This document shows, in pieces, positions 1-64,000 of a DNA stretch of 64,000 bases (position 1 is the first letter of the stretch; the number at the start of each line of letters is the position of its first letter). A program made the translations under genes and the position numbers. The DNA comes from Rhodocytophaga rosea (GTDB lineage: Bacteria; Bacteroidota; Bacteroidia; Cytophagales; 172606-1): assembly GCF_010119975.1 (NCBI RefSeq), contig NZ_CP048222.1, positions 2,808,501-2,872,500 of the forward strand, in the 5' to 3' direction. Under the pieces are notes generated by a model. It ran no database searches. It was not told the origin of the DNA and saw only the letters and a program-made list of their open reading frames with translations.

Positions 1-1
1 G

Positions 2-319
2 AGCAGTGAATATCCAAGGTATGCCAGAGCAGCAGCTCTTACCTCACAAATGATTTATGAACAGCCGGTTTGTTATGAATTTACTTACATTCAGCCTCCT
101 ACTTTACTTATTATCGGGCAGGAAGACCGCACCGTGGTAGGAAAAGCAAAGGTAAGTAAAGAGAACCTCAGTAAAGTAGGCCAGTATCCTGCTCTGGGCA
201 AACAAACAGCTAAACTGATTCCCAAATCTACCTTAATAGAATTACCCAATGTAGGGCATATTCCACACCTGGAAGCTTCCGAGCGGTTTATGCAGGAAAT
301 ACTTAAGTTTTTAAAATAA
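2..319 (+). CDS. Alpha/beta hydrolase, C-terminal part (5' end outside window)
   Basis: The reading frame is open from the left edge of the window to a TAA at 317-319, so only the last ~105 residues are visible. The segment PTLLIIGQEDRTV is the strand that carries the acidic member of the hydrolase triad in the alpha/beta hydrolase fold, and NVGHIPHLE carries the catalytic histidine. The nucleophile elbow lies outside the window, so substrate and subfamily cannot be assigned. It ends 47 bases before pxpB on the same strand and may be co-transcribed with it. An internal ATG at 50 is unlikely to be the start because the homologous frame continues upstream. Confidence 0.85.
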   Translation, partial: SSEYPRYARAAALTSQMIYEQPVCYEFTYIQPPTLLIIGQEDRTVVGKAKVSKENLSKVGQYPALGKQTAKLIPKSTLIELPNVGHIPHLEASERFMQEILKFLK

Positions 320-366
320 TCCTTCTGTATATAATTTCTGCTATTTCTAAAGTTTTCAAGCCACAC

Positions 367-1089
367 ATGATCCCAGAACAGACAGCTTCCTTCCATGTAT
401 ATCCCTTGGGCGATGCAGCGATTGTAGTGGAATTTGGAACAGCAATCAGCGAGGATGTACACAAAAAAGTACGGGCATTTGCTGCTTATCTGGAGAAAAA
501 TCGATTTCCGGGCATGATCGAATATGTGCCTGCGTTTACAACAGTTACCTTATTTTATGATCCCTGGATGGTGAGCAAGCTAGGAAAACTGGATGCCTAC
601 CAGGAAATCGTACATACTATTCAACAGATAGAAAATAAGGTAGAGGAAATAGAATTACCTGAAGCCAGGTTAGTGGAAATTCCAGTGTATTATGGAGATG
701 AATTTGGCCCTGATCTAGCATTTGTGGCAGAGCATGCTCATTTGACAATTCCAGAAATTATTGATATACATTCCGGTGCAGAATACCTGGTATATATGAT
801 TGGCTTTGCACCTGGTTTTCCTTATCTCGGAGGTATGGACACACGCATTGCTGCCCCAAGAAGATCAAGTCCCAGAAGGGTGATACCGGCAGGTTCAGTG
901 GGAATAGCAGGTAATCAAACCGGCATCTATCCCCTGGAAACACCTGGTGGCTGGCAACTCATTGGCCGAACTCTTGTATCATTGTTTGATCCGCAACGGC
1001 AGCCACCAGTACTTTTACAAGCTGGGGATAAAGTCCGTTTTGTGCCTATAAGCAAAGCAGAATATGCAGCTTATAAATCTCACCCATGA
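367..1089 (+). CDS. pxpB: 5-oxoprolinase subunit PxpB (KipI family)
   Basis: PxpB is one of three subunits of the ATP-dependent bacterial 5-oxoprolinase (PxpABC), which opens 5-oxo-L-proline to glutamate in the cytoplasm. The 240-residue protein has the family start (YPLGDAAIVVEFG near residue 13) and the conserved central block GFAPGFPYLGGMD followed by PRRSSPRRVIPAGSVGIAG and the PLETPGGW turn typical of the KipI/PxpB cyclophilin-like fold. Its stop overlaps the pxpC start by four bases (ATGA at 1086-1089), so translation is probably coupled. The pxpA partner is not present to the right, and what lies to the left is a hydrolase rather than pxpA. The older name KipI refers to a sporulation-kinase inhibitor role in Bacillus that would not apply here. 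Confidence 0.95.
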   Translation: MIPEQTASFHVYPLGDAAIVVEFGTAISEDVHKKVRAFAAYLEKNRFPGMIEYVPAFTTVTLFYDPWMVSKLGKLDAYQEIVHTIQQIENKVEEIELPEARLVEIPVYYGDEFGPDLAFVAEHAHLTIPEIIDIHSGAEYLVYMIGFAPGFPYLGGMDTRIAAPRRSSPRRVIPAGSVGIAGNQTGIYPLETPGGWQLIGRTLVSLFDPQRQPPVLLQAGDKVRFVPISKAEYAAYKSHP

Positions 1090-2096
1090 GCCTTGAAATT
1101 ATCAGACCTGGTTTGTTAACTACTGTTCAGGACACAGGCAGGTACCATTTCCGAAAGCAAGGCATTATTGTAAGCGGCGCTATGGATACCTTTGCTTTGC
1201 GGATTGGCAATCTGCTGGTAGGCAACTCGGAAGAAGAGGCAGCGCTGGAAATCACATTTGCCGGGCCAGAAATCCGTTTTACACAGCCTCATCTGATCGC
1301 CATTACTGGCACGCTTGGCACAACTTATATTAATAATGAGCCTGTTTCTTTATGGAAACCAGTATTTGTACCCAAAGACAGTGTATTAACTTTTGGACTG
1401 CCAAGAACAGGATGCCGGGCCTATCTTACCATAGCCGGAGGATTAGATGTTCCGAAAGTAATGGGAAGTTATGCTACCTATATGCGGGCTAAAATGGGAG
1501 GCTGGTTTGGAAGACCTTTACAAGCCGGAGATATTCTTCCCTGCAAAGAACCTACAGGATATACCCACAAACTTAACAATCTGGTAAAAACAGATGCTCA
1601 GCCTTATGTACAGGCAACTTGGGGCTTCGCTTCCAGGTATTATCCGGCAATAACCCATGAACCAGTGATCCGGGTGATGAGAGGGCCGGAATACGACCAT
1701 TTGCCCGAACAAAGCAAAGCTGATCTATGGAACAAGAGTTTTCAGGTATCTACCCAATCTGATAGAATGGGATTTCGCCTGCAGGGAAGTAAGCTAGCTT
1801 TGAATAATCCGGTAGAACTCATTTCAAGTGCGGTTACTTTCGGCACCATACAACTTCCGCCGGATGGCAATCCTATCATTTTGATGGCCGATCACCAGAC
1901 AACCGGCGGCTATCCCAGAATTGCCCAGGTTATCTCTGCCGATTTATCTATACTGGCACAGGTTTTACCTCAACAAACGATCCGCTTTAAAGAAATTTCT
2001 CTGACAGACGCCCAGCAACTCTACTATCAGCAGGAATCCATCATCCGGCAAGTGAGAGAAGCTATAAAGCTCAGGATAAAACAGGCACAGCTATAA
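1086..2096 (+). CDS. pxpC: 5-oxoprolinase subunit PxpC (KipA family)
   Basis: This is the biotin-dependent-carboxylase-like subunit that pairs with PxpB in 5-oxoproline hydrolysis. The 336-residue chain opens with the family signature SLEIIRPGLLTTVQDTGR, then GAMDTFALRIGN and the later ADHQTTGGYPRIAQVI block, in the order and length usual for PxpC/KipA. It starts inside the last codon of pxpB. The stop codon at 2094-2096 lies within the left arm of a 25-bp hairpin, so the operon ends here. With no pxpA next to it, either that subunit is encoded elsewhere in the genome or the pair works with a different LamB/YcsF protein. Confidence 0.95.
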   Translation: MSLEIIRPGLLTTVQDTGRYHFRKQGIIVSGAMDTFALRIGNLLVGNSEEEAALEITFAGPEIRFTQPHLIAITGTLGTTYINNEPVSLWKPVFVPKDSVLTFGLPRTGCRAYLTIAGGLDVPKVMGSYATYMRAKMGGWFGRPLQAGDILPCKEPTGYTHKLNNLVKTDAQPYVQATWGFASRYYPAITHEPVIRVMRGPEYDHLPEQSKADLWNKSFQVSTQSDRMGFRLQGSKLALNNPVELISSAVTFGTIQLPPDGNPIILMADHQTTGGYPRIAQVISADLSILAQVLPQQTIRFKEISLTDAQQLYYQQESIIRQVREAIKLRIKQAQL

Positions 2097-2142
2097 TCAC
2101 AGACTGCTATTTATTATGTCTGTGATTATAGCTGTGCCTGTT
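2080..2142. terminator. Bidirectional terminator hairpin with 25-bp perfect stem
   Basis: The left arm 2080-2104 and right arm 2118-2142 are perfect reverse complements over 25 bases, with a 13-base AT-rich loop. It sits between the convergent genes pxpC (+) and the lyase-like gene (-), and includes the pxpC stop codon. The outer bases are AA/TT, so each strand reads a short U tract after the stem. Confidence 0.85.
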
Positions 2143-2157
2143 AGGTATAATATCAAA

Positions 2158-4425
2158 TTACGGTTTAATGATTTTCACCAGTCTTTTTTGTTTGTCTGGA
2201 GAAACCGTTTGTAGCAGATATATACCGGATGGTAAATTCTCTCTGGATAACTCCATTGTAATTTCTGATTCCCCGGCCATTACAGTTGCTGTATGCTGAT
2301 ACCATATCTTGCCCAGCATATCACTTATGCTAATAAATACCTCTCCTGCTGAAATATGAGCCGTTTTGACCGTAACCTGATCCTGAAATGGATTCGGATA
2401 TGCTTTTACAGTGAACGCAGCTTCCGCAGGCATTTTAACTGCTGTTGTACGTGCATTTTCACGTGCTTTATTTTCTATAACAAAGGGCGTAAGCCTGGAA
2501 CCGGAAATAGGCCGTTCTACCGTTCCATCTGGCAGTTGCCAGCCCACCGAAAGATGATCATCTCCTTCGTTTTCCTTATGCAACACCTCTACATAATACT
2601 TCTTTCCGGCTTGTAAAGCTATAGTTACTGATTTTTGAGAAGAAAACTTATCCCATTCCCGCTCGGCTGTCCATCCTTCCACACTGGCAATTTGCTTCTT
2701 AGTCTCCGGATTTTCATCGTCGCTTAGCCAGAGTTCACAGTGATCATCTCCGGCAATCCAGAACGTATATTCCCCGTTTACAGGTGGGTGTACATATCCC
2801 CTGATACGTCTGCCAAAATGATTGTCTGTGTTTGAGGAAGTTTCAAATGAAGTGATTTCACTTATGCTGGCTGGCGTCTTATCAAGTGGGATCATAGCTA
2901 CATTTTCTCCCTCAATGTCTTTCCAGAATTCCTCGGTAAGGCTCCCTTCAGTAACACTTTCAGCCGTAGTGGCTATAGGCGCATCCTCTGAAGTGCTACT
3001 TGTTCTTGGATACGGCCACACTTTTCCTTCCATTTGTCCATACATCAACATTACGCCGGGAAATACATCCCAGGCTCCTCCATAGGGCTTGTGTTTACCT
3101 GCTGAAGCCGCACTGCCAGGAGTTGGATAAGCTCTTGTGCCTGGGGCTCTTCTTAAATAAGAATCTTTGATATAACTGTCTTTGAAATACAGATTACCCT
3201 GGGCAAACCAGGTATCGTTAACAGTATACCAGCTGCGGCCTGACTCGGTGTTCACTCCATCAATAAGCGCAGCCTTACTACCCATCTTAGAAGCAGAAGC
3301 GGTGCCATATCTTTTCAGGTTGCCATCCATGTGACGCAACATGGTTTTGACCAGGAGCTGCAAATTCTTTGATCCTCCCTGTGTGCCAAAAGCGCCTTTG
3401 GAAGTGGTAAACTTATACAACTCAAAATCTCCACTGCGGGCAAAATAATCGGCTATATTGACCAGTTGAGAAATGGTCAGGAAGGAATAGGAGATGCCAA
3501 TGTCAGCAAAGTCTTCCCGCCACCGCTGAAACTCAGAAAAGGTGCCATCCGGATAAGTACCAAACATTAAGGCTTCTTTCACATATCTTTTGCCACTCTC
3601 TTTCAGAGACGAAACATTATTTTTGATGCCCCACAAGGTGAAGAAATATACCTGAGAAGAACGTCTGTTGTTATAATATCTGCTCAAACTGGAGGTTTTG
3701 TAGCCATTATAGTGCGTCGTACGGCCTAAGCTGCCGTTAACCGAAACTGCATAGTTACTGGGTGTCCAGTCTCCCCCGTTGCGGTTCATATACATCTTAC
3801 TCAGATCAGCATCCACATTGCGCTGAAAGTACAGGGCTGCATTGTAGAACCACTTGTCGATTCTGCTTTTATCTTCTGAGGAAAGGCCGCTTTCAATGTA
3901 GGCATAGGCAAACAGGAGTCTGGTCAGCCAGTCGTTGATCTCATAGGAAGGAGGCAGATCATGAAGAATACCATCACACCATCTTTTTTTCACACTAAAG
4001 TCTGCATTAGGTTCTCCAATCTGTGCCAGCAGTTCTTTGCGCACCGCTTCTTTAAAGTTTGTATTGCCGGTAAGCAAATATAAAAAGGCAGCATCTCTGA
4101 GCAATTTACCATTGGTAGCGGGCGCATAATTTACGCTCACCTGTATACAAGTGCTGGTAGGCACACCTTTCCAGCGTTCTGCGGATGGATTACTTACAAA
4201 TTTATTGGCATTGGCCATGATCCGGTCCCAATCACCAGGAGAGTTAGCCTGGGCATCTCCAAAGCTTTTATAAGGGCCACTTTTGGCTCTTTGTTTCCAG
4301 ATCTCTACTTCTTCTTTTGTAAAAAAGGCACTTATTCTCGTCTGTGCTTTTACTTGTGCTACTTTAGTAAGCAGTAAACCTAACAATAAGGTCAGGTATC
4401 TTAAAATAATTCTGTTGGCGATCAT
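2158..4425 (-). CDS. Secreted alginate-lyase-like protein with PA14 domain and T9SS sorting tail
   Basis: The 755-residue protein begins with a signal peptide (hydrophobic stretch ending near AQT, residue 28). The next ~400 residues are helical and resemble the alginate lyase (PF05426-like) alpha/alpha toroid, with the stretches NRNGGDWTPSNY and YPDGTFSEFQRW. A PA14-type beta-sandwich follows at roughly 490-648 (RIRGYVHPPVNGEYTFWIAGDDHCELWLS). The last ~80 residues (YPNPF...GKIWY...LPSGIYLLQ...KRLVKIIKP) are a type A sorting domain of the type IX secretion system, so the protein is exported and probably surface-attached. A polysaccharide substrate is likely, possibly a uronate polymer, but I cannot identify the catalytic residues with certainty. 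It ends 16 bases from the terminator shared with pxpC. Confidence 0.8.
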   Translation of the reverse strand: MIANRIILRYLTLLLGLLLTKVAQVKAQTRISAFFTKEEVEIWKQRAKSGPYKSFGDAQANSPGDWDRIMANANKFVSNPSAERWKGVPTSTCIQVSVNYAPATNGKLLRDAAFLYLLTGNTNFKEAVRKELLAQIGEPNADFSVKKRWCDGILHDLPPSYEINDWLTRLLFAYAYIESGLSSEDKSRIDKWFYNAALYFQRNVDADLSKMYMNRNGGDWTPSNYAVSVNGSLGRTTHYNGYKTSSLSRYYNNRRSSQVYFFTLWGIKNNVSSLKESGKRYVKEALMFGTYPDGTFSEFQRWREDFADIGISYSFLTISQLVNIADYFARSGDFELYKFTTSKGAFGTQGGSKNLQLLVKTMLRHMDGNLKRYGTASASKMGSKAALIDGVNTESGRSWYTVNDTWFAQGNLYFKDSYIKDSYLRRAPGTRAYPTPGSAASAGKHKPYGGAWDVFPGVMLMYGQMEGKVWPYPRTSSTSEDAPIATTAESVTEGSLTEEFWKDIEGENVAMIPLDKTPASISEITSFETSSNTDNHFGRRIRGYVHPPVNGEYTFWIAGDDHCELWLSDDENPETKKQIASVEGWTAEREWDKFSSQKSVTIALQAGKKYYVEVLHKENEGDDHLSVGWQLPDGTVERPISGSRLTPFVIENKARENARTTAVKMPAEAAFTVKAYPNPFQDQVTVKTAHISAGEVFISISDMLGKIWYQHTATVMAGESEITMELSRENLPSGIYLLQTVSPDKQKRLVKIIKP

Positions 4426-6110
4426 AATTTAAGTGTTTTCTGCAAAACAGGGCAGAAAACAGGCTATGATGCGTTGATAAAACAGCCTTATTGGTACATG
4501 TGAGATAATAGCAGGTTATTAACAGACCTATCATGTTAAGGATAAGTCATGGTTTTACTCATAAATCTAGCTATAGATGTACGCCTGTAGATCGCATCCG
4601 TTAATACATATCAGAAGAGAGGAGGGGCTTATAGTTTAATGGATAGACGTGTATAGATTATTATCTTACGTCTTGTAAAGAAAGGAAGAGAGGCCGTGAA
4701 TTCTTTAATGATACTATTGAAAAGTATAAGCCGTTGAAAAACCTACAAGCTTAAGTATAGGTTAAAAAGCATGGCTAATAGAAAGAAAACGTTTCAGTTA
4801 TAACCCAAAGCGAAAAATATATGGAATAAGTATCTGTTTACAGGGCTTCAGAACATACATCTTTTAGAGGGAGTATTGGATTTAATTATATATTATTTAT
4901 TTGTGATAATCTTACACGTTATATCTATACTATAAATTTTTCCAGATAAACATTGCAAATTTAAGTTTGTTATAGTATTTTTTAAATACTTAGCACATGG
5001 GTTGATAGATAAGATATATTATTATATCATGAAAGAAGGAGGTAAGTTTTTATAAAAAGAAGGAGTGATAGTATATATATATCCTCCTCCAGCCCTGTTT
5101 TTATTGAAAACTTTACATCCTTGGATTGATGAATCGTCTGAAATTATCATTCCTGTATGTAAGTAATTCCTTCTCAGGATTCATTTTTTGGCTTTCTCCT
5201 CTATTTTACATCTCCGGTTTTAGCCTTGCATACATATATATACTGACTAATATATGTAGCTCTGGCAACCCAACATTTATACTTTTTATTAGTTAATATA
5301 TGTCATACTTTATTTATATAATGTATCTATAAAGCTATGCCGTCTTTGCCTTATAGATATTCTCTTATCTATATTCTTTACCTGCAACTAAACAGAAGTA
5401 AACATTTTCCAATAAGTAGCTATTCAAACAGGTATTTATTAGCTTGTTTGAATCGGATTATGTGCAATATTCTTACCATAGTCAGTATAGCGGAGGTTAA
5501 ATAGCCTTACAAGAAAAAATGGAATATTACATAGCTGTGAAAAGCAATTATTACACGCCGGTAAGACATTCCGGTGTAGATCTGCCTGCTGTAAAGCTAG
5601 TTCTGCTATCTATCTATCTGGTTTTATAATCTGTAATTCTGGTTCTGGTATCTGTCATCTGAGTTTTATAATGTGTTGACTCAGTTTTATAAAATAGATA
5701 TGCCGCTATGTCAGATGAAAATATAGTATTATTCAATAAATGTGCCGCTATGTCAGGTGGCGGCCTCGTTTTAGCATCTGACACAAGATATTTGCTGACT
5801 GCCGGTTATGTTTTAGCTAATGCCAGTTTGGTTACAGCAGATAGACATGGTAAGTAAATATCTTTCCTCACTGTGTATATAATGCCATTCTTTTGATTCC
5901 ATTGAGCCCCTATGCCAAAGAGTTAACATTTTTCATCTGTATATATAAAAGTTACAGGTATGATTCATTTTTATCGCTTAGATACAGTTAATTATAAGAA
6001 TCCGGCTAAAATCTGACATTACATAATATATGTCTATACAAGGAGCTTTACTTGCAGGTATTACAATTATGTATTTATGTGAAATTAAAATTCAATAACC
6101 CCAAGTTGCT
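4426..6110. other. 1.7-kb AT-rich region without a convincing gene
   Basis: No reading frame of useful length with protein-like content lies here. The stretch is rich in TATA-like runs. Its right part (5579-5851) is a degenerate 21-nt tandem repeat described separately. It must also contain the promoter of the minus-strand lyase gene (left end) and of the plus-strand gene at 6111, because both are read outward. I see no tRNA, rRNA or IS end. Confidence 0.6.
5579..5851. repeat. Degenerate tandem repeat, 13 units of 21 nt
   Basis: When the sequence is cut every 21 bases from 5579, all 13 units have T at position 12 and a purine at positions 6 and 13. Twelve of 13 have G at position 1 and T at position 5. 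The consensus is roughly GTTnTRnnAnnTR plus eight variable bases. Exact sub-copies stand out: GTTTTATAA at 5621, 5663 and 5684 (spacings 42 and 21) and TGCCGCTATGTCAG at 5701 and 5743 (spacing 42). Read on the + strand the units would encode seven-residue repeats (V-L-x-x...), but stop codons break the left half. A 49-codon frame remains at 5708-5857. On the minus strand the same units read as x-x-T-D-x-K-T heptads, again with stops. Confidence 0.75.
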
Positions 6111-6821
6111 ATGAATCAGAAACAACTCAATGTGCTTACCATGTGCAAAGCTGTATTGGCGCACCTGGATTCCAAGCCGGCCGTATGGAATGGATTTTCA
6201 CCTTTAGTAAGTGTGGTACATAATTTCCGTACCTCAGTACTGGCGCTTCACCAGCAAAACATGACGCAAGCAGAACGCTCTACGGTTGGATACACCAAAG
6301 ACCGCAACGACCAGTTAAATGCCATGTGTGACCTGGCTTTTAATTTACTGCTGAAGATCAGATCGTATGCCCGTATCACCAACAACCAGGTATTATTACA
6401 TGCCATAGATTATTCGGAAAGCCATTTGCGCCGTGGCCGTGAAACTGAAGTAATTAACCGTTGCCAGTTGATACACGACCGGGGAAAAGAACATTTAGTA
6501 GCTTTATCCGATTTTGTGGTTACACCCGACATGCTTACCCAGTTACAAAGGGCAATTGATACCTTTAGTCCCCTATCCGCCAAGCGGGATATTATTCTGG
6601 GTGAACGTACTACGGCTACGGCCAACATTCCGCTTCTGATCGAAAATATCCGCAAAGAACTGCGAACCCTGGATGACCTGATAGCCGGGTTAATAGCTGA
6701 TAAAGACTTTGTTACTACCTATGGGCAGGTACGTCAGATTGTTGACCGGGGGGCAGAAGCGAAGCAGAAATCAAGAAAGACAAGCAAACGGCATAATTCA
6801 AGGATTCATCTACTTAAATAG
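6111..6821 (+). CDS. Hypothetical helical protein
   Basis: A 236-residue protein I do not recognise. It has no signal peptide or membrane segment. It is predicted to be almost entirely alpha-helical, with a regular hydrophobic pattern and arginine-rich helices (SHLRRGRETEVINRC, LIENIRKELRTLDDLIAGLI). The C-terminus is very basic (KQKSRKTSKRHNSR), which could mean nucleic-acid contact or disorder. Codon use is like that of its neighbours. The gene stands alone, with long noncoding DNA before it and a hairpin after it. Confidence 0.7.
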   Translation: MNQKQLNVLTMCKAVLAHLDSKPAVWNGFSPLVSVVHNFRTSVLALHQQNMTQAERSTVGYTKDRNDQLNAMCDLAFNLLLKIRSYARITNNQVLLHAIDYSESHLRRGRETEVINRCQLIHDRGKEHLVALSDFVVTPDMLTQLQRAIDTFSPLSAKRDIILGERTTATANIPLLIENIRKELRTLDDLIAGLIADKDFVTTYGQVRQIVDRGAEAKQKSRKTSKRHNSRIHLLK

Positions 6822-6965
6822 CTCTCATATGATAAACTATATACTACTATCTTAAAATTTTTCCGGGTCTTTTAGTGTAGTATTCTGAGGAAATAATACC
6901 AGCAGGAAACATGGCAGATCAGGCAGGAAAACCAGATTATATTTTAAATTTGAAAAAGTTTTTGT

Positions 6966-6997
6966 AAACCCGCAATGTTTTTAAAACTTGCGGGTTT
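6966..6997. promoter_or_regulatory. Hairpin between hypothetical gene and asnS
   Basis: AAACCCGCAA (6966-6975) and TTGCGGGTTT (6988-6997) form a perfect 10-bp stem with a 12-base loop, 26 bases before the asnS ATG. It could terminate the upstream gene or lie in the asnS leader as an attenuator. The right arm ends in TTT but is not followed by a longer T run. Confidence 0.5.
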
Positions 6998-7023
6998 ACT
7001 GGTCTTACACGATTTTTAAAGAT

Positions 7024-8469
7024 ATGATGGAAAAAAGAACGCCTGTTAAAGAATTGCTCCGCTCTACAGCTTTTGGTACTCAGGTGCACGTAAAAGGTTG
7101 GGTCCAAACCAAAAGAGAAAGTAAAAATGTGGCTTTTATTGCCTTAAACGATGGCTCAGTTGTTCACCACCTGCAAATTGTAGCAGAAGTAGAAAAATTT
7201 CCGGAGGACGTTCTGAAAAATATTACCACTGGTGCTTGTATTGCCGTTACCGGTATGTTAACAGAATCTCAGGGACAAGGGCAGAAAGTAGAAGTACAGG
7301 CTACAGCTATTGAAATTTATGGCACGGCTGATGCTGAGAAATATCCCTTGCAACCCAAACGTCATTCTCTGGAATTTTTGCGTGAAATTGCCCATTTACG
7401 TCCGCGTACCCGTACATTCGGTGCTGTATTGCGCATCCGGCATGCCATGGCTTTTGCGATTCATAAGTATTTTAACGACCGTGGATTCTTTTATCTTCAT
7501 ACGCCCATCATTACCGGTTCTGATGCCGAAGGTGCCGGCGAAATGTTCCGGGTTACTACGCTTGATCCCATAGATCCGCCCTTGAATGAGTTTGGTACGA
7601 TAGATTACAAACAGGATTTCTTCGGAAAAGAAACCAATCTGACCGTCTCCGGACAACTGGAAGGTGAATTAGGAGCGATGGCATTGTCGCTGGTGTATAC
7701 CTTTGGCCCTACATTCCGGGCAGAAAACTCCAATACGGCCCGTCACCTGGCTGAGTTCTGGATGATTGAGCCCGAAATGGCTTTTTATGACCTGGAAGAT
7801 AACATGAATCTGGCAGAAGACTTTCTAAAATACCTGGTGCAATACGCCCTCGATCATTGTATAGATGATCTTGAATTTCTGGATAACCGGCAAAAAGAGG
7901 AAGAAAAGAATAAGAAACAGGAAGAACGCAGCCCGATGGGCCTGGTTGAAAAACTCAGGTTTGTCGTGGATAACAATTTTGAGCGTCTTACCTATACTGA
8001 AGCCGTTGATATTCTGATGAAGTCTAAACCAGCACAAAAAGGACAGTTTGTGTATCCGGTGAGCTGGGGGACTGATCTGCAATCGGAGCATGAACGGTAT
8101 CTGGTAGAAAAGCACTTCAAAAAACCAGTGATCTTAACCAATTATCCCAGGCAGATCAAAGCTTTTTATATGAAGCAGGATGAGGATGGAAAAACGGTAA
8201 GAGCCATGGATGTGCTGTTTCCTGGCATTGGTGAAATTATCGGAGGGTCGCAGCGGGAAGAAAACTATGAGAAGCTATATTCCAGAATCCAGGAACTCAA
8301 GATTCATGAAGAAAGCCTGTGGTGGTACCTGGAAACCCGTAAATATGGCACGGCCCCTCATAGCGGCTTTGGCCTGGGCTTTGAGCGGCTAATCCTGTTT
8401 ATTACCGGCATGGCTAATATCCGGGATGTGATTCCATTCCCAAGAACTCCCCAGAATGCAGAGTTTTAA
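7024..8469 (+). CDS. asnS: Asparaginyl-tRNA synthetase
   Basis: This class II aminoacyl-tRNA synthetase charges tRNA-Asn with asparagine in the cytoplasm. An N-terminal OB-fold anticodon-binding domain (about residues 10-110, with [19 protein letters not shown]) is followed by the catalytic core: motif 2 is visible as [25 protein letters not shown] and motif 3 as [16 protein letters not shown]. The length of 481 residues is normal for AsnRS. Start choice: the frame is open further upstream, but only a TTG at 6988 (inside the hairpin arm) is available there, whereas ATG ATG at 7024/7027 gives the expected N-terminus. A clean intrinsic terminator follows at 8491. Confidence 0.97.
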
Positions 8470-8490
8470 AGCATAATCATTAAAAGGAGA

Positions 8491-8521
8491 AGCCGCTATA
8501 GATAACTATAGCGGCTTTTTT
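8491..8521 (+). terminator. Intrinsic terminator of asnS
   Basis: AGCCGCTATAG (8491-8501), loop ATAA, CTATAGCGGCT (8506-8516), followed by a T run to 8521. This is a textbook rho-independent terminator 22 bases after the asnS stop. Confidence 0.93.
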
Positions 8522-8635
8522 ATTGAATAATCATTTTCTCTGTTTCAACTACTTACTCAATATTATCCGGTTTTGACTGTATTTTATCAGAAGTTCTGCG
8601 TATATTTAAGATTACAAGACAAAAATGGATAATAA

Positions 8636-9505
8636 ATGAAGGCTCTTGTACAGAAATCACCTATACCTGATTCTAAGGCATTTGTAGTAAAAGACCTTAT
8701 TGCTCCCTATTTTGATCCGGTCTGGCATTTTCATCCGGAGTATCAATTATTTGTGGTAATAGAAGGCCGGGGTACCCGTTTCGTAGGCGATAATATCAAG
8801 CCGTTTAAAGAGGGCGATATGGTTTTTACAGGACCAAACCTGCCTCATTTCTGGCGGAACGACCAGGTGTACTTCGACCGCAAAAACCATTTAAGTACCC
8901 ATGGCATCGTTATCTATTTTCAGGAAAACTTTCTGGGAGATTCCATTTTGAAGAAAGAAGAGATGGAAAAAATCCATCAGCTTTTTCAAAAATCAAGCTT
9001 TGGGCTGGAAATACGGGGCGAAACCAATCAGGAAGTTACCAGATTAATGCACCGCCTGCTTTCTCTGAATGGAGTGGCCAGTCTGATTGGCCTGCTCGAA
9101 ATTCTCGACATATTAGCTCACTCTATGGATTGCCATCCGATTGCACATTCGGGGTATATTAACCAGTACAAGGAAAATGAAAAAGACCGGATGGGCAAAG
9201 TGTACGAATTTGTTACCAAGCATTTCAATCAAAAGATCAGCCTGGAAGAAGTAGCAGCTCTGGCCAATATGACGCCCACTTCATTCAGCCGTTATTTTAA
9301 GTCGAGGGTAAATAAATCGTTTTCAGAATTTCTGGGCGAAATCCGCATTGATCATGCCTGTAAGCTGCTGCATGAAGAACAGATCAATATCAGCCAGATT
9401 GGCTATGAATGTGGCTTTCCTACACTTTCCAACTTCAATAAACAGTTTAAGGAAATTACTGGAAAAACGCCTTTAAAATACAGAAAGGAATATTTTCAGG
9501 CATAA
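8636..9505 (+). CDS. AraC family transcriptional regulator (cupin sensor)
   Basis: A 289-residue one-component regulator. The N-terminal half is a cupin-type ligand domain: HFHPEYQLFVVIEGRGTRFVGD near residue 31 and GDMVFTGPNLPHFWRND near residue 61. The C-terminal ~100 residues are a two-helix-turn-helix AraC domain (ISLEEVAALANMTPTSFSRYFK, then ISQIGYECGFPTLSNFNKQFKEITGKTPLKYRKE). Regulators of this type with a cupin domain usually control sugar metabolism genes, but no obvious target lies next to it. Its ligand is unknown. The gene ends at a strong hairpin shared with the convergent downstream gene. Confidence 0.92.
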   Translation: MKALVQKSPIPDSKAFVVKDLIAPYFDPVWHFHPEYQLFVVIEGRGTRFVGDNIKPFKEGDMVFTGPNLPHFWRNDQVYFDRKNHLSTHGIVIYFQENFLGDSILKKEEMEKIHQLFQKSSFGLEIRGETNQEVTRLMHRLLSLNGVASLIGLLEILDILAHSMDCHPIAHSGYINQYKENEKDRMGKVYEFVTKHFNQKISLEEVAALANMTPTSFSRYFKSRVNKSFSEFLGEIRIDHACKLLHEEQINISQIGYECGFPTLSNFNKQFKEITGKTPLKYRKEYFQA

Positions 9506-9600
9506 TACTAACTTGTTGTATGTTGATAGTAGATAGTATTCTACATATAAATACACTCATAACACTACACATTAGTTTTTGTATCTGATGTGTGGCTTAT

Positions 9601-9650
9601 ATTTAAATCAAAATGCCTGGTTTTTTAATGCCAGGCATTTTGATTTAAAT
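9601..9650. terminator. Bidirectional terminator hairpin with 20-bp perfect stem
   Basis: The arms 9601-9620 and 9631-9650 are perfect reverse complements, with the core AAAATGCCTGG / CCAGGCATTTT and a 10-base loop. It lies between the convergent AraC gene (+) and the DUF937-like gene (-). Confidence 0.88.
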
Positions 9651-9740
9651 ATGTATAATGGAGATATATCAAGTATAAGTATTTATGTTTAGAGTAATAT
9701 AAGCTTGCATAAATGGCCTAAATAGCTCCATAGAAAGTGA

Positions 9741-10196
9741 TTATTTTCCAAAAAGCCCGCCTAAACCTCCACCTAATCCGCCTACACCTTTTTTCAGTAG
9801 ATCACCTACGCCTCCTAAATCGCCGCCGAGCATTCCGGCAATATCAGTATCGGATTTGCCAGTTGTTTTTCCCTGAATTTTACTCAGAATAAAAGGTACA
9901 GCAAAAGTAGCTACCTGCTTAGATACACTTTCCGGTAAACCTAACTTGGAAATCAGGCTGCCTGCATACTGGTTCACGATATTGGTAACAATCGGATTGC
10001 CGCTGGTGCTTCCTCCTTTTAACAAACCCATTAATCCGGAAATATTGCCACTAGTTAACTCATTTTTTAGGCTGTTGGCAATAGAATCTTTGGCGATATC
10101 CACAGAGGCATCGGCTTTGTCTGGTGTTAACCCAGTTTTCTGGGCAAGCATGCCGGTAAGTTCGCCTTTCATAGAATTTACTAAGTCTTGAATCAT
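9741..10196 (-). CDS. DUF937-like small protein with glycine-rich tail
   Basis: A 151-residue protein with no signal peptide. It contains repeated small-residue helices (MIQDLVNSMKGELTGMLAQKTGLTPDKADASVDIAKDSI, then GSTSGNPIVTNIVNQYAGSLISKLGLPE) that match the general pattern of DUF937/YidB-like proteins. It ends in a low-complexity tail of GLGGGLGGLFGK type. The family's biochemical role is not established. The gene is monocistronic and shares its 3' terminator with the AraC gene. Confidence 0.75.
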   Translation of the reverse strand: MIQDLVNSMKGELTGMLAQKTGLTPDKADASVDIAKDSIANSLKNELTSGNISGLMGLLKGGSTSGNPIVTNIVNQYAGSLISKLGLPESVSKQVATFAVPFILSKIQGKTTGKSDTDIAGMLGGDLGGVGDLLKKGVGGLGGGLGGLFGK

Positions 10197-10393
10197 GGCA
10201 TTGAGAGGTTAAGGAGTTAAAATATATATAAGAAGAGGAAAAATAAAGATGAGAAATAAACAAATAATAATTCGGACTTTATCTGATATCCGCTTATGTG
10301 AAAGCTAAATAAATAACTCCTTCCTGCAAAAGATGTTGTAGAGAATAGTGCATTTATTTACTTGTATAGCTCCTGATTGCTATACATCTTACT

Positions 10394-11446
10394 CTACTTT
10401 GTGGCCAATACAGGCAATTTTTGCAACACGACGATCAATCTTTCCAGCATCGCATCCGTAAAGTCCAGGTGAGTAACTATCCGGATTTTATCTTTGCCAA
10501 AAGCAGAAGCAAGTATTTGTTGTTCTTTCAGGTAAGTCAGAAAGTCCTGTGTTGTTTTTTCGCTGCTAAGTTTAAAGATTACAATATTGGTATCAACCGG
10601 AAGGATTTCTTCTACTACCGGAAGTTGCTGCAGTGCCTGCGCAATTTTACGGGCACGGATATGATCTTCAGACAGTCGCTGTATGTGATGATCCAGTGCA
10701 TAAATTCCTGCCGCCGCCAGAAACCCAGCCTGCCGCCATCCGCCGCCCATTAATTTACGCATCCGCTTGGCTTTTGCAATCAGTTGGTGGCTTCCCAGCA
10801 ATACAGAGCCTACCGGAGCACCCAGCCCTTTAGATAAGCATACCGAAATCGTATCAAAGTATTTTCCATATTCTGCCGGACTTTCGCCGGTTGCTACCAG
10901 GGCATTAAACACCCTGGCTCCATCCAGATGCAGGGAGATCCTATGTTGCCTACAAACTTTACTAATTGCAGCAATCTGGTCTAAAGTATAGTAACAGCCA
11001 CCGCCTTTGTTTACTGTATTCTCAAGTGCTACCAGCGAAGTTCTCGGATAGTGCACATTGTCATCATTGATATTTTCCAGTACATCCTGTGGTGTAAAAC
11101 GCCCTCTTTCGCCATGCACCAGGCGCACGGAAGCCAGGGAATTTACGGCAATGCCACCACCCTCATAATTGTAGATATGTGCCAGTCTATCGCAAATCAC
11201 TTCATCTCCAGGCTGGGTGAGAATACGGATGGCAATCTGGTTGGTCATTGTGCCGGAAGGACAGAATAAACCGGCTTCCATACCGAAAATATGGGCCGTT
11301 TTTTCCTGCAATTCATTCACCATAGGATCTTCTTCATACACATCATCGCCTACCTGCGCACTCAACATAGCCTGTAACATACCTGGGGTTGGCTTAGTAA
11401 CTGTATCACTTCTGAGGTCTATTATTTCTTTTAATGTAGTCTGCAT
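10394..11446 (-). CDS. ltaE: Low-specificity threonine aldolase
   Basis: A PLP-dependent fold-type I enzyme that splits L-threonine/allo-threonine to glycine and acetaldehyde in the cytoplasm. The N-terminal signature [16 protein letters not shown] is diagnostic. GTMTNQIAI binds the cofactor phosphate region, [11 protein letters not shown] carries the PLP-pyridine aspartate, and [14 protein letters not shown] carries the Schiff-base lysine. The length of 350 residues fits the family. Start choice: the frame runs seven codons further to a TTG, but the ATG at 11444-11446 puts the conserved DLRSDT at the usual distance. The gene stands alone and is divergent from the caspase-like gene. Confidence 0.94.
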
Positions 11447-11675
11447 AAGCAAGAGAGTTTCACGCAAAAATTCCGGGTTACAAACATATCGATTTTACAT
11501 CAACCATACGACAATTACACTCCGGATAAATTGCAGGTTATATGCTAATCAGATATATAAGTAAATGACATTCATTATATCTGTTTAGATAATAAGGCTG
11601 TTACTTTTATTAACTTGTTTATTATCTTCGTGTACTGTTAAGAACACTTATTCTTTAATAACAATTGCTACGAAA

Positions 11676-13031
11676 ATGATCATTGCTACGAAAAGATTTA
11701 AAACTATAGTATTACCCTTTTATTTTGTATTGTTTACCCTGCTTACCAGTTCCTGTGCTACAGTGTTTAATGGAAGTAAGCAGAAAGTAATGTTTACCTC
11801 TAATCCGGCCGGTGCTGAAGTATTTATAAATGGGAAAACTACCGGCAAAGTTACGCCTTGTACCGTAAATGTCCGCAGAAAAGTAAAAGCAAGCCCTAAT
11901 AACCGGCAGAACGAACAGTATTATGTATTGAAAAAAGAAGGCTACCATGACTACGAGATCAAAGACTGGCGGGGAATTTCCAGTGGTGCTACTATTGGTA
12001 ACTCAATTGCAACTATAATTGGAGCCACCTTTATTGGCGTAGGTGCCGGAAGCGGCAATGATACTACCTTTCAAACAGGACTGTTGCTTGGCCTTCCTAT
12101 GGTTGCGAGTTTCCCATTAGATTTTATGACTGGCGCTATTTACACCTATGACAAACAAATTAATGCCAACTTAATTAAGAAGGAACGGGAAGTAGTGTAT
12201 CTTAAAACTGATTCTACAGTTTTTAAACCTACAGACCCTACTGAAAAATTAGCCAAAGTGTATGCGGTAATTGTAGGCGTTTCGGATTATCACGATAAAA
12301 AAATGAACCTGAAATATGCCGATGATGATGCCAGGCTTTTCTACAACTTTCTCAAAAGTCCGAATGGCGGGGCTGTTCCGGATCAGAATATAACCTTACT
12401 GCTTAATACCGATGCTACACGTGCAAACATTATCAAGGCTGTAAATAACCAGTTTAAGAGTGCCTTTGAAGAAGATGTAGTGATTGTATATATGGCCAGT
12501 CATGGCGTTCCTTCTTCTCATGGCGATGAGCTATATTTCCTGGGTGCCGATACAGATCGGGAAAACCTGGAAGGTACCGGTGTTTCGCAGTATGATATTC
12601 AGAAAGCGCTGAATAATTGCAAGTCTCAGAAAAAAATATGGATCTCGGATGCCTGCCATTCCGGAAGTGTGGGTGCTAATGGTTCTATTATGCGGGGTGA
12701 GGAAGAAAGAGCAGCCTCTAATATGGTAAACCGCTTATTATCCAATGTGGCTAATTATGATAAAAGCCTGATCCTGCTGACTGCTTCTTCTGCCGGAGAA
12801 ACCTCACAGGAATCTGCCCAATGGGGGGGTGGACATGGTGTATTTACCCATTATCTGGTGGAAGGTTTACAGGGTGCCGCTGATGAAAACAAAAACGGGC
12901 TGGTAGATGTGCGGGAGTTGTATGAATATGTACGTTCCAGAGTATCTAAAGACACCAATAAGAAGCAGTTTCCTGAACTGAAAGGAGTTTACCAGAACAG
13001 ATTCCCGATGAGTGTAGTTACTTCTAAATAA
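11676..13031 (+). CDS. Caspase-like (C14) lipoprotein with PEGA domain
   Basis: The 451-residue protein has a lipoprotein signal peptide with the lipobox ending at Cys27 (LLTSSC), so it should be anchored in an outer or inner membrane facing the periplasm. A PEGA-type beta domain follows (FTSNPAGAEVFINGKTTGKVTP, residues ~40-65), then a small-residue-rich hydrophobic segment near 100-150. The C-terminal half is a peptidase C14/caspase p20-like domain: AVIVGVSDY, catalytic His276 in YMASHG and Cys327 in ISDACHSG. Prokaryotic caspase homologues of this kind cleave after Arg/Lys, and their partners are mostly unknown. The His-Cys pair is intact, so activity is plausible. The gene shares its terminator with the convergent methyltransferase. 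Confidence 0.9.
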   Translation: MIIATKRFKTIVLPFYFVLFTLLTSSCATVFNGSKQKVMFTSNPAGAEVFINGKTTGKVTPCTVNVRRKVKASPNNRQNEQYYVLKKEGYHDYEIKDWRGISSGATIGNSIATIIGATFIGVGAGSGNDTTFQTGLLLGLPMVASFPLDFMTGAIYTYDKQINANLIKKEREVVYLKTDSTVFKPTDPTEKLAKVYAVIVGVSDYHDKKMNLKYADDDARLFYNFLKSPNGGAVPDQNITLLLNTDATRANIIKAVNNQFKSAFEEDVVIVYMASHGVPSSHGDELYFLGADTDRENLEGTGVSQYDIQKALNNCKSQKKIWISDACHSGSVGANGSIMRGEEERAASNMVNRLLSNVANYDKSLILLTASSAGETSQESAQWGGGHGVFTHYLVEGLQGAADENKNGLVDVRELYEYVRSRVSKDTNKKQFPELKGVYQNRFPMSVVTSK

Positions 13032-13044
13032 TTATCTCTATAAT

Positions 13045-13099
13045 CTCATATAAAACAAAAGCGATAGGTATTAAGCCTATCGCTTTTGTTTTATATGAG
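13045..13099. terminator. Bidirectional terminator hairpin with 24-bp perfect stem
   Basis: The arms 13045-13068 and 13076-13099 are perfectly complementary over 24 bases with a 7-base loop. The GC-rich core is GCGATAGG/CCTATCGC, flanked by A and T runs on either side. It serves the convergent caspase-like gene and methyltransferase gene. Confidence 0.9.
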
Positions 13100-13107
13100 G
13101 AAGATTT

Positions 13108-13770
13108 TCATTGCTCTGTCTTTACTGCCGAGACAATCAACGATTCCATTTTATAACTATATCCGGCTATGGTTTGAAGCGGCTCCTCTTTTTCAAAAAT
13201 GTTTGTTATGGTAAAGCCATTATTAGCAAGCAATTCAGTAACATCCTCTTTATTATACATGGTAAAGCCATACTTTGTAAAGGGTAGCGATTCCATGATG
13301 TGCTTTGGCCGGATGCCCATTACAAGTAAGCCTCCCGGTTTTAATACCTGCTTAATTTGTGCAAGTACTGTTGCAGGATTTTCCCAGAAATAGAGAGTAT
13401 TCACTGTAAAAATCTTATCAAAACTCTCTTTTTCAAAAGGTAGATTACATGCTCCGGCTGATATAAATTGAGCCTGTCCGTTTTTAACAAATACCTCATT
13501 TAATTTCTGCGCCTGTCCTATCATTACCTCAGAAAAATCACAGCCTACATATCTCACTGAAGGATAGTTTGAGAGAATGTCTTTTACAAAAAAGCCATTG
13601 CCCATACCGATCTCCAGAATTCTGTCATGTGCCTGGTGTTGCAACTGTTCGATGGTAAAGAGATTTATGTGCGCATTGCTCTCATTCATTTTTTCGCCTA
13701 CCTGTATACCAGCTTCCCCATAAGGTTGCCTCAATTGCCGGGCAACTGCCTTGATTTGTTCTTCATCCAT
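13108..13770 (-). CDS. Class I SAM-dependent methyltransferase
   Basis: The 220-residue protein has the Rossmann-type SAM-binding core: motif I is ILEIGMGNGFFVKDIL near residue 52, the acidic residue after strand 2 is in YVGCDFSEVMI, and the later strand segment FDKIFTVNTLYFWENPATVLAQIKQVLKPGGLLVMG is typical of Methyltransf_11/25. No substrate-specific domain is recognisable; a small-molecule or quinone-like substrate is possible. It is monocistronic and its stop lies nine bases from the terminator hairpin. Confidence 0.88.
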   Translation of the reverse strand: MDEEQIKAVARQLRQPYGEAGIQVGEKMNESNAHINLFTIEQLQHQAHDRILEIGMGNGFFVKDILSNYPSVRYVGCDFSEVMIGQAQKLNEVFVKNGQAQFISAGACNLPFEKESFDKIFTVNTLYFWENPATVLAQIKQVLKPGGLLVMGIRPKHIMESLPFTKYGFTMYNKEDVTELLANNGFTITNIFEKEEPLQTIAGYSYKMESLIVSAVKTEQ

Positions 13771-14173
13771 ATTTATAATTATAAGAAAAGTTGCAGGCGA
13801 AAGATACTATAATTCCCTGCTCACATATATAAGCAGGTTTTGAATTTTCGGATTGCCACCACAAAAATCAATACTATATATATTAAATACAAGTTTGCTC
13901 AACAATCTATGGAACAACCATACAAATCAAAATCCCCTCCTGCATTTTCCAATTTTCGATAGACAAGATTCTCTGCTATGGTGATTTTTGCCAAAGTGAA
14001 TATCTAAGTTCTCGAAAGAAACCCACTAAACATGATGCTGGTGAAGATTGTTTAATACATCCAGACTTACCTTTACTTCTTCTCTGTAAACGATGCGGGC
14101 TAGATAGGATTATATGTTCATTTATCCTTATAGATCGCTGACCAGGTTGATATATGGCTAGAAATTTTCTGCT
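13771..14173. other. Intergenic region, nothing recognised
   Basis: No protein-like frame and no strong hairpin seen. It holds the upstream region of the methyltransferase gene and the downstream region of the small helix-turn-helix gene, both on the minus strand. Confidence 0.5.
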
Positions 14174-14431
14174 TTATAGTAGATAACCAATCAGTTTTAC
14201 TACCGGGAGTAATTTTTCGACCTGTTTTGGGTGAAGCGCTCTTTTGCCATGGACAAATTTTGAGACAATGCCCTGTGACAGACCTGCCTGCCTTTCGATT
14301 CCATTGATAGAAAGCATATCTTTTCTAGCAGGATCAGTCAAAAACTTCTTCAGGCTGACTTGATCTGAAGGTAATACAATAGGGATAGCAGATCCCTTTG
14401 AGGAGGATTTAGTTTTATTTAAAGTTTTCAA
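14174..14431 (-). CDS. Small helix-turn-helix protein
   Basis: An 85-residue protein. The segment MLSINGIERQAGLSQGIVSKFVHGKRALHPKQVEKLLPVVKLIGY has the spacing of an XRE-like helix-turn-helix, with SQGIVSKFVHGKR as recognition helix and turn. The first 20 residues are basic and serine-rich. It is probably a DNA-binding regulator of the short orphan type seen in Bacteroidota. It has no visible partner gene, so it is not clearly half of a toxin-antitoxin pair. Confidence 0.65.
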   Translation of the reverse strand: MKTLNKTKSSSKGSAIPIVLPSDQVSLKKFLTDPARKDMLSINGIERQAGLSQGIVSKFVHGKRALHPKQVEKLLPVVKLIGYLL

Positions 14432-14889
14432 GAAAAATTAATATTTTATATAACCCAATATGTGCACAAATATGAGAAGGAATCACATAAATTCATAAGT
14501 TGAAAGGCATTTTATACATGGTTCCGGAGCAATTTGAGGAAAGCAGTTATCTCAGAAACTAAAATATTAGAAAGCTAGGAAGGGCCAGTGCTGTTTACGT
14601 TCAACTTTTTGCGTAATGTAGATGTACGTTTGTAGGTAGACTGATCTAATCCTATTCATGGCAGTAAAAGAATATATAATCAGGAGCTTAAAAAGTATAC
14701 GATGGCAGATTGTGTAGGGAAATTAAGAAAAATGGTGGTCCACCATCTCCCGGTTTTTTGATTTAATTTAATACCTAATCAAAAGATTTTTTTATCTTGA
14801 TTGCAAGCGGCCAATTAAAATCCCAGAGCAGATCATGCTTATGTGGTTTTATAATTTCTGCTGTGTAGATACATAGAATACTCATTTTT
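14432..14889. other. Intergenic region with two small hairpins before the DUF4838 gene
   Basis: ATGGTGG-T-CCACCAT near 14733 is a tight inverted repeat. AATCAAAAGAT...ATCTTGATT near 14777-14802 is a second one with a T-rich loop. Either may be regulatory for the downstream gene. A 17-base stretch, TAGATGTACGTTTGTAG (14619-14635), matches 15 of 17 bases at 4574-4590. No gene is seen. Confidence 0.4.
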
Positions 14890-17229
14890 ATGAATGGCTT
14901 CAAACTAGCTCCCCAATCTGTTTTTACATTTCAGTTTATCTTTGTCATATTTATGACGGCCTTATTGCCCGTACAGCCTCTTTTTGCCCAGAAAAAGAGT
15001 AGTAAGCAAAAGGCAAACACTGTTCAGTCTACCATATTGCTGGCAGAAAATGAGAAGAGTCTTTACCGGGTTGTTATTCCTGCGGCCGCTACTGTGCATG
15101 AACTCAAAGCAGCCAAGGTACTTCAGGAATATGTGCTCCAGATCTCAGGAGCAGTTTTGCCTATTATAGAATCCACCAAAGACACCAGCCGCTATGAAAT
15201 TGTGCTAGGCCAGAATGAACGCTTAGATGAATTAGGACTTAACATCAATTTTAATGAATTGAAAGAAGATGGCTTTCTCATCAAAACTGATAGTTTGCGC
15301 CTGATTATTGCCGGTGGAACCGAGAAAGGGACATTATATGGGGTATATACTTTTCTGGAAAACTACCTGGGTTGCCGGATGTATACTTCGCAAGTGAAAC
15401 GCATTCCCCAACAAAAGCGCATTGCTTTAGGAAAAATCAATGATCTACAGATACCTGCTATCCGCTTCCGGGACGTTTTTTACAAAGTCGCATGGGATGC
15501 TGAATATACCGACTGGCATAAACTGGATCATAATGAAAAGGGCGACAGAACAGACTGGGGTATGTGGGTACACACCTTCAACGAACTGGTGCCGCCACAG
15601 ATATATTACCTGGAACATCCGGAATATTATTCATTGGTAGATGGGAAACGGATTCCAACCCAGCTCTGCCTGACTAATTCAAAAGTACTGGAACTTACCA
15701 TCCAAAACCTGCGCAAAAAAGTGGCACAGAACCCGGCTGCTACCTACTGGTCTGTTAGCCAGAATGACAATCGTAATTATTGTACTTGTGATCAATGCCG
15801 TGCCATTGACGAGAGGGAAGGTTCGCCCTCCGGCTCCATTATCCATTTTGTTAATCAAGTGGCAGAACAGTTCCCGGATAAAATAATCTCCACTCTGGCC
15901 TACGAATACGGGCGGAAAGCACCTAAACATCTCAAGCCACATGAGAATGTAAATATTATGCTTTGCAGCATTGAAGTAAATCGCGACAAACCCATACCTG
16001 ATGATGCCACCAGTGAGGATTTCAGGCGGGATGTAGAAGAATGGGGCAAAATTGCGAAAGATATTATTGTATGGGATTACGTGATTCAATTTAATCACCT
16101 CATCAGCCCTTTTCCGAATCTGCATGTACTCCAACCCAATATTGCTTTCTTCTCCAGAAATGGCGTATCGGCTATGTTTGAGCAGGGTAATAAGGAAGTT
16201 GGCGGTGAATTTGCAGAACTTCGCAGCTATCTGCTTTCAAAATTATTGTGGAATCCGGCACTGAATGTGGATACTTTGATGAATGATTTTCTGCAAGGAT
16301 ATTATGGGGCAGCTGCCAGGCCGATCCGAACTTATATTGATGAAATGCATGCCGCTTTACGAAAGTCAGGCGCAAATCTACGTATTTTCGGAAGCCCGAA
16401 TGATGCCGTAACCAGCTACCTCACTCCTGCATTAGTGAAACGCTACGAACAGTTGTTTGATGAAGCCGAAAAGGCAGTTGCACAAAATCCGGAACTTTTG
16501 GAGCGTGTCAGAATAGCACACCTGCCGCTGCACTATGCCGTGATGGAGCAGGCAAAGAAAAACTTCTCCGGAGAAAATGGGGTATTTATTAAAACCAGTG
16601 AAGGGTGGCGTATACGGCCCGATATCCGTTCCAGAATTGATCCATTTACAGATTTGTGTATCCGGCAAGGCGTAACTCTGATAAAAGAGTGGAGTACCAC
16701 CCCAGAAGAATACCGTTCTGCCATGTACCGCTTATTTTCACAAGGCATGAATGAGCATCTGGCTTACCATAAAAAAGTACAGTTTATTAGTCCTGATCCT
16801 GGCAAACTTCCCAGGGAAGCAACCGCCATGCTTACTGATGGTGTACGAGGAAGCCATGACTATGCTTTTAACTGGCTCACATTTGCCGGACAAAACCTGG
16901 AAATTATTATTGACCTGGAAGAAGCAAAACCGGTAAAACGGATCGAATCTGCTTACCATCAATATGCGTTCTGGTTAACTATTTTACCCAAAAAAGTAGA
17001 ATATTTTGTTTCAATGGATGGGAAAAATTTCGAGCAGGTGGCCGACATTGCTAATACATTACCTATTGATCAATATGGCGGACAGCAACGGGATTTTATT
17101 GCAGATTTTGAACCACGGCCGGTACGGTATATTAAAATAAAAGCATATACCCTGGGGAATACGCCTGAGTGGCATCCGGGGGCTGGCCGTCCGGCTGTTA
17201 TGCGTGTGGATGAGATTGTCGTAGAGTAG
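14890..17229 (+). CDS. Secreted DUF4838 glycoside-hydrolase-like protein
   Basis: The 779-residue protein starts with a signal peptide (hydrophobic core to about residue 34, ending LFAQ). Residues ~60-170 resemble the N-terminal beta/alpha domain found before GH20-type and GH67 catalytic domains (AAKVLQEYVLQISGAVLPI, GTLYGVYTFLENYLGCR). The central ~350 residues match DUF4838, with YWSVSQNDNRNYCTCDQCRAIDEREG and VWDYVIQFNHLISPFPNL. The last ~140 residues look like a discoidin (F5/8 C) carbohydrate-binding module (GGQQRDFIADFEPRPVRYIKIKAYT). It is probably a secreted hydrolase or binding protein for uronate- or amino-sugar-containing glycans. Substrate and catalytic residues are not established for the family. 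Confidence 0.85.
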   Translation: MNGFKLAPQSVFTFQFIFVIFMTALLPVQPLFAQKKSSKQKANTVQSTILLAENEKSLYRVVIPAAATVHELKAAKVLQEYVLQISGAVLPIIESTKDTSRYEIVLGQNERLDELGLNINFNELKEDGFLIKTDSLRLIIAGGTEKGTLYGVYTFLENYLGCRMYTSQVKRIPQQKRIALGKINDLQIPAIRFRDVFYKVAWDAEYTDWHKLDHNEKGDRTDWGMWVHTFNELVPPQIYYLEHPEYYSLVDGKRIPTQLCLTNSKVLELTIQNLRKKVAQNPAATYWSVSQNDNRNYCTCDQCRAIDEREGSPSGSIIHFVNQVAEQFPDKIISTLAYEYGRKAPKHLKPHENVNIMLCSIEVNRDKPIPDDATSEDFRRDVEEWGKIAKDIIVWDYVIQFNHLISPFPNLHVLQPNIAFFSRNGVSAMFEQGNKEVGGEFAELRSYLLSKLLWNPALNVDTLMNDFLQGYYGAAARPIRTYIDEMHAALRKSGANLRIFGSPNDAVTSYLTPALVKRYEQLFDEAEKAVAQNPELLERVRIAHLPLHYAVMEQAKKNFSGENGVFIKTSEGWRIRPDIRSRIDPFTDLCIRQGVTLIKEWSTTPEEYRSAMYRLFSQGMNEHLAYHKKVQFISPDPGKLPREATAMLTDGVRGSHDYAFNWLTFAGQNLEIIIDLEEAKPVKRIESAYHQYAFWLTILPKKVEYFVSMDGKNFEQVADIANTLPIDQYGGQQRDFIADFEPRPVRYIKIKAYTLGNTPEWHPGAGRPAVMRVDEIVVE

Positions 17230-17726
17230 CAAAATTAATCTATTCTGCTGTATTGTGTCATTGAATGACTATATAATCTACTGTTAGTAGCGTTTACGGC
17301 TTGTTTGCTGGCTGCCCTACAGAAAGCGATATATGCCGCCTCATATTGTTGCTTTCAACTCAGGTCTTGTGGTGAAGAAGGTTTTTGCAATATTTAGCGT
17401 CTGCTTGCAAAGTTCCCTTGTGGTGCGGCTATTACTATTCTCAGAAATATTCTAATTATTCCCCGTAATTACCATCAGTTAGGTATGTGATAATCAGACA
17501 TTCTAACACACCCTATTATTAGATCCGTCCAAGATATAACCTATCAATAAACCTTTTGTCTGGAAACGCACAGGTAGTGTCCGTTATCGGACAGCTTTGA
17601 CTGGCGTTTTCTGAAAAATAATCTGATTCCTACTTAGTAAAGGCACTTTTCTTTTTGGTGACTTTTTTGTGGCTTCTCTCGTAAAGGCTTGGTTTTCAAT
17701 TTTCTCATTATTATGTATCATCCCAT
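17230..17726. other. Intergenic region before FtsX-type permease
   Basis: No gene seen. The only distinct element is the inverted repeat TGTCCG-TTAT-CGGACA at 17578-17593, about 130 bases before the permease start. The promoter of the permease gene is presumably here. Confidence 0.5.
17578..17593. promoter_or_regulatory. Short perfect inverted repeat, possible operator
   Basis: TGTCCG (17578-17583) and CGGACA (17588-17593) flank TTAT. The 6-4-6 geometry suits a dimeric regulator or a small hairpin. The distance of 134 bases to the permease ATG would place it at or upstream of a promoter. No regulator is assigned. Confidence 0.35.
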
Positions 17727-20096
17727 ATGCTAAGGAATTTCTTAACAATTGCGCTACGTAACTTGTATAAACAGAGGTTGTTTGCCATTTTTAATATCCT
17801 GGGTATTTCTATGGGTATTGCCTGCTGCATTGTGGTATATCTGTTCATTTATCATCTATACAGCCAGGATGCCTTTCATAGAAATGCTGCTTCTATTTTC
17901 ATGGTTAACCATGTGCGGACGGTGAATAACCAACCCGAATTGTGGACACCTTCACCGGCCGCTTTAGCACCAGCTTTACAAATGGAAGTAGCCCAGGTAA
18001 AGCGGGTGGTGCGCTTTCATAATATAGATGCAGTAGTAAAATATGGCCGTAATCTATTCCACCAGCAAATCCATTTAGCCGACGCTGATTTTTTCAATAT
18101 GTTCAGTTTTCCTTTACAAGAGGGGAATGCTCAGGTACTTAATGATCCTTCTGCGATCGTACTTTCGCATGAGATGGCAATAAAATATTTTGGCCGGGAG
18201 CAGGCAATGGGTAAACTGTTAACTGTGTCAGTAGATGGTACATTCAACCGTACTTTTAAGGTAATGGCTGTAGCTGCTCCTTTTCCTAATACAGCCAGTT
18301 TCAGCTTTGACATGTTAATTAATTATACCATTGGCAAGCACCTGGGCTGGCAGGATCAATCGTGGAAGCAACAAGTGAAGGCAACTTTTATAGAATTAAA
18401 TTCCCCGGTAGCCGCACATGCCGTAACTCAATCACTGAGCAAATATGTTAAACTGCACAATCAGATCAATCCTCAATCTCCTATCTCTGCATTTTACCTG
18501 GATAATCTGCGGGATGTTTCTCTGCATGCGCATAAAACCAGGCATGCTTTTTCTTCAGGCACCTCCCCCACAGCCATGTGGGTATTGGGCATACTCGCTA
18601 GCCTGGTGTTACTCATGGCTTGTTTCAATTTTATGAATTACACCATTGCCACTTCTAACACCCGTTTCAAAGAAATTGGCGTGCGGAAAGTACTCGGCAG
18701 TAACCGGAAGCTACTCATTTGTCAATTTATAGGCGAAAATCTGCTTACAGCTTGTTTTGCACTGGCAGTAGCTCTACTCTTAGTGGATGCCCTGTTTCTG
18801 CCTGCCTTTAGCCGTATGATTGATTTTTACTCCCTCCGGTTCCACTTATTGGATAACTGGAAACTGATTGCATTTTTGTTTCTATTGCTGGTCGGCATTA
18901 GCTTAGTGTCAGGTTTATATCCCTCCCTCTATATCAGTTCATTTCATCCGGTGAGTATTCTGAAGGGGAATGAGCGTATTAAGAATAATCTTATATTAAC
19001 CCGAACCCTGCTTGTATGGCAGTTTGGGCTTTCCATGTTTACGGTGGCGGCAGCTATCCTTACCACACAAAATGCACAATTCCTCAGAAGGATGGATGTA
19101 GGCTACGACCAAACCCGGTTACTCGTGTTACAAGCCCCTACAGAGGGAAGTTTCAATCAACTCCGTAATGCTGCCGTGAAATTTCCAAATGTGGTTGGCG
19201 TAGCTGGTTCCAGGGACCAAGTCGGGCAGACAAAGGATAATAGTGTTTTGCTGGAATACAAAACCGCTACAACGGCCGTTGAACTGATAAATGTAAGTGC
19301 CGGATATATGGAACTCTTAAAGTTCCGCCTGATAGAAGGCCGCCGTTTCCTGCCTGATTCTCATTTTGATGCCGATAATGCCATTATCGTCAATGAGTCA
19401 TTGGTGATGGCCATGGGCTGGTCGCAGGGGGTAGGTAAAAGGATACGACTCCAAGAACAATCTTACCAGATAGTGGGTGTAGTTAAAGACTTCAATTACC
19501 GTTTCTTTATGCTCAAGATTGCCCCTTGTGTATTAAAGCTGAATGCCCCACAAGAAAATAGGGTGTTGACCATGAAAATAAACAGCGGGGATATTACTGC
19601 TGTATCGGATTATATGAAAGCCCATTGGCAAAAAGTGATACCTGACCTGCCTTTTGAGATGTTTCAACAGGAAGATGTATATTCAGCCAGTTATGATGAA
19701 TCACGCCGCATAAAAGATGTATTTACCTATGTTGCCCTGCTGACCCTGCTTATCTCAGCTATGGGGCTTTATGCATTGATAGCCCTCACGATTGCCAAAA
19801 AAACCAAGGAAATCGGCATTCGCAAAGTACTGGGAGCTTCAGCATGGAATATTGCGAGGCTTGTCAACCAGGAATTCCTGTTCGTGATCACCTTAGCGGG
19901 TATTCTTTTTTTACCACTGGCTTTTTTCCTGCTCAGGCGCCTCCTCGATCAAGAGTATGCGTATCACATTCCTGTTACGGCAGGTGTTTTTATTTCTACG
20001 TTAGGAGTAATGTTAGTAGTAACAATCATCACAATTAGCATACAAGTATTTAAAATTGCAACTTCCAATCCGGTGAAAGCTTTACGGACAGAGTGA
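17727..20096 (+). CDS. ABC transporter permease, MacB/FtsX type
   Basis: The 789-residue membrane protein has the duplicated layout of the large Bacteroidota FtsX-type permeases. It has an N-terminal TM helix (residues ~20-43), a periplasmic MacB-PCD domain (~50-270), three TM helices with the FtsX motif FKEIGVRKVLGSNRKLL, a second periplasmic domain (~440-640), then three TM helices with KTKEIGIRKVLGASAWNI. Such proteins work with a separate ATPase subunit, not encoded here, and have been linked to export or mechanotransmission of peptides and lipoproteins. A related but broken copy starts 252 bases downstream, so this was probably a tandem pair. Confidence 0.93.
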   Translation: MLRNFLTIALRNLYKQRLFAIFNILGISMGIACCIVVYLFIYHLYSQDAFHRNAASIFMVNHVRTVNNQPELWTPSPAALAPALQMEVAQVKRVVRFHNIDAVVKYGRNLFHQQIHLADADFFNMFSFPLQEGNAQVLNDPSAIVLSHEMAIKYFGREQAMGKLLTVSVDGTFNRTFKVMAVAAPFPNTASFSFDMLINYTIGKHLGWQDQSWKQQVKATFIELNSPVAAHAVTQSLSKYVKLHNQINPQSPISAFYLDNLRDVSLHAHKTRHAFSSGTSPTAMWVLGILASLVLLMACFNFMNYTIATSNTRFKEIGVRKVLGSNRKLLICQFIGENLLTACFALAVALLLVDALFLPAFSRMIDFYSLRFHLLDNWKLIAFLFLLLVGISLVSGLYPSLYISSFHPVSILKGNERIKNNLILTRTLLVWQFGLSMFTVAAAILTTQNAQFLRRMDVGYDQTRLLVLQAPTEGSFNQLRNAAVKFPNVVGVAGSRDQVGQTKDNSVLLEYKTATTAVELINVSAGYMELLKFRLIEGRRFLPDSHFDADNAIIVNESLVMAMGWSQGVGKRIRLQEQSYQIVGVVKDFNYRFFMLKIAPCVLKLNAPQENRVLTMKINSGDITAVSDYMKAHWQKVIPDLPFEMFQQEDVYSASYDESRRIKDVFTYVALLTLLISAMGLYALIALTIAKKTKEIGIRKVLGASAWNIARLVNQEFLFVITLAGILFLPLAFFLLRRLLDQEYAYHIPVTAGVFISTLGVMLVVTIITISIQVFKIATSNPVKALRTE

Positions 20097-20348
20097 ATAA
20101 AAGCGTTTAGCTAGACAAGTATCACCAGTAGCCGGGTTTCTCTTTTTAACAGATAATATACTACAAAATGCCGGCTGAAGAAGAGGCAGAAAAGCCTTAC
20201 TGTCTCAATCTGGCAGGCTGTACGAATCAGTAAAGCATATAATTCAAGAATATTGTATAGGCAAAGTCATCGGATTTAACCTGTGTATAAGATAATAATT
20301 CAGTTATATCTTGTATAAGAGCAAGGGCTGTTTTAACTTAATTACACT

Positions 20349-20881
20349 ATGCTTAAGAATTATTTCAAGACCGCCTCCCGGAAGCTATCCAGGAATAAAT
20401 TCTTCACGGTATTAAATGTCATTGGTTTGGCCCTTGGCATGTCGATCACTTTACTGTTCATTGCCCTGCTTTCATTCCTTAACCGCTATGACGATTTCCA
20501 TCCTCATAAGGACCGGATCTATCGGGTAACTACACAGGTATATGACAAAGCGGAAAATCCCCATTATGCATCAGTTCCTGTAGGTCTTGCGCAAAACTAC
20601 AAGAAGAGGTTACAGGTGTAGAAAAAGTAGTCCGTATCCATAGTTCATTGTATGGAGATGCGATATATGGAGAAAAGAAGATCCGGCTGAATGGTTATTT
20701 TGCTGATCCTACCTTTTATGAGATTTTTAATTTTCCTTTACTTGAAGGAAACAGGGCTACAGCACTTACCAATCCCAACACCATTGTAATCTGTGAAAGG
20801 GAAGCAAGAAATTTTTTTGGCAGCAAAGAAGCAATGGGTGAAATAATCAGTATAGAAGGGTATGGAGATTTTGTGGTCATA
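20349..20881 (+). pseudogene. Truncated, frameshifted MacB/FtsX-type permease
   Basis: The first 90 codons (MLKNYFKTASRKLSRNKFF...) match the N-terminus of the intact permease at 17727. The frame breaks at the A4 run 20593-20596: adding one base restores AQKLQEEVTGVEKVVRIHSSLYGDAIYG and joins it to the second piece (20648 on), which continues FADPTFYEIFNFPLLEGN up to GDFVV. There the homology stops at the left end of the IS630-type element. About 600 codons of the expected protein are missing, so the gene is dead. The frameshift may be biological or a homopolymer error; the truncation is not a sequencing artefact. Confidence 0.88.
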
Positions 20882-21029
20882 ATTTAAGAAGCGAATAACA
20901 GTGTGAATGGTCATTTCTATTGAGCCATTTTGCTGTTGGAAAAGCTATTTCTTGTTTCCTTTTACAGCAAGAATACATAATACCGAATAGTATAAAGAAC
21001 CTTCCATAGATGTTATATGTTGATCAAGT

Positions 21030-22123
21030 ATGGGAAGAGTAACCAAAACTGAGCTCATCGAGAGTGCCGAGCAGTTGCTGAAGATGAGCAAAAAAATAGC
21101 CCATCCGCTAGCCGGAGCCAGACTGCGGGCTTTTTACCTCTACAAGAGTGGGCAGGCTAAAGCGTATGGACAAATAGCTGCTGCCGTAGGCTATGAGCGT
21201 CATGCAGTGGGCCAGTGGTTCCGGCTTTACAAACAGAAAGGGCTGCAAGCCTGTCTTCAGATAGATCCGGGCGGCCACAAAAGGGCATCACAGATTGCAG
21301 GTAAAGTACTTGAGCAGTTGAAGGCAAAGCTTGCTGATCCAAACAACTATTTTACTTCTTATAAGCAAATCCATGAGTGGTTGCACACGGCGCATGGCAT
21401 TGATCTGAGCTATGAGCATGTACATTGGTTTGTCCACCGACAGCTGGGGGCAAAGCTGAAAGTGGTTAGAAAGAGCAACCTGAAAAAGGATCTAGCCTAT
21501 GAGCAGAAGTATAAAAAAAACTAAACTTGGTGCTCACTTTCCTCTTACAGCGCTACTATGCTCCTTTGGCTGCCAAAGGGGTAGTCAGCCATTGGAAGGT
21601 GTACTATCAGGATGAGAGCCGCTTTGGTTTGATGACTGTTTTGAGAAGAGCCATCACCCTTGCCGGCATAAAACCGGTAGGAGCCTATCAGCACCGCTTC
21701 ATCTACCGCTACTGCTATGGATTGGTAGAACCGCTGACAGGAGATCACTTCTTTATTACTGCCCCACAGGTTAACACGCTTTACTTTGAGTATATGCTTG
21801 AGGAGTTTAGCCGCCATCAACCGCAAGTGTTCAAGTTTATCTTTGTAGACAAAGCAGGCTATCACCGGGCAAAAGCCTTGCAAGTGCCCCAAAATATCCG
21901 CCTGGTGTATTTACCTTCTTCCAACCCTGAACTCAATCCGGTCGAAAGGCTGTGGGGGGATATGAAAAACAAAGTAGCTTTTCACAACTTCAGCCATGAA
22001 CAAGAACTGGAAGCCTGGATCACTAATACGGCTAAAAGTTATGGGCAAAGACAGATCGCCTCTCTAACCGGATACCCTTACATTTTAGAAGCCATCAGCA
22101 AGATTACAACCTCTATGGAATAG
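21030..22123 (+). CDS. IS630 family transposase in two frames (probable -1 frameshift)
   Basis: The first frame (21030-21524, 164 residues) carries the helix-turn-helix part: AYGQIAAAVGYERHAVGQWFRLYKQKG and the conserved linker NYFTSYKQIHEWL. The second frame carries the DDE catalytic domain: YYQDESRFG (first Asp), FVDKAGYH (second Asp) and LNPVERLWGDMKN (Glu). A -1 slip on the A8C tract at 21513-21521 joins them as YKKKLNLVLTFL, giving about 364 residues, close to family size. The second frame has only a TTG start of its own (21527). All three catalytic acids are present, so the fused product could be active. Confidence 0.88.
21513..21521 (+). promoter_or_regulatory. A8C slippery site for -1 frameshifting
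   Basis: Eight A residues followed by C span the last sense codons of the first transposase frame (AAA AAA AAC, then TAA). A -1 slip here bypasses the TAA and enters the catalytic frame with no residues lost. A-rich heptamers are the commonest slippery sites in insertion sequences. Confidence 0.7.
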
Positions 22124-22528
22124 CCTTCGCCCTATTTGGTATAATATACCAGCTATGAAACTCATACTGGCTGCAAAAGGAAAAAAGTAGAGGTACTCAA
22201 TAATGCCAAATAAGATATAGACAATACCAATAGGATAAAGCAATCTATTAGCAATCTGCCTTTGATCGTTTATGAACCCTGAGATGAACCATAGCAATAA
22301 AATACTCATGGCAAACAAGCCTAAAATCATCAAACTGTATCCGGTATAGTAGTCGGCCATGCTTTTAGCCGCTCCCATAAAATCTGCTTTGTGGGTTTTC
22401 ATTGCTTCTACTACTTGTTTCATTTTAGTATCCTCAGGGGTATCCCAGGTGAAATGACCCATCGTGTGCCCCAGCAAATGCACCAATATCAATAAAGCAG
22501 CAATTCTTACTATTACTTTTGCTTTCAT
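22085..22528 (-). CDS. Small multi-pass membrane protein, tail replaced by IS sequence
   Basis: The 147-codon frame encodes four hydrophobic segments (VIVRIAALLILVHLLGHTMGH, YSLMILGLFAMSILLLWFI, LLYPIGIVYILFGIIEYLYFF, and a last one ending MSFIAGILY). The LGHTMGH motif resembles small Bacteroidota membrane proteins of unknown function. The last ~14 codons (QIGRRLFHRG...) run antisense through the transposase 3' end and are not native. The original C-terminus was therefore cut off by the IS element. Because the lost piece is short, the protein may still be made. Confidence 0.7.
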   Translation of the reverse strand: MKAKVIVRIAALLILVHLLGHTMGHFTWDTPEDTKMKQVVEAMKTHKADFMGAAKSMADYYTGYSLMILGLFAMSILLLWFISGFINDQRQIANRLLYPIGIVYILFGIIEYLYFFPFAASMSFIAGILYQIGRRLFHRGCNLADGF

Positions 22529-22654
22529 ATTTTATACATGTTATACTCCCATTTGATTTACTTCGCTGTCAACGGACATACCTACGGCCCGCCTCTTGAT
22601 TATAAGACAAAAGTATCGTGCTGTTTGCTTGAAGTATTGTAAAAATCGGAAGTG

Positions 22655-23476
22655 CTAGTCTTTGTAGAAAATATGCCCGAACTGGTTGTCTGTCTTTATA
22701 AACTGGACAGGTGGCAGCCCAGTAAAGCGTTTAAACTCTTTGATAAAGTGAGCCTGGTCATAAAAATAGTGATAGATGTCTTCTCTAAAAAAGTCAGCCG
22801 TCGGATTACCAGCACTTGCCTGATAGAACTGCATAAAACGTGTTACCGAAGAGAGGGTCTTGGGGCTTATCCCCACTTTTTCAATAAACTTTTCATAAAG
22901 CCAACGGCTACTATACCCGGTTTTTTGTTCTAATTCACTTACGGCGATCAGCCCTTTTGAACTTGCTATTTGTTGAAGGCAATAATCAAGAATTACGTCC
23001 GGAGATGATTTTGAAAGCAGGCTACGTAAATACGATTGGATGATATGGATTTTTTGGCTAATGGGTTCCGTGTTGGCTATGCGTTCGTTGATACGTCTGG
23101 CAGATGTACCCAGGATTTCTTCCAGGGGAAAGATTTTATTTTTTATTTCACTATGCCGGAGTTGAAAGAGACGATACGTGCCTAAGGGAGAAAATTCCAG
23201 ACCTATATTAATATGTGGCGCATCATGTTCTACATCCACTATGGCCGGGCTGTCTGCAATGCCGATTAACGTAATAGATGATTCTTTTGACAGATGAGAC
23301 CAGTCTTTATATTTGCCTAAAAGTCCATTGTGGAGGGGAATAATAAGTTTAGCCATGCCATTGGGAACGATTACCTTCATGTTTTCATCAGGCAATCGTC
23401 TGCTGTTTTCAAAAACCCACATCTTGCCTATATAGGGTCTTAGTTCGGGATGAGGCTGGATGAGTTCAAGTTTCAT
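22655..23476 (-). CDS. AraC family regulator with DUF6597-type N-terminal domain
   Basis: The 273-residue protein begins with the pattern HPELRPYIGKMWVFE...VIVPNGMAKLIIPL found in the DUF6597 sensor domain of Bacteroidota AraC regulators. The C-terminal ~110 residues form the AraC helix-turn-helix domain (ISVSELEQKTGYSSRWLYEKFIEKVGISPKTLSSVTRFMQF, then FFREDIYHYFYDQAHFIKEFKRFTGLPPVQF). It is followed within 130 bases by nothing co-directional. The divergent short membrane-protein gene may not be related to it. The ligand is unknown. Confidence 0.9.
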   Translation of the reverse strand: MKLELIQPHPELRPYIGKMWVFENSRRLPDENMKVIVPNGMAKLIIPLHNGLLGKYKDWSHLSKESSITLIGIADSPAIVDVEHDAPHINIGLEFSPLGTYRLFQLRHSEIKNKIFPLEEILGTSARRINERIANTEPISQKIHIIQSYLRSLLSKSSPDVILDYCLQQIASSKGLIAVSELEQKTGYSSRWLYEKFIEKVGISPKTLSSVTRFMQFYQASAGNPTADFFREDIYHYFYDQAHFIKEFKRFTGLPPVQFIKTDNQFGHIFYKD

Positions 23477-23603
23477 GTTGTTTTTTCAAAAATTTTATCT
23501 GGTATTGCAATCGGCAGAACCTATGATTAAGTGCGGAATCATACGTATAAAGAGCAAAATACTCAGTAAATGATCAAGTCACAATGAGAAAAGGGTAAAA
23601 TCA

Positions 23604-24479
23604 CTATCCTAACTCAGGCCCGGCAATGGCATATTGTAAGTTTATATTTCCTGCCTCTGGTAAGGCTCCCAGATGCATCCGGATGAAAGGCCTTTGTCTG
23701 ACAAATCCTAAATTTTGAAGTTCATCCAGCCATGACTGCTGCCAGGCATATACATCTACAATCACAGGTTTTGATTGAGCTGCTGCCATGGCACTTAACA
23801 ATAGATCTCTGGCATCCGCTACATTCCGGGCAATAATGGGCCCGATATGTTCAAAATTACTGCCGGATCGCCCAAAACAATAGCCACTCATCACGCCATT
23901 ATATTCCAGGTAATAGCCATAATGCGGCGATCTGGCTTGTAAATGGCGTAATACTATGGCCCGGTCTGCTCCAAAAACAGTAGGGTCCATTTTAATTATT
24001 TGCTCTATTGCTCCACGATCTACTACACTACAGTTGCCCAACGGAGCAGGTAAGGGTCTATCCGTTTTTCGCTCGAGTCGCCATAATTCTGTTTCCACTT
24101 GAAAGCCTAATGTTTGATAGAGTTTCATGCCCTGCGGTGTCGCATCCAAGCGGATGGTTGCTTTTCTGTCGGCAGTACGTATAGCGGTTTCTACCAAGGT
24201 CCTGCCAATGCCTAAGCCTCGATAGGAAGGATTTACCAGCACCATGCCAATCCAGTTGAATCTGTCCTGATAAGGAAGAGTAGTTAGGGTGCCTGCCTCT
24301 TTGCCTTCATAGATCGCTACAAAATTTCCCTCTCTGCCGGCTGTAAGTAACAGTTCCCAATCCGCTTCCAGTTGGTTCCAGCGTGCCATTGCTTTTACTT
24401 TCATAGCAAAGGCAATATCTGCCTGACTCATCAGACGCAACTGTAAATGGGCTGAGACTACTATCCGCTTCATCAGCAA
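23604..24479 (-). CDS. Tandem GNAT acetyltransferase (YitH-like)
   Basis: The 291-residue protein has an N-terminal GNAT domain (residues ~10-140) with the acetyl-CoA loop VLVNPSYRGLGIGRTLVETAI. A second domain at ~150-280 (GADRAIVLRHLQARSPHYGYYLE...GYCFGRSGSNFEHIGPIIA...) matches the C-terminal acetyltransferase-like domain seen in YitH-type proteins. It probably acetylates an amine-containing small molecule; the substrate cannot be inferred. Two ATGs lie at the start (codons 1 and 3). It stands between PVC dehydrogenase A and the AraC gene, all on the minus strand but with gaps over 110 bases. Confidence 0.88.
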   Translation of the reverse strand: MLMKRIVVSAHLQLRLMSQADIAFAMKVKAMARWNQLEADWELLLTAGREGNFVAIYEGKEAGTLTTLPYQDRFNWIGMVLVNPSYRGLGIGRTLVETAIRTADRKATIRLDATPQGMKLYQTLGFQVETELWRLERKTDRPLPAPLGNCSVVDRGAIEQIIKMDPTVFGADRAIVLRHLQARSPHYGYYLEYNGVMSGYCFGRSGSNFEHIGPIIARNVADARDLLLSAMAAAQSKPVIVDVYAWQQSWLDELQNLGFVRQRPFIRMHLGALPEAGNINLQYAIAGPELG

Positions 24480-24591
24480 AGATTAATTCCTGGCATTATT
24501 TTACATCAACTTTTTAAAATACAAACATAAGTCAACCTAAACATATGATTTTACCCACCTTTAAATCAATAAACTGCCTGTCATTTCTGAT

Positions 24592-27500
24592 TTATTTTAA
24601 GGTACGGATGTAGGAAAGCAAATCGGCAACTTGCTCATCGGTATATCCATCGAGTAACCCCTTCATCATAAAAGAGCGGCCTCCCAAAAAACCCTGGCTT
24701 CTGATAGTAGCGGCTTCAATGAAAACTTTGCTCCCTCCCATCAATGCAATAGTAACCCCTTTATCGTCTTTTTTGACTAAATATCCTTCAACACTGCTCC
24801 CATCTTTTTTGCTCACCCGGTATACCGCATAATTGGACTCTACAGCTGCATCCGGATCAAGAAGGGCCGTAAGAAGGGCTTCGTTTTCACGGTTGGCCGA
24901 ACCATCTAAAGCAGGGGCAATATCTTGTCCGGTGTTGCCCACTTTGTGGCACTGGAGGCAGGTCTGAAAGAGCATTTTTCCTTGTGTAGCATTCCCTGCT
25001 TTTTTCTCTGCAATGGTCATATATTTGGCGAATTTAGCTGTAAAAACGGCCTTTTGTTCTTCCTCGCGCTTTTTTACAGCTTCAAACAGTGCAATACTAC
25101 GCCTGTCCGATCGATTGCTCGTATGAATCCGCTCTGCCGTTGAGAGATCAAAGGCGGCCAGATCAATATATTTTTTATCGTACAGATTCATCAGCAAACC
25201 AGCACCTTGTTTTGAGGCTGACAACGCACTGGCAGCGCTTTTCTTTTCAGCCTGGCTAAGTTTTGGAATCCATAGCTGAATAGTTTGGCTCCCCTGTTGC
25301 GCATTAGCCTGAATGAGGTTATGCAAAGCAGCTAACCGCATGTCGAAGCTATATTTTTCATTTTGAAATACCTGAGTAAATACTTGCTGATTGGCTGGCA
25401 GATCATTCTCCAGTGCCTTTAAAGCGAGTTCGAGGGTTTTGTCGCTTATTTGATCATTAATTAAGGCAGTAATTCTCTCACTTGATTTTTCAATATTAAA
25501 TCGTCCGATGGCATCCAGGGCAAGATTAATCTCAGGCTCTGTACCATTCGCAAGCAGGTGGCTTACAGGTACCTGTAGAAGTGCAGAAAAGGCAGGCGAT
25601 TGAACCTGGGCTTGATTTTCTACGGCCATTTTTGTATAGGCGGCTGCATGGGCAGGATTCTGGAAGGTAGGTTTCACCGCCTCGTAAATTTCTTTGTTAT
25701 CCAGCATATTAGCTATGCCAATGAAAAGAGATTCATCAAGCTTTGTAATATTCGATTTAGGCCATAGCCTTAAAAAAGCTGTTTCTTTTGGCCCTTTTGG
25801 TAACGCCTGAATAGCCCAAAGCAGATTTTCAACAGGAACGTTACTGGCAGTCTTAGAATTGAGATATGCTTGCAATTCATCCGGATATTGTTCCAAGGCT
25901 CTCCGGGCAAGAAAACGCTCAAATTTTCTTTCGTAGGCTCCACCCATCGCATTCCCTGGAAGTTCAGCTTTACAAGCCCGAACCAATAGATCAAGAACAG
26001 CAGCATCAGACTTTTGCATTTCTGTTAAAGTCCGGAGTACCTGAGCACGGACAATCGGATTTTTATCTTCAATTAATACTTTTATTTCGGCAGGCAGGGT
26101 GGCAGGGGTGAGCGAGAAACTAGTTAAAGAACGGACTGCTTCACACCGGAGATAATCGAGCGGAGACTTTAGCAGGAAAGAGAGCAGTTTGGCATCATAA
26201 TGCTTAATCCCTTCTAAAGACCACAGGGCATGGATACGGGTCACTTCATCTGCAGATCCATCAGAAGCTAAGGCTATCAGCGAGGAAGCTAATGCTTTGG
26301 TTTCTGACATTGGCCGGTCTGAAATCTGATGCCAGGCAGCCCGCTTAGCCCAAAGTGATGGGGATTTCAGAAAATTTACAAGATCTTCCGTTTTAACAGT
26401 AAGGAAATTGGGGATATCTCTTGACTTTTGGCTGATGTGACGGATACGCCAGATTCTGCCATGGGACTTGTCCCGGTCCGGATGCGTTGTGGGGAGTTCA
26501 TTGTGAGAAATAATCTTGTTATACCAGTCTGCAATATAGAGGCATCCATCCGGACCAAATTCTATATTCACCGGCCGGAACCAGTCGTCTTTGGAGGTTA
26601 ATAAATCTGGCAAATGCTCCATTTTTACACTTCCGTCTGCATTCCTTATGATTTTAACAGCATTGATCGTATTGGTAATGGGATTGGCAAGAAATGCGAC
26701 ATTCTTCCATACTGCCGGAAAAGTTCCTGATTCATCGTCAGGAAAGGCAGTGCCGGAAATTCCGGTCCCTCCCACACGAAAGCTATGAAGTTCTGGCATC
26801 CAGGGCTGATAGGAACGCAGGCGAACATTGCCAATTCCCGGAAATCCTGTGCCTGGTTCCATCGGAGTAACCGCATATCCTAAATCGTTTGCTTCAGACC
26901 CATACCATTGTCCATTACGGCGGAGCTGAAATCCCCAGATATTATTGAGGCCGGAACTCACAATTTCCAGCTGTTTGGCATCCAGAGAAAAGCGAACAAT
27001 TTTACTGTAGTCAACGCTCAATTTAACCTTGCTCTGCAAAGAGGTAACTTCCCCTTTATTGAGGGCTCCATGGCTAAAGTGAATCCAATTACCTGGCGCC
27101 CTTACCAGGCTGTGCGACATGGTATGCGTATCCGTAAAACCAAACCCGGTTAACATAGGAATGCGTTGATCTGCTTTGCCATCCTGATTGGTATCTTTTA
27201 GAAAAAAAAGCTCAGAGCCCTGTGCAACGTAGGCACCATCTTTATAAGGCATAATACTTTGTGGAATAGTAAGACTATCCGCCCAAACGGTGGTTTTTAC
27301 CGGAGCTTTATTATAAAAACTGGAAAGAATAAGGATCTTGTCTATCCCTTTGGTCTTACCCTGATAAAGATCAAGGATACGCTTGAAGCTGGGATGGTTC
27401 TTCTGAGCCTGTTGGTCATTCATCAAATTTAATAAATCATCCCATTGAATGTCAGCTATCGGGTCGAGTGGATACATCTGAGCGGTTTGAGTCCAGAGTC

Positions 27501-27726
27501 TGCCTGAGTCATCAAAAGTAAGATCGATGGGGTTGATCACGCCCTCCCTTTCACTGGCGACAAGTTCAACAATAAAACCCTCTGATACGGTGAATCCTGC
27601 CATTTCTTCTTCGGGCGTATTGGCCTGATTGCGGATAGAATGCGTTTTTTTCTGGGCAAGCAGTGAGGGAGCAGAAAACAAGCCTGCCAGAAGCAAAAGT
27701 GTACCTGCTATACTTTTGAAATTCAT
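24592..27726 (-). CDS. PVC-type heme-binding membrane-bound dehydrogenase-like protein (copy A)
   Basis: The 1044-residue exported protein has a signal peptide ending at LLAQ (residue ~24). A six-bladed propeller domain (about 40-440) like that of PQQ/soluble glucose dehydrogenase relatives has the anchor FTVSEGFIVELVASE, a calcium-type loop KDTNQDGKADQ and the closing FGPDGCLYIADWYN...HGRIWRI. HEAT-like helices fill ~450-880. A cytochrome c domain follows with heme motif CLQCH at 923-927 and a likely Met ligand in RSFMMKG. These proteins, widespread in Planctomycetes and Cytophagales, are thought to oxidise sugars or related compounds in the periplasm; no substrate is proven. Unlike copies B and C it has no SGNH-like partner. 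It lies next to the esterase and rhamnosidase genes. Confidence 0.92.
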   Translation of the reverse strand: MNFKSIAGTLLLLAGLFSAPSLLAQKKTHSIRNQANTPEEEMAGFTVSEGFIVELVASEREGVINPIDLTFDDSGRLWTQTAQMYPLDPIADIQWDDLLNLMNDQQAQKNHPSFKRILDLYQGKTKGIDKILILSSFYNKAPVKTTVWADSLTIPQSIMPYKDGAYVAQGSELFFLKDTNQDGKADQRIPMLTGFGFTDTHTMSHSLVRAPGNWIHFSHGALNKGEVTSLQSKVKLSVDYSKIVRFSLDAKQLEIVSSGLNNIWGFQLRRNGQWYGSEANDLGYAVTPMEPGTGFPGIGNVRLRSYQPWMPELHSFRVGGTGISGTAFPDDESGTFPAVWKNVAFLANPITNTINAVKIIRNADGSVKMEHLPDLLTSKDDWFRPVNIEFGPDGCLYIADWYNKIISHNELPTTHPDRDKSHGRIWRIRHISQKSRDIPNFLTVKTEDLVNFLKSPSLWAKRAAWHQISDRPMSETKALASSLIALASDGSADEVTRIHALWSLEGIKHYDAKLLSFLLKSPLDYLRCEAVRSLTSFSLTPATLPAEIKVLIEDKNPIVRAQVLRTLTEMQKSDAAVLDLLVRACKAELPGNAMGGAYERKFERFLARRALEQYPDELQAYLNSKTASNVPVENLLWAIQALPKGPKETAFLRLWPKSNITKLDESLFIGIANMLDNKEIYEAVKPTFQNPAHAAAYTKMAVENQAQVQSPAFSALLQVPVSHLLANGTEPEINLALDAIGRFNIEKSSERITALINDQISDKTLELALKALENDLPANQQVFTQVFQNEKYSFDMRLAALHNLIQANAQQGSQTIQLWIPKLSQAEKKSAASALSASKQGAGLLMNLYDKKYIDLAAFDLSTAERIHTSNRSDRRSIALFEAVKKREEEQKAVFTAKFAKYMTIAEKKAGNATQGKMLFQTCLQCHKVGNTGQDIAPALDGSANRENEALLTALLDPDAAVESNYAVYRVSKKDGSSVEGYLVKKDDKGVTIALMGGSKVFIEAATIRSQGFLGGRSFMMKGLLDGYTDEQVADLLSYIRTLK

Positions 27727-28144
27727 ATCATGGAATGGTTATGTCAAAATGAAGTAGCATTTGTTTCGATCTTGAATGTACTGAAATACCTGTAGAAAAA
27801 ACATAGCTCCTGTCGTTTTTCCAGTCTGCATTCGTCATAAATACCGATCCTTTTGAAGCACTGAATGTAGTAATTTTAAAGCTTCTTAGCTTTGTCCGAC
27901 AAATAGACATCTCAGCATGCTGTTTGCATACCTGTCATCAATGTAGAGATGTTTTCAAGCAGTAGTTAAGAAGGAGTTTTTTGAATTTATAGAAATAGGG
28001 TATAATCAGAAAATAAAATATCACAGCAATGCGGCTTACTTTTGACCAGGTTATTATTGTAAGTTCAAAATATCCTGGTCAAGCAGAATCAACTACTTTT
28101 TCCAGTCACGCCAGATTTGATACCCAGTATTCGCTTAGATCTTC
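27727..28144. other. Intergenic region upstream of PVC dehydrogenase A
   Basis: No protein-like frame or strong hairpin seen. The 418-base gap makes an independent promoter for copy A more likely than transcription from the esterase gene. Confidence 0.45.
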
Positions 28145-29806
28145 CTATAATTTTCCGATAGATCGCCACATGGCAAGTTCCTGGCTAAACCGGTTGTTAA
28201 TTACCTCGCAAGTAGTATCAATGCGCATGGTAGGTCTGTTTTCAAGGGTATAGGCAGGCCATTCAGGTACCTCCTTTGCGGCAGGTTTCCCGGTACGTGC
28301 AAATGTAGTCCACAGCTCGGCAAAGTGATGGGAAGCGACAAACCTTTCCTTTTTATTGCCTCCAAAGAAACTCTCTTTAGGCTCAGAGCCGTCTCTAGGC
28401 GGAATTTCATTATTAAATTTAAAAGAAATATCCATGGCATGAGGTGTACCCATCGGATAGTCGGTACCTGGAATCTTCTTCTCTGACTTGTAACCGAAAT
28501 TATACAAATATACCGGAGCACCCTGCTGCTTTACCTTTTTTTCTGCAATGTCCACTGAACCTAGTCCCATCATGGTAATGGAGGAAATGGCTACAAAAAT
28601 GTTAGCTGCAGAGGCATTTGGGTTTGCTTTCCGGTAGGCATCTATAATCTTTTTTGTATCCCCTCCGTATTGCGGTTCCAATCTCTTCTGCAAGCCATTA
28701 AAATCAAGCGTGGCAAACTCGGTGTCTTTCCGTTCCCAGGCAAAGAAAGTATATTCATCTTCATTCCATCCAACTAAAAGTGGTTTGTTGCGGGATATCT
28801 GGGGGGCAGTTGGGTCAAAGGGGTGAGCAGGTAAAACCTTGCCATCTACTACCGGGCCAAAGCCCCCATAATTGCGGCGCATTGCGCCTAAATTCTTATT
28901 CTTTTCTATAAAAGGAGGAACAAACGGCAATTTGCCTTGCATGGTTAATAAATCGCTGGCAGGCACTTCCAGTAATTTCCGCCAGTCTTTGGGTGCAATG
29001 TTTAGCTCCTTTAAAAGCATGGCTGTGGTTTCTGCCGCTATTTCTTTAGTTGTCATGCGTACGCCAGGACCACTTTCAATGGATGCCTTGTTGAAATAAG
29101 GTGCTGCCGCAGGCATGGCATACAAACAGGAGGTTTTGGCTCCTCCGCCGGATTCGCCCCAGATCATCACATTACCTGGATCACCTCCGAACTGGGCTAT
29201 GTTTTCCTTTACCCATTTTAACCCTTCTACAATATCTAACATACCCATATTGCCTGAACCGGCATAGCCTGCACCTGCTACTTCATCCAGATACAAAAAC
29301 CCGAGCAAGCCTAAACGATGATTAGTTTCTACGACTACTACATCGAAATTACGGGCCAGATTGGTTCCATCCTGTCCGGCTGAGCCTCCGGAGCCAATGA
29401 CAAATCCACCGCCATGCGAATAAAACATCACCGGACGCTTCTTGTTATCATTTGCCGGAGTCCAGACATTGAGGAAAAGGCAATCTTCGGCAGGAGCCGG
29501 TTCATTGCGCCTGGGCGACTGTATGGCAGGTGCACCCAGTTGCAGGGCATCTCGCACACCCGTCCATGATTCGAGTGGGGCAGGCTGACGGAATCTTCTA
29601 TCACCTGACACTTTACCTGCATAGGGAATTCCTTTGAAAATAGCTACTCCATCGCTTCTTATACCCCGGATTTTTCCATGGGTAATCTCCACCTCAACAA
29701 ACTCTTCTGGTTTGTGAACAGATGAAAAAGCGTAGGGTGGAATAGAGAATGCGGCGGTGGCAAGTGCCAGCCTGGATAAAAAATCTCTTCTGTCTATGGT
29801 ACTCAT
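28145..29806 (-). CDS. Exported type B carboxylesterase
   Basis: The 553-residue protein opens with a twin-arginine-like signal (DRRDFLSRLALATAAFS), so it is probably exported folded by Tat. The alpha/beta-hydrolase core has the type B carboxylesterase features: VEVEITHGKIRGIRSDGVAIFKGIPYA, EDCLFLNVWTP, oxyanion-hole HGGGF, and the nucleophile elbow WGESGGGAK. GTPHAMDI near residue 445 probably carries the catalytic histidine. It may remove acyl groups from plant-type polysaccharides or other esters, which would fit the upstream rhamnosidase; that link is inference from position only (109-base gap). Confidence 0.92.
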   Translation of the reverse strand: MSTIDRRDFLSRLALATAAFSIPPYAFSSVHKPEEFVEVEITHGKIRGIRSDGVAIFKGIPYAGKVSGDRRFRQPAPLESWTGVRDALQLGAPAIQSPRRNEPAPAEDCLFLNVWTPANDNKKRPVMFYSHGGGFVIGSGGSAGQDGTNLARNFDVVVVETNHRLGLLGFLYLDEVAGAGYAGSGNMGMLDIVEGLKWVKENIAQFGGDPGNVMIWGESGGGAKTSCLYAMPAAAPYFNKASIESGPGVRMTTKEIAAETTAMLLKELNIAPKDWRKLLEVPASDLLTMQGKLPFVPPFIEKNKNLGAMRRNYGGFGPVVDGKVLPAHPFDPTAPQISRNKPLLVGWNEDEYTFFAWERKDTEFATLDFNGLQKRLEPQYGGDTKKIIDAYRKANPNASAANIFVAISSITMMGLGSVDIAEKKVKQQGAPVYLYNFGYKSEKKIPGTDYPMGTPHAMDISFKFNNEIPPRDGSEPKESFFGGNKKERFVASHHFAELWTTFARTGKPAAKEVPEWPAYTLENRPTMRIDTTCEVINNRFSQELAMWRSIGKL

Positions 29807-29915
29807 GGTACTTTCTTTACGGATATGTATAGTTTAGTGTATTCGGTTAAAACTCTGAATGTATATGAAGTTATGGCTACTTTGTCAAGTAATTAAACCG
29901 GATGGCAGCTAAAGT

Positions 29916-32360
29916 TCATAACTTAAAATTGTTCTTACCTCCTTTTAACTGGTAGTTTTTATCCTTCCAGTTAAAAGTACCGGTTGTATTTTCCGGAAGG
30001 TGTATCTCTGCCTGCAAAGTATTCTTTTGTAATTTGTAGGTAACGGCTATTTTGCCATTGGGGTGAGGCATTTCTCCACTAATGTCTTGGATTGTTCCCA
30101 GATGAGGGGTAATCTTTATTTTAGCAAAGCCTGGTGCATCACTTTCAATGCCTAGTATGGTGCGGAAAAATTCAATGTTGGGGCTTGAACCCCAGGCATG
30201 GCAATCTGAGCGTGCTGTACTTACCTCTGAGATCTCTGCCCAAGTGGTAAGCCCTAAGGTCATATTTTCCCGCCATTTGTCTAGCCAGGAAAGATACTGG
30301 TTCCCGAGTCCGGCCTTAATAAAGGCCTGATGGAGATAGAATTTAAAATAGATAGAAGCAGGCACAAGGGTTGTATCCGCCAATAGCTTTTGAGCCAGGG
30401 CGGTTGCCTTTTCCCCAGAGACAACTCCTGCAAGGATGGCCAGGGAATTGGTATGTTGCGAGAAAGCATCTTTACCTTCAGTGTCTGCATAAAGCCCCTT
30501 CGCTTGATCCCAGTATTTACTTTGAATAGTCTGTTTGAGCGTATCCGCCCGGCTTGCATACATACGTGCCAGCTCTTTTACGCCTAAGTTGTTTTCTAGT
30601 TCACTGGCGAGCTGGTATGTCCAGAGCAATTGCAGATCCAGTACAGCTGATTCACCTTTCTTTCCAATAGGAGCCATTCCAAAATCCCATCCTTTCCCCT
30701 GTGCCCAATCGGTGAATACCCAGTAAGGTACATTTTGCAAAGAGCCATCTGCTTGCTGATATCTTTCAAAAAAGGATAGCACCCCTCTTGCACCGGGAAG
30801 TTTATCTTGAATAAAAAGGCTATCTGGCCGGTACATGTAGTAATCGTGCAGCATAGCCACCCACCAGAGAGAAAAGGTGGGAATCTGCTGATGCAGGTCT
30901 GTGGGATAACGGCTCAGGGTAATTCCTTCGGCAATACGGGAGTGATCCATGAGGGTAAGACCATATCTTGCCAGCCGGTCATCGCCTGCATTATAATAAG
31001 AAACCAGGGCTTGGATGCGGGCATCTCCGATATATTGCAATTGTTCGTAATATGGGCAATCCATGTAGGTTTCAAAGGCACAAAGGCGGGCCGTACGCCA
31101 GCCAATGTCAAGCATCTTTCCCATATCCTGGTTTTTCGTCTGAAGTTTGGCCTGATTGACAAAGGGGTAGCCAGTAAAGGTCCCGTATAGGTCTTCAATA
31201 ATTAAAGGTTCCTCTTTTGTGTATACTTTTACCTGGATGTAGCGGTACGTTCTCCACCAGAGCGGGGTGTATTCCTGGTTAGCACTCCCATCGGAGAGTA
31301 CACTGTCTGTCTTCCCGATGAATGTTTTTCCGTCCACTTCGTTGCGGTTCCCCTTGGGAAGAGTCGGAATAAAAAAGCCATTAATGTTTTCATTCTTCCG
31401 GATATACAATCCTTCTGCATAACCCATCGATACACTGGCATTCCGACCACCACTGAACAGCAGGGTTGGATAGGCATTGGTTAAAAAGCCCTGATCCAGC
31501 AAAAGGGTAGCTTTGGAATGGGCAGGTATGGTTACTTTCGCCTTTGTTGCCGGAAAGCCGGCCGGAACCTGCACTCCTTCAGCTTTTCTGGTGGCAGACA
31601 ATCGTTGGATAGTCATTTCCATCTGTGGCAGCGGAGAGGGTACCAGCATCCATCCGGTAGAATTAACCGCTGCGTCTTTTGTAAGGCCAGGACCGATCAT
31701 ACGCGCTTTTACCCATTTGCTATCATCATAGGCTGGCTTATTCCAGCCTTTCACATGTTTGTTCATGTCCACAAGTTCAGCAGGACCGGCCACATAATAC
31801 CCGGGAACCCTGACAGCTAATGGCTGGTAGCTTTCGTCCTTAGTAGTTTTCCAGCTATCATTTGTATTCAGAATTTCTTCCTGCTGGCTATTACCTTGTA
31901 GAATAAAAGCGGTTAAATAAGAAATCTGTGCTTCTGGTTTCTGCCGTCCATCATTCCAAACCAGGGCAGCTACGGTGTTGCTGCCAGCCGTTAAGGAAGA
32001 AGCAATATCCAGGGTTTCAAAATTCCAGAAGTACAGATCGCCGCGGGCAGGTCCCTGGGCTACTTGTTTGCCATTTACAAAGAGCTTGTATCGGTTATCA
32101 GCTGAAACATGAACAATGAAAGAAGCTGGTTTTCCTGTGAGTTCGATCGTTTTTCTGAATTTGAATACGCCATATTCCTTAAGCGTATGGTCTGAGGTGG
32201 CATTAAACCGGTTGATGGGCACGCCCGGACCAGTGATCCACTGTGCTTTCCATAGTTTCTGCAAGAGGTCGGCACTGATTTGTTGAGCCACCAGAGGCTG
32301 GGCTAACAGAAGCACCACTCCGGTGAAAAAAGATAAAGCAGTTCTTATGACAGCTCTCAT
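29916..32360 (-). CDS. Secreted GH78-like alpha-L-rhamnosidase
   Basis: The enzyme would release terminal alpha-L-rhamnose from glycans or glycosides in the periplasm or outside the cell. After a signal peptide (MRAVIRTALSFFTGVVLLLAQ...) come beta-sandwich domains (FRKTIELTGKPASFIVHVSADNRYKLFVNG near residue 65). An (alpha/alpha)6 catalytic domain follows, with the GH78 landmark MDCPYYEQLQYIGDARIQ and the later TWAEISEVSTARSDCHAWGSSPN. A C-terminal beta domain closes it. The start at ATG 32358-32360 was chosen because it begins a proper signal peptide; the frame extends 22 codons upstream without one. The first gene of the minus-strand rhamnosidase-esterase-dehydrogenase series. Confidence 0.9.
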   Translation of the reverse strand: MRAVIRTALSFFTGVVLLLAQPLVAQQISADLLQKLWKAQWITGPGVPINRFNATSDHTLKEYGVFKFRKTIELTGKPASFIVHVSADNRYKLFVNGKQVAQGPARGDLYFWNFETLDIASSLTAGSNTVAALVWNDGRQKPEAQISYLTAFILQGNSQQEEILNTNDSWKTTKDESYQPLAVRVPGYYVAGPAELVDMNKHVKGWNKPAYDDSKWVKARMIGPGLTKDAAVNSTGWMLVPSPLPQMEMTIQRLSATRKAEGVQVPAGFPATKAKVTIPAHSKATLLLDQGFLTNAYPTLLFSGGRNASVSMGYAEGLYIRKNENINGFFIPTLPKGNRNEVDGKTFIGKTDSVLSDGSANQEYTPLWWRTYRYIQVKVYTKEEPLIIEDLYGTFTGYPFVNQAKLQTKNQDMGKMLDIGWRTARLCAFETYMDCPYYEQLQYIGDARIQALVSYYNAGDDRLARYGLTLMDHSRIAEGITLSRYPTDLHQQIPTFSLWWVAMLHDYYMYRPDSLFIQDKLPGARGVLSFFERYQQADGSLQNVPYWVFTDWAQGKGWDFGMAPIGKKGESAVLDLQLLWTYQLASELENNLGVKELARMYASRADTLKQTIQSKYWDQAKGLYADTEGKDAFSQHTNSLAILAGVVSGEKATALAQKLLADTTLVPASIYFKFYLHQAFIKAGLGNQYLSWLDKWRENMTLGLTTWAEISEVSTARSDCHAWGSSPNIEFFRTILGIESDAPGFAKIKITPHLGTIQDISGEMPHPNGKIAVTYKLQKNTLQAEIHLPENTTGTFNWKDKNYQLKGGKNNFKL

Positions 32361-32550
32361 TTGGATGTTGTAGAGTTTATTTAAAGTGAAGAACCCGTTG
32401 ATCGTCTTACTTATAAATGGGCTCACCTCTCTTTAAAAAGTTCAATATATTCTTAAATATAGAATAATACTGTTCACCAACCTTCCTGTACTCTCATGGC
32501 TATATTTATAGCAAACCGACTGATATTGGAGGTATGTATCATTAGCTGGC

Positions 32551-33913
<1,363 letters not shown>

Positions 33914-34102
33914 ATGAAAAAGTTGTTAGTAATCGTCGCTATAGCTGGTGTTTTTACGGCTTGCGGAAACAATAATGAAAGCTCCAGCAGTTCAGACAGC
34001 ACGGCTACCAGCATTACTCCTCCATCAACTGCTGATTCTACCAGTGAGATGGCGCCGATGATGGGTGATACAGCAAAGGCAACCATTGATAGTGTAAGAT
34101 AG
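33914..34102 (+). CDS. Small Ser/Thr-rich lipoprotein
   Basis: A 62-residue protein with a clean lipoprotein signal peptide (MKKLLVIVAIAGVFTAC, lipobox Cys17). After the cysteine comes a low-complexity segment of Ser, Thr, Asn, Asp and Pro (GNNNESSSSSDSTATS...). Only the signal and composition are informative; no family can be named. A terminator-like hairpin 150 bases downstream and the start context support a real gene. Confidence 0.75.
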   Translation: MKKLLVIVAIAGVFTACGNNNESSSSSDSTATSITPPSTADSTSEMAPMMGDTAKATIDSVR

Positions 34103-34252
34103 CAGAAGCAGTTTTAATCGATAGTTTCTTCTTCATTTAATCAACTTAAGCAGCTATTGTTTGTGTATGGCCGACAGGAGAAGTAAAATTTCAGAATTCT
34201 GCTCTTGGTAATAAATTTCAGTCTAGGAAGATGTAGTATATAAATAAATAAG

Positions 34253-34299
34253 AGAGCCATTCGACAGGAAAATATATGCCTCTTCTATTGAATGGCTCT
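34253..34299. terminator. Terminator hairpin between convergent genes
   Basis: AGAGCCATTC (34253-34262) pairs with GAATGGCTCT (34290-34299) and is followed by T residues on the + strand. On the other strand it is followed by TTATTTATTTA. It separates the lipoprotein gene from the molybdenum hydroxylase. Confidence 0.7.
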
Positions 34300-34375
34300 T
34301 TTGATCAGGTCTTGAAAACAACTCTAATTCATCTCTTTATTATACCTGTTTTAGCTGAGCAGAAGCTTACAGGCA

Positions 34376-36634
34376 CTATACCAGTGGACCCTTACCTTGA
34401 AGGAACGGCTGGGTATATTCCCGCTTCCCTGTGGCCTTGTATATAGCGTTTGCCAGCGCTCCAAAAATGGGTGGAAACAAGGGTTCTCCCAGACCAGTGG
34501 GCTCCACTTCACTTTTTACAAAATGTACTTCAATCGCCTTAGGTGCTTCGCTATGCCGGATCATGCGATAGGTATGGAAATTATTCTTCTGGGGCACTCC
34601 CTCTTTAAAAGTCATTTCTCCATACAGGGCATTTCCTATCCCATCTATAATGGCCCCTTCGCCCATATTAGCAGCTGCATCCGGATTTACCACAATGCCA
34701 CAGTCAACGGCTGCATACACTTTCTCCACAATCGGTTTATCTTCCTTCATCGACAGGTCAATCACCTCCGCTACGTAGGTATTATGACAGAAGTAGGCCG
34801 AAACGCCCCGGTGGACATCCTTGGTATCCTTTTTCCAATTCGACTTATCTCTCACCAGTTTCAATACGCCTGCATAGCGGTCGGGGTCATAATCATTGTC
34901 TTTACCTACCGGATTTTTCTTGGCGCGCTCTAACAGTTCCAGACGAAACTCTATGGGGTCCTTACCAGCCAGTTCAGCCACTTCGTCCAGGAAGGACTGC
35001 TCTGCCCCACCCAGGAAATTGGACCTGGGCGCCCGGAATGCGCCGATGGTGATATTAGAATTCAGCACCCATTCTTCGGCCAGGTAATTATCCACTGCAC
35101 CTGCCGGAAAACGGTTTTGGGAAAAGCCCAGCGGACCTTCCGGAATACCTCCTGCTTTTACCTGATAGGCAATCAGATTGTTATTTTCATCCAGAGCTGC
35201 TTTGTAGGTGGCTGTGTAGGTAGGCCGGTAAATGCCATAGGTCATATCATCTTCCCTGGTGTACATGAGTTTGACCGGGGCATTGAGTTTCTGGGAAATA
35301 GCCGCTGCTTCTACCAAGTGGTGTCCATACGCACGTTGACCAAAGCCTCCGCCCATCCTGGCTAACTTGATGTGAATCTTTTCTTTGGGCAAACCCAGCC
35401 GGGCCGTCAGTGCTTGCATGATGAACTCTGGTGCCTGAATAGGGCCAATGAGTTCTGCTTTGTCTGCGGTAACATGCGCATAACAGTTGACAGGCTCCAT
35501 GCAGTTGTGGGCAAGGAATGGTGCTGTATAGGTCCGCTCAATCACTTTTGCCGCTTTTTTAAAGGCTACTTCCGGATTGCCATCTTTGCGAAGCTCTTTC
35601 CCGGGTTTTTTTGCCATTTCGGCCATCTTCGCCTGATGCCCCTCGCTGCTCTCCAGTCCAGCAGGAATGGTAACGGTCTGTTTGCCACCTCTACCAGCTA
35701 CTGCAATCGTCGTGTCAGCTATTTTTTCCCATTCTACTTTCAAGGCTTTTTTGGCGTTCATTACCTCCCAGGTAGTATTACCCACTACTACCACAAGTTC
35801 TGTGAAACTGGTGGTATCAAACCCGTTTCTCTCGTAATCATCTGCAAGGGTTTTAATAATAAACACATCCTTGATGCCGGGCATAGCTTTCGCTGCTTTG
35901 TCATCTACTGATTTCACTTTTAATCCGAAGGCAGGCGGATGCACCATCATAGCAATGAGCATTCCTTCCTTCTTGTAATCCATAGTAAACAAGGGTTTAC
36001 CAGTCACAATATTGAGTCCTTCTACATTTCTTTTCGAGTTGCCAATAATCTTGTAATCCTTGCTGTTTTTGAAGGGCACTTCTTTTGGTACCTCAAGTCC
36101 GGCAGCTTTAGAAGTCATTTCACCATAGCTTGCTTTTTTGCTACTTCCTTTATGATGCAGAATTCCATTCTCGGTAGTGATTTCCCCGGCAGGCACCTGC
36201 CATGTTTGTGCGGCGGCTTCAATAAGCATATGACGGGCGGTAGCTCCTGCCGTCCGGAGAGGTTTCCAGGCGGCCCGCATCGCCTGACTTCCCCCGGTAA
36301 ACTGGCGTTCGAAGCGTTCGGGGAAAAAGTCAGCCTGTTCTACTGTAACGTTTTTCCAGTCTACGTCCAGCTCTTCTGCCAGCATCATGGGAAGCGATGT
36401 TTTTACGTTGGATCCAAATTCGGGGTTAGGGGCCATTAGCGTAATAGCTCCATTATCTGCAATTTTGATGTAGCTATTTAGCTCAAACCATTCTTTGGGA
36501 AGGGTGGCTACCTCTTCAGGCGTAGATGGGTTACATCCGGCCAGCCAGCTAAAGCTGAGCATCATCCCCCCGCCGGCAAGAGCAGATACTTTTAAAAAAG
36601 ATCTGCGGTTTATCGTTTTTTCTATGGGTTGCAT
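34376..36634 (-). CDS. Molybdopterin-binding large subunit of a periplasmic xanthine-dehydrogenase-family oxidoreductase
   Basis: The 752-residue chain belongs to the isoquinoline 1-oxidoreductase beta/aldehyde oxidoreductase group, which hydroxylates N-heterocycles or oxidises aldehydes with a Mo-cofactor. A Tat signal (INRRSFLKVSALAGGG) precedes LAGC, so it may also be a lipoprotein. MoCo-contact segments are visible: RMGGGFGQRAYGHHLVEAAAIS, GAFRAPRSNFLGGAEQSFLDELA-like helix, and near the end the catalytic-Glu region VEPTGLGEPLFPPIFGALANAIYKATG. The small iron-sulfur subunit gene lies 20 bases upstream; no FAD subunit is present, as usual for the two-subunit type. Electrons would pass to a periplasmic carrier, not identified here. 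Confidence 0.93.
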   Translation of the reverse strand: MQPIEKTINRRSFLKVSALAGGGMMLSFSWLAGCNPSTPEEVATLPKEWFELNSYIKIADNGAITLMAPNPEFGSNVKTSLPMMLAEELDVDWKNVTVEQADFFPERFERQFTGGSQAMRAAWKPLRTAGATARHMLIEAAAQTWQVPAGEITTENGILHHKGSSKKASYGEMTSKAAGLEVPKEVPFKNSKDYKIIGNSKRNVEGLNIVTGKPLFTMDYKKEGMLIAMMVHPPAFGLKVKSVDDKAAKAMPGIKDVFIIKTLADDYERNGFDTTSFTELVVVVGNTTWEVMNAKKALKVEWEKIADTTIAVAGRGGKQTVTIPAGLESSEGHQAKMAEMAKKPGKELRKDGNPEVAFKKAAKVIERTYTAPFLAHNCMEPVNCYAHVTADKAELIGPIQAPEFIMQALTARLGLPKEKIHIKLARMGGGFGQRAYGHHLVEAAAISQKLNAPVKLMYTREDDMTYGIYRPTYTATYKAALDENNNLIAYQVKAGGIPEGPLGFSQNRFPAGAVDNYLAEEWVLNSNITIGAFRAPRSNFLGGAEQSFLDEVAELAGKDPIEFRLELLERAKKNPVGKDNDYDPDRYAGVLKLVRDKSNWKKDTKDVHRGVSAYFCHNTYVAEVIDLSMKEDKPIVEKVYAAVDCGIVVNPDAAANMGEGAIIDGIGNALYGEMTFKEGVPQKNNFHTYRMIRHSEAPKAIEVHFVKSEVEPTGLGEPLFPPIFGALANAIYKATGKREYTQPFLQGKGPLV

Positions 36635-36654
36635 AGTTGAGAAGAGTTAGGTGA

Positions 36655-37125
36655 TTAGGATTTAGCAGCGCTTGACTTAGCAGCTGTTTTGATGGCAGCC
36701 TTGATCCGCAAGTAAGTAGCACAGCGGCAGATATTGCCATTCATGGCCGATTCAATCTCCGCATCGCTAGGCGTGGGATTGCTCTTTAACAAGGCACTAG
36801 CGTTCATGATCTGACCGGCCTGACAATAGCCGCACTGGGCCACATCATGTTCCAGCCAGGCTTTCTGTACCGGGTGATCACCTTTCTCTGACAAGCCTTC
36901 AATGGTTGTGATGGACTGATTGCCTACCCCTGATACGGGCAGTTGACAAGAGCGGGTAGCTATCTCGCCCAGGTGGATGGTGCATGCGCCACATTGGGCA
37001 ACACCACAGCCGTACTTGGTGCCAACCAGGTTCAGGTGGTCACGCAGGACCCATAACATGGGGGTAGCAGGGTCCACATTCACCTGGCTTTGTTTTCCAT
37101 TGATGTTTAAGTTGAAGATGGCCAT
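36655..37125 (-). CDS. (2Fe-2S) small subunit of the molybdenum hydroxylase
   Basis: The 156-residue protein carries two iron-sulfur clusters: the plant-ferredoxin-type cluster ([17 protein letters not shown] with the fourth Cys in TRSCQLPV) and the helical cluster domain ([17 protein letters not shown] and [15 protein letters not shown]). It transfers electrons from the MoCo subunit encoded 20 bases downstream. There is no own signal peptide, so it would be carried through Tat with the large subunit. It is the first gene of the pair; a 280-base gap separates it from the frameshifted cupin gene. Confidence 0.95.
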
Positions 37126-37406
37126 AATGGTAATTATTAGAATTGGTTTTTAAAATCTTCTATAGTATACCAGCTATAAATAAAGGTATAATTTAGCTAT
37201 TGTAGGTACGTAAATCAAACAATAAGCTGCCAAATTCACAGACTCCTAAATTTCAGCGGACTCACCCGGACAGGTTTTTAAAGAAGTTATTGAAACAGGT
37301 GACTTCTATAAAACTTAATTCATACGCAATTTCTGATACACTCGAGTTCCTGTATTTCAGGAGAATTTCAGCCTCCCATAAAAGGTAATGAAGTAAATTT
37401 TCACCG

Positions 37407-37915
37407 TTATTTCATTGATAGCTTATTGTATTCTTCCTCTGACACCGGTTTAAGCCATACTACCGCCCCTTTTCCTGCATTTGTGCTGATGGCAATATGG
37501 CTAAGTTCACTATCCGGTGCCGCACCGTGCCAATGAATCGTATTTGGCGCACACTTGATTACATCGCCCTTCCGGAGTTCTTTAACCGCTTTGCCTTTTT
37601 CCTGATAACGTCCTTTTCCACTGGTAACCAGTAATATTTGCCCGCCTGGATGATAATGCCAGTTCGTTCTGGCGCCCGGTTCAAAAGTTACGTTTCCCAT
37701 AGAAGTATTAAATGTAGTATCGCTATTTACCATCATGTGTAGCATGCGCTGCCGGTGAAATTAGCAGACTGAATTTTTTCTCCTTTTGGAAAAATCATAT
37801 TGCCAGCATGAATGGCATCCGGAACGTTTTGTCCGTTGGCGATAAAGCAACAGGCAATGAATACGGCAAGTAAAACAATAGGACTTAGATCAGGACATTT
37901 CATTTTCATTTGCAT
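37407..37915 (-). pseudogene. Frameshifted secreted cupin-domain protein
   Basis: Two frames overlap. The first starts at 37915 with a signal peptide (IVLLAVFIACCFIANGQ) and reads IFPKGEKIQSANFTGSA before leaving the homologous frame. The second, from 37745, continues LHMMVNSDTTFNTSMGNVTFEPGARTNWHYHPGGQILLVTSGKG and GDVIKCAPNTIHWHGA, a single-cupin fold with HYHPGGQ and HWH metal ligands. Adding one C next to 37743 (TGG instead of TG) gives SAWLHMMV and a continuous 170-residue protein. All other features are intact, so this is either a recent mutation or an assembly error. Confidence 0.85.
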
Positions 37916-37916
37916 T

Positions 37917-38255
37917 ATTTTTTGAGACAGAGATAGGGAATTACTATAGCTTTATAAATTCTCTGATTAAAGCTTGTGATTTCCTTCGTCGCATTTCTTT
38001 GTTACCTTCCTTTTGAAGTCAGCACTGTAGAAAGCACCTGTTTACCGGCTTCCGATTCTTTTTTTCCACCGTTTGACTCAATAGGAAAAGGATTTGCCTT
38101 GGTTCGGATTCTGTAATGCCAATATGTTTCACCATTTTATACATAAACCCTCCTATTGCATTCACTAACATTCTATTTGATGGCTATTAATGGCAAAGTT
38201 TTAGGATCATCCGTTTTCGAATCCTCTGCTGAGAAATGCTTGTGTTTAATGCGCA
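37917..38255. other. Intergenic region with a possible coding remnant
   Basis: On the minus strand a 40-codon stretch ending at a TAA near 38000 reads NGETYWHYRIRTKANPFPIE and onward with protein-like composition. It has a stop just upstream and no start. It may be the tail of a deleted gene. I do not recognise the family, and nothing else is seen. Confidence 0.3.
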
Positions 38256-38726
38256 TCATTTATTTTCTTTTAATTTTTTAAATATCAGGGGCATAGTTGT
38301 TACATCTACCGCTTCCATTTCTAGTAACTTTAATAACTTCACCATATTAAGCGTAGTGGTTTTATACTTCTGGAAATGTGGCGTTTTTAAATGCTGCTCG
38401 TAAGCCTTCTTGCTGGCATATATTTCCAGGATTCTAACCTGGGTAGGATTTTCTTTCTGATACATCGGAAAGATGGCAATTACTCCCGGCTCCAGTTTAA
38501 CAGAGGCAGCCGCTTCTTCTTCCAGGATAGCTTTATACTCTTCCAGAGATGCCGGGACAATTTCAATTTCTGCGATACGCACCATCATTTCTTGCTGCTG
38601 CGCCGAAGCTGTGAAGCAACTACCCATGATACCTACTATGATTAATAAAGAAATGACTGCCGTAGAAGTTCTGGTGTTAGAACCTGCGTTTTGATTGATC
38701 AAGGTATTTTGAGGTAAATTCATCAT
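38256..38726 (-). CDS. Secreted antibiotic-biosynthesis-monooxygenase-domain protein
   Basis: The 156-residue protein has a hydrophobic signal segment (AVISLLIIVGIMGSCFTASAQ, cleavage near residue 44). It then has an ABM dimeric alpha/beta-barrel domain: MVRIAEIEIVPASLEEYKAILEEEAAASVKLEPGVIAIFPMYQKENPTQVRILEIYASKKAYEQHLKTPHFQKY is the classic quinol-monooxygenase (YgiN-like) pattern. It is probably a periplasmic quinol or reactive-electrophile monooxygenase, or a binding protein of that fold. It starts three bases after the flavodoxin stop, so the two are surely one operon. Confidence 0.9.
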   Translation of the reverse strand: MMNLPQNTLINQNAGSNTRTSTAVISLLIIVGIMGSCFTASAQQQEMMVRIAEIEIVPASLEEYKAILEEEAAASVKLEPGVIAIFPMYQKENPTQVRILEIYASKKAYEQHLKTPHFQKYKTTTLNMVKLLKLLEMEAVDVTTMPLIFKKLKENK

Positions 38727-38729
38727 CTA

Positions 38730-39347
38730 TTAGTTGATTAGCTCAATTTTTTGCAACCATTTCTTTACTTCCACTTGTGCCTGCTTTTCTTTTTCTCCCT
38801 CCATTACAAAATAAATTCCGTCCCTTTCCACCCCGCCCTTCGTTGAAAAACCTTCCAGTATTCTACTATTGGGACATAATTCTTTTACGGTCTGGAAACT
38901 GCTTCCGATCCCGTAGCCAGCATTGGTATTAAACGGAATTACAGTTTTTCCGCTCAGATCATATTGCGTTAAAAAACTTTTCACAGGCGGGGGTAACTCC
39001 ATACCCCAGGTAGGAAAACCAACGAATACTATCTCATATTCATCAATGCCCACAATTTTGGTTTGTAAAGGAGGTAAAAAGTCTCTTGCATTTTCATCGG
39101 CCACCTGATCAACAGTTGTTTTATAGTCTTTTGGATATGGATTTTCCAGCTCCAATGCGACCAAAGTTCCGCCTACATTTTTATGAATAATTTCTGCCAT
39201 TGCCTTTGTGTTGTTGGTGCGTGACAGATACACAATCAGTATTTTGTCAGGGTCTATCGTAGGCTTTATTGTAGCAGGAAAATCTGCCCTTTGAGAAGAA
39301 GAGCAAGAAACAATTAAGAGAAAACATGCCAGCAGCAGATGTATCAT
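38730..39347 (-). CDS. Lipoprotein flavodoxin
   Basis: The 205-residue protein has a lipobox (LLLACFLLIVSCSSS, Cys15) followed by a flavodoxin-like domain. ILIVYLSRTNNTKAMAEII is the FMN phosphate-binding loop, EIVFVGFPTWGMELPPPVKSFL the 50s/60s-type loop and TNAGYGIGSSFQTVKELCP the second flavin contact. It would carry electrons via FMN on the outer side of a membrane, which is unusual because most flavodoxins are cytoplasmic. It is the first gene of an operon with the ABM-domain protein. An internal lipobox cysteine near CFLL is less likely than Cys15. Confidence 0.9.
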   Translation of the reverse strand: MIHLLLACFLLIVSCSSSQRADFPATIKPTIDPDKILIVYLSRTNNTKAMAEIIHKNVGGTLVALELENPYPKDYKTTVDQVADENARDFLPPLQTKIVGIDEYEIVFVGFPTWGMELPPPVKSFLTQYDLSGKTVIPFNTNAGYGIGSSFQTVKELCPNSRILEGFSTKGGVERDGIYFVMEGEKEKQAQVEVKKWLQKIELIN

Positions 39348-39399
39348 AGCAATGGAAATTGACAGTAGATTAAGATAACTATCTTGAAAATGAATGGCT

Positions 39400-39536
39400 T
39401 TACCGGCCCCCTACCCTGGTAAACGATATGAAGATTGGGAGATTTTTACCTTTTGGAAAAATAGCGGCTTCTTGTGCCGTGCCTTGCGTTGACAGAGCAG
39501 CAAATAAGAAAATAGCTACATATATTATTTTTTCAT
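39400..39536 (-). pseudogene. Remnant of a secreted cupin-like protein N-terminus
   Basis: From ATG 39534-39536 the frame reads MKK then TAA. Adding one base to the A6 run gives MKKIIYVAIFLFAALSTQGTAQ, a perfect signal peptide, followed by EAAIFPKGKNLP. IFPKGK matches the IFPKGEK that follows the signal peptide of the cupin gene at 37407. The frame ends at 39400 without the rest of the domain. It looks like a decayed paralogue. Confidence 0.6.
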
Positions 39537-39816
39537 GCTTATCTTTATTTGTCTGAATATTTCGATTGCATGCTGTGAAAATCTAAAAAACACCAAACTA
39601 AGGATAGGCATTTCACCCTGTTTTTCACTTTAACACTTTGTATAGTTTGTCTTTTTTTACAGTGCAAAGGTCAGCGTATTTTTTCAGCCCACTTGTATAC
39701 AGATTACGGTTTTACTTACCAATATTCCTGGTTTAGAAATGATCACCAGGGAAGAAATCGAGAAAGTGCTACTTTTGAATAAGCGAAAGCAACCGAAATA
39801 CTAAAACTATACTGAT

Positions 39817-40716
39817 ATGGATACGATGCGAAGATTTGAATCAATTAGTGCTTATAATGCCTTTAACAATCAGGAAACGCTCCATCCGCTGGTGAGTGTA
39901 GTTGATTTGTCTAAGGCAAGTCCCCGGCAAGCCTCTAATATGTATTTTGGTTTTTATACTGTCTTTTTAAAGGAAGTTAAATGTGGTGATCTGCGCTATG
40001 GAAAGCATACCTATGATTACCAGGAAGGAACGCTGGTATTCATAGCCCCGGGGCAGGTGGTTAGTGTTGAAAACAGCGGAGAAACCTATCAGCCCAAAGG
40101 GTATGCGCTGGTTTTTCATCCTGATTTGATACATGGCACATCCCTTGGAAAACATATGGGAGACTACACTTTTTTTGGCTATCAATCCAATGAAGCCCTG
40201 CATCTATCGGAACGGGAAAGAAAAATTGTGCTGGATTGTTTTTCTAAAATTGACTATGAATTAGAACACGCCATAGATAAGCACAGCAAACGGCTCATTA
40301 CCTCTACTATTGAACTGATGTTGAACTATTGCATCCGTTTTTACGACCGCCAGTTCTTTACCCGTGACAATGTACACAAAGGCGTATTAGAAAGATTTGA
40401 GACTTTGTTAAATGAGTATTTCGAGTCTGATAAGCCACAAACGATTGGTTTGCCATCGGTAGCCTATTGTGCGGGTGAATTGAATTTATCGACTAACTAT
40501 TTTGGGGATTTAGTTAAGAAAGAAACCGGCAAAACAGCCCAGGAGTACATTCAATCGAAGGTAATTGATGTGGCCAAAGAACGAATATTCGACCAAAGTA
40601 AATCTGTTAGCCAGATCGCCTATGAATTAGGATTTAAATATCCCCAGCATTTTACCCGCTTATTTAAACAATGGGTAGGGCAATCTCCCAATGAATACCG
40701 GATACCCCTTAATTAA
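39817..40716 (+). CDS. AraC family transcriptional regulator
   Basis: A 299-residue regulator. The N-terminal domain (HPLVSVVDLSKA, YDYQEGTLVFIAPGQVVSVEN, GYALVFHPDLIHGTSLGKHM) is a cupin-like sensor common in Bacteroidota. The C-terminal AraC domain contains GLPSVAYCAGELNLSTNYFGDLVKKETGKTAQEYIQSK and VSQIAYELGFKYPQHFTRLFKQWVGQSPNEYR. It is divergent from the flavodoxin-ABM operon and from the remnant at 39400, so these redox genes are its likely targets. It is clearly paralogous to the regulator at 51062, which also sits by an oxidoreductase. Confidence 0.92.
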   Translation: MDTMRRFESISAYNAFNNQETLHPLVSVVDLSKASPRQASNMYFGFYTVFLKEVKCGDLRYGKHTYDYQEGTLVFIAPGQVVSVENSGETYQPKGYALVFHPDLIHGTSLGKHMGDYTFFGYQSNEALHLSERERKIVLDCFSKIDYELEHAIDKHSKRLITSTIELMLNYCIRFYDRQFFTRDNVHKGVLERFETLLNEYFESDKPQTIGLPSVAYCAGELNLSTNYFGDLVKKETGKTAQEYIQSKVIDVAKERIFDQSKSVSQIAYELGFKYPQHFTRLFKQWVGQSPNEYRIPLN

Positions 40717-41184
40717 CTATAATCGCTGCAAACTAACATCAACTGGCCTTCAACTAATAGGACTTTATAGGGTACAGGCTTTGCTTAAACTCCTGCAAAA
40801 AGTTCAACCAGAACACACTGAAATGCCTAATTTCATTACGGAGATTATCCGGCAGCCAATTGAATGGCTCTAAAACATTAGCATCCGATTAAGATTACAC
40901 TCTGTTAAGCAAGGATATTTTATATAAATCACCTGCTTATCAAATTCTTAAAAAATCCTTCCAGCAATATTTTGCCCTAAGCTTTTCCTGAATAAATATA
41001 ATTGAGAACAAGGATAAAAGTACCTTTATAAAAGTTGAGATTATAGCTATAATTGCCTGCTTTTTTGTATTATTTGGGAAGGCCGATAACTATGACTGCT
41101 ATATTGAGTGCGTTACATTAATTAAAGTGCCCAGAATAGTTGAGTGATTGATCTGTTATATTATAAATTACATCCTTAAATTCT
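40717..41184. other. Intergenic region, nothing convincing
   Basis: A short frame ending at 40873 (VQPEHTEMPNFITEIIRQPIEWL) has protein-like composition but overlaps the end of the AraC gene and has no start context. The rest is AT-rich, without hairpins I would call. Confidence 0.4.
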
Positions 41185-41569
41185 ATGCAATCAATTATGA
41201 AAAGTTCTATTTATTCGCTAACCGCCGTGCTGTTACTATTTGGGAGTTGTTCGGGTAATTCCTCTGGTCAAATCAACCAAGAACAAACCAAACAAGTGGC
41301 AGAACATCACTGGAAAGCCTTTAAAGAAAATAACCTGGAAGAAGTAATGGCAGATTATACGGACAGTTCTATTCTCATCACCCCAGATTCTACTTATAGA
41401 GGATTAGAAGCCATCCGGGGAAATTTTATAGCGGCTTTTAAGGCATTTCCAAACGATCAGAATCCGCTTACACTCAACAAAACAGTAGTGGAAAGAGATG
41501 TAGCTTATATCCTCTGGCAGGCCAATACATCAGCTTTTGAACTCCTGTTTGCAACAGATACATTCATTA

Positions 41570-42432
41570 GAGAATGTTTTGAAATATTATTCGGTTTTTC
41601 TTTTGAGCAGAGTATCAATAAAGGCTAATTGTAGCATGGCTTCCGAACTTTCTGTGTTTTTTTCAAAATCACGGCTCAACCTACGCTTAAAATTGAGCCA
41701 TCCGTAGCTACGTTCCACTACCCAACGGCCCCCTGCCGGGACAAAGCCTTTCACGCTTTCAGGCTTTTGTACAATTTCTACACTCCATCCATATTGTTTT
41801 TTCACTTCTTCCACAAAAGTCTCTGTGTAGCCATTATCTGCTTTCAGGGTATGCAGGCGGGCGGACTTGCCCTTCAACTTAGCTGCTAACTCATATCCTG
41901 CTGTGGTGTCTGATATATTAGCAGCTGTAATATGCACCGCCCAGGGGATACCTAAACAGTCCACAGCCAGATGTCTTTTTCTGCCATTCACTTTTTTATT
42001 GCCATCTATGCCTTTATCCTGACTGGTAAATTGTATAATCTTAACACTTTGGCTATCAATGGCCAACACGCTTGGCAGGGCTTGTCTGCCTGCTTTTTTT
42101 CTTTCTCTGCCTGCTAAAAAAGCTAACAACTCTTCAATAATGCCCCGCTTTTTCCACTGCCTGAAATAATAGTAAATGGTTTGCCAGGGTGGGTACTTAC
42201 TTTCCATATTGCGCCATTGGCTGCCCGTAGTTAGCAGCCAAAGCAGTGCATTGATTATCACCCGTTTTTCATGTTTAATCTTTCTTTGGTTATCAATTAT
42301 TTCCTTGATAACTTCCCATTCAGGGTCAGTGAGCGCAGAGAATTTTTCTTGCATAAACTTGATGATTAGACACCTCAAGTTTACTCACTGATTCTTTCTT
42401 TTACCCTATTTTTATTCTTCCAAAACGTTCTC
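41570..42432 (-). mobile_element. IS5-type insertion sequence, 863 bp
   Basis: The left end GAGAATGTTTTGAAA (from 41570) and right end, read inward, GAGAACGTTTTGGAA (from 42432) are imperfect terminal inverted repeats. Both flanks are TTA (41567-41569 and 42433-42435), a 3-bp target duplication. One transposase gene fills the element. Confidence 0.93.
41587..42354 (-). CDS. IS5 family transposase
   Basis: A 255-residue DDE transposase. An N-terminal DUF4096-type domain (FSALTDPEWEVIKEIIDNQRK...LLTTGSQWRNMESKYPPWQTIYYYFRQW) precedes the catalytic residues: Asp in VLAIDSQSVK, Asp in LKADNGYTETFV, and Glu in WVVERSYGWLNFKRRLSRDFE. The start at 42354 (MQEKFSALTD) matches the family. The frame is intact, so the element could be active. 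It is antisense to the NTF2-like gene it disrupts. Confidence 0.95.
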   Translation of the reverse strand: MQEKFSALTDPEWEVIKEIIDNQRKIKHEKRVIINALLWLLTTGSQWRNMESKYPPWQTIYYYFRQWKKRGIIEELLAFLAGRERKKAGRQALPSVLAIDSQSVKIIQFTSQDKGIDGNKKVNGRKRHLAVDCLGIPWAVHITAANISDTTAGYELAAKLKGKSARLHTLKADNGYTETFVEEVKKQYGWSVEIVQKPESVKGFVPAGGRWVVERSYGWLNFKRRLSRDFEKNTESSEAMLQLAFIDTLLKRKTE

Positions 42433-42633
42433 TTATACAGGATGGAAAAATCATCAGTCAAACCTATGGCGGATTCTCAAAAAGCAAGTAGAGAGAAAGT
42501 GCAGATAACCGGTTTTGACTGTATGTAATTAACCCAATATGGCCATATCCTTATAAAAATTAAGTATTCATTATTGTCCTTTTGTCTCTATCTGTTATAT
42601 ATCTGGTTGCGTGGAATTGGGTTCAAATCAGCT

Positions 42634-45600
42634 CTATTCCACTTTTAGTACTCCTTTCATCATTTTCCAATGTCCGGGAAAAGAACAGATAAACGGATAC
42701 GCTCCTGGTTTTTCAGGCGCTTTAAAATCTAACTGAAACGTTTTTCCGGCATTTATAAGTGGCGTAGCAACTAATACTTCCGGCAAATCTGGAACAAAAT
42801 TTCTTTCATAGCCATCTTTTAAACCAGCCATAGCATCTGCTGCTTTTCCTACTTTTTCTGCACTACCGGGTTTAACAATCACTACATTATGAGCCATCTG
42901 ACCCCGGTTTTGAAAGATCAGTGAAACAGACTTACCGGCAGGAATTGTAATGAGGGTTGTATCAAAGAGCATTTTACCCGGAAGGGCAGTTAAATGAATA
43001 ATTATTTCATTATTTTTGGCGCCTGAAGCAGTTTTATCAACAGGTGCTTCATTAACTTGGGAAAGTTTCTGATACCTTTCCCTAAACTCTTGTACTGCAG
43101 GCGACTCTCTCAATTGCTCATATTCATCTTCTGAAAGTGCACGATAGGAGAAGGCATGCCACAAGGGATCGTCCTTAACAAAGTATTCTTCTGCGTTTAA
43201 TGCTTTCTGAGAGGCAAGCGGCTTTAACAGGCGTTCTGCTTTCGTTGGTTCCTCAGAAAGAAACTGCTTGTCTTTTTTAAACATTTCTATCCAGACAGGT
43301 TTCAGGTGTTTAAAAGATTCTTCCAGGGCATAGTCAATATACTCGTCGGTAGGAATTTCAGTTGTTTTAAGCAAGGCATTTACAGAGGCTTCTGAAGAAA
43401 AATGGCTTAATGCAGCTATAGCTTCCAGGCGGACTCTGGGCGCTTTGTCTCTCGACATGGTAATCAGTTTCTCTTCTGCATTCTTAATCCGATCGTTCCA
43501 ATAAAATAACACCCTGGTGGCAGCGGCTCTGATGTGGTGATCTTTACTATCAAGCAGGTTTTCAAGCAAACTTTCCTCCACCTCGTTAAACTGCTGAAAG
43601 ACCCACAGCGCTTCCAGTTTATGATACTCATGGTCAGTATGCGCAGAATCAAGCGCTGCGACCCATTCTCTGAGTACCGGAATCACTTTTTCAGCAGGAA
43701 AGTCTCTGAGGCGTATTCTTGTCCGGTATCTTGCCCTGTCTTCATATACCTTTAACTCATCCAGTAGTTTTTCCACACTTAGCCTGGTAAGATCAACCGG
43801 TTTAAGCACAGGTTTATCTTTATAAGTTATTCTCCAGATCCTCCCCCGGGTATGATCTCTTTGCGGGTCCCGAAAATTCTGTTCTCCATGTTGTATCACC
43901 GCATCGTACCAATCAAGCAGATACAAAGCGCCATCAGGACCAAACTTAAGATCTACCGGACGGAAGTTAGGATCTTTGGATTGTAATAAGGGTTCAACTT
44001 CATGGGCTACTATCCCACTGCCTTCTTCTGAGACTTTATGTTGTTTGATGCCCTGAAATCCAATAAAAGTATTAAAAAGAACATTTCCTTGGGCACTTTC
44101 CGGAAAATGCCGGCTAGAAACAATTTCTACCCCACAGGTTTTCGGGCGTTTAGAAATGGTCAGAAAATCCTTCATCTGCTTATGTTTAATGGGGTAGTTG
44201 ATAGCCACCGTCATGGGAGGAGCAAAATAATTCATACCTGTGGATACATCAGCAATTAGGTGGGTACCATTACGGGTAAACACCTGTCCCCAGGGGTTGG
44301 CATAGGGGAAAGAGATATACGGGTCCAACTTCATAGTACGGGGCTCATACCGCCAGGTGATGCCGTTAGCGCCTCTTTTTGGGCCATAAGGTGTTTCTAT
44401 CTGGGAATGCAAAAAAGTACCCTCATGCATATATAAAGCTCCATCCGGTCCCCAGGTATAAGCGCTGATCGCATGGTGGGAATCCTCTGTACCAAAGCCT
44501 TTCAGGAGTGTTTTCTTCAGGTCAGCCTTTCCATCTCCATTGGTATCTTTCAAAAAAACAAAATTAGGCGCCTGTGTTACATACACACCTCCATCCCCCA
44601 ATTCAAATCCCAGGGGCAGATACAAACTGTCTGCAAATACAGTATGTTTATCTGCTTTTCCGTCGCCATTCGTATCTTCCAGAATGATAAGCTTGTCGTT
44701 GGGCGGATTACCTGGGGAATAATGCGGATAAGAAGGCATGGTAGCCACCCACATTTTTCCCTGTGAATCAAAGGTAAAAGCTACCGGATTGGGAATAGGT
44801 AAATCCACCTCTGAAGCAAACAATTCTATCTGGTACCCTTCCTGCAAGATAAATTGTGACTTATCTGGTTGGAGCATACTGGATGAAGACTTAACAGGTT
44901 GGGATGCCTGTTCAGGGTTGCTACTGATAATACTTTGTAGCTTATCCATGTTAAGCTCTGTTGCATCCCGGCTTCCTTCCCAGATTATGCTATCCAGTCG
45001 GAGTACCATTTGGTCGATCTTTCGGAATTCATCTGGCAAAGCCTGGCCACCGGCCCATTCTCTACGCCTGCCATAAATGTACTCTCCGTTTGAAGCTTTA
45101 AACTTGTAAAAGAAATGTTGATTTTTCGTTGCAATCACCTTCTTTAACTGGTTGGAATGTCTATCTTCCGGCCAGGAAGAAACGGGAAAGTCTAAGGCTT
45201 TGGCCATGAGTTCACTTACCACTTTATAGCCTTTGCCTGTGAGATGAATGCCATTGATGGTCAGCGAATCGCTGCCCTTCATCAGCTGAGTAGTAGGTTC
45301 GTACAAGTTAATGAAAGGAATAGTAAGTTCTTTCCCCACTTCTTGCATAGCCTGGGTATAGAGTTTCAGGCTTTCATTATGCTGGCCCGGATCGGGTAAT
45401 TGTCCTCCCAGCGTTTCATGGGCTATAGGTGATATAAGAACGATCTGGGGAGTAGACACTCTATTATAAGTCTGGTTCTGTAAATGGCTGAGAAACACCT
45501 TCAATCTTTCTCTAAAGACATGCACACTATCAGGGCCCTTAAATGCTTCATTTAAGCCAAAGCAGGCAAAAATAACATCTGCTTGTTGCTGATGCAGATG

Positions 45601-45891
45601 CTCATCCATTGTTCCGAAGTTTACCGGTCTGGGTTGTAAATTAACTTCATCGCCACTCCAGGCAAGATTTCTTATCCGAAGATTATGCTTAGGGAAACTT
45701 TTATATAAAAGTGTTTCAAGGTAGGTATGCTCTCCAAGATCCAGAGCAAAAGTATTTCCAATAAACACGATGGTATTATCTGGCTTGGGAGTAAACTTAT
45801 ATGCCTTCTCTTTTTTTGAACAGGAAAAAAGAAACAGAATAAACAGAAGAATAAAAAAGAGAAAAAGGAGTAATACTGGTTTGATATTCAT
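42634..45891 (-). CDS. SGNH-PVC dehydrogenase-cupredoxin fusion (copy B)
   Basis: A 1085-residue lipoprotein (signal FILLFILFLFSC). Residues ~35-310 are an SGNH/GDSL-like domain: VFIGNTFALDLGEH (block I with no GDS serine), FACFGLNEAFKG (block III) and TINGIHLTGKGY (block V, NGIH in place of DxxH). A PVC-type propeller follows (FILQEGYQIELFASE; calcium-type loops LEDTNGDGKADK and KDTNGDGKADL; FGPDGALYLLDWYD...RGRIWRI), then HEAT-like helices. The last ~115 residues are a cupredoxin: FQNRGQMAHNVVIVKPG supplies one His, and FICSFPGHWKMMKG the Cys-His-Met of a type 1 copper site. There is no CxxCH heme motif. Start at 45891 chosen for the signal peptide. Substrate unknown; electrons would pass to copper instead of heme. 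Confidence 0.9.
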   Translation of the reverse strand: MNIKPVLLLFLFFILLFILFLFSCSKKEKAYKFTPKPDNTIVFIGNTFALDLGEHTYLETLLYKSFPKHNLRIRNLAWSGDEVNLQPRPVNFGTMDEHLHQQQADVIFACFGLNEAFKGPDSVHVFRERLKVFLSHLQNQTYNRVSTPQIVLISPIAHETLGGQLPDPGQHNESLKLYTQAMQEVGKELTIPFINLYEPTTQLMKGSDSLTINGIHLTGKGYKVVSELMAKALDFPVSSWPEDRHSNQLKKVIATKNQHFFYKFKASNGEYIYGRRREWAGGQALPDEFRKIDQMVLRLDSIIWEGSRDATELNMDKLQSIISSNPEQASQPVKSSSSMLQPDKSQFILQEGYQIELFASEVDLPIPNPVAFTFDSQGKMWVATMPSYPHYSPGNPPNDKLIILEDTNGDGKADKHTVFADSLYLPLGFELGDGGVYVTQAPNFVFLKDTNGDGKADLKKTLLKGFGTEDSHHAISAYTWGPDGALYMHEGTFLHSQIETPYGPKRGANGITWRYEPRTMKLDPYISFPYANPWGQVFTRNGTHLIADVSTGMNYFAPPMTVAINYPIKHKQMKDFLTISKRPKTCGVEIVSSRHFPESAQGNVLFNTFIGFQGIKQHKVSEEGSGIVAHEVEPLLQSKDPNFRPVDLKFGPDGALYLLDWYDAVIQHGEQNFRDPQRDHTRGRIWRITYKDKPVLKPVDLTRLSVEKLLDELKVYEDRARYRTRIRLRDFPAEKVIPVLREWVAALDSAHTDHEYHKLEALWVFQQFNEVEESLLENLLDSKDHHIRAAATRVLFYWNDRIKNAEEKLITMSRDKAPRVRLEAIAALSHFSSEASVNALLKTTEIPTDEYIDYALEESFKHLKPVWIEMFKKDKQFLSEEPTKAERLLKPLASQKALNAEEYFVKDDPLWHAFSYRALSEDEYEQLRESPAVQEFRERYQKLSQVNEAPVDKTASGAKNNEIIIHLTALPGKMLFDTTLITIPAGKSVSLIFQNRGQMAHNVVIVKPGSAEKVGKAADAMAGLKDGYERNFVPDLPEVLVATPLINAGKTFQLDFKAPEKPGAYPFICSFPGHWKMMKGVLKVE

Positions 45892-46152
45892 TAGATCACA
45901 GGGCTTTGCCAAAATTGCTTTGCATGGTGAAGGTAAAATAGGCAAATCTTTTTGTATTCGAAAGAACTGGAAACACTCAGATTACTGTGGATGTTTAGAT
46001 AGAGCTTAGCTAAGTTATTTTTATTCTCCTTATTATTTAATTTAAACTTGTCTTGATCCTTGGAAGAGATTGCCAAAGTTAGTTCTCCTGTTTTCAGACA
46101 GATGCTGGCAATGAAAACCAGAATCTTTAGAACTTTAAATCTTTAATTACTC

Positions 46153-46185
46153 AAAAGGGGGCAGTTATATTAATTGCCCCCTTTT
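46153..46185 (-). terminator. Terminator hairpin after the phosphotransferase gene
   Basis: AAAAGGGGGCA (46153-46163) and TGCCCCCTTTT (46175-46185) form a perfect 11-bp stem. Read on the minus strand the stem ends in TTTT and follows the phosphotransferase stop by 75 bases. It also insulates the downstream dehydrogenase B gene. Confidence 0.85.
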
Positions 46186-46260
46186 ATATCTGGAGAAAAC
46201 TCCCCTCAGCTATGATACTGATCCGGTGTGCTGAAGCCTATAGATCAGCTATCTTACCTG

Positions 46261-47186
46261 CTACTTCTCTACACCAAGTGCCACTTTCGCCATCTGTAGG
46301 TACTCTTCTAAACCAGACTGTAAAGCAAATAGGGCAATGTTTATCGCATAAGCCCCTTGTAGATGCAGGATATGCTCTTGCATTCTGGGCCATACCCTGC
46401 CTCCGGCTTGTTCATAGCGGGAAAGCAATGTGCTTAAGGCTACCTCCCCAAAGGTGGCTAAATAAGGTACAAAATCTATAGTAGGATCTCCTACTTCTGC
46501 TTCTGTCCAATCAATCAGGCCACTTATCCTGCTTTGAGCATCCACTAAGATATGCCCGGCATGTAAATCCCCATGTACCAGCACTGTATGCTGAGGCCAG
46601 TAGGAATCATCCCCAAGCCAGGCTTGCCAGCTTTGCCATAACGCCTGGGAAACACCAATCTCCTGTTGTACCTTTTCCATTTTTAGCTGTAAGTCAGTGC
46701 GGATCTTTTCTGCATGGGTTACCCGAATTTGACTTTGGGCTGCTGCCAAAGGAGCAATGTTATGTAAAGCCACCAGCGTATGGGCAAAGGAATCAACAAA
46801 AGCAGCCGGTAAGGCAGCAGGATCCAGATGCCAGCGGTATTGCTTTATTTCTGTATCGATAGTGGCAGCAGGTGTACCCGGTAACAGGGGATAGGCTATC
46901 AGTGATTCAGTATTTACTTTCCACTCTGGTACGGCTATCGGCAGGTGTCTGCTTACCAGGGTTAATACCTTATTTTCATAGCCTGCTCTTTCTCCTACAT
47001 CCCTCTTCTGGGTAAGCGCAGCACCCATGAAATACCTGCTTTGTCTTTGGCAAGGGCTACCAGAAAATCTAAACCGGATTCATTGTAGGAAATGCTTTGT
47101 GGCTGAAGAACAAGACCATGTTCGGAAGCAAGAGAGAGTAATTGCTCCATTGTAGGAGGTTGTATAAAACTGGATGATTGATTCAT
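46261..47186 (-). pseudogene. Macrolide 2'-phosphotransferase-like gene with a single-base frameshift
   Basis: The family phosphorylates macrolides at the 2'-OH, giving resistance. The first frame (47186 down to 46995) encodes the N-lobe start ...GLDFLVALAKDKAGISWVLRLPRRG and then stops. The second frame, from about 47004 on, continues DVGERAGYENKVLTLVSRHLPIAVPEW with the catalytic loop HGDLHAGHILVD and GLIDWTEAEVGDPTIDF, a signature of Mph-type enzymes. Adding one G to the run opposite 47001-47003 restores RRGDVGERA and a ~308-residue protein. All active-site residues are present. It may be functional if the missing base is an assembly error. Confidence 0.85.
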
Positions 47187-48591
47187 GAATTGAAAAATTT
47201 AGTAGGTAATATATACTTAGCCCATCTTTCTGATGGAAAATAAGCATAAGTGAAACTATAAGTAGATAAAATGATGGAATAGCAGGCTGAGATAAGTTGC
47301 TATGGAAGGTTTTCAATAAAAAAACCTGTCTTGCTTCTTTATACGCAAAGCAAGACTATTCCTCACGGAAAGGTGAAAATAATACACAAGCCTGCAGGCA
47401 CAGGATTAGCAATAGAGTTGGAGCAGATTACATTGCATAGCCACAAATATACACTGTTTCAAACATAGAAAGCAATCGCCTAATCAAGTAAAATTTAACT
47501 ACCTTTTTGTAGTGCTATTTTATTACTGGAATTCTTTACAACCTCTGTACAAAAAGTGGCATAACATGCTATTGAAGGGCTTTGTTTTAATCTGATTTTG
47601 TATATTCATCTTTCTTACCTAACACAACATGATTATATAAAAGCATACGCAGTTGTATACCCTCAGATATTCGCGGCTTTAAAGAACATGATCGGCAATT
47701 GATTGGTGAACACACAGTGAAATAATCAGACTTTCCAGAAGATACCGTTTATACTTGGCTGTATTGCTTTTCAACAGCTTTAATAAAAGAATAGCAAAAC
47801 CTGATTAAATTGATATTTATTGACCCTAGATCATAGATCAGATGATATTATCATAAACGATGCTTGCTCAAAAAATCCTATAAATCACGCTGTTTGGTAA
47901 AGTTAGAAATTCCCAGGTTAGGTTTAGAATCATTCGCAACAGTCAATTATAAGATACCATTTTTACAGGTGCAGCCTCACCCTGTTCATGCCCGCTATTT
48001 CACTATTGAGAACAGAGATAATTACCTGGTGGTGGATCACATATCACAATTTCCAGCTAAAAGGTTCTCTTCGGCTTGCGGAACATCCGATTGCCGAATA
48101 TAAGGAAGCGCGGGAATTAGAGGTGATTCACGAACAGCAAATCGTTGGTAATCAGCCTGGCGATCCAGAAAACGATGAACGTCCGCTTCACTTGTTTTTG
48201 GGAACAGATACTTTTAACATGGCAAATTCAAAAATTGACATGGTTAGGGAACAACTCAATACTTACGAAAGCTTGTCCAAATCAACAGAGTTTAGGGATT
48301 AACTGATAATGTATAAGGAAAAGGCCCTTCGAAGCCAGATTCCAATCATTTATCTAATCTACGCTAACAACTGTATGCCTATATTACGGAGGCCTTTTCT
48401 CAAATATTTATCTGCTTAACATGAGAACCCTGCTGTATTCGCCATTATCAATTCAAACCGGCGATTAGCTCTATTCTTCCAAGCTGAAGTTATGACAAAT
48501 AGGCTTAATATTAATCCTGACTGTTTATACTATCACAGCTGTGAACAATAGCTTTCAATAGGATTTGAAAAGCAGGAAACTCTTATTAAAT
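47187..48591. other. Long region with no firm gene
   Basis: A 9-bp stem GTCTTGCTT/AAGCAAGAC lies at 47328-47356. The only protein-like content is at 47864-48302, described separately. The remainder is AT-rich and has stops in all frames. Confidence 0.5.
47864..48302 (+). pseudogene. Possible frameshifted hypothetical gene
   Basis: Two overlapping + frames show protein-like composition: the first reads FATVNYKIPFLQVQPHPVHARYFTI and onward through DNYLVVDHIS; the second, one frame over, reads SLRLAEHPIAEYKEARELEV and onward to a stop at 48302. They would join with a single-base change near 48040-48080. I recognise neither part. It could be a broken gene or two unrelated open stretches. Confidence 0.3.
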
Positions 48592-48615
48592 TTACGTAAT
48601 TAATTACGTAATTAA
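48592..48615. promoter_or_regulatory. Tandem palindrome, likely MarR operator
   Basis: The 12-mer TTACGTAATTAA occurs twice head to tail (48592-48603 and 48604-48615). The first 20 bases (48592-48611) form a perfect palindrome. It ends 7 bases before the start codon of the MarR-GNAT gene, so binding would block transcription or translation initiation. Autoregulation through such a site is normal for MarR proteins. Confidence 0.75.
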
Positions 48616-48622
48616 CTTTATT

Positions 48623-49600
48623 ATGAATTTCTTTGAGTCAGCCGGGAAAAAGGCAATCGGAAGCCGTTTAAGAATGTTAACAGATCAAATTACAGAAGAT
48701 GCTGCCGAAATTTACAGATTGTATGGGATTGAGTTGCAGCCAAAATGGTTTCCGGTATTTTATGCCTTATCACAGGGCATGGAAAAAACGATAACTGGTA
48801 TTGCGCAAGAAATCGGGCATTCGCATCCATCAGTCAGTACAATCATCCGGGAGATGATAAGTAAAGGCCTTGTACAGGAGCGAAAAGATCCGGCGGATGC
48901 CAGGCGCAACGTGATAGGGCTTTCTGAAAAGGGAAAGGATTATGAACAAAAGATTCAGGAACAATATCAGGATGTAGAACAAGCCATTGAATCAATTGAC
49001 GAACAGACAACCTATAATCTTTGGAAAGCTATAGCTGAATGGGAATTTTTGCTGGAACAGAAACCCCTTCTGCGCAGGGTTATCGAGCAAAAGAAGTTAA
49101 GGGAAAGCAACAATGTGCAAATAGCAGCATGGCATCCGCAATATGCGGCCGCATTTAAATCTTTAAATGAACAATGGATTTCTGCTTACTTTAAAATGGA
49201 AGAAGCCGACTACAAATCTTTAGATGATCCGGAAGGATACATTTTAAAGAACGGAGGTCAGATCCTTGTGGCTTTATATCACAATAAACCTGTCGGTGTT
49301 TGTGCGCTAATAAGAATGGATGATGGAGAACACGATTTCGAACTTGCGAAAATGGCAGTTTCTCCGGTAGTTCAGGGAAAAAGTATCGGATGGCTGCTGG
49401 GACAAGCGGCTTTGGACAAAGCAGCCGAACTGGGGGGTAAAAAAGTGTATCTGGAAAGCAACACCATATTGAAGCCGGCTATTAACCTTTATCTTAAACT
49501 TGGATTTCAAAAAATAGTTGGTCATGCAACACCTTATGAACGGTGCAATATCCAGATGGCTGTAGATCTAAGCAATCGTAAATCGAAGAGGGAGGCCTAA
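48623..49600 (+). CDS. MarR regulator-GNAT acetyltransferase fusion
   Basis: The 325-residue protein joins a MarR winged-helix domain (residues ~1-145: WFPVFYALSQGMEKTITGIAQEIGHSHPSVSTIIREMISKGLVQERKDPADARRNVIGLSEKG, with the DxRxx wing) to a GNAT domain (~170-320). The GNAT domain has the acetyl-CoA loop MAVSPVVQGKSIGWLLGQAALDKA and the C-terminal NLYLKLGFQKI. It could sense and modify the same small molecule. A palindromic operator candidate sits directly upstream. A terminator-like hairpin follows at 49896. Fusions of this type are known in other bacteria, but their ligands are largely unknown. Confidence 0.92.
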   Translation: MNFFESAGKKAIGSRLRMLTDQITEDAAEIYRLYGIELQPKWFPVFYALSQGMEKTITGIAQEIGHSHPSVSTIIREMISKGLVQERKDPADARRNVIGLSEKGKDYEQKIQEQYQDVEQAIESIDEQTTYNLWKAIAEWEFLLEQKPLLRRVIEQKKLRESNNVQIAAWHPQYAAAFKSLNEQWISAYFKMEEADYKSLDDPEGYILKNGGQILVALYHNKPVGVCALIRMDDGEHDFELAKMAVSPVVQGKSIGWLLGQAALDKAAELGGKKVYLESNTILKPAINLYLKLGFQKIVGHATPYERCNIQMAVDLSNRKSKREA

Positions 49601-50116
49601 AAAGCAAAATAGGTTTGAAAATGAGAATGTAACCGCTATCTGCAACATGAAGCCTGTTATGGCCGGGTATACTTCAACAGCATATGCCGGAACGCTTAAA
49701 GAAAGTGATAAGTGCCATGATTCGCCGGGGCGAAAACCAAAGAAGAAAGATTACAGGACAATGGTACAGTTGACCTGCCATTTTATTATTCCTGATATTT
49801 TCTATTTCATTAATGAAAGATATAGGCACCAGTAAATAAAACTTGGATGCAGTTGCATTTTATTCGCCCAGATACATGCTGGCACTCAACCCACAAAAGC
49901 CTTCAAAATAGCTAATTTTGAAGGCTTTCTATTTTTCTATGGGCTTATGGTATATAATTCGATCATGTATTAAAAGATTTAAAGTTGTGATGTAATGGCT
50001 GCTTAAATTCTTTCTCCGGCAAATTGTAACCTTATATTCGGCTACAACAAAAGTGGTTTTGGATACATTAGTTTACTAGTCAGGTTGCAATTTTGCATCA
50101 ACAAATATTTAAACAA
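49601..50116. other. Intergenic region with a terminator
   Basis: Besides the hairpin at 49896-49928 I see no feature. A 62-codon frame at 49647 has no homology I recognise and poor context, and is not called. Bases after 49930 must hold the promoter of the NmrA-like gene. Confidence 0.5.
49896..49928 (+). terminator. Terminator hairpin with 14-bp perfect stem
   Basis: AAAGCCTTCAAAAT (49896-49909) pairs with ATTTTGAAGGCTTT (49915-49928) around a 5-base loop, followed by CTATTTTTC. It is 295 bases after the MarR-GNAT stop, so an intervening short transcript is possible. Confidence 0.8.
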
Positions 50117-51007
50117 ATGAAAATAGTAGTAACAGGTTCTTTAGGGAATATCAGCAAACCACTGACAATTGAATTAGTAAAAAAAGGGCACGTTGTAACC
50201 GTTATAAGCAGTAATGCTGAAAAGAAAAAGGAAATTGAAACACTAGGTGCTACAGCAGCCATCGGTTCACTAGAAGATGTAGATTTCATTACTACCACCT
50301 TTACCGGACATGAGGCAGTATACAGTATGATACCACCAAATAATTATTTTGATCATTATCTGGACCTGGCTGCATATTATGAAAGGCTGGGTAAAAACTA
50401 TGCACAGGCAATAAATCAATCTGCCGTAAAGCGCCAGGTGCATTTAAGTAGCATTGGTGCACATTTACAAAAGGGAAATGGCATATTGGCCAGCACTTAT
50501 GTAGTAGAGCACATACTTAACCAGTCAACCGATGTTGCCGTAACATTCATTCGTCCGACATCATTTTATTATAATCTGCTGGGTTATATTCACGGGATAA
50601 AAACAGCGGGAGCCGTATGTGCAAATTACGGTACAGAAAACATTATTCCATGGGTATCACCCATAGATATTGCTGCTGTCGTAGCAGAAGAACTGACAAC
50701 ACCCACAGGCACCCACGTTCGTTATGTAGCCAGTGAGGAGTTGAAGGGAAATGATACCGCTAAAATTTTAGGTGCTGCTATTGGCAAGCCCGATTTGCAG
50801 TGGAAACTCATCAGCAATGAAGAATCATTAAATGGCCTGTTGGCTATTGGAATGAACCCAGCAATTGCCGCCGGATTAGTAGAGATGTATGCCGCCCTAC
50901 AGACCGGATTATTATCAGAAGATTATTTCCGCAACAAATCTGAAAAAATGGGAAATGTAAAACTGGTAGATTATGCAAAGGAATTTGCCTCAATTTACAA
51001 CGGATAG
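50117..51007 (+). CDS. NmrA-like NAD(P)-binding protein
   Basis: The 296-residue protein is an atypical short-chain dehydrogenase of the NmrA/HSCARG type. The dinucleotide loop is MKIVVTGSLGNISKPLTIELVKKGHVVTVIS, with GSLGNIS replacing the usual GxxGxxG. The segments VHLSSIGAHLQKGNG and VTFIRPTSFYYNLLGYI match family landmarks. The active-site Tyr-x3-Lys of classical SDRs is not evident, so it may be a redox sensor or a reductase of quinone-like compounds. The start at 50117 is preferred over the frame's earlier ATG at 50093 because it begins directly with the beta strand. It lies 54 bases before the AraC gene on the same strand, which probably forms an operon with it. Confidence 0.9.
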   Translation: MKIVVTGSLGNISKPLTIELVKKGHVVTVISSNAEKKKEIETLGATAAIGSLEDVDFITTTFTGHEAVYSMIPPNNYFDHYLDLAAYYERLGKNYAQAINQSAVKRQVHLSSIGAHLQKGNGILASTYVVEHILNQSTDVAVTFIRPTSFYYNLLGYIHGIKTAGAVCANYGTENIIPWVSPIDIAAVVAEELTTPTGTHVRYVASEELKGNDTAKILGAAIGKPDLQWKLISNEESLNGLLAIGMNPAIAAGLVEMYAALQTGLLSEDYFRNKSEKMGNVKLVDYAKEFASIYNG

Positions 51008-51061
51008 TTAAAACGCAGATTATTTACATTAGCAATGTTATAAACAGAATCGTTCCTTTGT

Positions 51062-51985
51062 ATGATGGCCGGCAAAAAAATTTATCACCTAAAAAATATA
51101 ACAGAATTTCACCGCAGTCGTGGGTTAAAGGCTCCACAGCATCCATTGATAAGTGTAGTAAATTATGCCGATGTCCAGCTTCCGCCTGACGCTATTGACG
51201 TAAGCTGGGTTTACGATTTTTACTCCATTGCAGTTAAGCGAAATTTGAACGCCAAACTGCATTATGGTCAGCAGGAATATGATTTTGATGAGGGCGTAAT
51301 GTTTTTTATCGCACCCGGGCAGGTATTTAGTGTGTCTTTTGATAATGCAGCTACCTGGAAACGTTCCGGCTGGATATTGTTGCTGCACCCGGACTTTCTA
51401 TGGAATACTCCGCTTGCAAGCAGCATTAACCAGTACGAATATTTCGGTTATGCGGTTCATGAAGCCCTTCACCTTTCCGAAAAGGAAGAATCCACAATGA
51501 AGGGCATAATTGAAAATATAGAGCAGGAATACCATAACAACGTCGATAAGTTTAGCCAAAGCATCATTATTGCGCAAATAGAAACGATGCTGTTATATGC
51601 TGACCGGTTTTATCAGCGCCAATTTATTACCCGCAAAATCTCCAATCATACAACTCTTGCCCGATTTGAAACTATATTAAGCAAATATTTTAATGCAGAT
51701 ACGCAATTAAACAACGGCTTGCCATCCGTACAATATATTGCCGAATCTTTGAAGGTATCGCCTAATTATTTAAGTGGTCTGCTAAAAAATCTTACCGGGC
51801 AAAGTACCCAGCAGCATATCCACAATTACCTTATCGAAAAAGCAAAAGAAAAATTATCTACAACAACATTGTCGGTAAGCGAAATAGCTTATGAGTTAGG
51901 TTTTGAACACCCGCAATCTCTGAGTAAATTATTTAAGTCGAAAACAAATGTTTCACCGTTGGAATTCAGGCGATCTTTTAATTAA
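51062..51985 (+). CDS. AraC family transcriptional regulator
   Basis: A 307-residue paralogue of the regulator at 39817. Shared landmarks are HPLISVVNYADV, EYDFDEGVMFFIAPGQVFSVSF, WILLLHPDFLWNTPL, EYFGYAVHEALHLSEKE and the C-terminal AraC domain with GLPSVQYIAESLKVSPNYLSGLLKNLTGQSTQQHIH and VSEIAYELGFEHPQSLSKLFKSKTNVSPLEFRR. It follows the NmrA-like gene by 54 bases and probably controls it. Regulators of this type next to SDR genes commonly respond to electrophiles or quinones; that is inference here. Confidence 0.92.
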   Translation: MMAGKKIYHLKNITEFHRSRGLKAPQHPLISVVNYADVQLPPDAIDVSWVYDFYSIAVKRNLNAKLHYGQQEYDFDEGVMFFIAPGQVFSVSFDNAATWKRSGWILLLHPDFLWNTPLASSINQYEYFGYAVHEALHLSEKEESTMKGIIENIEQEYHNNVDKFSQSIIIAQIETMLLYADRFYQRQFITRKISNHTTLARFETILSKYFNADTQLNNGLPSVQYIAESLKVSPNYLSGLLKNLTGQSTQQHIHNYLIEKAKEKLSTTTLSVSEIAYELGFEHPQSLSKLFKSKTNVSPLEFRRSFN

Positions 51986-52202
51986 TACTGCATACACCCT
52001 CAGGTTTAAAGTCGTTCCATTATACATCAGACAAACGACCAACACTATTCCCAAGCCGGAAAAAAGTGTCTGATTTTCGAATAACACTCCCTTTTAACAT
52101 GCTGGCATTCGAACCAGAAGGTATGATTTCAACAGGTTGCAAGTACCCTGATTGTAAGAGCAAATAATTAAATCAAAACCTCTGATAATCTGTATGGAGA
52201 TA

Positions 52203-53104
52203 AGAAGGTGTTTGGAAATAGAAGAGAGGTTTTTTAGGATTTTGGAAAAAGACTATCAGCCGGTAACTTGAGTTTGCGAAACAAAAAGTTACTCCATGTA
52301 TGAATTACATGAAAATCTGACTGATAGTCAATGGCAAGTTATTAAAAACATAGTAGATGATGGACGAAAGAGAAAAGTTTGTTTAAAGCGTGTAGTGGAT
52401 GCCTGCCTGTGGCTGACCAGAACCGGAAGTCAGTGGCGGAATTTGTCTCAGACCCATTATCCTGTATGGCAAACGGTAGCTTATTATTTTTATAAGTGGC
52501 AAGATAATGGGGTCTGGCAACAAGTGCGGGCGATGTTAGTGAAAAAGGAACGAGAAAGACAGGGACGACAAGCAGAGCCTTCCAGAGTGGCTATTGATAG
52601 CCAAAGTGTTAAACAGTGTGGTTGCTTTTCTGAGCAGGTAGGTGTAGATGGTAATAAGAAAATAGATGGTAGGAAACGGCATTTGGCGGTTGATAACTTA
52701 GGACTTCCCTGGGCTGTTTATGTAGGAGCTGCTAATGAGTCTGATGCCGTAGCAGGCTTTGAATTATTACCACAACTCAAAAGCTGTAGACGGCTAAGTT
52801 TGATCTGTGCCGATGCAGCTTATAAAGGTGAGTTTGTCTCTTATGCTTATTATTATGGGTGGAAAGTAGACATCTCACAAAAGCCTCCTTCCAAGCAAGG
52901 ATTTATTCCTCAAAAGGGAAGGTGGCAAGTGGAAAGATCTGGACCTGCTACGAGTGTGCATCGGCTCCATGCCTGGCTGAATCATTATCGAAGATTAGCT
53001 AAAGATTATGAAAGAACTCCTGCTTCTGCTGTCTGTTTTATAGAATTAGCTTTTATCAATATCATTTTATCAAAAATACCTTAACTTATTTCCAAACACC
53101 TTCT
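52203..53104 (+). mobile_element. IS5-type insertion sequence, ~902 bp
   Basis: Perfect 20-bp inverted repeats (52201-52220 and 53087-53106) bound the element, beginning TAAGAAGGTGTTTGGAA. If TA is the duplicated target (52201-52202 and 53105-53106), the element spans 52203-53104. It is a different family member from the element at 41570: the end sequences and transposase differ clearly. It sits between the AraC gene and the NADH dehydrogenase gene and disrupts no recognisable gene. Confidence 0.9.
52296..53084 (+). CDS. IS5 family transposase with an in-frame insertion near the catalytic Glu
   Basis: A 262-residue transposase with NLTDSQWQVIKNIVDDGRK, TRTGSQWRNLSQTHYPVWQTVAYYFYKW, first Asp in VAIDSQSVK and second Asp in LICADAAYKGEF. 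In the element at 41570 the third motif reads VERSYGWLNFKRRL. Here it reads VERS, then nine extra residues GPATSVHRL (52941-52967), then HAWLNHYRRLAKDYE. The extra segment is 27 bases in frame and lies directly after the catalytic Glu, where spacing to the basic residues is normally fixed. This may reduce or abolish activity. Confidence 0.9.
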   Translation: MYELHENLTDSQWQVIKNIVDDGRKRKVCLKRVVDACLWLTRTGSQWRNLSQTHYPVWQTVAYYFYKWQDNGVWQQVRAMLVKKERERQGRQAEPSRVAIDSQSVKQCGCFSEQVGVDGNKKIDGRKRHLAVDNLGLPWAVYVGAANESDAVAGFELLPQLKSCRRLSLICADAAYKGEFVSYAYYYGWKVDISQKPPSKQGFIPQKGRWQVERSGPATSVHRLHAWLNHYRRLAKDYERTPASAVCFIELAFINIILSKIP

Positions 53105-53152
53105 TAGCGGCTGACATAGACTAAGGAATTTTAAAAACATACTTAATATTCA

Positions 53153-54454
53153 TTACAAAACGCTATCTGTAACCTTATTCTCTTTCTTTCCTACAATCAA
53201 GCGCAAACCCTTATCATAACTAAAGTAGCTCCATAGCCAGTTGGTAAATACTACTAACCGGTTGCGATAGCCAACAATGGAAATAAGATGAACAAACATC
53301 CAGATAAACCAGGCAAAGAACCCCTGGGTTTTAAATGCTTTCAGATCTACTACTGCTTTATTCCGTCCGATGGTTGCCATACTCCCCTTGTCCTTGTATA
53401 TAAAAGGCTTTAATGGCTTGCCTGTAAGTAAATTTTGAATATTTTCTCCAAGTAATGTCCCTTGTTGCATAGCCGGAGGCGCCATCATGGGGTGTCCTCT
53501 GGGTGTATTTTCTGTAATCATTGCTGCCACATCACCTATAGCAAAAATATTTTCATAGCCTTCTACCCGGTTGCAGCTATCTACTTTCAGCCTTCTGCCT
53601 TTTATTATGCTTTCCGGGCGAATACCCTCGATCGGTGAGCCTATTACGCCGGCCGCCCAGATCAACGATCTGGTAATAAGTTTTTTGCCGTTATCTAACT
53701 CAACCGTATATCCATCATACGATTTAACAAAACAGTTGGTCCAGACTTGAACACCCAGCTCTTTTAAAAATTCTAATGCTTTTTGTGAAGCCTCTTCAGA
53801 CATCCCATTCAGTAGGCGAGGTGTACCCTCTATCAGATGAATATCCATTTTGACAAAGTCGAGTTCCCTGTAATCTTTGGGGAATACATGTTTCTTTAAT
53901 TCGGCAAGTGCACCTGCTACCTCAACCCCTGTAGGACCTCCGCCAACCACTACATAATCCATCAGGCTATTCAACTCATCTTCTTCTTCGGTTAATAAAG
54001 CCTGTTCAAAATTACCTAATATGGTATTGCGTAGCGCCAAGGCATCTTCTATGCATTTGATAGGCACAGCATTTTTCTTAATTTGTTCATTGCCATAATA
54101 ATTGGTAACAGCACCTGTGGCAATCACCAGGTAGTCATAACTCACACTTCCGATAGAAGTTTCTACCACCTTTTTTTCCGTATCTATACATTCAACGTTC
54201 CCCATTCTAAAATAAAAATTCTTCTGACTTTCAAAACCTTTTCGGAAAGGATGGATGATAGAATCTGCTTCCAGACCAGCTGTTGCTACCTGGTACAATA
54301 AAGGTTGAAAAGTATGATGGTTATTTTTATCTATAAGTACAACCTGGACATCTGCTTTGCGTAAGGCTTTAGCAAGTTGTATTCCTGCGAAACCTCCGCC
54401 AATGATGACTATTCGAGGCTTTCCTACCTGGGCAATACGGGCATTATTTTTCAT
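53153..54454 (-). CDS. ndh: Type II NADH:quinone dehydrogenase
   Basis: The 433-residue flavoprotein oxidises NADH and reduces membrane quinone without proton pumping. It has two dinucleotide folds: the FAD-binding RIVIIGGGFAGIQLAKALRK near residue 14, and the NADH-binding DYVVVGGGPTGVEVAGALAELKK near residue 165. FAIGDVAAM is the second FAD contact, and the quinone-site block APPAMQQGTLLGENI is present. The C-terminal region (FFAWFIWMFVHLISIVGYRNRLVVFTNWLWSYFS) is the hydrophobic membrane-associated part. The size fits NDH-2. It stands alone on the minus strand, next to the second IS5-type element. Confidence 0.94.
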   Translation of the reverse strand: MKNNARIAQVGKPRIVIIGGGFAGIQLAKALRKADVQVVLIDKNNHHTFQPLLYQVATAGLEADSIIHPFRKGFESQKNFYFRMGNVECIDTEKKVVETSIGSVSYDYLVIATGAVTNYYGNEQIKKNAVPIKCIEDALALRNTILGNFEQALLTEEEDELNSLMDYVVVGGGPTGVEVAGALAELKKHVFPKDYRELDFVKMDIHLIEGTPRLLNGMSEEASQKALEFLKELGVQVWTNCFVKSYDGYTVELDNGKKLITRSLIWAAGVIGSPIEGIRPESIIKGRRLKVDSCNRVEGYENIFAIGDVAAMITENTPRGHPMMAPPAMQQGTLLGENIQNLLTGKPLKPFIYKDKGSMATIGRNKAVVDLKAFKTQGFFAWFIWMFVHLISIVGYRNRLVVFTNWLWSYFSYDKGLRLIVGKKENKVTDSVL

Positions 54455-54521
54455 AGAAGAACAAAGGTGGATCTTATGTAGAATTATAAATTTATATAAA
54501 AGAATGTATAAGATTATAATT

Positions 54522-54650
54522 ATGAAAAAGATTTCTAAGGTTTCGTATATGCCCGGGAGTAAACCTAAAGATGGTATACTAAGCGAAAAGAAACTATTTT
54601 TTGGTTTTGAGGATACTTATAAGTTTGAGGATAAACCTATAGTTCTTTAA
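54522..54650 (+). CDS. Small hypothetical protein
   Basis: A 42-codon frame starting ATG at 54522 (MKKISKVSYMPGSKPKDGIL and ending with GFEDTYKFEDKPIVL). The start is 67 bases beyond and divergent from the NADH dehydrogenase gene. The composition is plausible but I recognise no family. It could equally be chance. Confidence 0.35.
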   Translation: MKKISKVSYMPGSKPKDGILSEKKLFFGFEDTYKFEDKPIVL

Positions 54651-54777
54651 GAGATAAAGCTTTATAAAATATGATTAATGAAACTATCTATTTAAATAAA
54701 ATTTCCGGCTTATAACGCAGTGTAGTGTTTACCAGGCAGTTTTTTTACATTTTTTTAACTAACAGAAACAATCTATT

Positions 54778-55392
54778 TTGGCAACTCCAGTTAAAAACCA
54801 TGATCTACATGGCAATGTACCCGACTCATCACCGGCCGTACTCTTACTGATCGATCTGATCAATGACTTTGAATTTGTGGATGGCGATAAAATATACAAT
54901 CATTTATTGCCCCAGGTTGATGCCATTGTCAACTTAAAGCAGAAGGCTAAAAAGGCCGGTATTCCTGTAATATATGTTAACGATAACTTTGGCAAATGGC
55001 AATCTGATTTCCGCAAACTCCTTGATCACTGCCTGCAGGAAGGGGTAAAGAGTAAAGCGATTATAGAAAAGTTAAAACCGGATGAGGAGGATTATTTTGT
55101 ACTTAAACCCAAACATTCTGCTTTCTACTCTACTACCTTAGATGTGCTATTGGATTATTTGAAAGCAAAAACCTTGATTATGGCCGGCATCACCGGAAAT
55201 ATTTGTGTGCTGTTTACAGCAAATGATGCTTTTATGCGCGACTTTTCCCTTATCATTCCCAGTGATTGTGTGGCCTCAGAAAACAAAAAAGAAAATACCT
55301 ATGCACTCGAGCAAATGCGTAAACTGCTCAAAGCAGATACCAGGCCATCGACTAAGATTGATTTTAAGAAGTACAAACCAGTAAAGAAATGA
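54778..55392 (+). CDS. Isochorismatase-family cysteine hydrolase, TTG start
   Basis: A 204-residue hydrolase of the isochorismatase/nicotinamidase superfamily. The triad is visible as Asp26 in LLLIDLINDFEF, a Lys in FVLKPKHSAFYSTTLD, and Cys143 in MAGITGNICVLFTANDAFM. The sequence VYVNDNFGKW is typical. The substrate (isochorismate, nicotinamide, ureidoacrylate or other amide) cannot be chosen from the sequence. Start: an in-frame TAA at 54760-54762 and the absence of any ATG before residue ~130 leave TTG at 54778 as the only reasonable start. A short imperfect hairpin overlaps its stop and that of the convergent kinase gene. Confidence 0.92.
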   Translation: MATPVKNHDLHGNVPDSSPAVLLLIDLINDFEFVDGDKIYNHLLPQVDAIVNLKQKAKKAGIPVIYVNDNFGKWQSDFRKLLDHCLQEGVKSKAIIEKLKPDEEDYFVLKPKHSAFYSTTLDVLLDYLKAKTLIMAGITGNICVLFTANDAFMRDFSLIIPSDCVASENKKENTYALEQMRKLLKADTRPSTKIDFKKYKPVKK

Positions 55393-55415
55393 GGCAAGCT
55401 TCCGGCTGGTGCCTT
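55392..55415. terminator. Possible short terminator between convergent genes
   Basis: AGGCAAGC and GCTGGTGCCT form an imperfect stem with a bulge, followed by TTTT. Only 23 bases separate the stops of the isochorismatase-type gene and the kinase gene, so any terminator must overlap them. Confidence 0.35.
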
Positions 55416-57575
55416 TTATTGTTTCAGATAGACTTTAAACGTAGAACCTACGCCTACCTGGCTTTCTACCACAATTCTGCCTCCGGCATTCTCTATAATT
55501 TTCTTGACAATGTATAATCCGATACCAGTACCTTCCACATGGGCATGCAGACGTTTAAATAAAGCAAAAATCTTTTCTTCCTGGCGCATATCCATACCCA
55601 TCCCATTATCGCCAACCGTAAGTTCGTAATAGTCGCCCTGTATGCGGCATTTGATGTGTACCTGTAGTTCCCGCTCTGGAGAGTGGTACTTGAAAGCGTT
55701 AGAGAGCAGGTTATAGAGAATACTTTTTAGGTTTTTTCTGGAAAAAAATAAGGATGGGCAGTCAAGTTCTATAGTTAAATGGGCTCCGGATTCCTGCCGT
55801 TGCGGCGCAAGGTCCTGGAGAACCTCTTCCAGTACCTGACTCAAATCAATGCTGATCACATCCTCAGAACTTTCCTTACTAATACGGGCTACTTCTGTTA
55901 AGTCCCTGATGGTCGTCTTAAAACGGTTCACTGAGCTATTGAGTAACTGGTAAATCTGCCCAACAGCATCTTTCTGTAAGCTCTCTTTACCTATTTGCCG
56001 TTCCAGCGCTTTGAGTAATCCTTCAATATTTAGAATAGGAGCTTTTAGATCATGGGAAGCCGTGTAAACAAAGTTGTCCAGATCATTATTAATCCGTTGC
56101 AAATGCTCATTGGCCAGTGCCAGCTGCTGATTACTTTGGACTACTTGCCGGGCGCTTTCTTCTAATTGCCTGCGAGCCAATACTTGATTAGTCACTTCAT
56201 GGGCGAATGCCAGTACCCCATTTACTTCGCCTTGTCTGTTGCGGCGGGCCTGATAAATAAACGTCCAGTAGATCTCCTCCAGGGGGCCATCTTGATGACG
56301 GGCTAGCATCAGGGGCATTTCCTGGGCTACAAAGGTTTCTCCTGTTTGGTATACCTGTTGGAGAATGGATGCAATGGGTGTATCTCTCACCTCTGGCAGT
56401 GCTTCCAGTAAGGGTTTGCCCAGCAGCGTTCGTCCAGGAAAGATCTGCTGATAGGCCGGATTGACCAACTCGAATACCAGCTCTTCTCCGTTTAGAATGA
56501 CGATAGGAGCTGGCGCCTGTAAAAACAGAGAGTGTAGTTGCTCACGTTGCCGGTCTGTTTCTTTCTGATTGTATACATGGGTAAGGGCCGTAGCAATATG
56601 TCCGGCTACTAATTCCTGAAAGTTTTCATAATCGGTATTATACTCAAGCTGTCCACTGATCGCAGCCATAAAAAAACCAATCACCATATCACTTCCTGGT
56701 TTAACCAGAGGCAGAATAGCTATCTGAAAGGAATTTGCTGAAAGCGGGCTCTTACCAGAAGGTAAATGATAGGTAATCACTTGCTTGTTTTTACTTTGCA
56801 TGACCTCTTTAATGGACTCAGACACCTGCTCTTGCGCTATAGTTAAATCCAGAAGAGGAGGCAATGCTTCGGCAGGTAAACTGCTCGTCTGGCCTGTGAG
56901 CCGGGCTTTTTTGTTATTCTCTTCCAATAAATAAATTAACCCAAACGGTATGTCTTCCCTGTTCTGATCGAGTGCCTGGCAAGAGAAATGGCTCACCTGC
57001 TCAAGGGTTTGTGATAAGGGAGCAACTTCAGCCAGACTCTTTAAAGTATTGAGCCGCCGCTTGGAAAGTACGCTAGGGGTAGTTTCATGACACACGCAAA
57101 AAATACCTCCGACTGTTGCCCAATCGGTAAAAGCCGGATTGTAGGAAAAAGTCCAGTAGGTTTCTTCCATAAAGCCTTTCCGCTCCAGCTGAATAAGTAA
57201 ATCTTCGGCATAAAACGGAGCGCCTCCCGAAAGTATTCTTTCCACAATATCTCCGATCTGCCACCAGATCTCAGACCACATCTGGGAAGCTTTTGCTCCC
57301 AAAGCCTGTGGATGTTTTTTACCTAATGCCGGCAAATAGGGATCATTATGGAACATATATAAATCTCTGGACCACCAGATAAACATGGGATAATGGGAAT
57401 TGAGCAGCAAGCGGATGAGATTTTGCAGACTATGTGGCCACTGTTGCGGATGTCCTAAGGGGTGCTTCTCCCAATTGAAAGCCCGCATTAACTCTCCCAT
57501 CTGTCCTCCTCCTTGAAATAGAGTATCTGTATAGTGGGCAAAACTTGCCTTAGAAGCAGGATCGTTTACATGCAT
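55416..57575 (-). CDS. Soluble sensor histidine kinase (PAS-GAF-PAS-HisKA-HATPase)
   Basis: The 719-residue kinase has no membrane segment. It contains an N-terminal PAS-like domain (~35-165: WPHSLQNLIRLLLNSHYPMFIWWSRDLYMFHNDPYLPALGKKHP), a GAF-like domain (~175-340), a second PAS (~345-480: LHSLFLQAPAPIVILNGEELVFELVNPAYQQIFPGR) and a coiled linker. The HisKA dimerisation helix carries the phospho-accepting His in FVYTASHDLKAPILNIEGL. The HATPase has NLLSNAFKYHSPE, GDNGMGMDMRQEEKIFALFKRLH and GTGIGLYIVKKIIE. The architecture resembles light- or redox-sensing hybrid kinases of Cytophagales. No response regulator is adjacent, so it is an orphan here. Confidence 0.92.
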   Translation of the reverse strand: MHVNDPASKASFAHYTDTLFQGGGQMGELMRAFNWEKHPLGHPQQWPHSLQNLIRLLLNSHYPMFIWWSRDLYMFHNDPYLPALGKKHPQALGAKASQMWSEIWWQIGDIVERILSGGAPFYAEDLLIQLERKGFMEETYWTFSYNPAFTDWATVGGIFCVCHETTPSVLSKRRLNTLKSLAEVAPLSQTLEQVSHFSCQALDQNREDIPFGLIYLLEENNKKARLTGQTSSLPAEALPPLLDLTIAQEQVSESIKEVMQSKNKQVITYHLPSGKSPLSANSFQIAILPLVKPGSDMVIGFFMAAISGQLEYNTDYENFQELVAGHIATALTHVYNQKETDRQREQLHSLFLQAPAPIVILNGEELVFELVNPAYQQIFPGRTLLGKPLLEALPEVRDTPIASILQQVYQTGETFVAQEMPLMLARHQDGPLEEIYWTFIYQARRNRQGEVNGVLAFAHEVTNQVLARRQLEESARQVVQSNQQLALANEHLQRINNDLDNFVYTASHDLKAPILNIEGLLKALERQIGKESLQKDAVGQIYQLLNSSVNRFKTTIRDLTEVARISKESSEDVISIDLSQVLEEVLQDLAPQRQESGAHLTIELDCPSLFFSRKNLKSILYNLLSNAFKYHSPERELQVHIKCRIQGDYYELTVGDNGMGMDMRQEEKIFALFKRLHAHVEGTGIGLYIVKKIIENAGGRIVVESQVGVGSTFKVYLKQ

Positions 57576-57815
57576 TAGAAATATAGAAAAGGGAACCCTA
57601 GGCTTATCATTCTTAATAAGCCTAATTTACATTGAATATATACGAGTGTTATATACGGCTTCTCCCGCATTTTCGGTTTGCATATTTATTCTGCTAGAAG
57701 ATTCCTTCTGCAAGCCAGGTTGAATTTTAACATGAATGGAATTGTAAACATATAAATATGCCATCACTTTAATATTCACTCATATTTCATATTATAGAGG
57801 AAGTAATGAAAAATA
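57576..57815. other. Intergenic region upstream of the sensor kinase
   Basis: Contains an imperfect inverted repeat TAGGCTTATCATTC/TTAATAAGCCTA near 57599-57626, just before the kinase start on the minus strand. It could lie in the kinase leader. Nothing else seen. Confidence 0.3.
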
Positions 57816-59264
57816 TTAGTCTCTCATCCATTTTAAAAGTGCATCCACCTCAACAATAGACCAGGAATGAGGATGACGGGCTCCATTCATGCGGTATCCC
57901 CGGTTCTGGGTTGGTATATATTCCACTGTATGGCCAAACTTTTTGCTCAAGTGCGCTGAGAGGCTTTTAATAACATAGGCATTTGTTTCTTCATAATCAT
58001 TGCCTCGGTTTTGTTTCCACCACAAGGTATCAGGTTCGGTATATAATCTAATTTTGACGTTTTTTAACTGGGAGACATTGTTGATATTGCTTGTTCTTGT
58101 GGTATATACGCTATGTTTTTCATACTTGGCAATGCCATTTTCCGGCTTTCCAAAGTTAGTTTCCAGTAAGTCAACTAACATTTTACTTTCTCCTACAGAT
58201 ACCTGCGAAAAATTGCGGGCGACATTCTTTTGCGCGTTCTCATACAGTTTGAGCAGATCTACCGGTGAATCAATAATAAAACCCCCTTTTGGCTTGACGG
58301 CAGTTTCTTGTTTCATCAAATAGTTACTCAACAGCAAAGCTACATTGCCTCCACTGGAAAATCCTCCTATGTAAACGTTGTTGTTTTTTATATCATTTTC
58401 CTTCACCACTTGCTGCAAGAGGCTGGAAAGTTGACTTTTTTCCTCTTCCTGTAGCCAAAGCTGTTGATTGTTTTTCATCAGGGCAATGGCAAATCCTTGC
58501 TTTATAGCCGGGTCCACAATTTTAAATTCAGATTGAATACCTGCCGGATTCTCTCCAAAGCCGGGAAACAGAATCAGAATTCCGTGTATTTTCCCTTTGG
58601 GAAGGATCAACTCATATTTCTCATGATAGCGGGTATGGTAAGGGGTTTGTGCCAACTCCTTACAATTTTGCACAGTGCGTACCTTGTCAAATATTTTCCA
58701 CACCTGATGATCAAAGACCTGAGGTGAAGATGAAAACACAAGCAAGTGTTTGTCTACCTGTGGACAATAGCTTTCTTTTACTTTGATATGTAACTGAATT
58801 GGTTTTCTGGAGAAGAAAACATCTGTAAATGTAACATTGCCTTCAAATAATTGCCAGCCATCCACCTTGTTTGTAGCAGTAAAAGAGGCGCTTGCTTTGG
58901 AGATCGCTTCTGCGGCTAAGCCATTGATTTTACCAACCGACTGGGAGAGGCCACTAAAATAATCTTCCGTGAGTTGCTGAAGACGTTTATCGGCGAGTGC
59001 TTGCTTACCCTCGATATACCAGGCAAAACTGTAGGTCCAGAATTGAATACTTGAACTGTCGAACCAACCGGGAGCAAAGCGAACCTCTTCTAGCCCCGCA
59101 AAAGTAATACTGGGGGCAAAGGAAGGAGGTAGCGAGAAAGATTCTTTTCCCCAGTCAGCAGGCGCTTCTAACAGTGAGGGAGATGCCTGTATCTCTTTCA
59201 CCTGCGCCTGGCATGATGCATACAAATACAAAAAATAAAAAACCAGAAGAAGGGTTTTATGCAT
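57816..59264 (-). CDS. Secreted protein with C-terminal alpha/beta hydrolase domain
   Basis: The 482-residue protein has a signal peptide (TLLLVFYFLYLYASCQAQ). An N-terminal beta-rich region of unknown fold (to ~residue 200) precedes an alpha/beta hydrolase domain: ILILFPGFGENPAG, nucleophile elbow YIGGFSSGGNVALLLSNYL (Ser) and a C-terminal HPHSWSIVEVDALLKW with the likely catalytic His. It resembles predicted esterases of Bacteroidota. The start was set at the ATG 59262-59264, which begins the signal peptide; the frame extends 13 codons upstream. It lies 137 bases downstream of PVC dehydrogenase C on the same strand and could be co-transcribed. Confidence 0.85.
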   Translation of the reverse strand: MHKTLLLVFYFLYLYASCQAQVKEIQASPSLLEAPADWGKESFSLPPSFAPSITFAGLEEVRFAPGWFDSSSIQFWTYSFAWYIEGKQALADKRLQQLTEDYFSGLSQSVGKINGLAAEAISKASASFTATNKVDGWQLFEGNVTFTDVFFSRKPIQLHIKVKESYCPQVDKHLLVFSSSPQVFDHQVWKIFDKVRTVQNCKELAQTPYHTRYHEKYELILPKGKIHGILILFPGFGENPAGIQSEFKIVDPAIKQGFAIALMKNNQQLWLQEEEKSQLSSLLQQVVKENDIKNNNVYIGGFSSGGNVALLLSNYLMKQETAVKPKGGFIIDSPVDLLKLYENAQKNVARNFSQVSVGESKMLVDLLETNFGKPENGIAKYEKHSVYTTRTSNINNVSQLKNVKIRLYTEPDTLWWKQNRGNDYEETNAYVIKSLSAHLSKKFGHTVEYIPTQNRGYRMNGARHPHSWSIVEVDALLKWMRD

Positions 59265-59401
59265 CGGATGTTCTTTCTTGAAAGCAAAAACGCTACCTAT
59301 CATTACACTACCTAGAGAAGGGTTAAGGTAAATCCCCCTCTGTCTTCACTTGTATTCAAGGGAAAAATCTATTAGAGAATGGCTAGAGCTCGATAAATTT
59401 T

Positions 59402-62400
59402 CTATTGTCCCATAATCAGCCTTGTCTGAGCACCCGAATTACCACTTTCTTGTAGTTGCACACTTATTGGTTCTTTTTGACGTACGGCCCTATCGATAAC
59501 CAGGGTAATTTGATGGATTCCCTGGGTAAATTCTATCATTATTCTCTGTCCAGTAAATTGAAGAGGTGTTTGTCCTGCCCATCCACTTATACCAGTAGCA
59601 GTGTTCATTAGAAGAGTTACATTCCCTTTAGTCAACACTTCAATATCAAATTTAACCACACTGTATTTCTTGTTTGCATTTACCTCAATTATGGGCAATT
59701 CTTCAACAGGCAGATCTCCAGCCACTTTGCTGTACACCGGTATAGAGGGAACGGTTGTATTTACCTTTAAAAGATACTCCAGGCCCTCAGCAGAAATCTT
59801 TTTTGCAAGATCTTTACTGGCAGGTATTGTTGCCCATCGTCTGACAAACTGGGCTGTAGGAACACGGTAGTTTCCCGATTCCCCTAGCTTTGACAAAAAG
59901 CCTATTAAATTATTAAACTCTTCTTTTTCTAAACCTGCTGTTAATCCGGGAGGCATGAGTGAGCCTGGTACTTTCTCTAATGTATTGATCTGATTTTTGG
60001 CAATGGTAACACTTTTACCCCCTGCATCCCGCATAATGATCTCCGATGTGCCATTACTTACCAGGTAGCCCATTAGTTCACTGCCATCTTTTTTAACTAC
60101 TTTTTGAAGTTCATACCCTTCTTTGATAGAATTTGAGGGATAAAGTACAGAATTTATAATGGTTTCAACCGGTGAACTGGTACCTAAACTGCTCAGATCC
60201 GGGCCAATCAAACCGCCTGCGCCGCCAATCGCATGGCAACTCACACAATTAGTTTTCCGGAATACGGCTTCCCCTAGCTCGTAATCAGCATTGCCTCTTA
60301 TTTCTATGGCTTGTCTGTTGATATCCTGTTTACTGAGTTGCTGAGGCATACGTTGGGCAGGAAGAACTCCGCCAGAGGCTTCCAGTGCCTGTGTCATCAA
60401 TTGTACATCTTCATTTTTATTCCGGCCCCAGGGAATTTGCCGGTCAAAACTTGGCCGGATAGCTTTAGCCGTAGGTGTAGGTATCTTTTTAGCCATCAGT
60501 TCCTGGGCGAGTAATTGTACGCCTTGTTTCTGCGCCAGAAACGCCCTAAAAAGCTCAGAAACATCTGTTTGTTCCGGCATATTTCTTAATAACGCGCCAG
60601 CCAAACGGGCAGATTCTGATACATTTAAGGGTACTAATTGCGCAGTAGCTAAAATCTTTGTCTCAATCGATTCTTTTCCACTGGCCAGATCAATCAACAA
60701 CTTTTCGGCTTTGTTTTTATCTAAGTTCACCAGAGCAGCTAAAGCAGCCCGTTTGATATTTTTATCTTTTTTAGCAATAAGACTGCTTACTTGATCACGC
60801 ATTTCTTCCAGGTGCCAATAACCAATTAATCGCAACGCACCAATAACTAGAGTTTCATCCCCGCTTTTTATAAAACTACCAATTCTATTCAGGTCTTTGT
60901 CAGGCTTTGCCTCTCTTTGTTGCGCCGCTTGAGCTAAAGCAGCCAGCTGGGCTGATACATTTTTATTTTGTGCGGCATATCCTGTAACGGCCATATCAAA
61001 TAAGGTGTTCAGGTCAGCCGGCTTTCCCCATTTTGCAATAGAATTAAGCACATCCTTTTGATATTCTTGTGGCAATTCATTTTTTTGATACAGTTTTACA
61101 AGAGCTGTAACAGCATCCGGATCATTCATTGACTTCAGCGCAAAAGCAGTTTGTCTGGCATTGCCTAAAAATTCCGGCTGGGTTTTTAAGCGTTCCATTA
61201 CCCAGGGTTCCAGTTCCCGCATCGTATACCACAGAGAATAATCCAGAAATTCATCCATAGGGTAATCCAGTGCGGTTAAAGCCATACGTGCCGCTTCTGC
61301 CGTTTTTAGATTACGCAAAGCAATTACCGCTTCCAGCCGTACCTGCGGATGATCGTCTTTCACAGCATTGGCAAGCAGAGTAGCTATATTAGCAATTTTG
61401 TGATGCCATTGTTGAAGCACTCTTACTCCGGCCGCACGGGCATGCGGATTACGGGCATTGAGCAGGCTCAGCAGCAAGGGTTCATTCACTGCATCCAGTG
61501 ACTGTTGCACCCAGAGAGCTTCCAGTAAATGATGTTCGTAATCAGGGTCTTTTTTATCCAGTCTACTTGTCCATTTTTGTAAGGCCGGAATCACTTCTTT
61601 GGCACCTCGTTCCTTTAGTACTTGCCTGGCTTGCGCACGGGCCCAGTCTTCCGGCAGTTTCAAGGTTTCTAATAGTGCCTGTACTGAGGCTTTACTTAGC
61701 TGTGTTTTTTTGACCAATGGACGGTTTTTAGCAGTAATTCGCCAGATACGGCCATGCTGCTGGTCGCGGCGTGGATCATGAAAATCTACTTCTCCATGTT
61801 GAATAATGGGATTGTACCAGTCTGCTACATATATGGCTCCATCTGGGCCCATTAAAATATCCACCGGCCGGAAAGCCACATGATCGGTCCACAAGACATC
61901 TTCTACCTGCTTGGAAGCGTATCCACTGCTTTGTTCCTGTAGCGTAAACCGGTTTATTCTGTTCGCCCGGAAATCGTTGGTAATTACACTTCCCAGCCAT
62001 GACTCTGGCATATGCCTCCCTGAAACTACATCAAGACCACTATGTTTGGGTTGGCCCGGATTTAATCCACGGATAAGCCGCTCAGCACCTGGCGAAGTAA
62101 CAAAGGTTGCCCCCGGAAAAGCATAATTAATGCCTTCATTTCCTGCCCCATCAGTCAGAAAGGATTGCCCCCACCGGTCAAACTGCAAGCCCCATGGATT
62201 GATCAAACCTTTGGCATAAATATTTAAATCAAGTGTTTTAGGCTGCAATTGCCAGACACCTCCGCCTTCCAGACGTTTTACACCCATAGGTGTTTCTATA
62301 TGGCTGTAGATATAAATGGACTGATTAAAATAAAGTTTTCCTTCCGGCCCCCAGCGGAACGTATGAATAAGATGATGGGTATCAGCCGTTCCAAATCCTT

Positions 62401-62956
62401 TTAATACCACCCGCTTCTTGTCTGCTTTTCCATCTCCATCCGTATCTGAAAGATGTAAAATCTCGGTAGAATTCGCTACATATACCCCTCCATCTCCGGG
62501 CAGGATACCAGTAGGTGTGAGCAAGCCCTCTGCAAAAATGGTTGATTTATCTGCCTTTCCATCTCCATCGGTATCCTCCAATACATAGATCTTATCATTG
62601 GCCTCTTCACCGGTCTTCAGATGGGGATAGGCTGTACTACTGACCACCCACAATCTGCCCTCTGCATCCCAGTTCATTTGAATCGGTTTTACCACCATAG
62701 GCTCAGCAGCAAACAGCGTAACCTCAAACCCTTCTGACACTTGAAACGATGCCAGTTCTGTCTCAGGATCAGGATCGTCCATTCTGTTATCCTGGGTGAT
62801 CATGGCAGTAGTAAAGATGATCAAGGGAATACTAATAAGAGCAGTAAAAACTTTCACCACAAGCTTAGAAGAGGAAATCCCTTTCGTATCCCGCGCTTTT
62901 TTTTCATCTATAGAAGCACTAAACATGGACCAGACAGAAGTTTTGTTTTCTTTCAT
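59402..62956 (-). CDS. PVC-type heme-binding membrane-bound dehydrogenase-like protein (copy C)
   Basis: The 1184-residue exported protein has an N-terminal membrane segment (VVKVFTALISIPLIIFTTAMI, uncleaved or signal). The propeller follows (FQVSEGFEVTLFAAEPMVVKPIQMNWDAEGRLWV; calcium-type loops LEDTDGDGKADK and SDTDGDGKADK; MGPDGAIYVADWYN...HGRIWRI), then a HEAT-like solenoid (~450-880). A cytochrome c domain has heme motif CVSCH at 904-908. About 160 further residues form a beta-rich C-terminal domain absent from copy A. It starts 10 bases after the SGNH-like gene, so the two are one operon. Overall order matches copy B except for the electron acceptor. Confidence 0.92.
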   Translation of the reverse strand: MKENKTSVWSMFSASIDEKKARDTKGISSSKLVVKVFTALISIPLIIFTTAMITQDNRMDDPDPETELASFQVSEGFEVTLFAAEPMVVKPIQMNWDAEGRLWVVSSTAYPHLKTGEEANDKIYVLEDTDGDGKADKSTIFAEGLLTPTGILPGDGGVYVANSTEILHLSDTDGDGKADKKRVVLKGFGTADTHHLIHTFRWGPEGKLYFNQSIYIYSHIETPMGVKRLEGGGVWQLQPKTLDLNIYAKGLINPWGLQFDRWGQSFLTDGAGNEGINYAFPGATFVTSPGAERLIRGLNPGQPKHSGLDVVSGRHMPESWLGSVITNDFRANRINRFTLQEQSSGYASKQVEDVLWTDHVAFRPVDILMGPDGAIYVADWYNPIIQHGEVDFHDPRRDQQHGRIWRITAKNRPLVKKTQLSKASVQALLETLKLPEDWARAQARQVLKERGAKEVIPALQKWTSRLDKKDPDYEHHLLEALWVQQSLDAVNEPLLLSLLNARNPHARAAGVRVLQQWHHKIANIATLLANAVKDDHPQVRLEAVIALRNLKTAEAARMALTALDYPMDEFLDYSLWYTMRELEPWVMERLKTQPEFLGNARQTAFALKSMNDPDAVTALVKLYQKNELPQEYQKDVLNSIAKWGKPADLNTLFDMAVTGYAAQNKNVSAQLAALAQAAQQREAKPDKDLNRIGSFIKSGDETLVIGALRLIGYWHLEEMRDQVSSLIAKKDKNIKRAALAALVNLDKNKAEKLLIDLASGKESIETKILATAQLVPLNVSESARLAGALLRNMPEQTDVSELFRAFLAQKQGVQLLAQELMAKKIPTPTAKAIRPSFDRQIPWGRNKNEDVQLMTQALEASGGVLPAQRMPQQLSKQDINRQAIEIRGNADYELGEAVFRKTNCVSCHAIGGAGGLIGPDLSSLGTSSPVETIINSVLYPSNSIKEGYELQKVVKKDGSELMGYLVSNGTSEIIMRDAGGKSVTIAKNQINTLEKVPGSLMPPGLTAGLEKEEFNNLIGFLSKLGESGNYRVPTAQFVRRWATIPASKDLAKKISAEGLEYLLKVNTTVPSIPVYSKVAGDLPVEELPIIEVNANKKYSVVKFDIEVLTKGNVTLLMNTATGISGWAGQTPLQFTGQRIMIEFTQGIHQITLVIDRAVRQKEPISVQLQESGNSGAQTRLIMGQ

Positions 62957-62966
62957 CTCTTGTAGG

Positions 62967-63998
62967 CTATTTTACTGGGGTAAGTTGATAGGTGATTTCC
63001 TTTGGCGCCCGGTTTATTGCAATTTGTCCTTCAAGCCAGGTGATAATTATACTCAAATCTTCCAGTCCCTTTGTGTGCCTGCCTTGTTCGTGGGACCGGA
63101 AACCAAGAATATAGGTTTTGTTTTGCGGCCGGTATTGGTGGAAATACAACTCGTTCTTTTTAATGATCATCTCCCGGAGCTGACTTGCCTGGCTGTAGGA
63201 GCCGCCTTGCTTGATCTCTACTCCTTCATTCCATTGTTTGGCAGATGCAGTTACCACCTGGAAGTTTTCAGTTGACAGGGTGTATATTCCCTTTTTAAGG
63301 CCATTGATTTTTATGATACGAGTTTTTTCTGCTCCTTCTTCTTGCCTGGGTAAGGGTAATGGCAGCAGGGATTCACTGATAGTAAATGTTAAATTACCAT
63401 TGTTCTTCCCCCAATTCAAAACCTTAATAGTAGCCGTTGCCTCTTGTTTAGCGATATCTATGCTGGCCGTTTCAGTTCGTGTGGATAAACCTAATTCTTT
63501 CTCAACAACAGAAGCCAGATAATAGTAGCCGGTTTCATTTAAATGAAAGCCATTGTCTGATAATTTGATGATTTTATTCTTCTCCAGAACAGGTGTATAT
63601 ATATTTAAATACTGCTTGCCACGCTCCTCAGCTATTTTAGCTATAGCAGCAGTATACAGCTCCAGCATCGAATTACGCTTTCCTATGTCTTCACCAGATT
63701 CAACCTCCATCAGGGGAATAGCAGACAAAAGAATGGTTTTTGCACCCAGCTGGTCTATTTTGTCAATCAATTTATTCAATCCTTCCTTAAACCGGGAAAG
63801 GCCTTGCTCTCCTTCCAGCGCTTCCATGGCTCCATAGGCAATAAAAACAACCGTAGGCTGGGCTTTCGTTAGTTGTTCGATGAGGAGATCATACGTTGTG
63901 GGAGGAGAAATATAACTACGTGCTTCTCCCCAAACGGTATCTCCTGTCCATCCAATATTCCGGAAAGTAAAATTCCGGTTAGGCCATCTGGTCGTGAG
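62967..63998 (-). CDS. SGNH/GDSL-like protein, 5' end outside window
   Basis: The frame stays open to the right edge of the window, so the ATG at 63825-63827 is internal. Visible blocks are NIGWTGDTVWGEAR, VVFIAYGAMEALEG (block III with no GxND) and LSDNGFHLNETGYYYL (block V as NGFH). The C-terminal part contains LYFHQYRPQNKTYILGFRSHEQGRH, which matches FFYKFKASNGEYIYGRRREWAGG in the fusion protein at 42634. It is therefore the free-standing form of that fusion's N-terminal domain. It lies 10 bases upstream of PVC dehydrogenase C. Catalytic activity is doubtful because the Asp of the DxxH motif is replaced. Confidence 0.88.
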   Translation of the reverse strand, partial: LTTRWPNRNFTFRNIGWTGDTVWGEARSYISPPTTYDLLIEQLTKAQPTVVFIAYGAMEALEGEQGLSRFKEGLNKLIDKIDQLGAKTILLSAIPLMEVESGEDIGKRNSMLELYTAAIAKIAEERGKQYLNIYTPVLEKNKIIKLSDNGFHLNETGYYYLASVVEKELGLSTRTETASIDIAKQEATATIKVLNWGKNNGNLTFTISESLLPLPLPRQEEGAEKTRIIKINGLKKGIYTLSTENFQVVTASAKQWNEGVEIKQGGSYSQASQLREMIIKKNELYFHQYRPQNKTYILGFRSHEQGRHTKGLEDLSIIITWLEGQIAINRAPKEITYQLTPVK

Positions 63999-64000
63999 AG

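Follow-up and report, generated by a model that had tools for sequence, protein, structure and literature searches.

Organisation of the locus

The window, that is, the whole 64,000-nucleotide stretch of Rhodocytophaga rosea DNA that was analysed, encodes three related propeller proteins, here called A, B and C (Table 1). Protein B is built, in order, of a lipoprotein-like signal (recognised by eye, from the ATG at 45891), a GDSL-like domain, a six-bladed propeller, HEAT repeats, a linker and a cupredoxin. In the numbering of the listed open reading frame, Pfam places the GDSL-like domain at residues 72-242, DUF7133 at 364-710, the HEAT repeats at 792-877 and the copper-binding domain (plastocyanin/azurin family) at 987-1103. 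B passes the cut-off of the NCBIfam family model TIGR02604 (238.2 bits versus 122.2) but, despite the family name, contains no CxxCH motif, and a match to the NCBIfam model TIGR02603 is also absent. A and C are PVC-type CxxCH proteins that match both TIGR02604 and TIGR02603; they share the propeller and HEAT repeats with B and carry a heme site, which in each lies within the TIGR02603 domain, while B has neither the heme site nor TIGR02603. The heme motifs that the first-pass annotation had read in A and C, and their absence from B, were thus borne out. An SGNH-like domain, fused to the N-terminus in B, occurs as a gene of its own directly upstream of C.

Table 1 Features of the window (positions are those of the window).
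Feature	Position	Strand	Evidence
Protein B, open reading frame as listed	42634-45945	-	Intact; listed start is TTG at 45945
Protein B from likely ATG (codon 19)	42634..45891	-	1085 aa
GDSL/SGNH-like domain of B	45220..45732	-	PF13472, 4.4e-11
Six-bladed propeller of B, DUF7133 / TIGR02604	43816..44856	-	PF23500, 2e-74
HEAT repeats of B (HEAT_2)	43315..43572	-	PF13646, 7.3e-09
Auracyanin/azurin-type cupredoxin of B (126 aa), predicted	42637..43014	-	PF00127, 1.6e-12
Predicted copper ligand His (MAHN)	42889..42891	-	Aligned to auracyanin A His; invariant in 26/26
Predicted copper ligand Cys (CSFPGH)	42685..42687	-	Auracyanin A alignment and 26-row alignment
Predicted copper ligand His (PGHW)	42670..42672	-	Auracyanin A alignment and 26-row alignment
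Predicted axial ligand Met (second Met, KMMKG)	42658..42660	-	Aligned to auracyanin A Met; invariant in 26/26
Copy A, heme-ended paralogue	24592..27726	-	TIGR02603, 106.5 bits (cut-off 68.15); CLQCH at residue 923
Copy C, heme-ended paralogue	59402..62956	-	TIGR02603, 106.4 bits (cut-off 68.15); CVSCH at residue 904
Separate SGNH-like gene directly upstream of C	62967..63827	-	PF13472, 2.1e-06, 28.8 bits, under the cut-off of 32.9

A model of full-length B was of moderate confidence (pLDDT 74.1, pTM 0.69). Its low values at residues 899-920 and 938-960 (numbered from the ATG), in the stretch that joins the HEAT repeats to the cupredoxin, would fit a loose tether. Confidence for the cupredoxin was lower in this model (blocks at 45-83) than when the domain was modelled alone. 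A transposase-like open reading frame (41587-42378, minus strand) lies directly downstream of B and one of similar type on its other side (52296-53084, plus strand), both named from the sequence by eye. The window also holds two-subunit molybdenum hydroxylase-type genes with Fer2/Fer2_2 and MoCoBD domains (34376-37125, minus strand), the large subunit of which starts with a twin-arginine-like signal, again by eye.

A predicted type 1 copper site at the C-terminus

The C-terminus of B matched Copper-bind (PF00127) at 48.2 bits (cut-off 21.2), far beyond chance, and the first match among solved structures by sequence was auracyanin A (PDB 2aan, 7.7e-18), with whose ligands the His, Cys, His and Met of B pair one to one. 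The score against the azurin equivalog TIGR02695 was 48.3 bits, below its cut-off of 105.1. When modelled alone (AlphaFold2 on a 26-row alignment of cupredoxins), the domain was predicted with high confidence (pLDDT 97.3, pTM 0.90) to have a Greek-key cupredoxin fold, and auracyanin A was again the top match, both in Foldseek (E 3.1e-13) and in VIA-align (Z 20.5, rmsd 1.2 over 119 residues). All four ligands are invariant in the 26 aligned cupredoxins, as is a Met two residues ahead of the first ligand His. Alignment and model together confirm the C-terminus of B as an auracyanin/azurin-type cupredoxin with four predicted type 1 copper ligands, as the first-pass annotation had proposed; it had named a different fold or a missing ligand as grounds for rejection, and neither was found. 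Two details of the proposal were corrected. Its Cys-x4-His spacing stands, but the axial Met lies one residue beyond the one it had chosen, giving C-x4-H-x3-M, and the chosen position varies among V, I, L, N and M across the other 25 rows. The domain, which it had bounded at 42980, starts near 43014.

Auracyanins A and B and azurin have the same fold as B and the same His-Cys-His-Met ligands and spacing. However, these are free carriers, whereas the cupredoxin of B is the C-terminal domain of a 1085-residue protein.

Copper-ended and heme-ended paralogues in the genome

The TIGR02604 profile gave 39 matches in the genome, some of which are two pieces of one gene. Nine of these lay outside the fetched loci; two (L080 and a gene in L264) were added later and the other seven stand outside the counts given here, which cover 22 family propeller genes (20 from fetched regions, one of them C, together with A and B). 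A CxxCH motif follows the propeller in 16 of the 22, and a cupredoxin was found in four: at the C-terminus in B and L068 and near the N-terminus in L062 and L063. The N-terminal domain of L062 passes Copper-bind (1.6e-5), while L063 was assigned solely from the motif that it shares with L062. The genome also encodes two smaller and more distant propeller-cupredoxin proteins, at 4.48 and 5.37 Mb, and a copper form confined to one protein, as first supposed, was therefore not upheld. End-module and domain labels of relatives come from purpose-built profiles; A, B, C and eight relatives were also run against Pfam/NCBIfam as a check.

Some members differ in other respects. L062 (~2.14 Mb) and L063 (~0.034 Mb) have very similar TIGR02604 propellers, the N-terminal plastocyanin-like motif CSIPGHRAAGM and no CxxCH; L080 has neither a heme nor a cupredoxin module; and L073 (~1.38 Mb) extends over two overlapping frames and is apparently broken.

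The nearest relative of B in the genome is L072 (7.44 Mb), which is 41% identical over residues 109-907 and has the same GDSL-propeller-HEAT chassis, ending in a ccoP/cbb3-like cytochrome c. Its propeller is 48% identical to that of B, compared with 41% for C and 30% for A; over full chains, B and the heme forms are 35-38% identical. L072-type proteins share the order of B's chassis but differ from B at the His and Asp positions of the SGNH domain. A swap of modules between A, B and C had been proposed. The swap is real and recurrent (see below), but L072 against B is a cleaner example of it than A or C, and comparison with A and C alone was dropped because L072 is the closer relative.

Conservation in the order and gene neighbourhoods

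Matches to B at E <= 1e-60 were present in 113 of 390 genomes of the order, and from these 17 copper-ended and 12 CxxCH-bearing loci were read. One genome from another genus (G293) encodes a full-length orthologue, L101, that is 70% identical to B, and 16 further genomes encode proteins that are 48-51% identical overall and 52-57% identical in the matched segment. All 17 orthologues have the cupredoxin end CSFPGHWRVM and no CxxCH, while the 12 other loci from the same search (L118-L129) have a CxxCH near the C-terminus. The seven other genomes of B's family that were searched (G001-G007) yielded no copper-ended version of this chassis. That finding, together with the transposase-like frame just downstream, would suit a recent chimera or annotation artefact private to this genome, formed by chance fusion beside an IS element. 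The orthologues refute such an origin: the full-length protein in another genus and the same domain order in 16 genomes, along with cupredoxin-propeller loci in named genomes across the Bacteroidota and Verrucomicrobiota, leave its probability negligible.

Nine loci of copper-ended orthologues were listed, and Pfam was run on ten chosen neighbours drawn from six of these loci (L101, L134 and L135 lay outside the scan). The flanking genes encoded SusD (L130), alpha/beta hydrolases (L132 and L133), a GFO/IDH protein (L132), a sulfatase with GH88 (L137) and a sulfatase with a 3-keto-disaccharide hydrolase (L158). These neighbours would fit a role beside polysaccharide use. Sulfatase neighbours have been reported in a study of Verrucomicrobia for planctomycete-specific cytochrome genes of unknown function (PMC5615132), which form a different set of families from the TIGR02604 proteins. 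The gene immediately upstream of the copper form in L131 and L132, on the same strand, encodes a heme-ended paralogue.

The exchange of plastocyanin for cytochrome c6 is a precedent for alternation of carriers with metal supply. By analogy, copper-ended and heme-ended proteins could be isozymes for one reaction whose expression alternates with the supply of copper or iron, as first suggested for B and its paralogues. Both modules are one-electron carriers and the same chassis occurs with either end in one genome. Indeed, a heme-ended chassis was also encoded in all 17 copper-bearing genomes (from the second match fetched) and, with this genome, in 18 of 18, although the 18 are not independent because 16 belong to one family. 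This coexistence gives no support to a choice by metal supply, and the heme-ended genes directly upstream in L131 and L132, which suggest co-expression there, speak against it. In addition, the low full-chain identity between B and the heme forms means that substrates may differ, and Planctomycetota use both modules in series (see below). Metal-responsive isozymes are accordingly quite improbable. The terms 'dehydrogenase' and 'same oxidation', as applied to these proteins, derive from names, and 'dehydrogenase' is unproven.

Wider distribution and recurrent exchange of the end module

A search of genome contigs with B alone gave no match, a search of plasmids likewise gave none, and a scan of contigs with the cupredoxin alignment gave matches, of which the best 80 loci were kept. 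Among these 80, 52 were ThuA-propeller-cupredoxin, 16 GDSL-propeller-cupredoxin, one propeller-cupredoxin and five propeller-cupredoxin-heme proteins, while the remaining six were cut by an end or showed no full propeller in the same frame. Copper ends occur on at least three types of chassis, and none of the 69 uncut copper-only propeller fusions among these loci contained a CxxCH. The five single-chain proteins with copper followed by heme (L166, L170, L182, L193 and L202, the last with a locus that ends at the contig end) come from records titled Planctomycetota or Planctomycetaceae. With curated models, L166 and L193 pass the TIGR02603 cut-off (79.0 and 86.5 bits for the two) and also match Copper-bind and F5/8 type C.

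For a tree of the propellers, rows cut by a locus end without a visible end module were left out. The resulting 161 propellers were then thinned, separately for each end-module label, at a threshold of 78% identity. This left 66 rows: 52 with a copper or heme label and 14 with neither module, the latter outside the count of changes. The tree required four changes between any-copper and heme-only forms. Starred branches force each of the four, and a single copper clade was rejected (p-AU 1.4e-65). It is a quick tree with long branches (L071 and others were flagged by the program), and its frequencies are not representative, the copper forms having come from the cupredoxin search and the heme forms mostly from this genome.

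In a more careful tree, built from 40 rows of B's wider clade, B grouped with L101 (100/98) within an 11-row copper clade (94/99). This clade was sister (83/86) to six rows comprising the five double-module proteins and one copper-only protein from the Acidobacteriota. A GDSL-heme clade (100/99) grouped with three copper proteins from the Verrucomicrobiota (95/92) and thus sits, heme-ended, among copper-ended relatives. Holding the heme-only members of the GDSL group together was not rejected (p-AU 0.060), so the number of changes within that group is unsure. A tree of the cupredoxins themselves had only 121 columns and eight of 71 inner branches starred, and no origin of the domain was drawn from it.

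The exchange between heme and copper is real and recurrent, and it extends more widely than the first-pass annotation could show. The first-pass annotation had further held that the cupredoxin of B replaces heme. A cupredoxin does stand where relatives carry a c-type heme, but the direction implied is unsupported: copper and heme clades are interleaved, Planctomycetota have both in series, and 'replaces' could run either way or represent loss from a two-module form. In one such history, the ancestor would have passed electrons from a cupredoxin to a TIGR02603 heme, and the lineage of B would have lost the heme, leaving copper as the exit. The five copper-then-heme proteins and the sister position of the double-module group to B's clade are in keeping with this sequence of events. 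However, the support of 83/86 is below the starred level and the root is unsure, copper-only members from the Verrucomicrobiota branch outside the sister pair, and a gain of heme in the Planctomycetota fits equally, so that this history is possible but rather doubtful.

The propeller and the SGNH-like domain

The top eight structural matches of the B propeller were of the PQQ sugar dehydrogenase type (Z 22.9 to 21.7), including AA12 enzymes (22.9), the PQQ-dependent sugar dehydrogenase 3a9g (22.6) and E. coli YliI (21.7), followed by hedgehog-interacting protein (21.5), sGDH (20.8) and DFPase-like propellers (~19.9). The model thus suggests a modest preference for PQQ sugar dehydrogenases over other propellers, in a comparison that barely covered folds outside the propeller. 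In a profile alignment with YliI (hhalign, E 2e-6, probability 89.4), the second His of an SHH motif in B falls on His147, which is probably equivalent to His144 of sGDH. The key residues of sGDH are His144, Arg228 and Asn229, the last two forming the Arg/Asx dyad at the PQQ ketones, and the catalytic His of TrAA12 is His153 (PMC6881810). By alignment, the catalytic His of the PQQ sugar dehydrogenases is therefore present in B, while the position of Arg228-Asn229 is occupied by Ala-Asn; the Arg was kept in three of 21 propellers. AA12 pyranose dehydrogenase, YliI and sGDH thus share with B a six-bladed propeller and the aligned His, but PQQ sugar dehydrogenases have the Arg of the dyad, whereas B has none and carries other domains. 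The predicted PQQ site of B is incomplete, with the His and Asn kept but the Arg replaced by Ala, and PQQ is a possible cofactor. PqqC had no match in the genome, but the control gave no match anywhere either, and the best PqqE match scored 71.9 bits against a cut-off of 381.35.

In the SGNH-like domain, block I of B reads GNT where GDS is expected. The catalytic Ser is absent from all 32 aligned rows (alignment A1), its position being held by Thr in the copper-ended rows (18/18) and Asn in the heme-ended rows (14/14), and an esterase role is unlikely because this residue is missing throughout. The DxxH block of the same alignment also differs between the groups: copper-ended rows keep the His and have Asn for Asp (18/18), while heme-ended rows have the Asp with Gln in place of His (14/14). 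This is a consistent split between copper and heme forms that lies outside the swapped module.

Proposed function

The evidence is best explained if B is a periplasmic oxidoreductase acting on the sugar side, in which a tethered cupredoxin does the job of the tethered cytochrome c of its relatives and the end module is exchangeable, a reading to which we give a probability of about 0.6. B would be periplasmic and probably lipid-anchored; the propeller would oxidise a substrate that is most likely a sugar or derived from one; and the type 1 copper may accept electrons from the propeller one at a time. It would then hand them on to another periplasmic protein, a carrier or an oxidase, such a separate acceptor being expected given that B itself lacks heme. 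The end module could be heme only, copper only or, in Planctomycetota, copper then heme. Loss of a terminal heme from a copper-heme ancestor, as set out above, is a version of this explanation and compatible with it. Sequence and structure prediction support the domain architecture, the set of four ligands, the lack of a heme, the conserved copper clade, the repeated exchange of end modules and the co-occurrence of heme-ended twins, and from these we infer a probable location, redox activity, sugar substrate and electron flow from propeller to copper, and the likely identity of the partner.

Several observations weigh against an oxidoreductase: the Arg of the PQQ dyad is absent, the fold preference is modest, and a heme-ended TIGR02604 protein, Lac161_ORF7 (TIGR02604-HEAT-cytochrome c), has been reported to have beta-galactosidase activity, hydrolysing lactose with a Km of 1.8 mM (PMC5342196). 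Together with the carbohydrate-related neighbours, the missing Arg and the lactose hydrolysis could mean that the propeller serves as a glycosidase or as a scaffold for binding, with a cupredoxin that merely binds or delivers copper. However, the chassis repeatedly bears two unrelated kinds of one-electron carrier, which a hydrolase would not need, and all four type 1 ligands are invariant, making this alternative unlikely.

If the oxidoreductase reading of B is extended to its relatives, the TIGR02604 propellers of the Bacteroidota, Verrucomicrobiota and Planctomycetota may form a plug-in system for the exit of electrons. One periplasmic chassis for carbohydrate-side oxidation would have its carrier exchanged among PVC-type heme, ccoP-type heme, auracyanin-type copper, N-terminal plastocyanin-like copper and copper plus heme in series, and genomes would keep several versions so that related oxidations feed different branches of electron transport. 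We regard this generalisation as tentative, with chances a little short of even.

Relation to known systems and implications for annotation

The copper nitrite reductases (CuNiR) offer a parallel, as the module tethered to their core may be either a cytochrome or a cupredoxin, depending on the member (PMC7201279). As in B's family, the three-domain enzymes combine one core with either redox module; however, that core is unrelated, and electrons enter it there but presumably leave it in B. For archaea that lack cytochrome c, blue copper proteins have been proposed as the electron acceptors of PQQ dehydrogenases (PMC7300363). The words 'fusion' and 'dehydrogenase' are absent from the main text of a census of azurins (PMC8779525). 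No fusion of a PVC propeller with a cupredoxin was found among the listed titles and abstracts of one open-access library, which is no proof that none has been published, and no reported activity for a copper-ended TIGR02604 member was found in the literature. The modules and the principle are known, and their combination here looks widespread and uncharacterised.

TIGR02604 proteins are numerous yet little studied, and literature under the family names was scarce in an open-access search. Matched pairs with different end modules offer a direct route to the function of these proteins. Reduction by a substrate of B's copper or of the heme in L072 would mark the family as redox; without it, the name 'dehydrogenase' falls. 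The names given to these proteins matter in another way, as the product name of the TIGR02604 model is 'PVC-type heme-binding CxxCH protein', and naming based on it would mislabel heme-free copper proteins. The cut-off of the model was passed by B, L068, L062 and L101, all of which are without a CxxCH.
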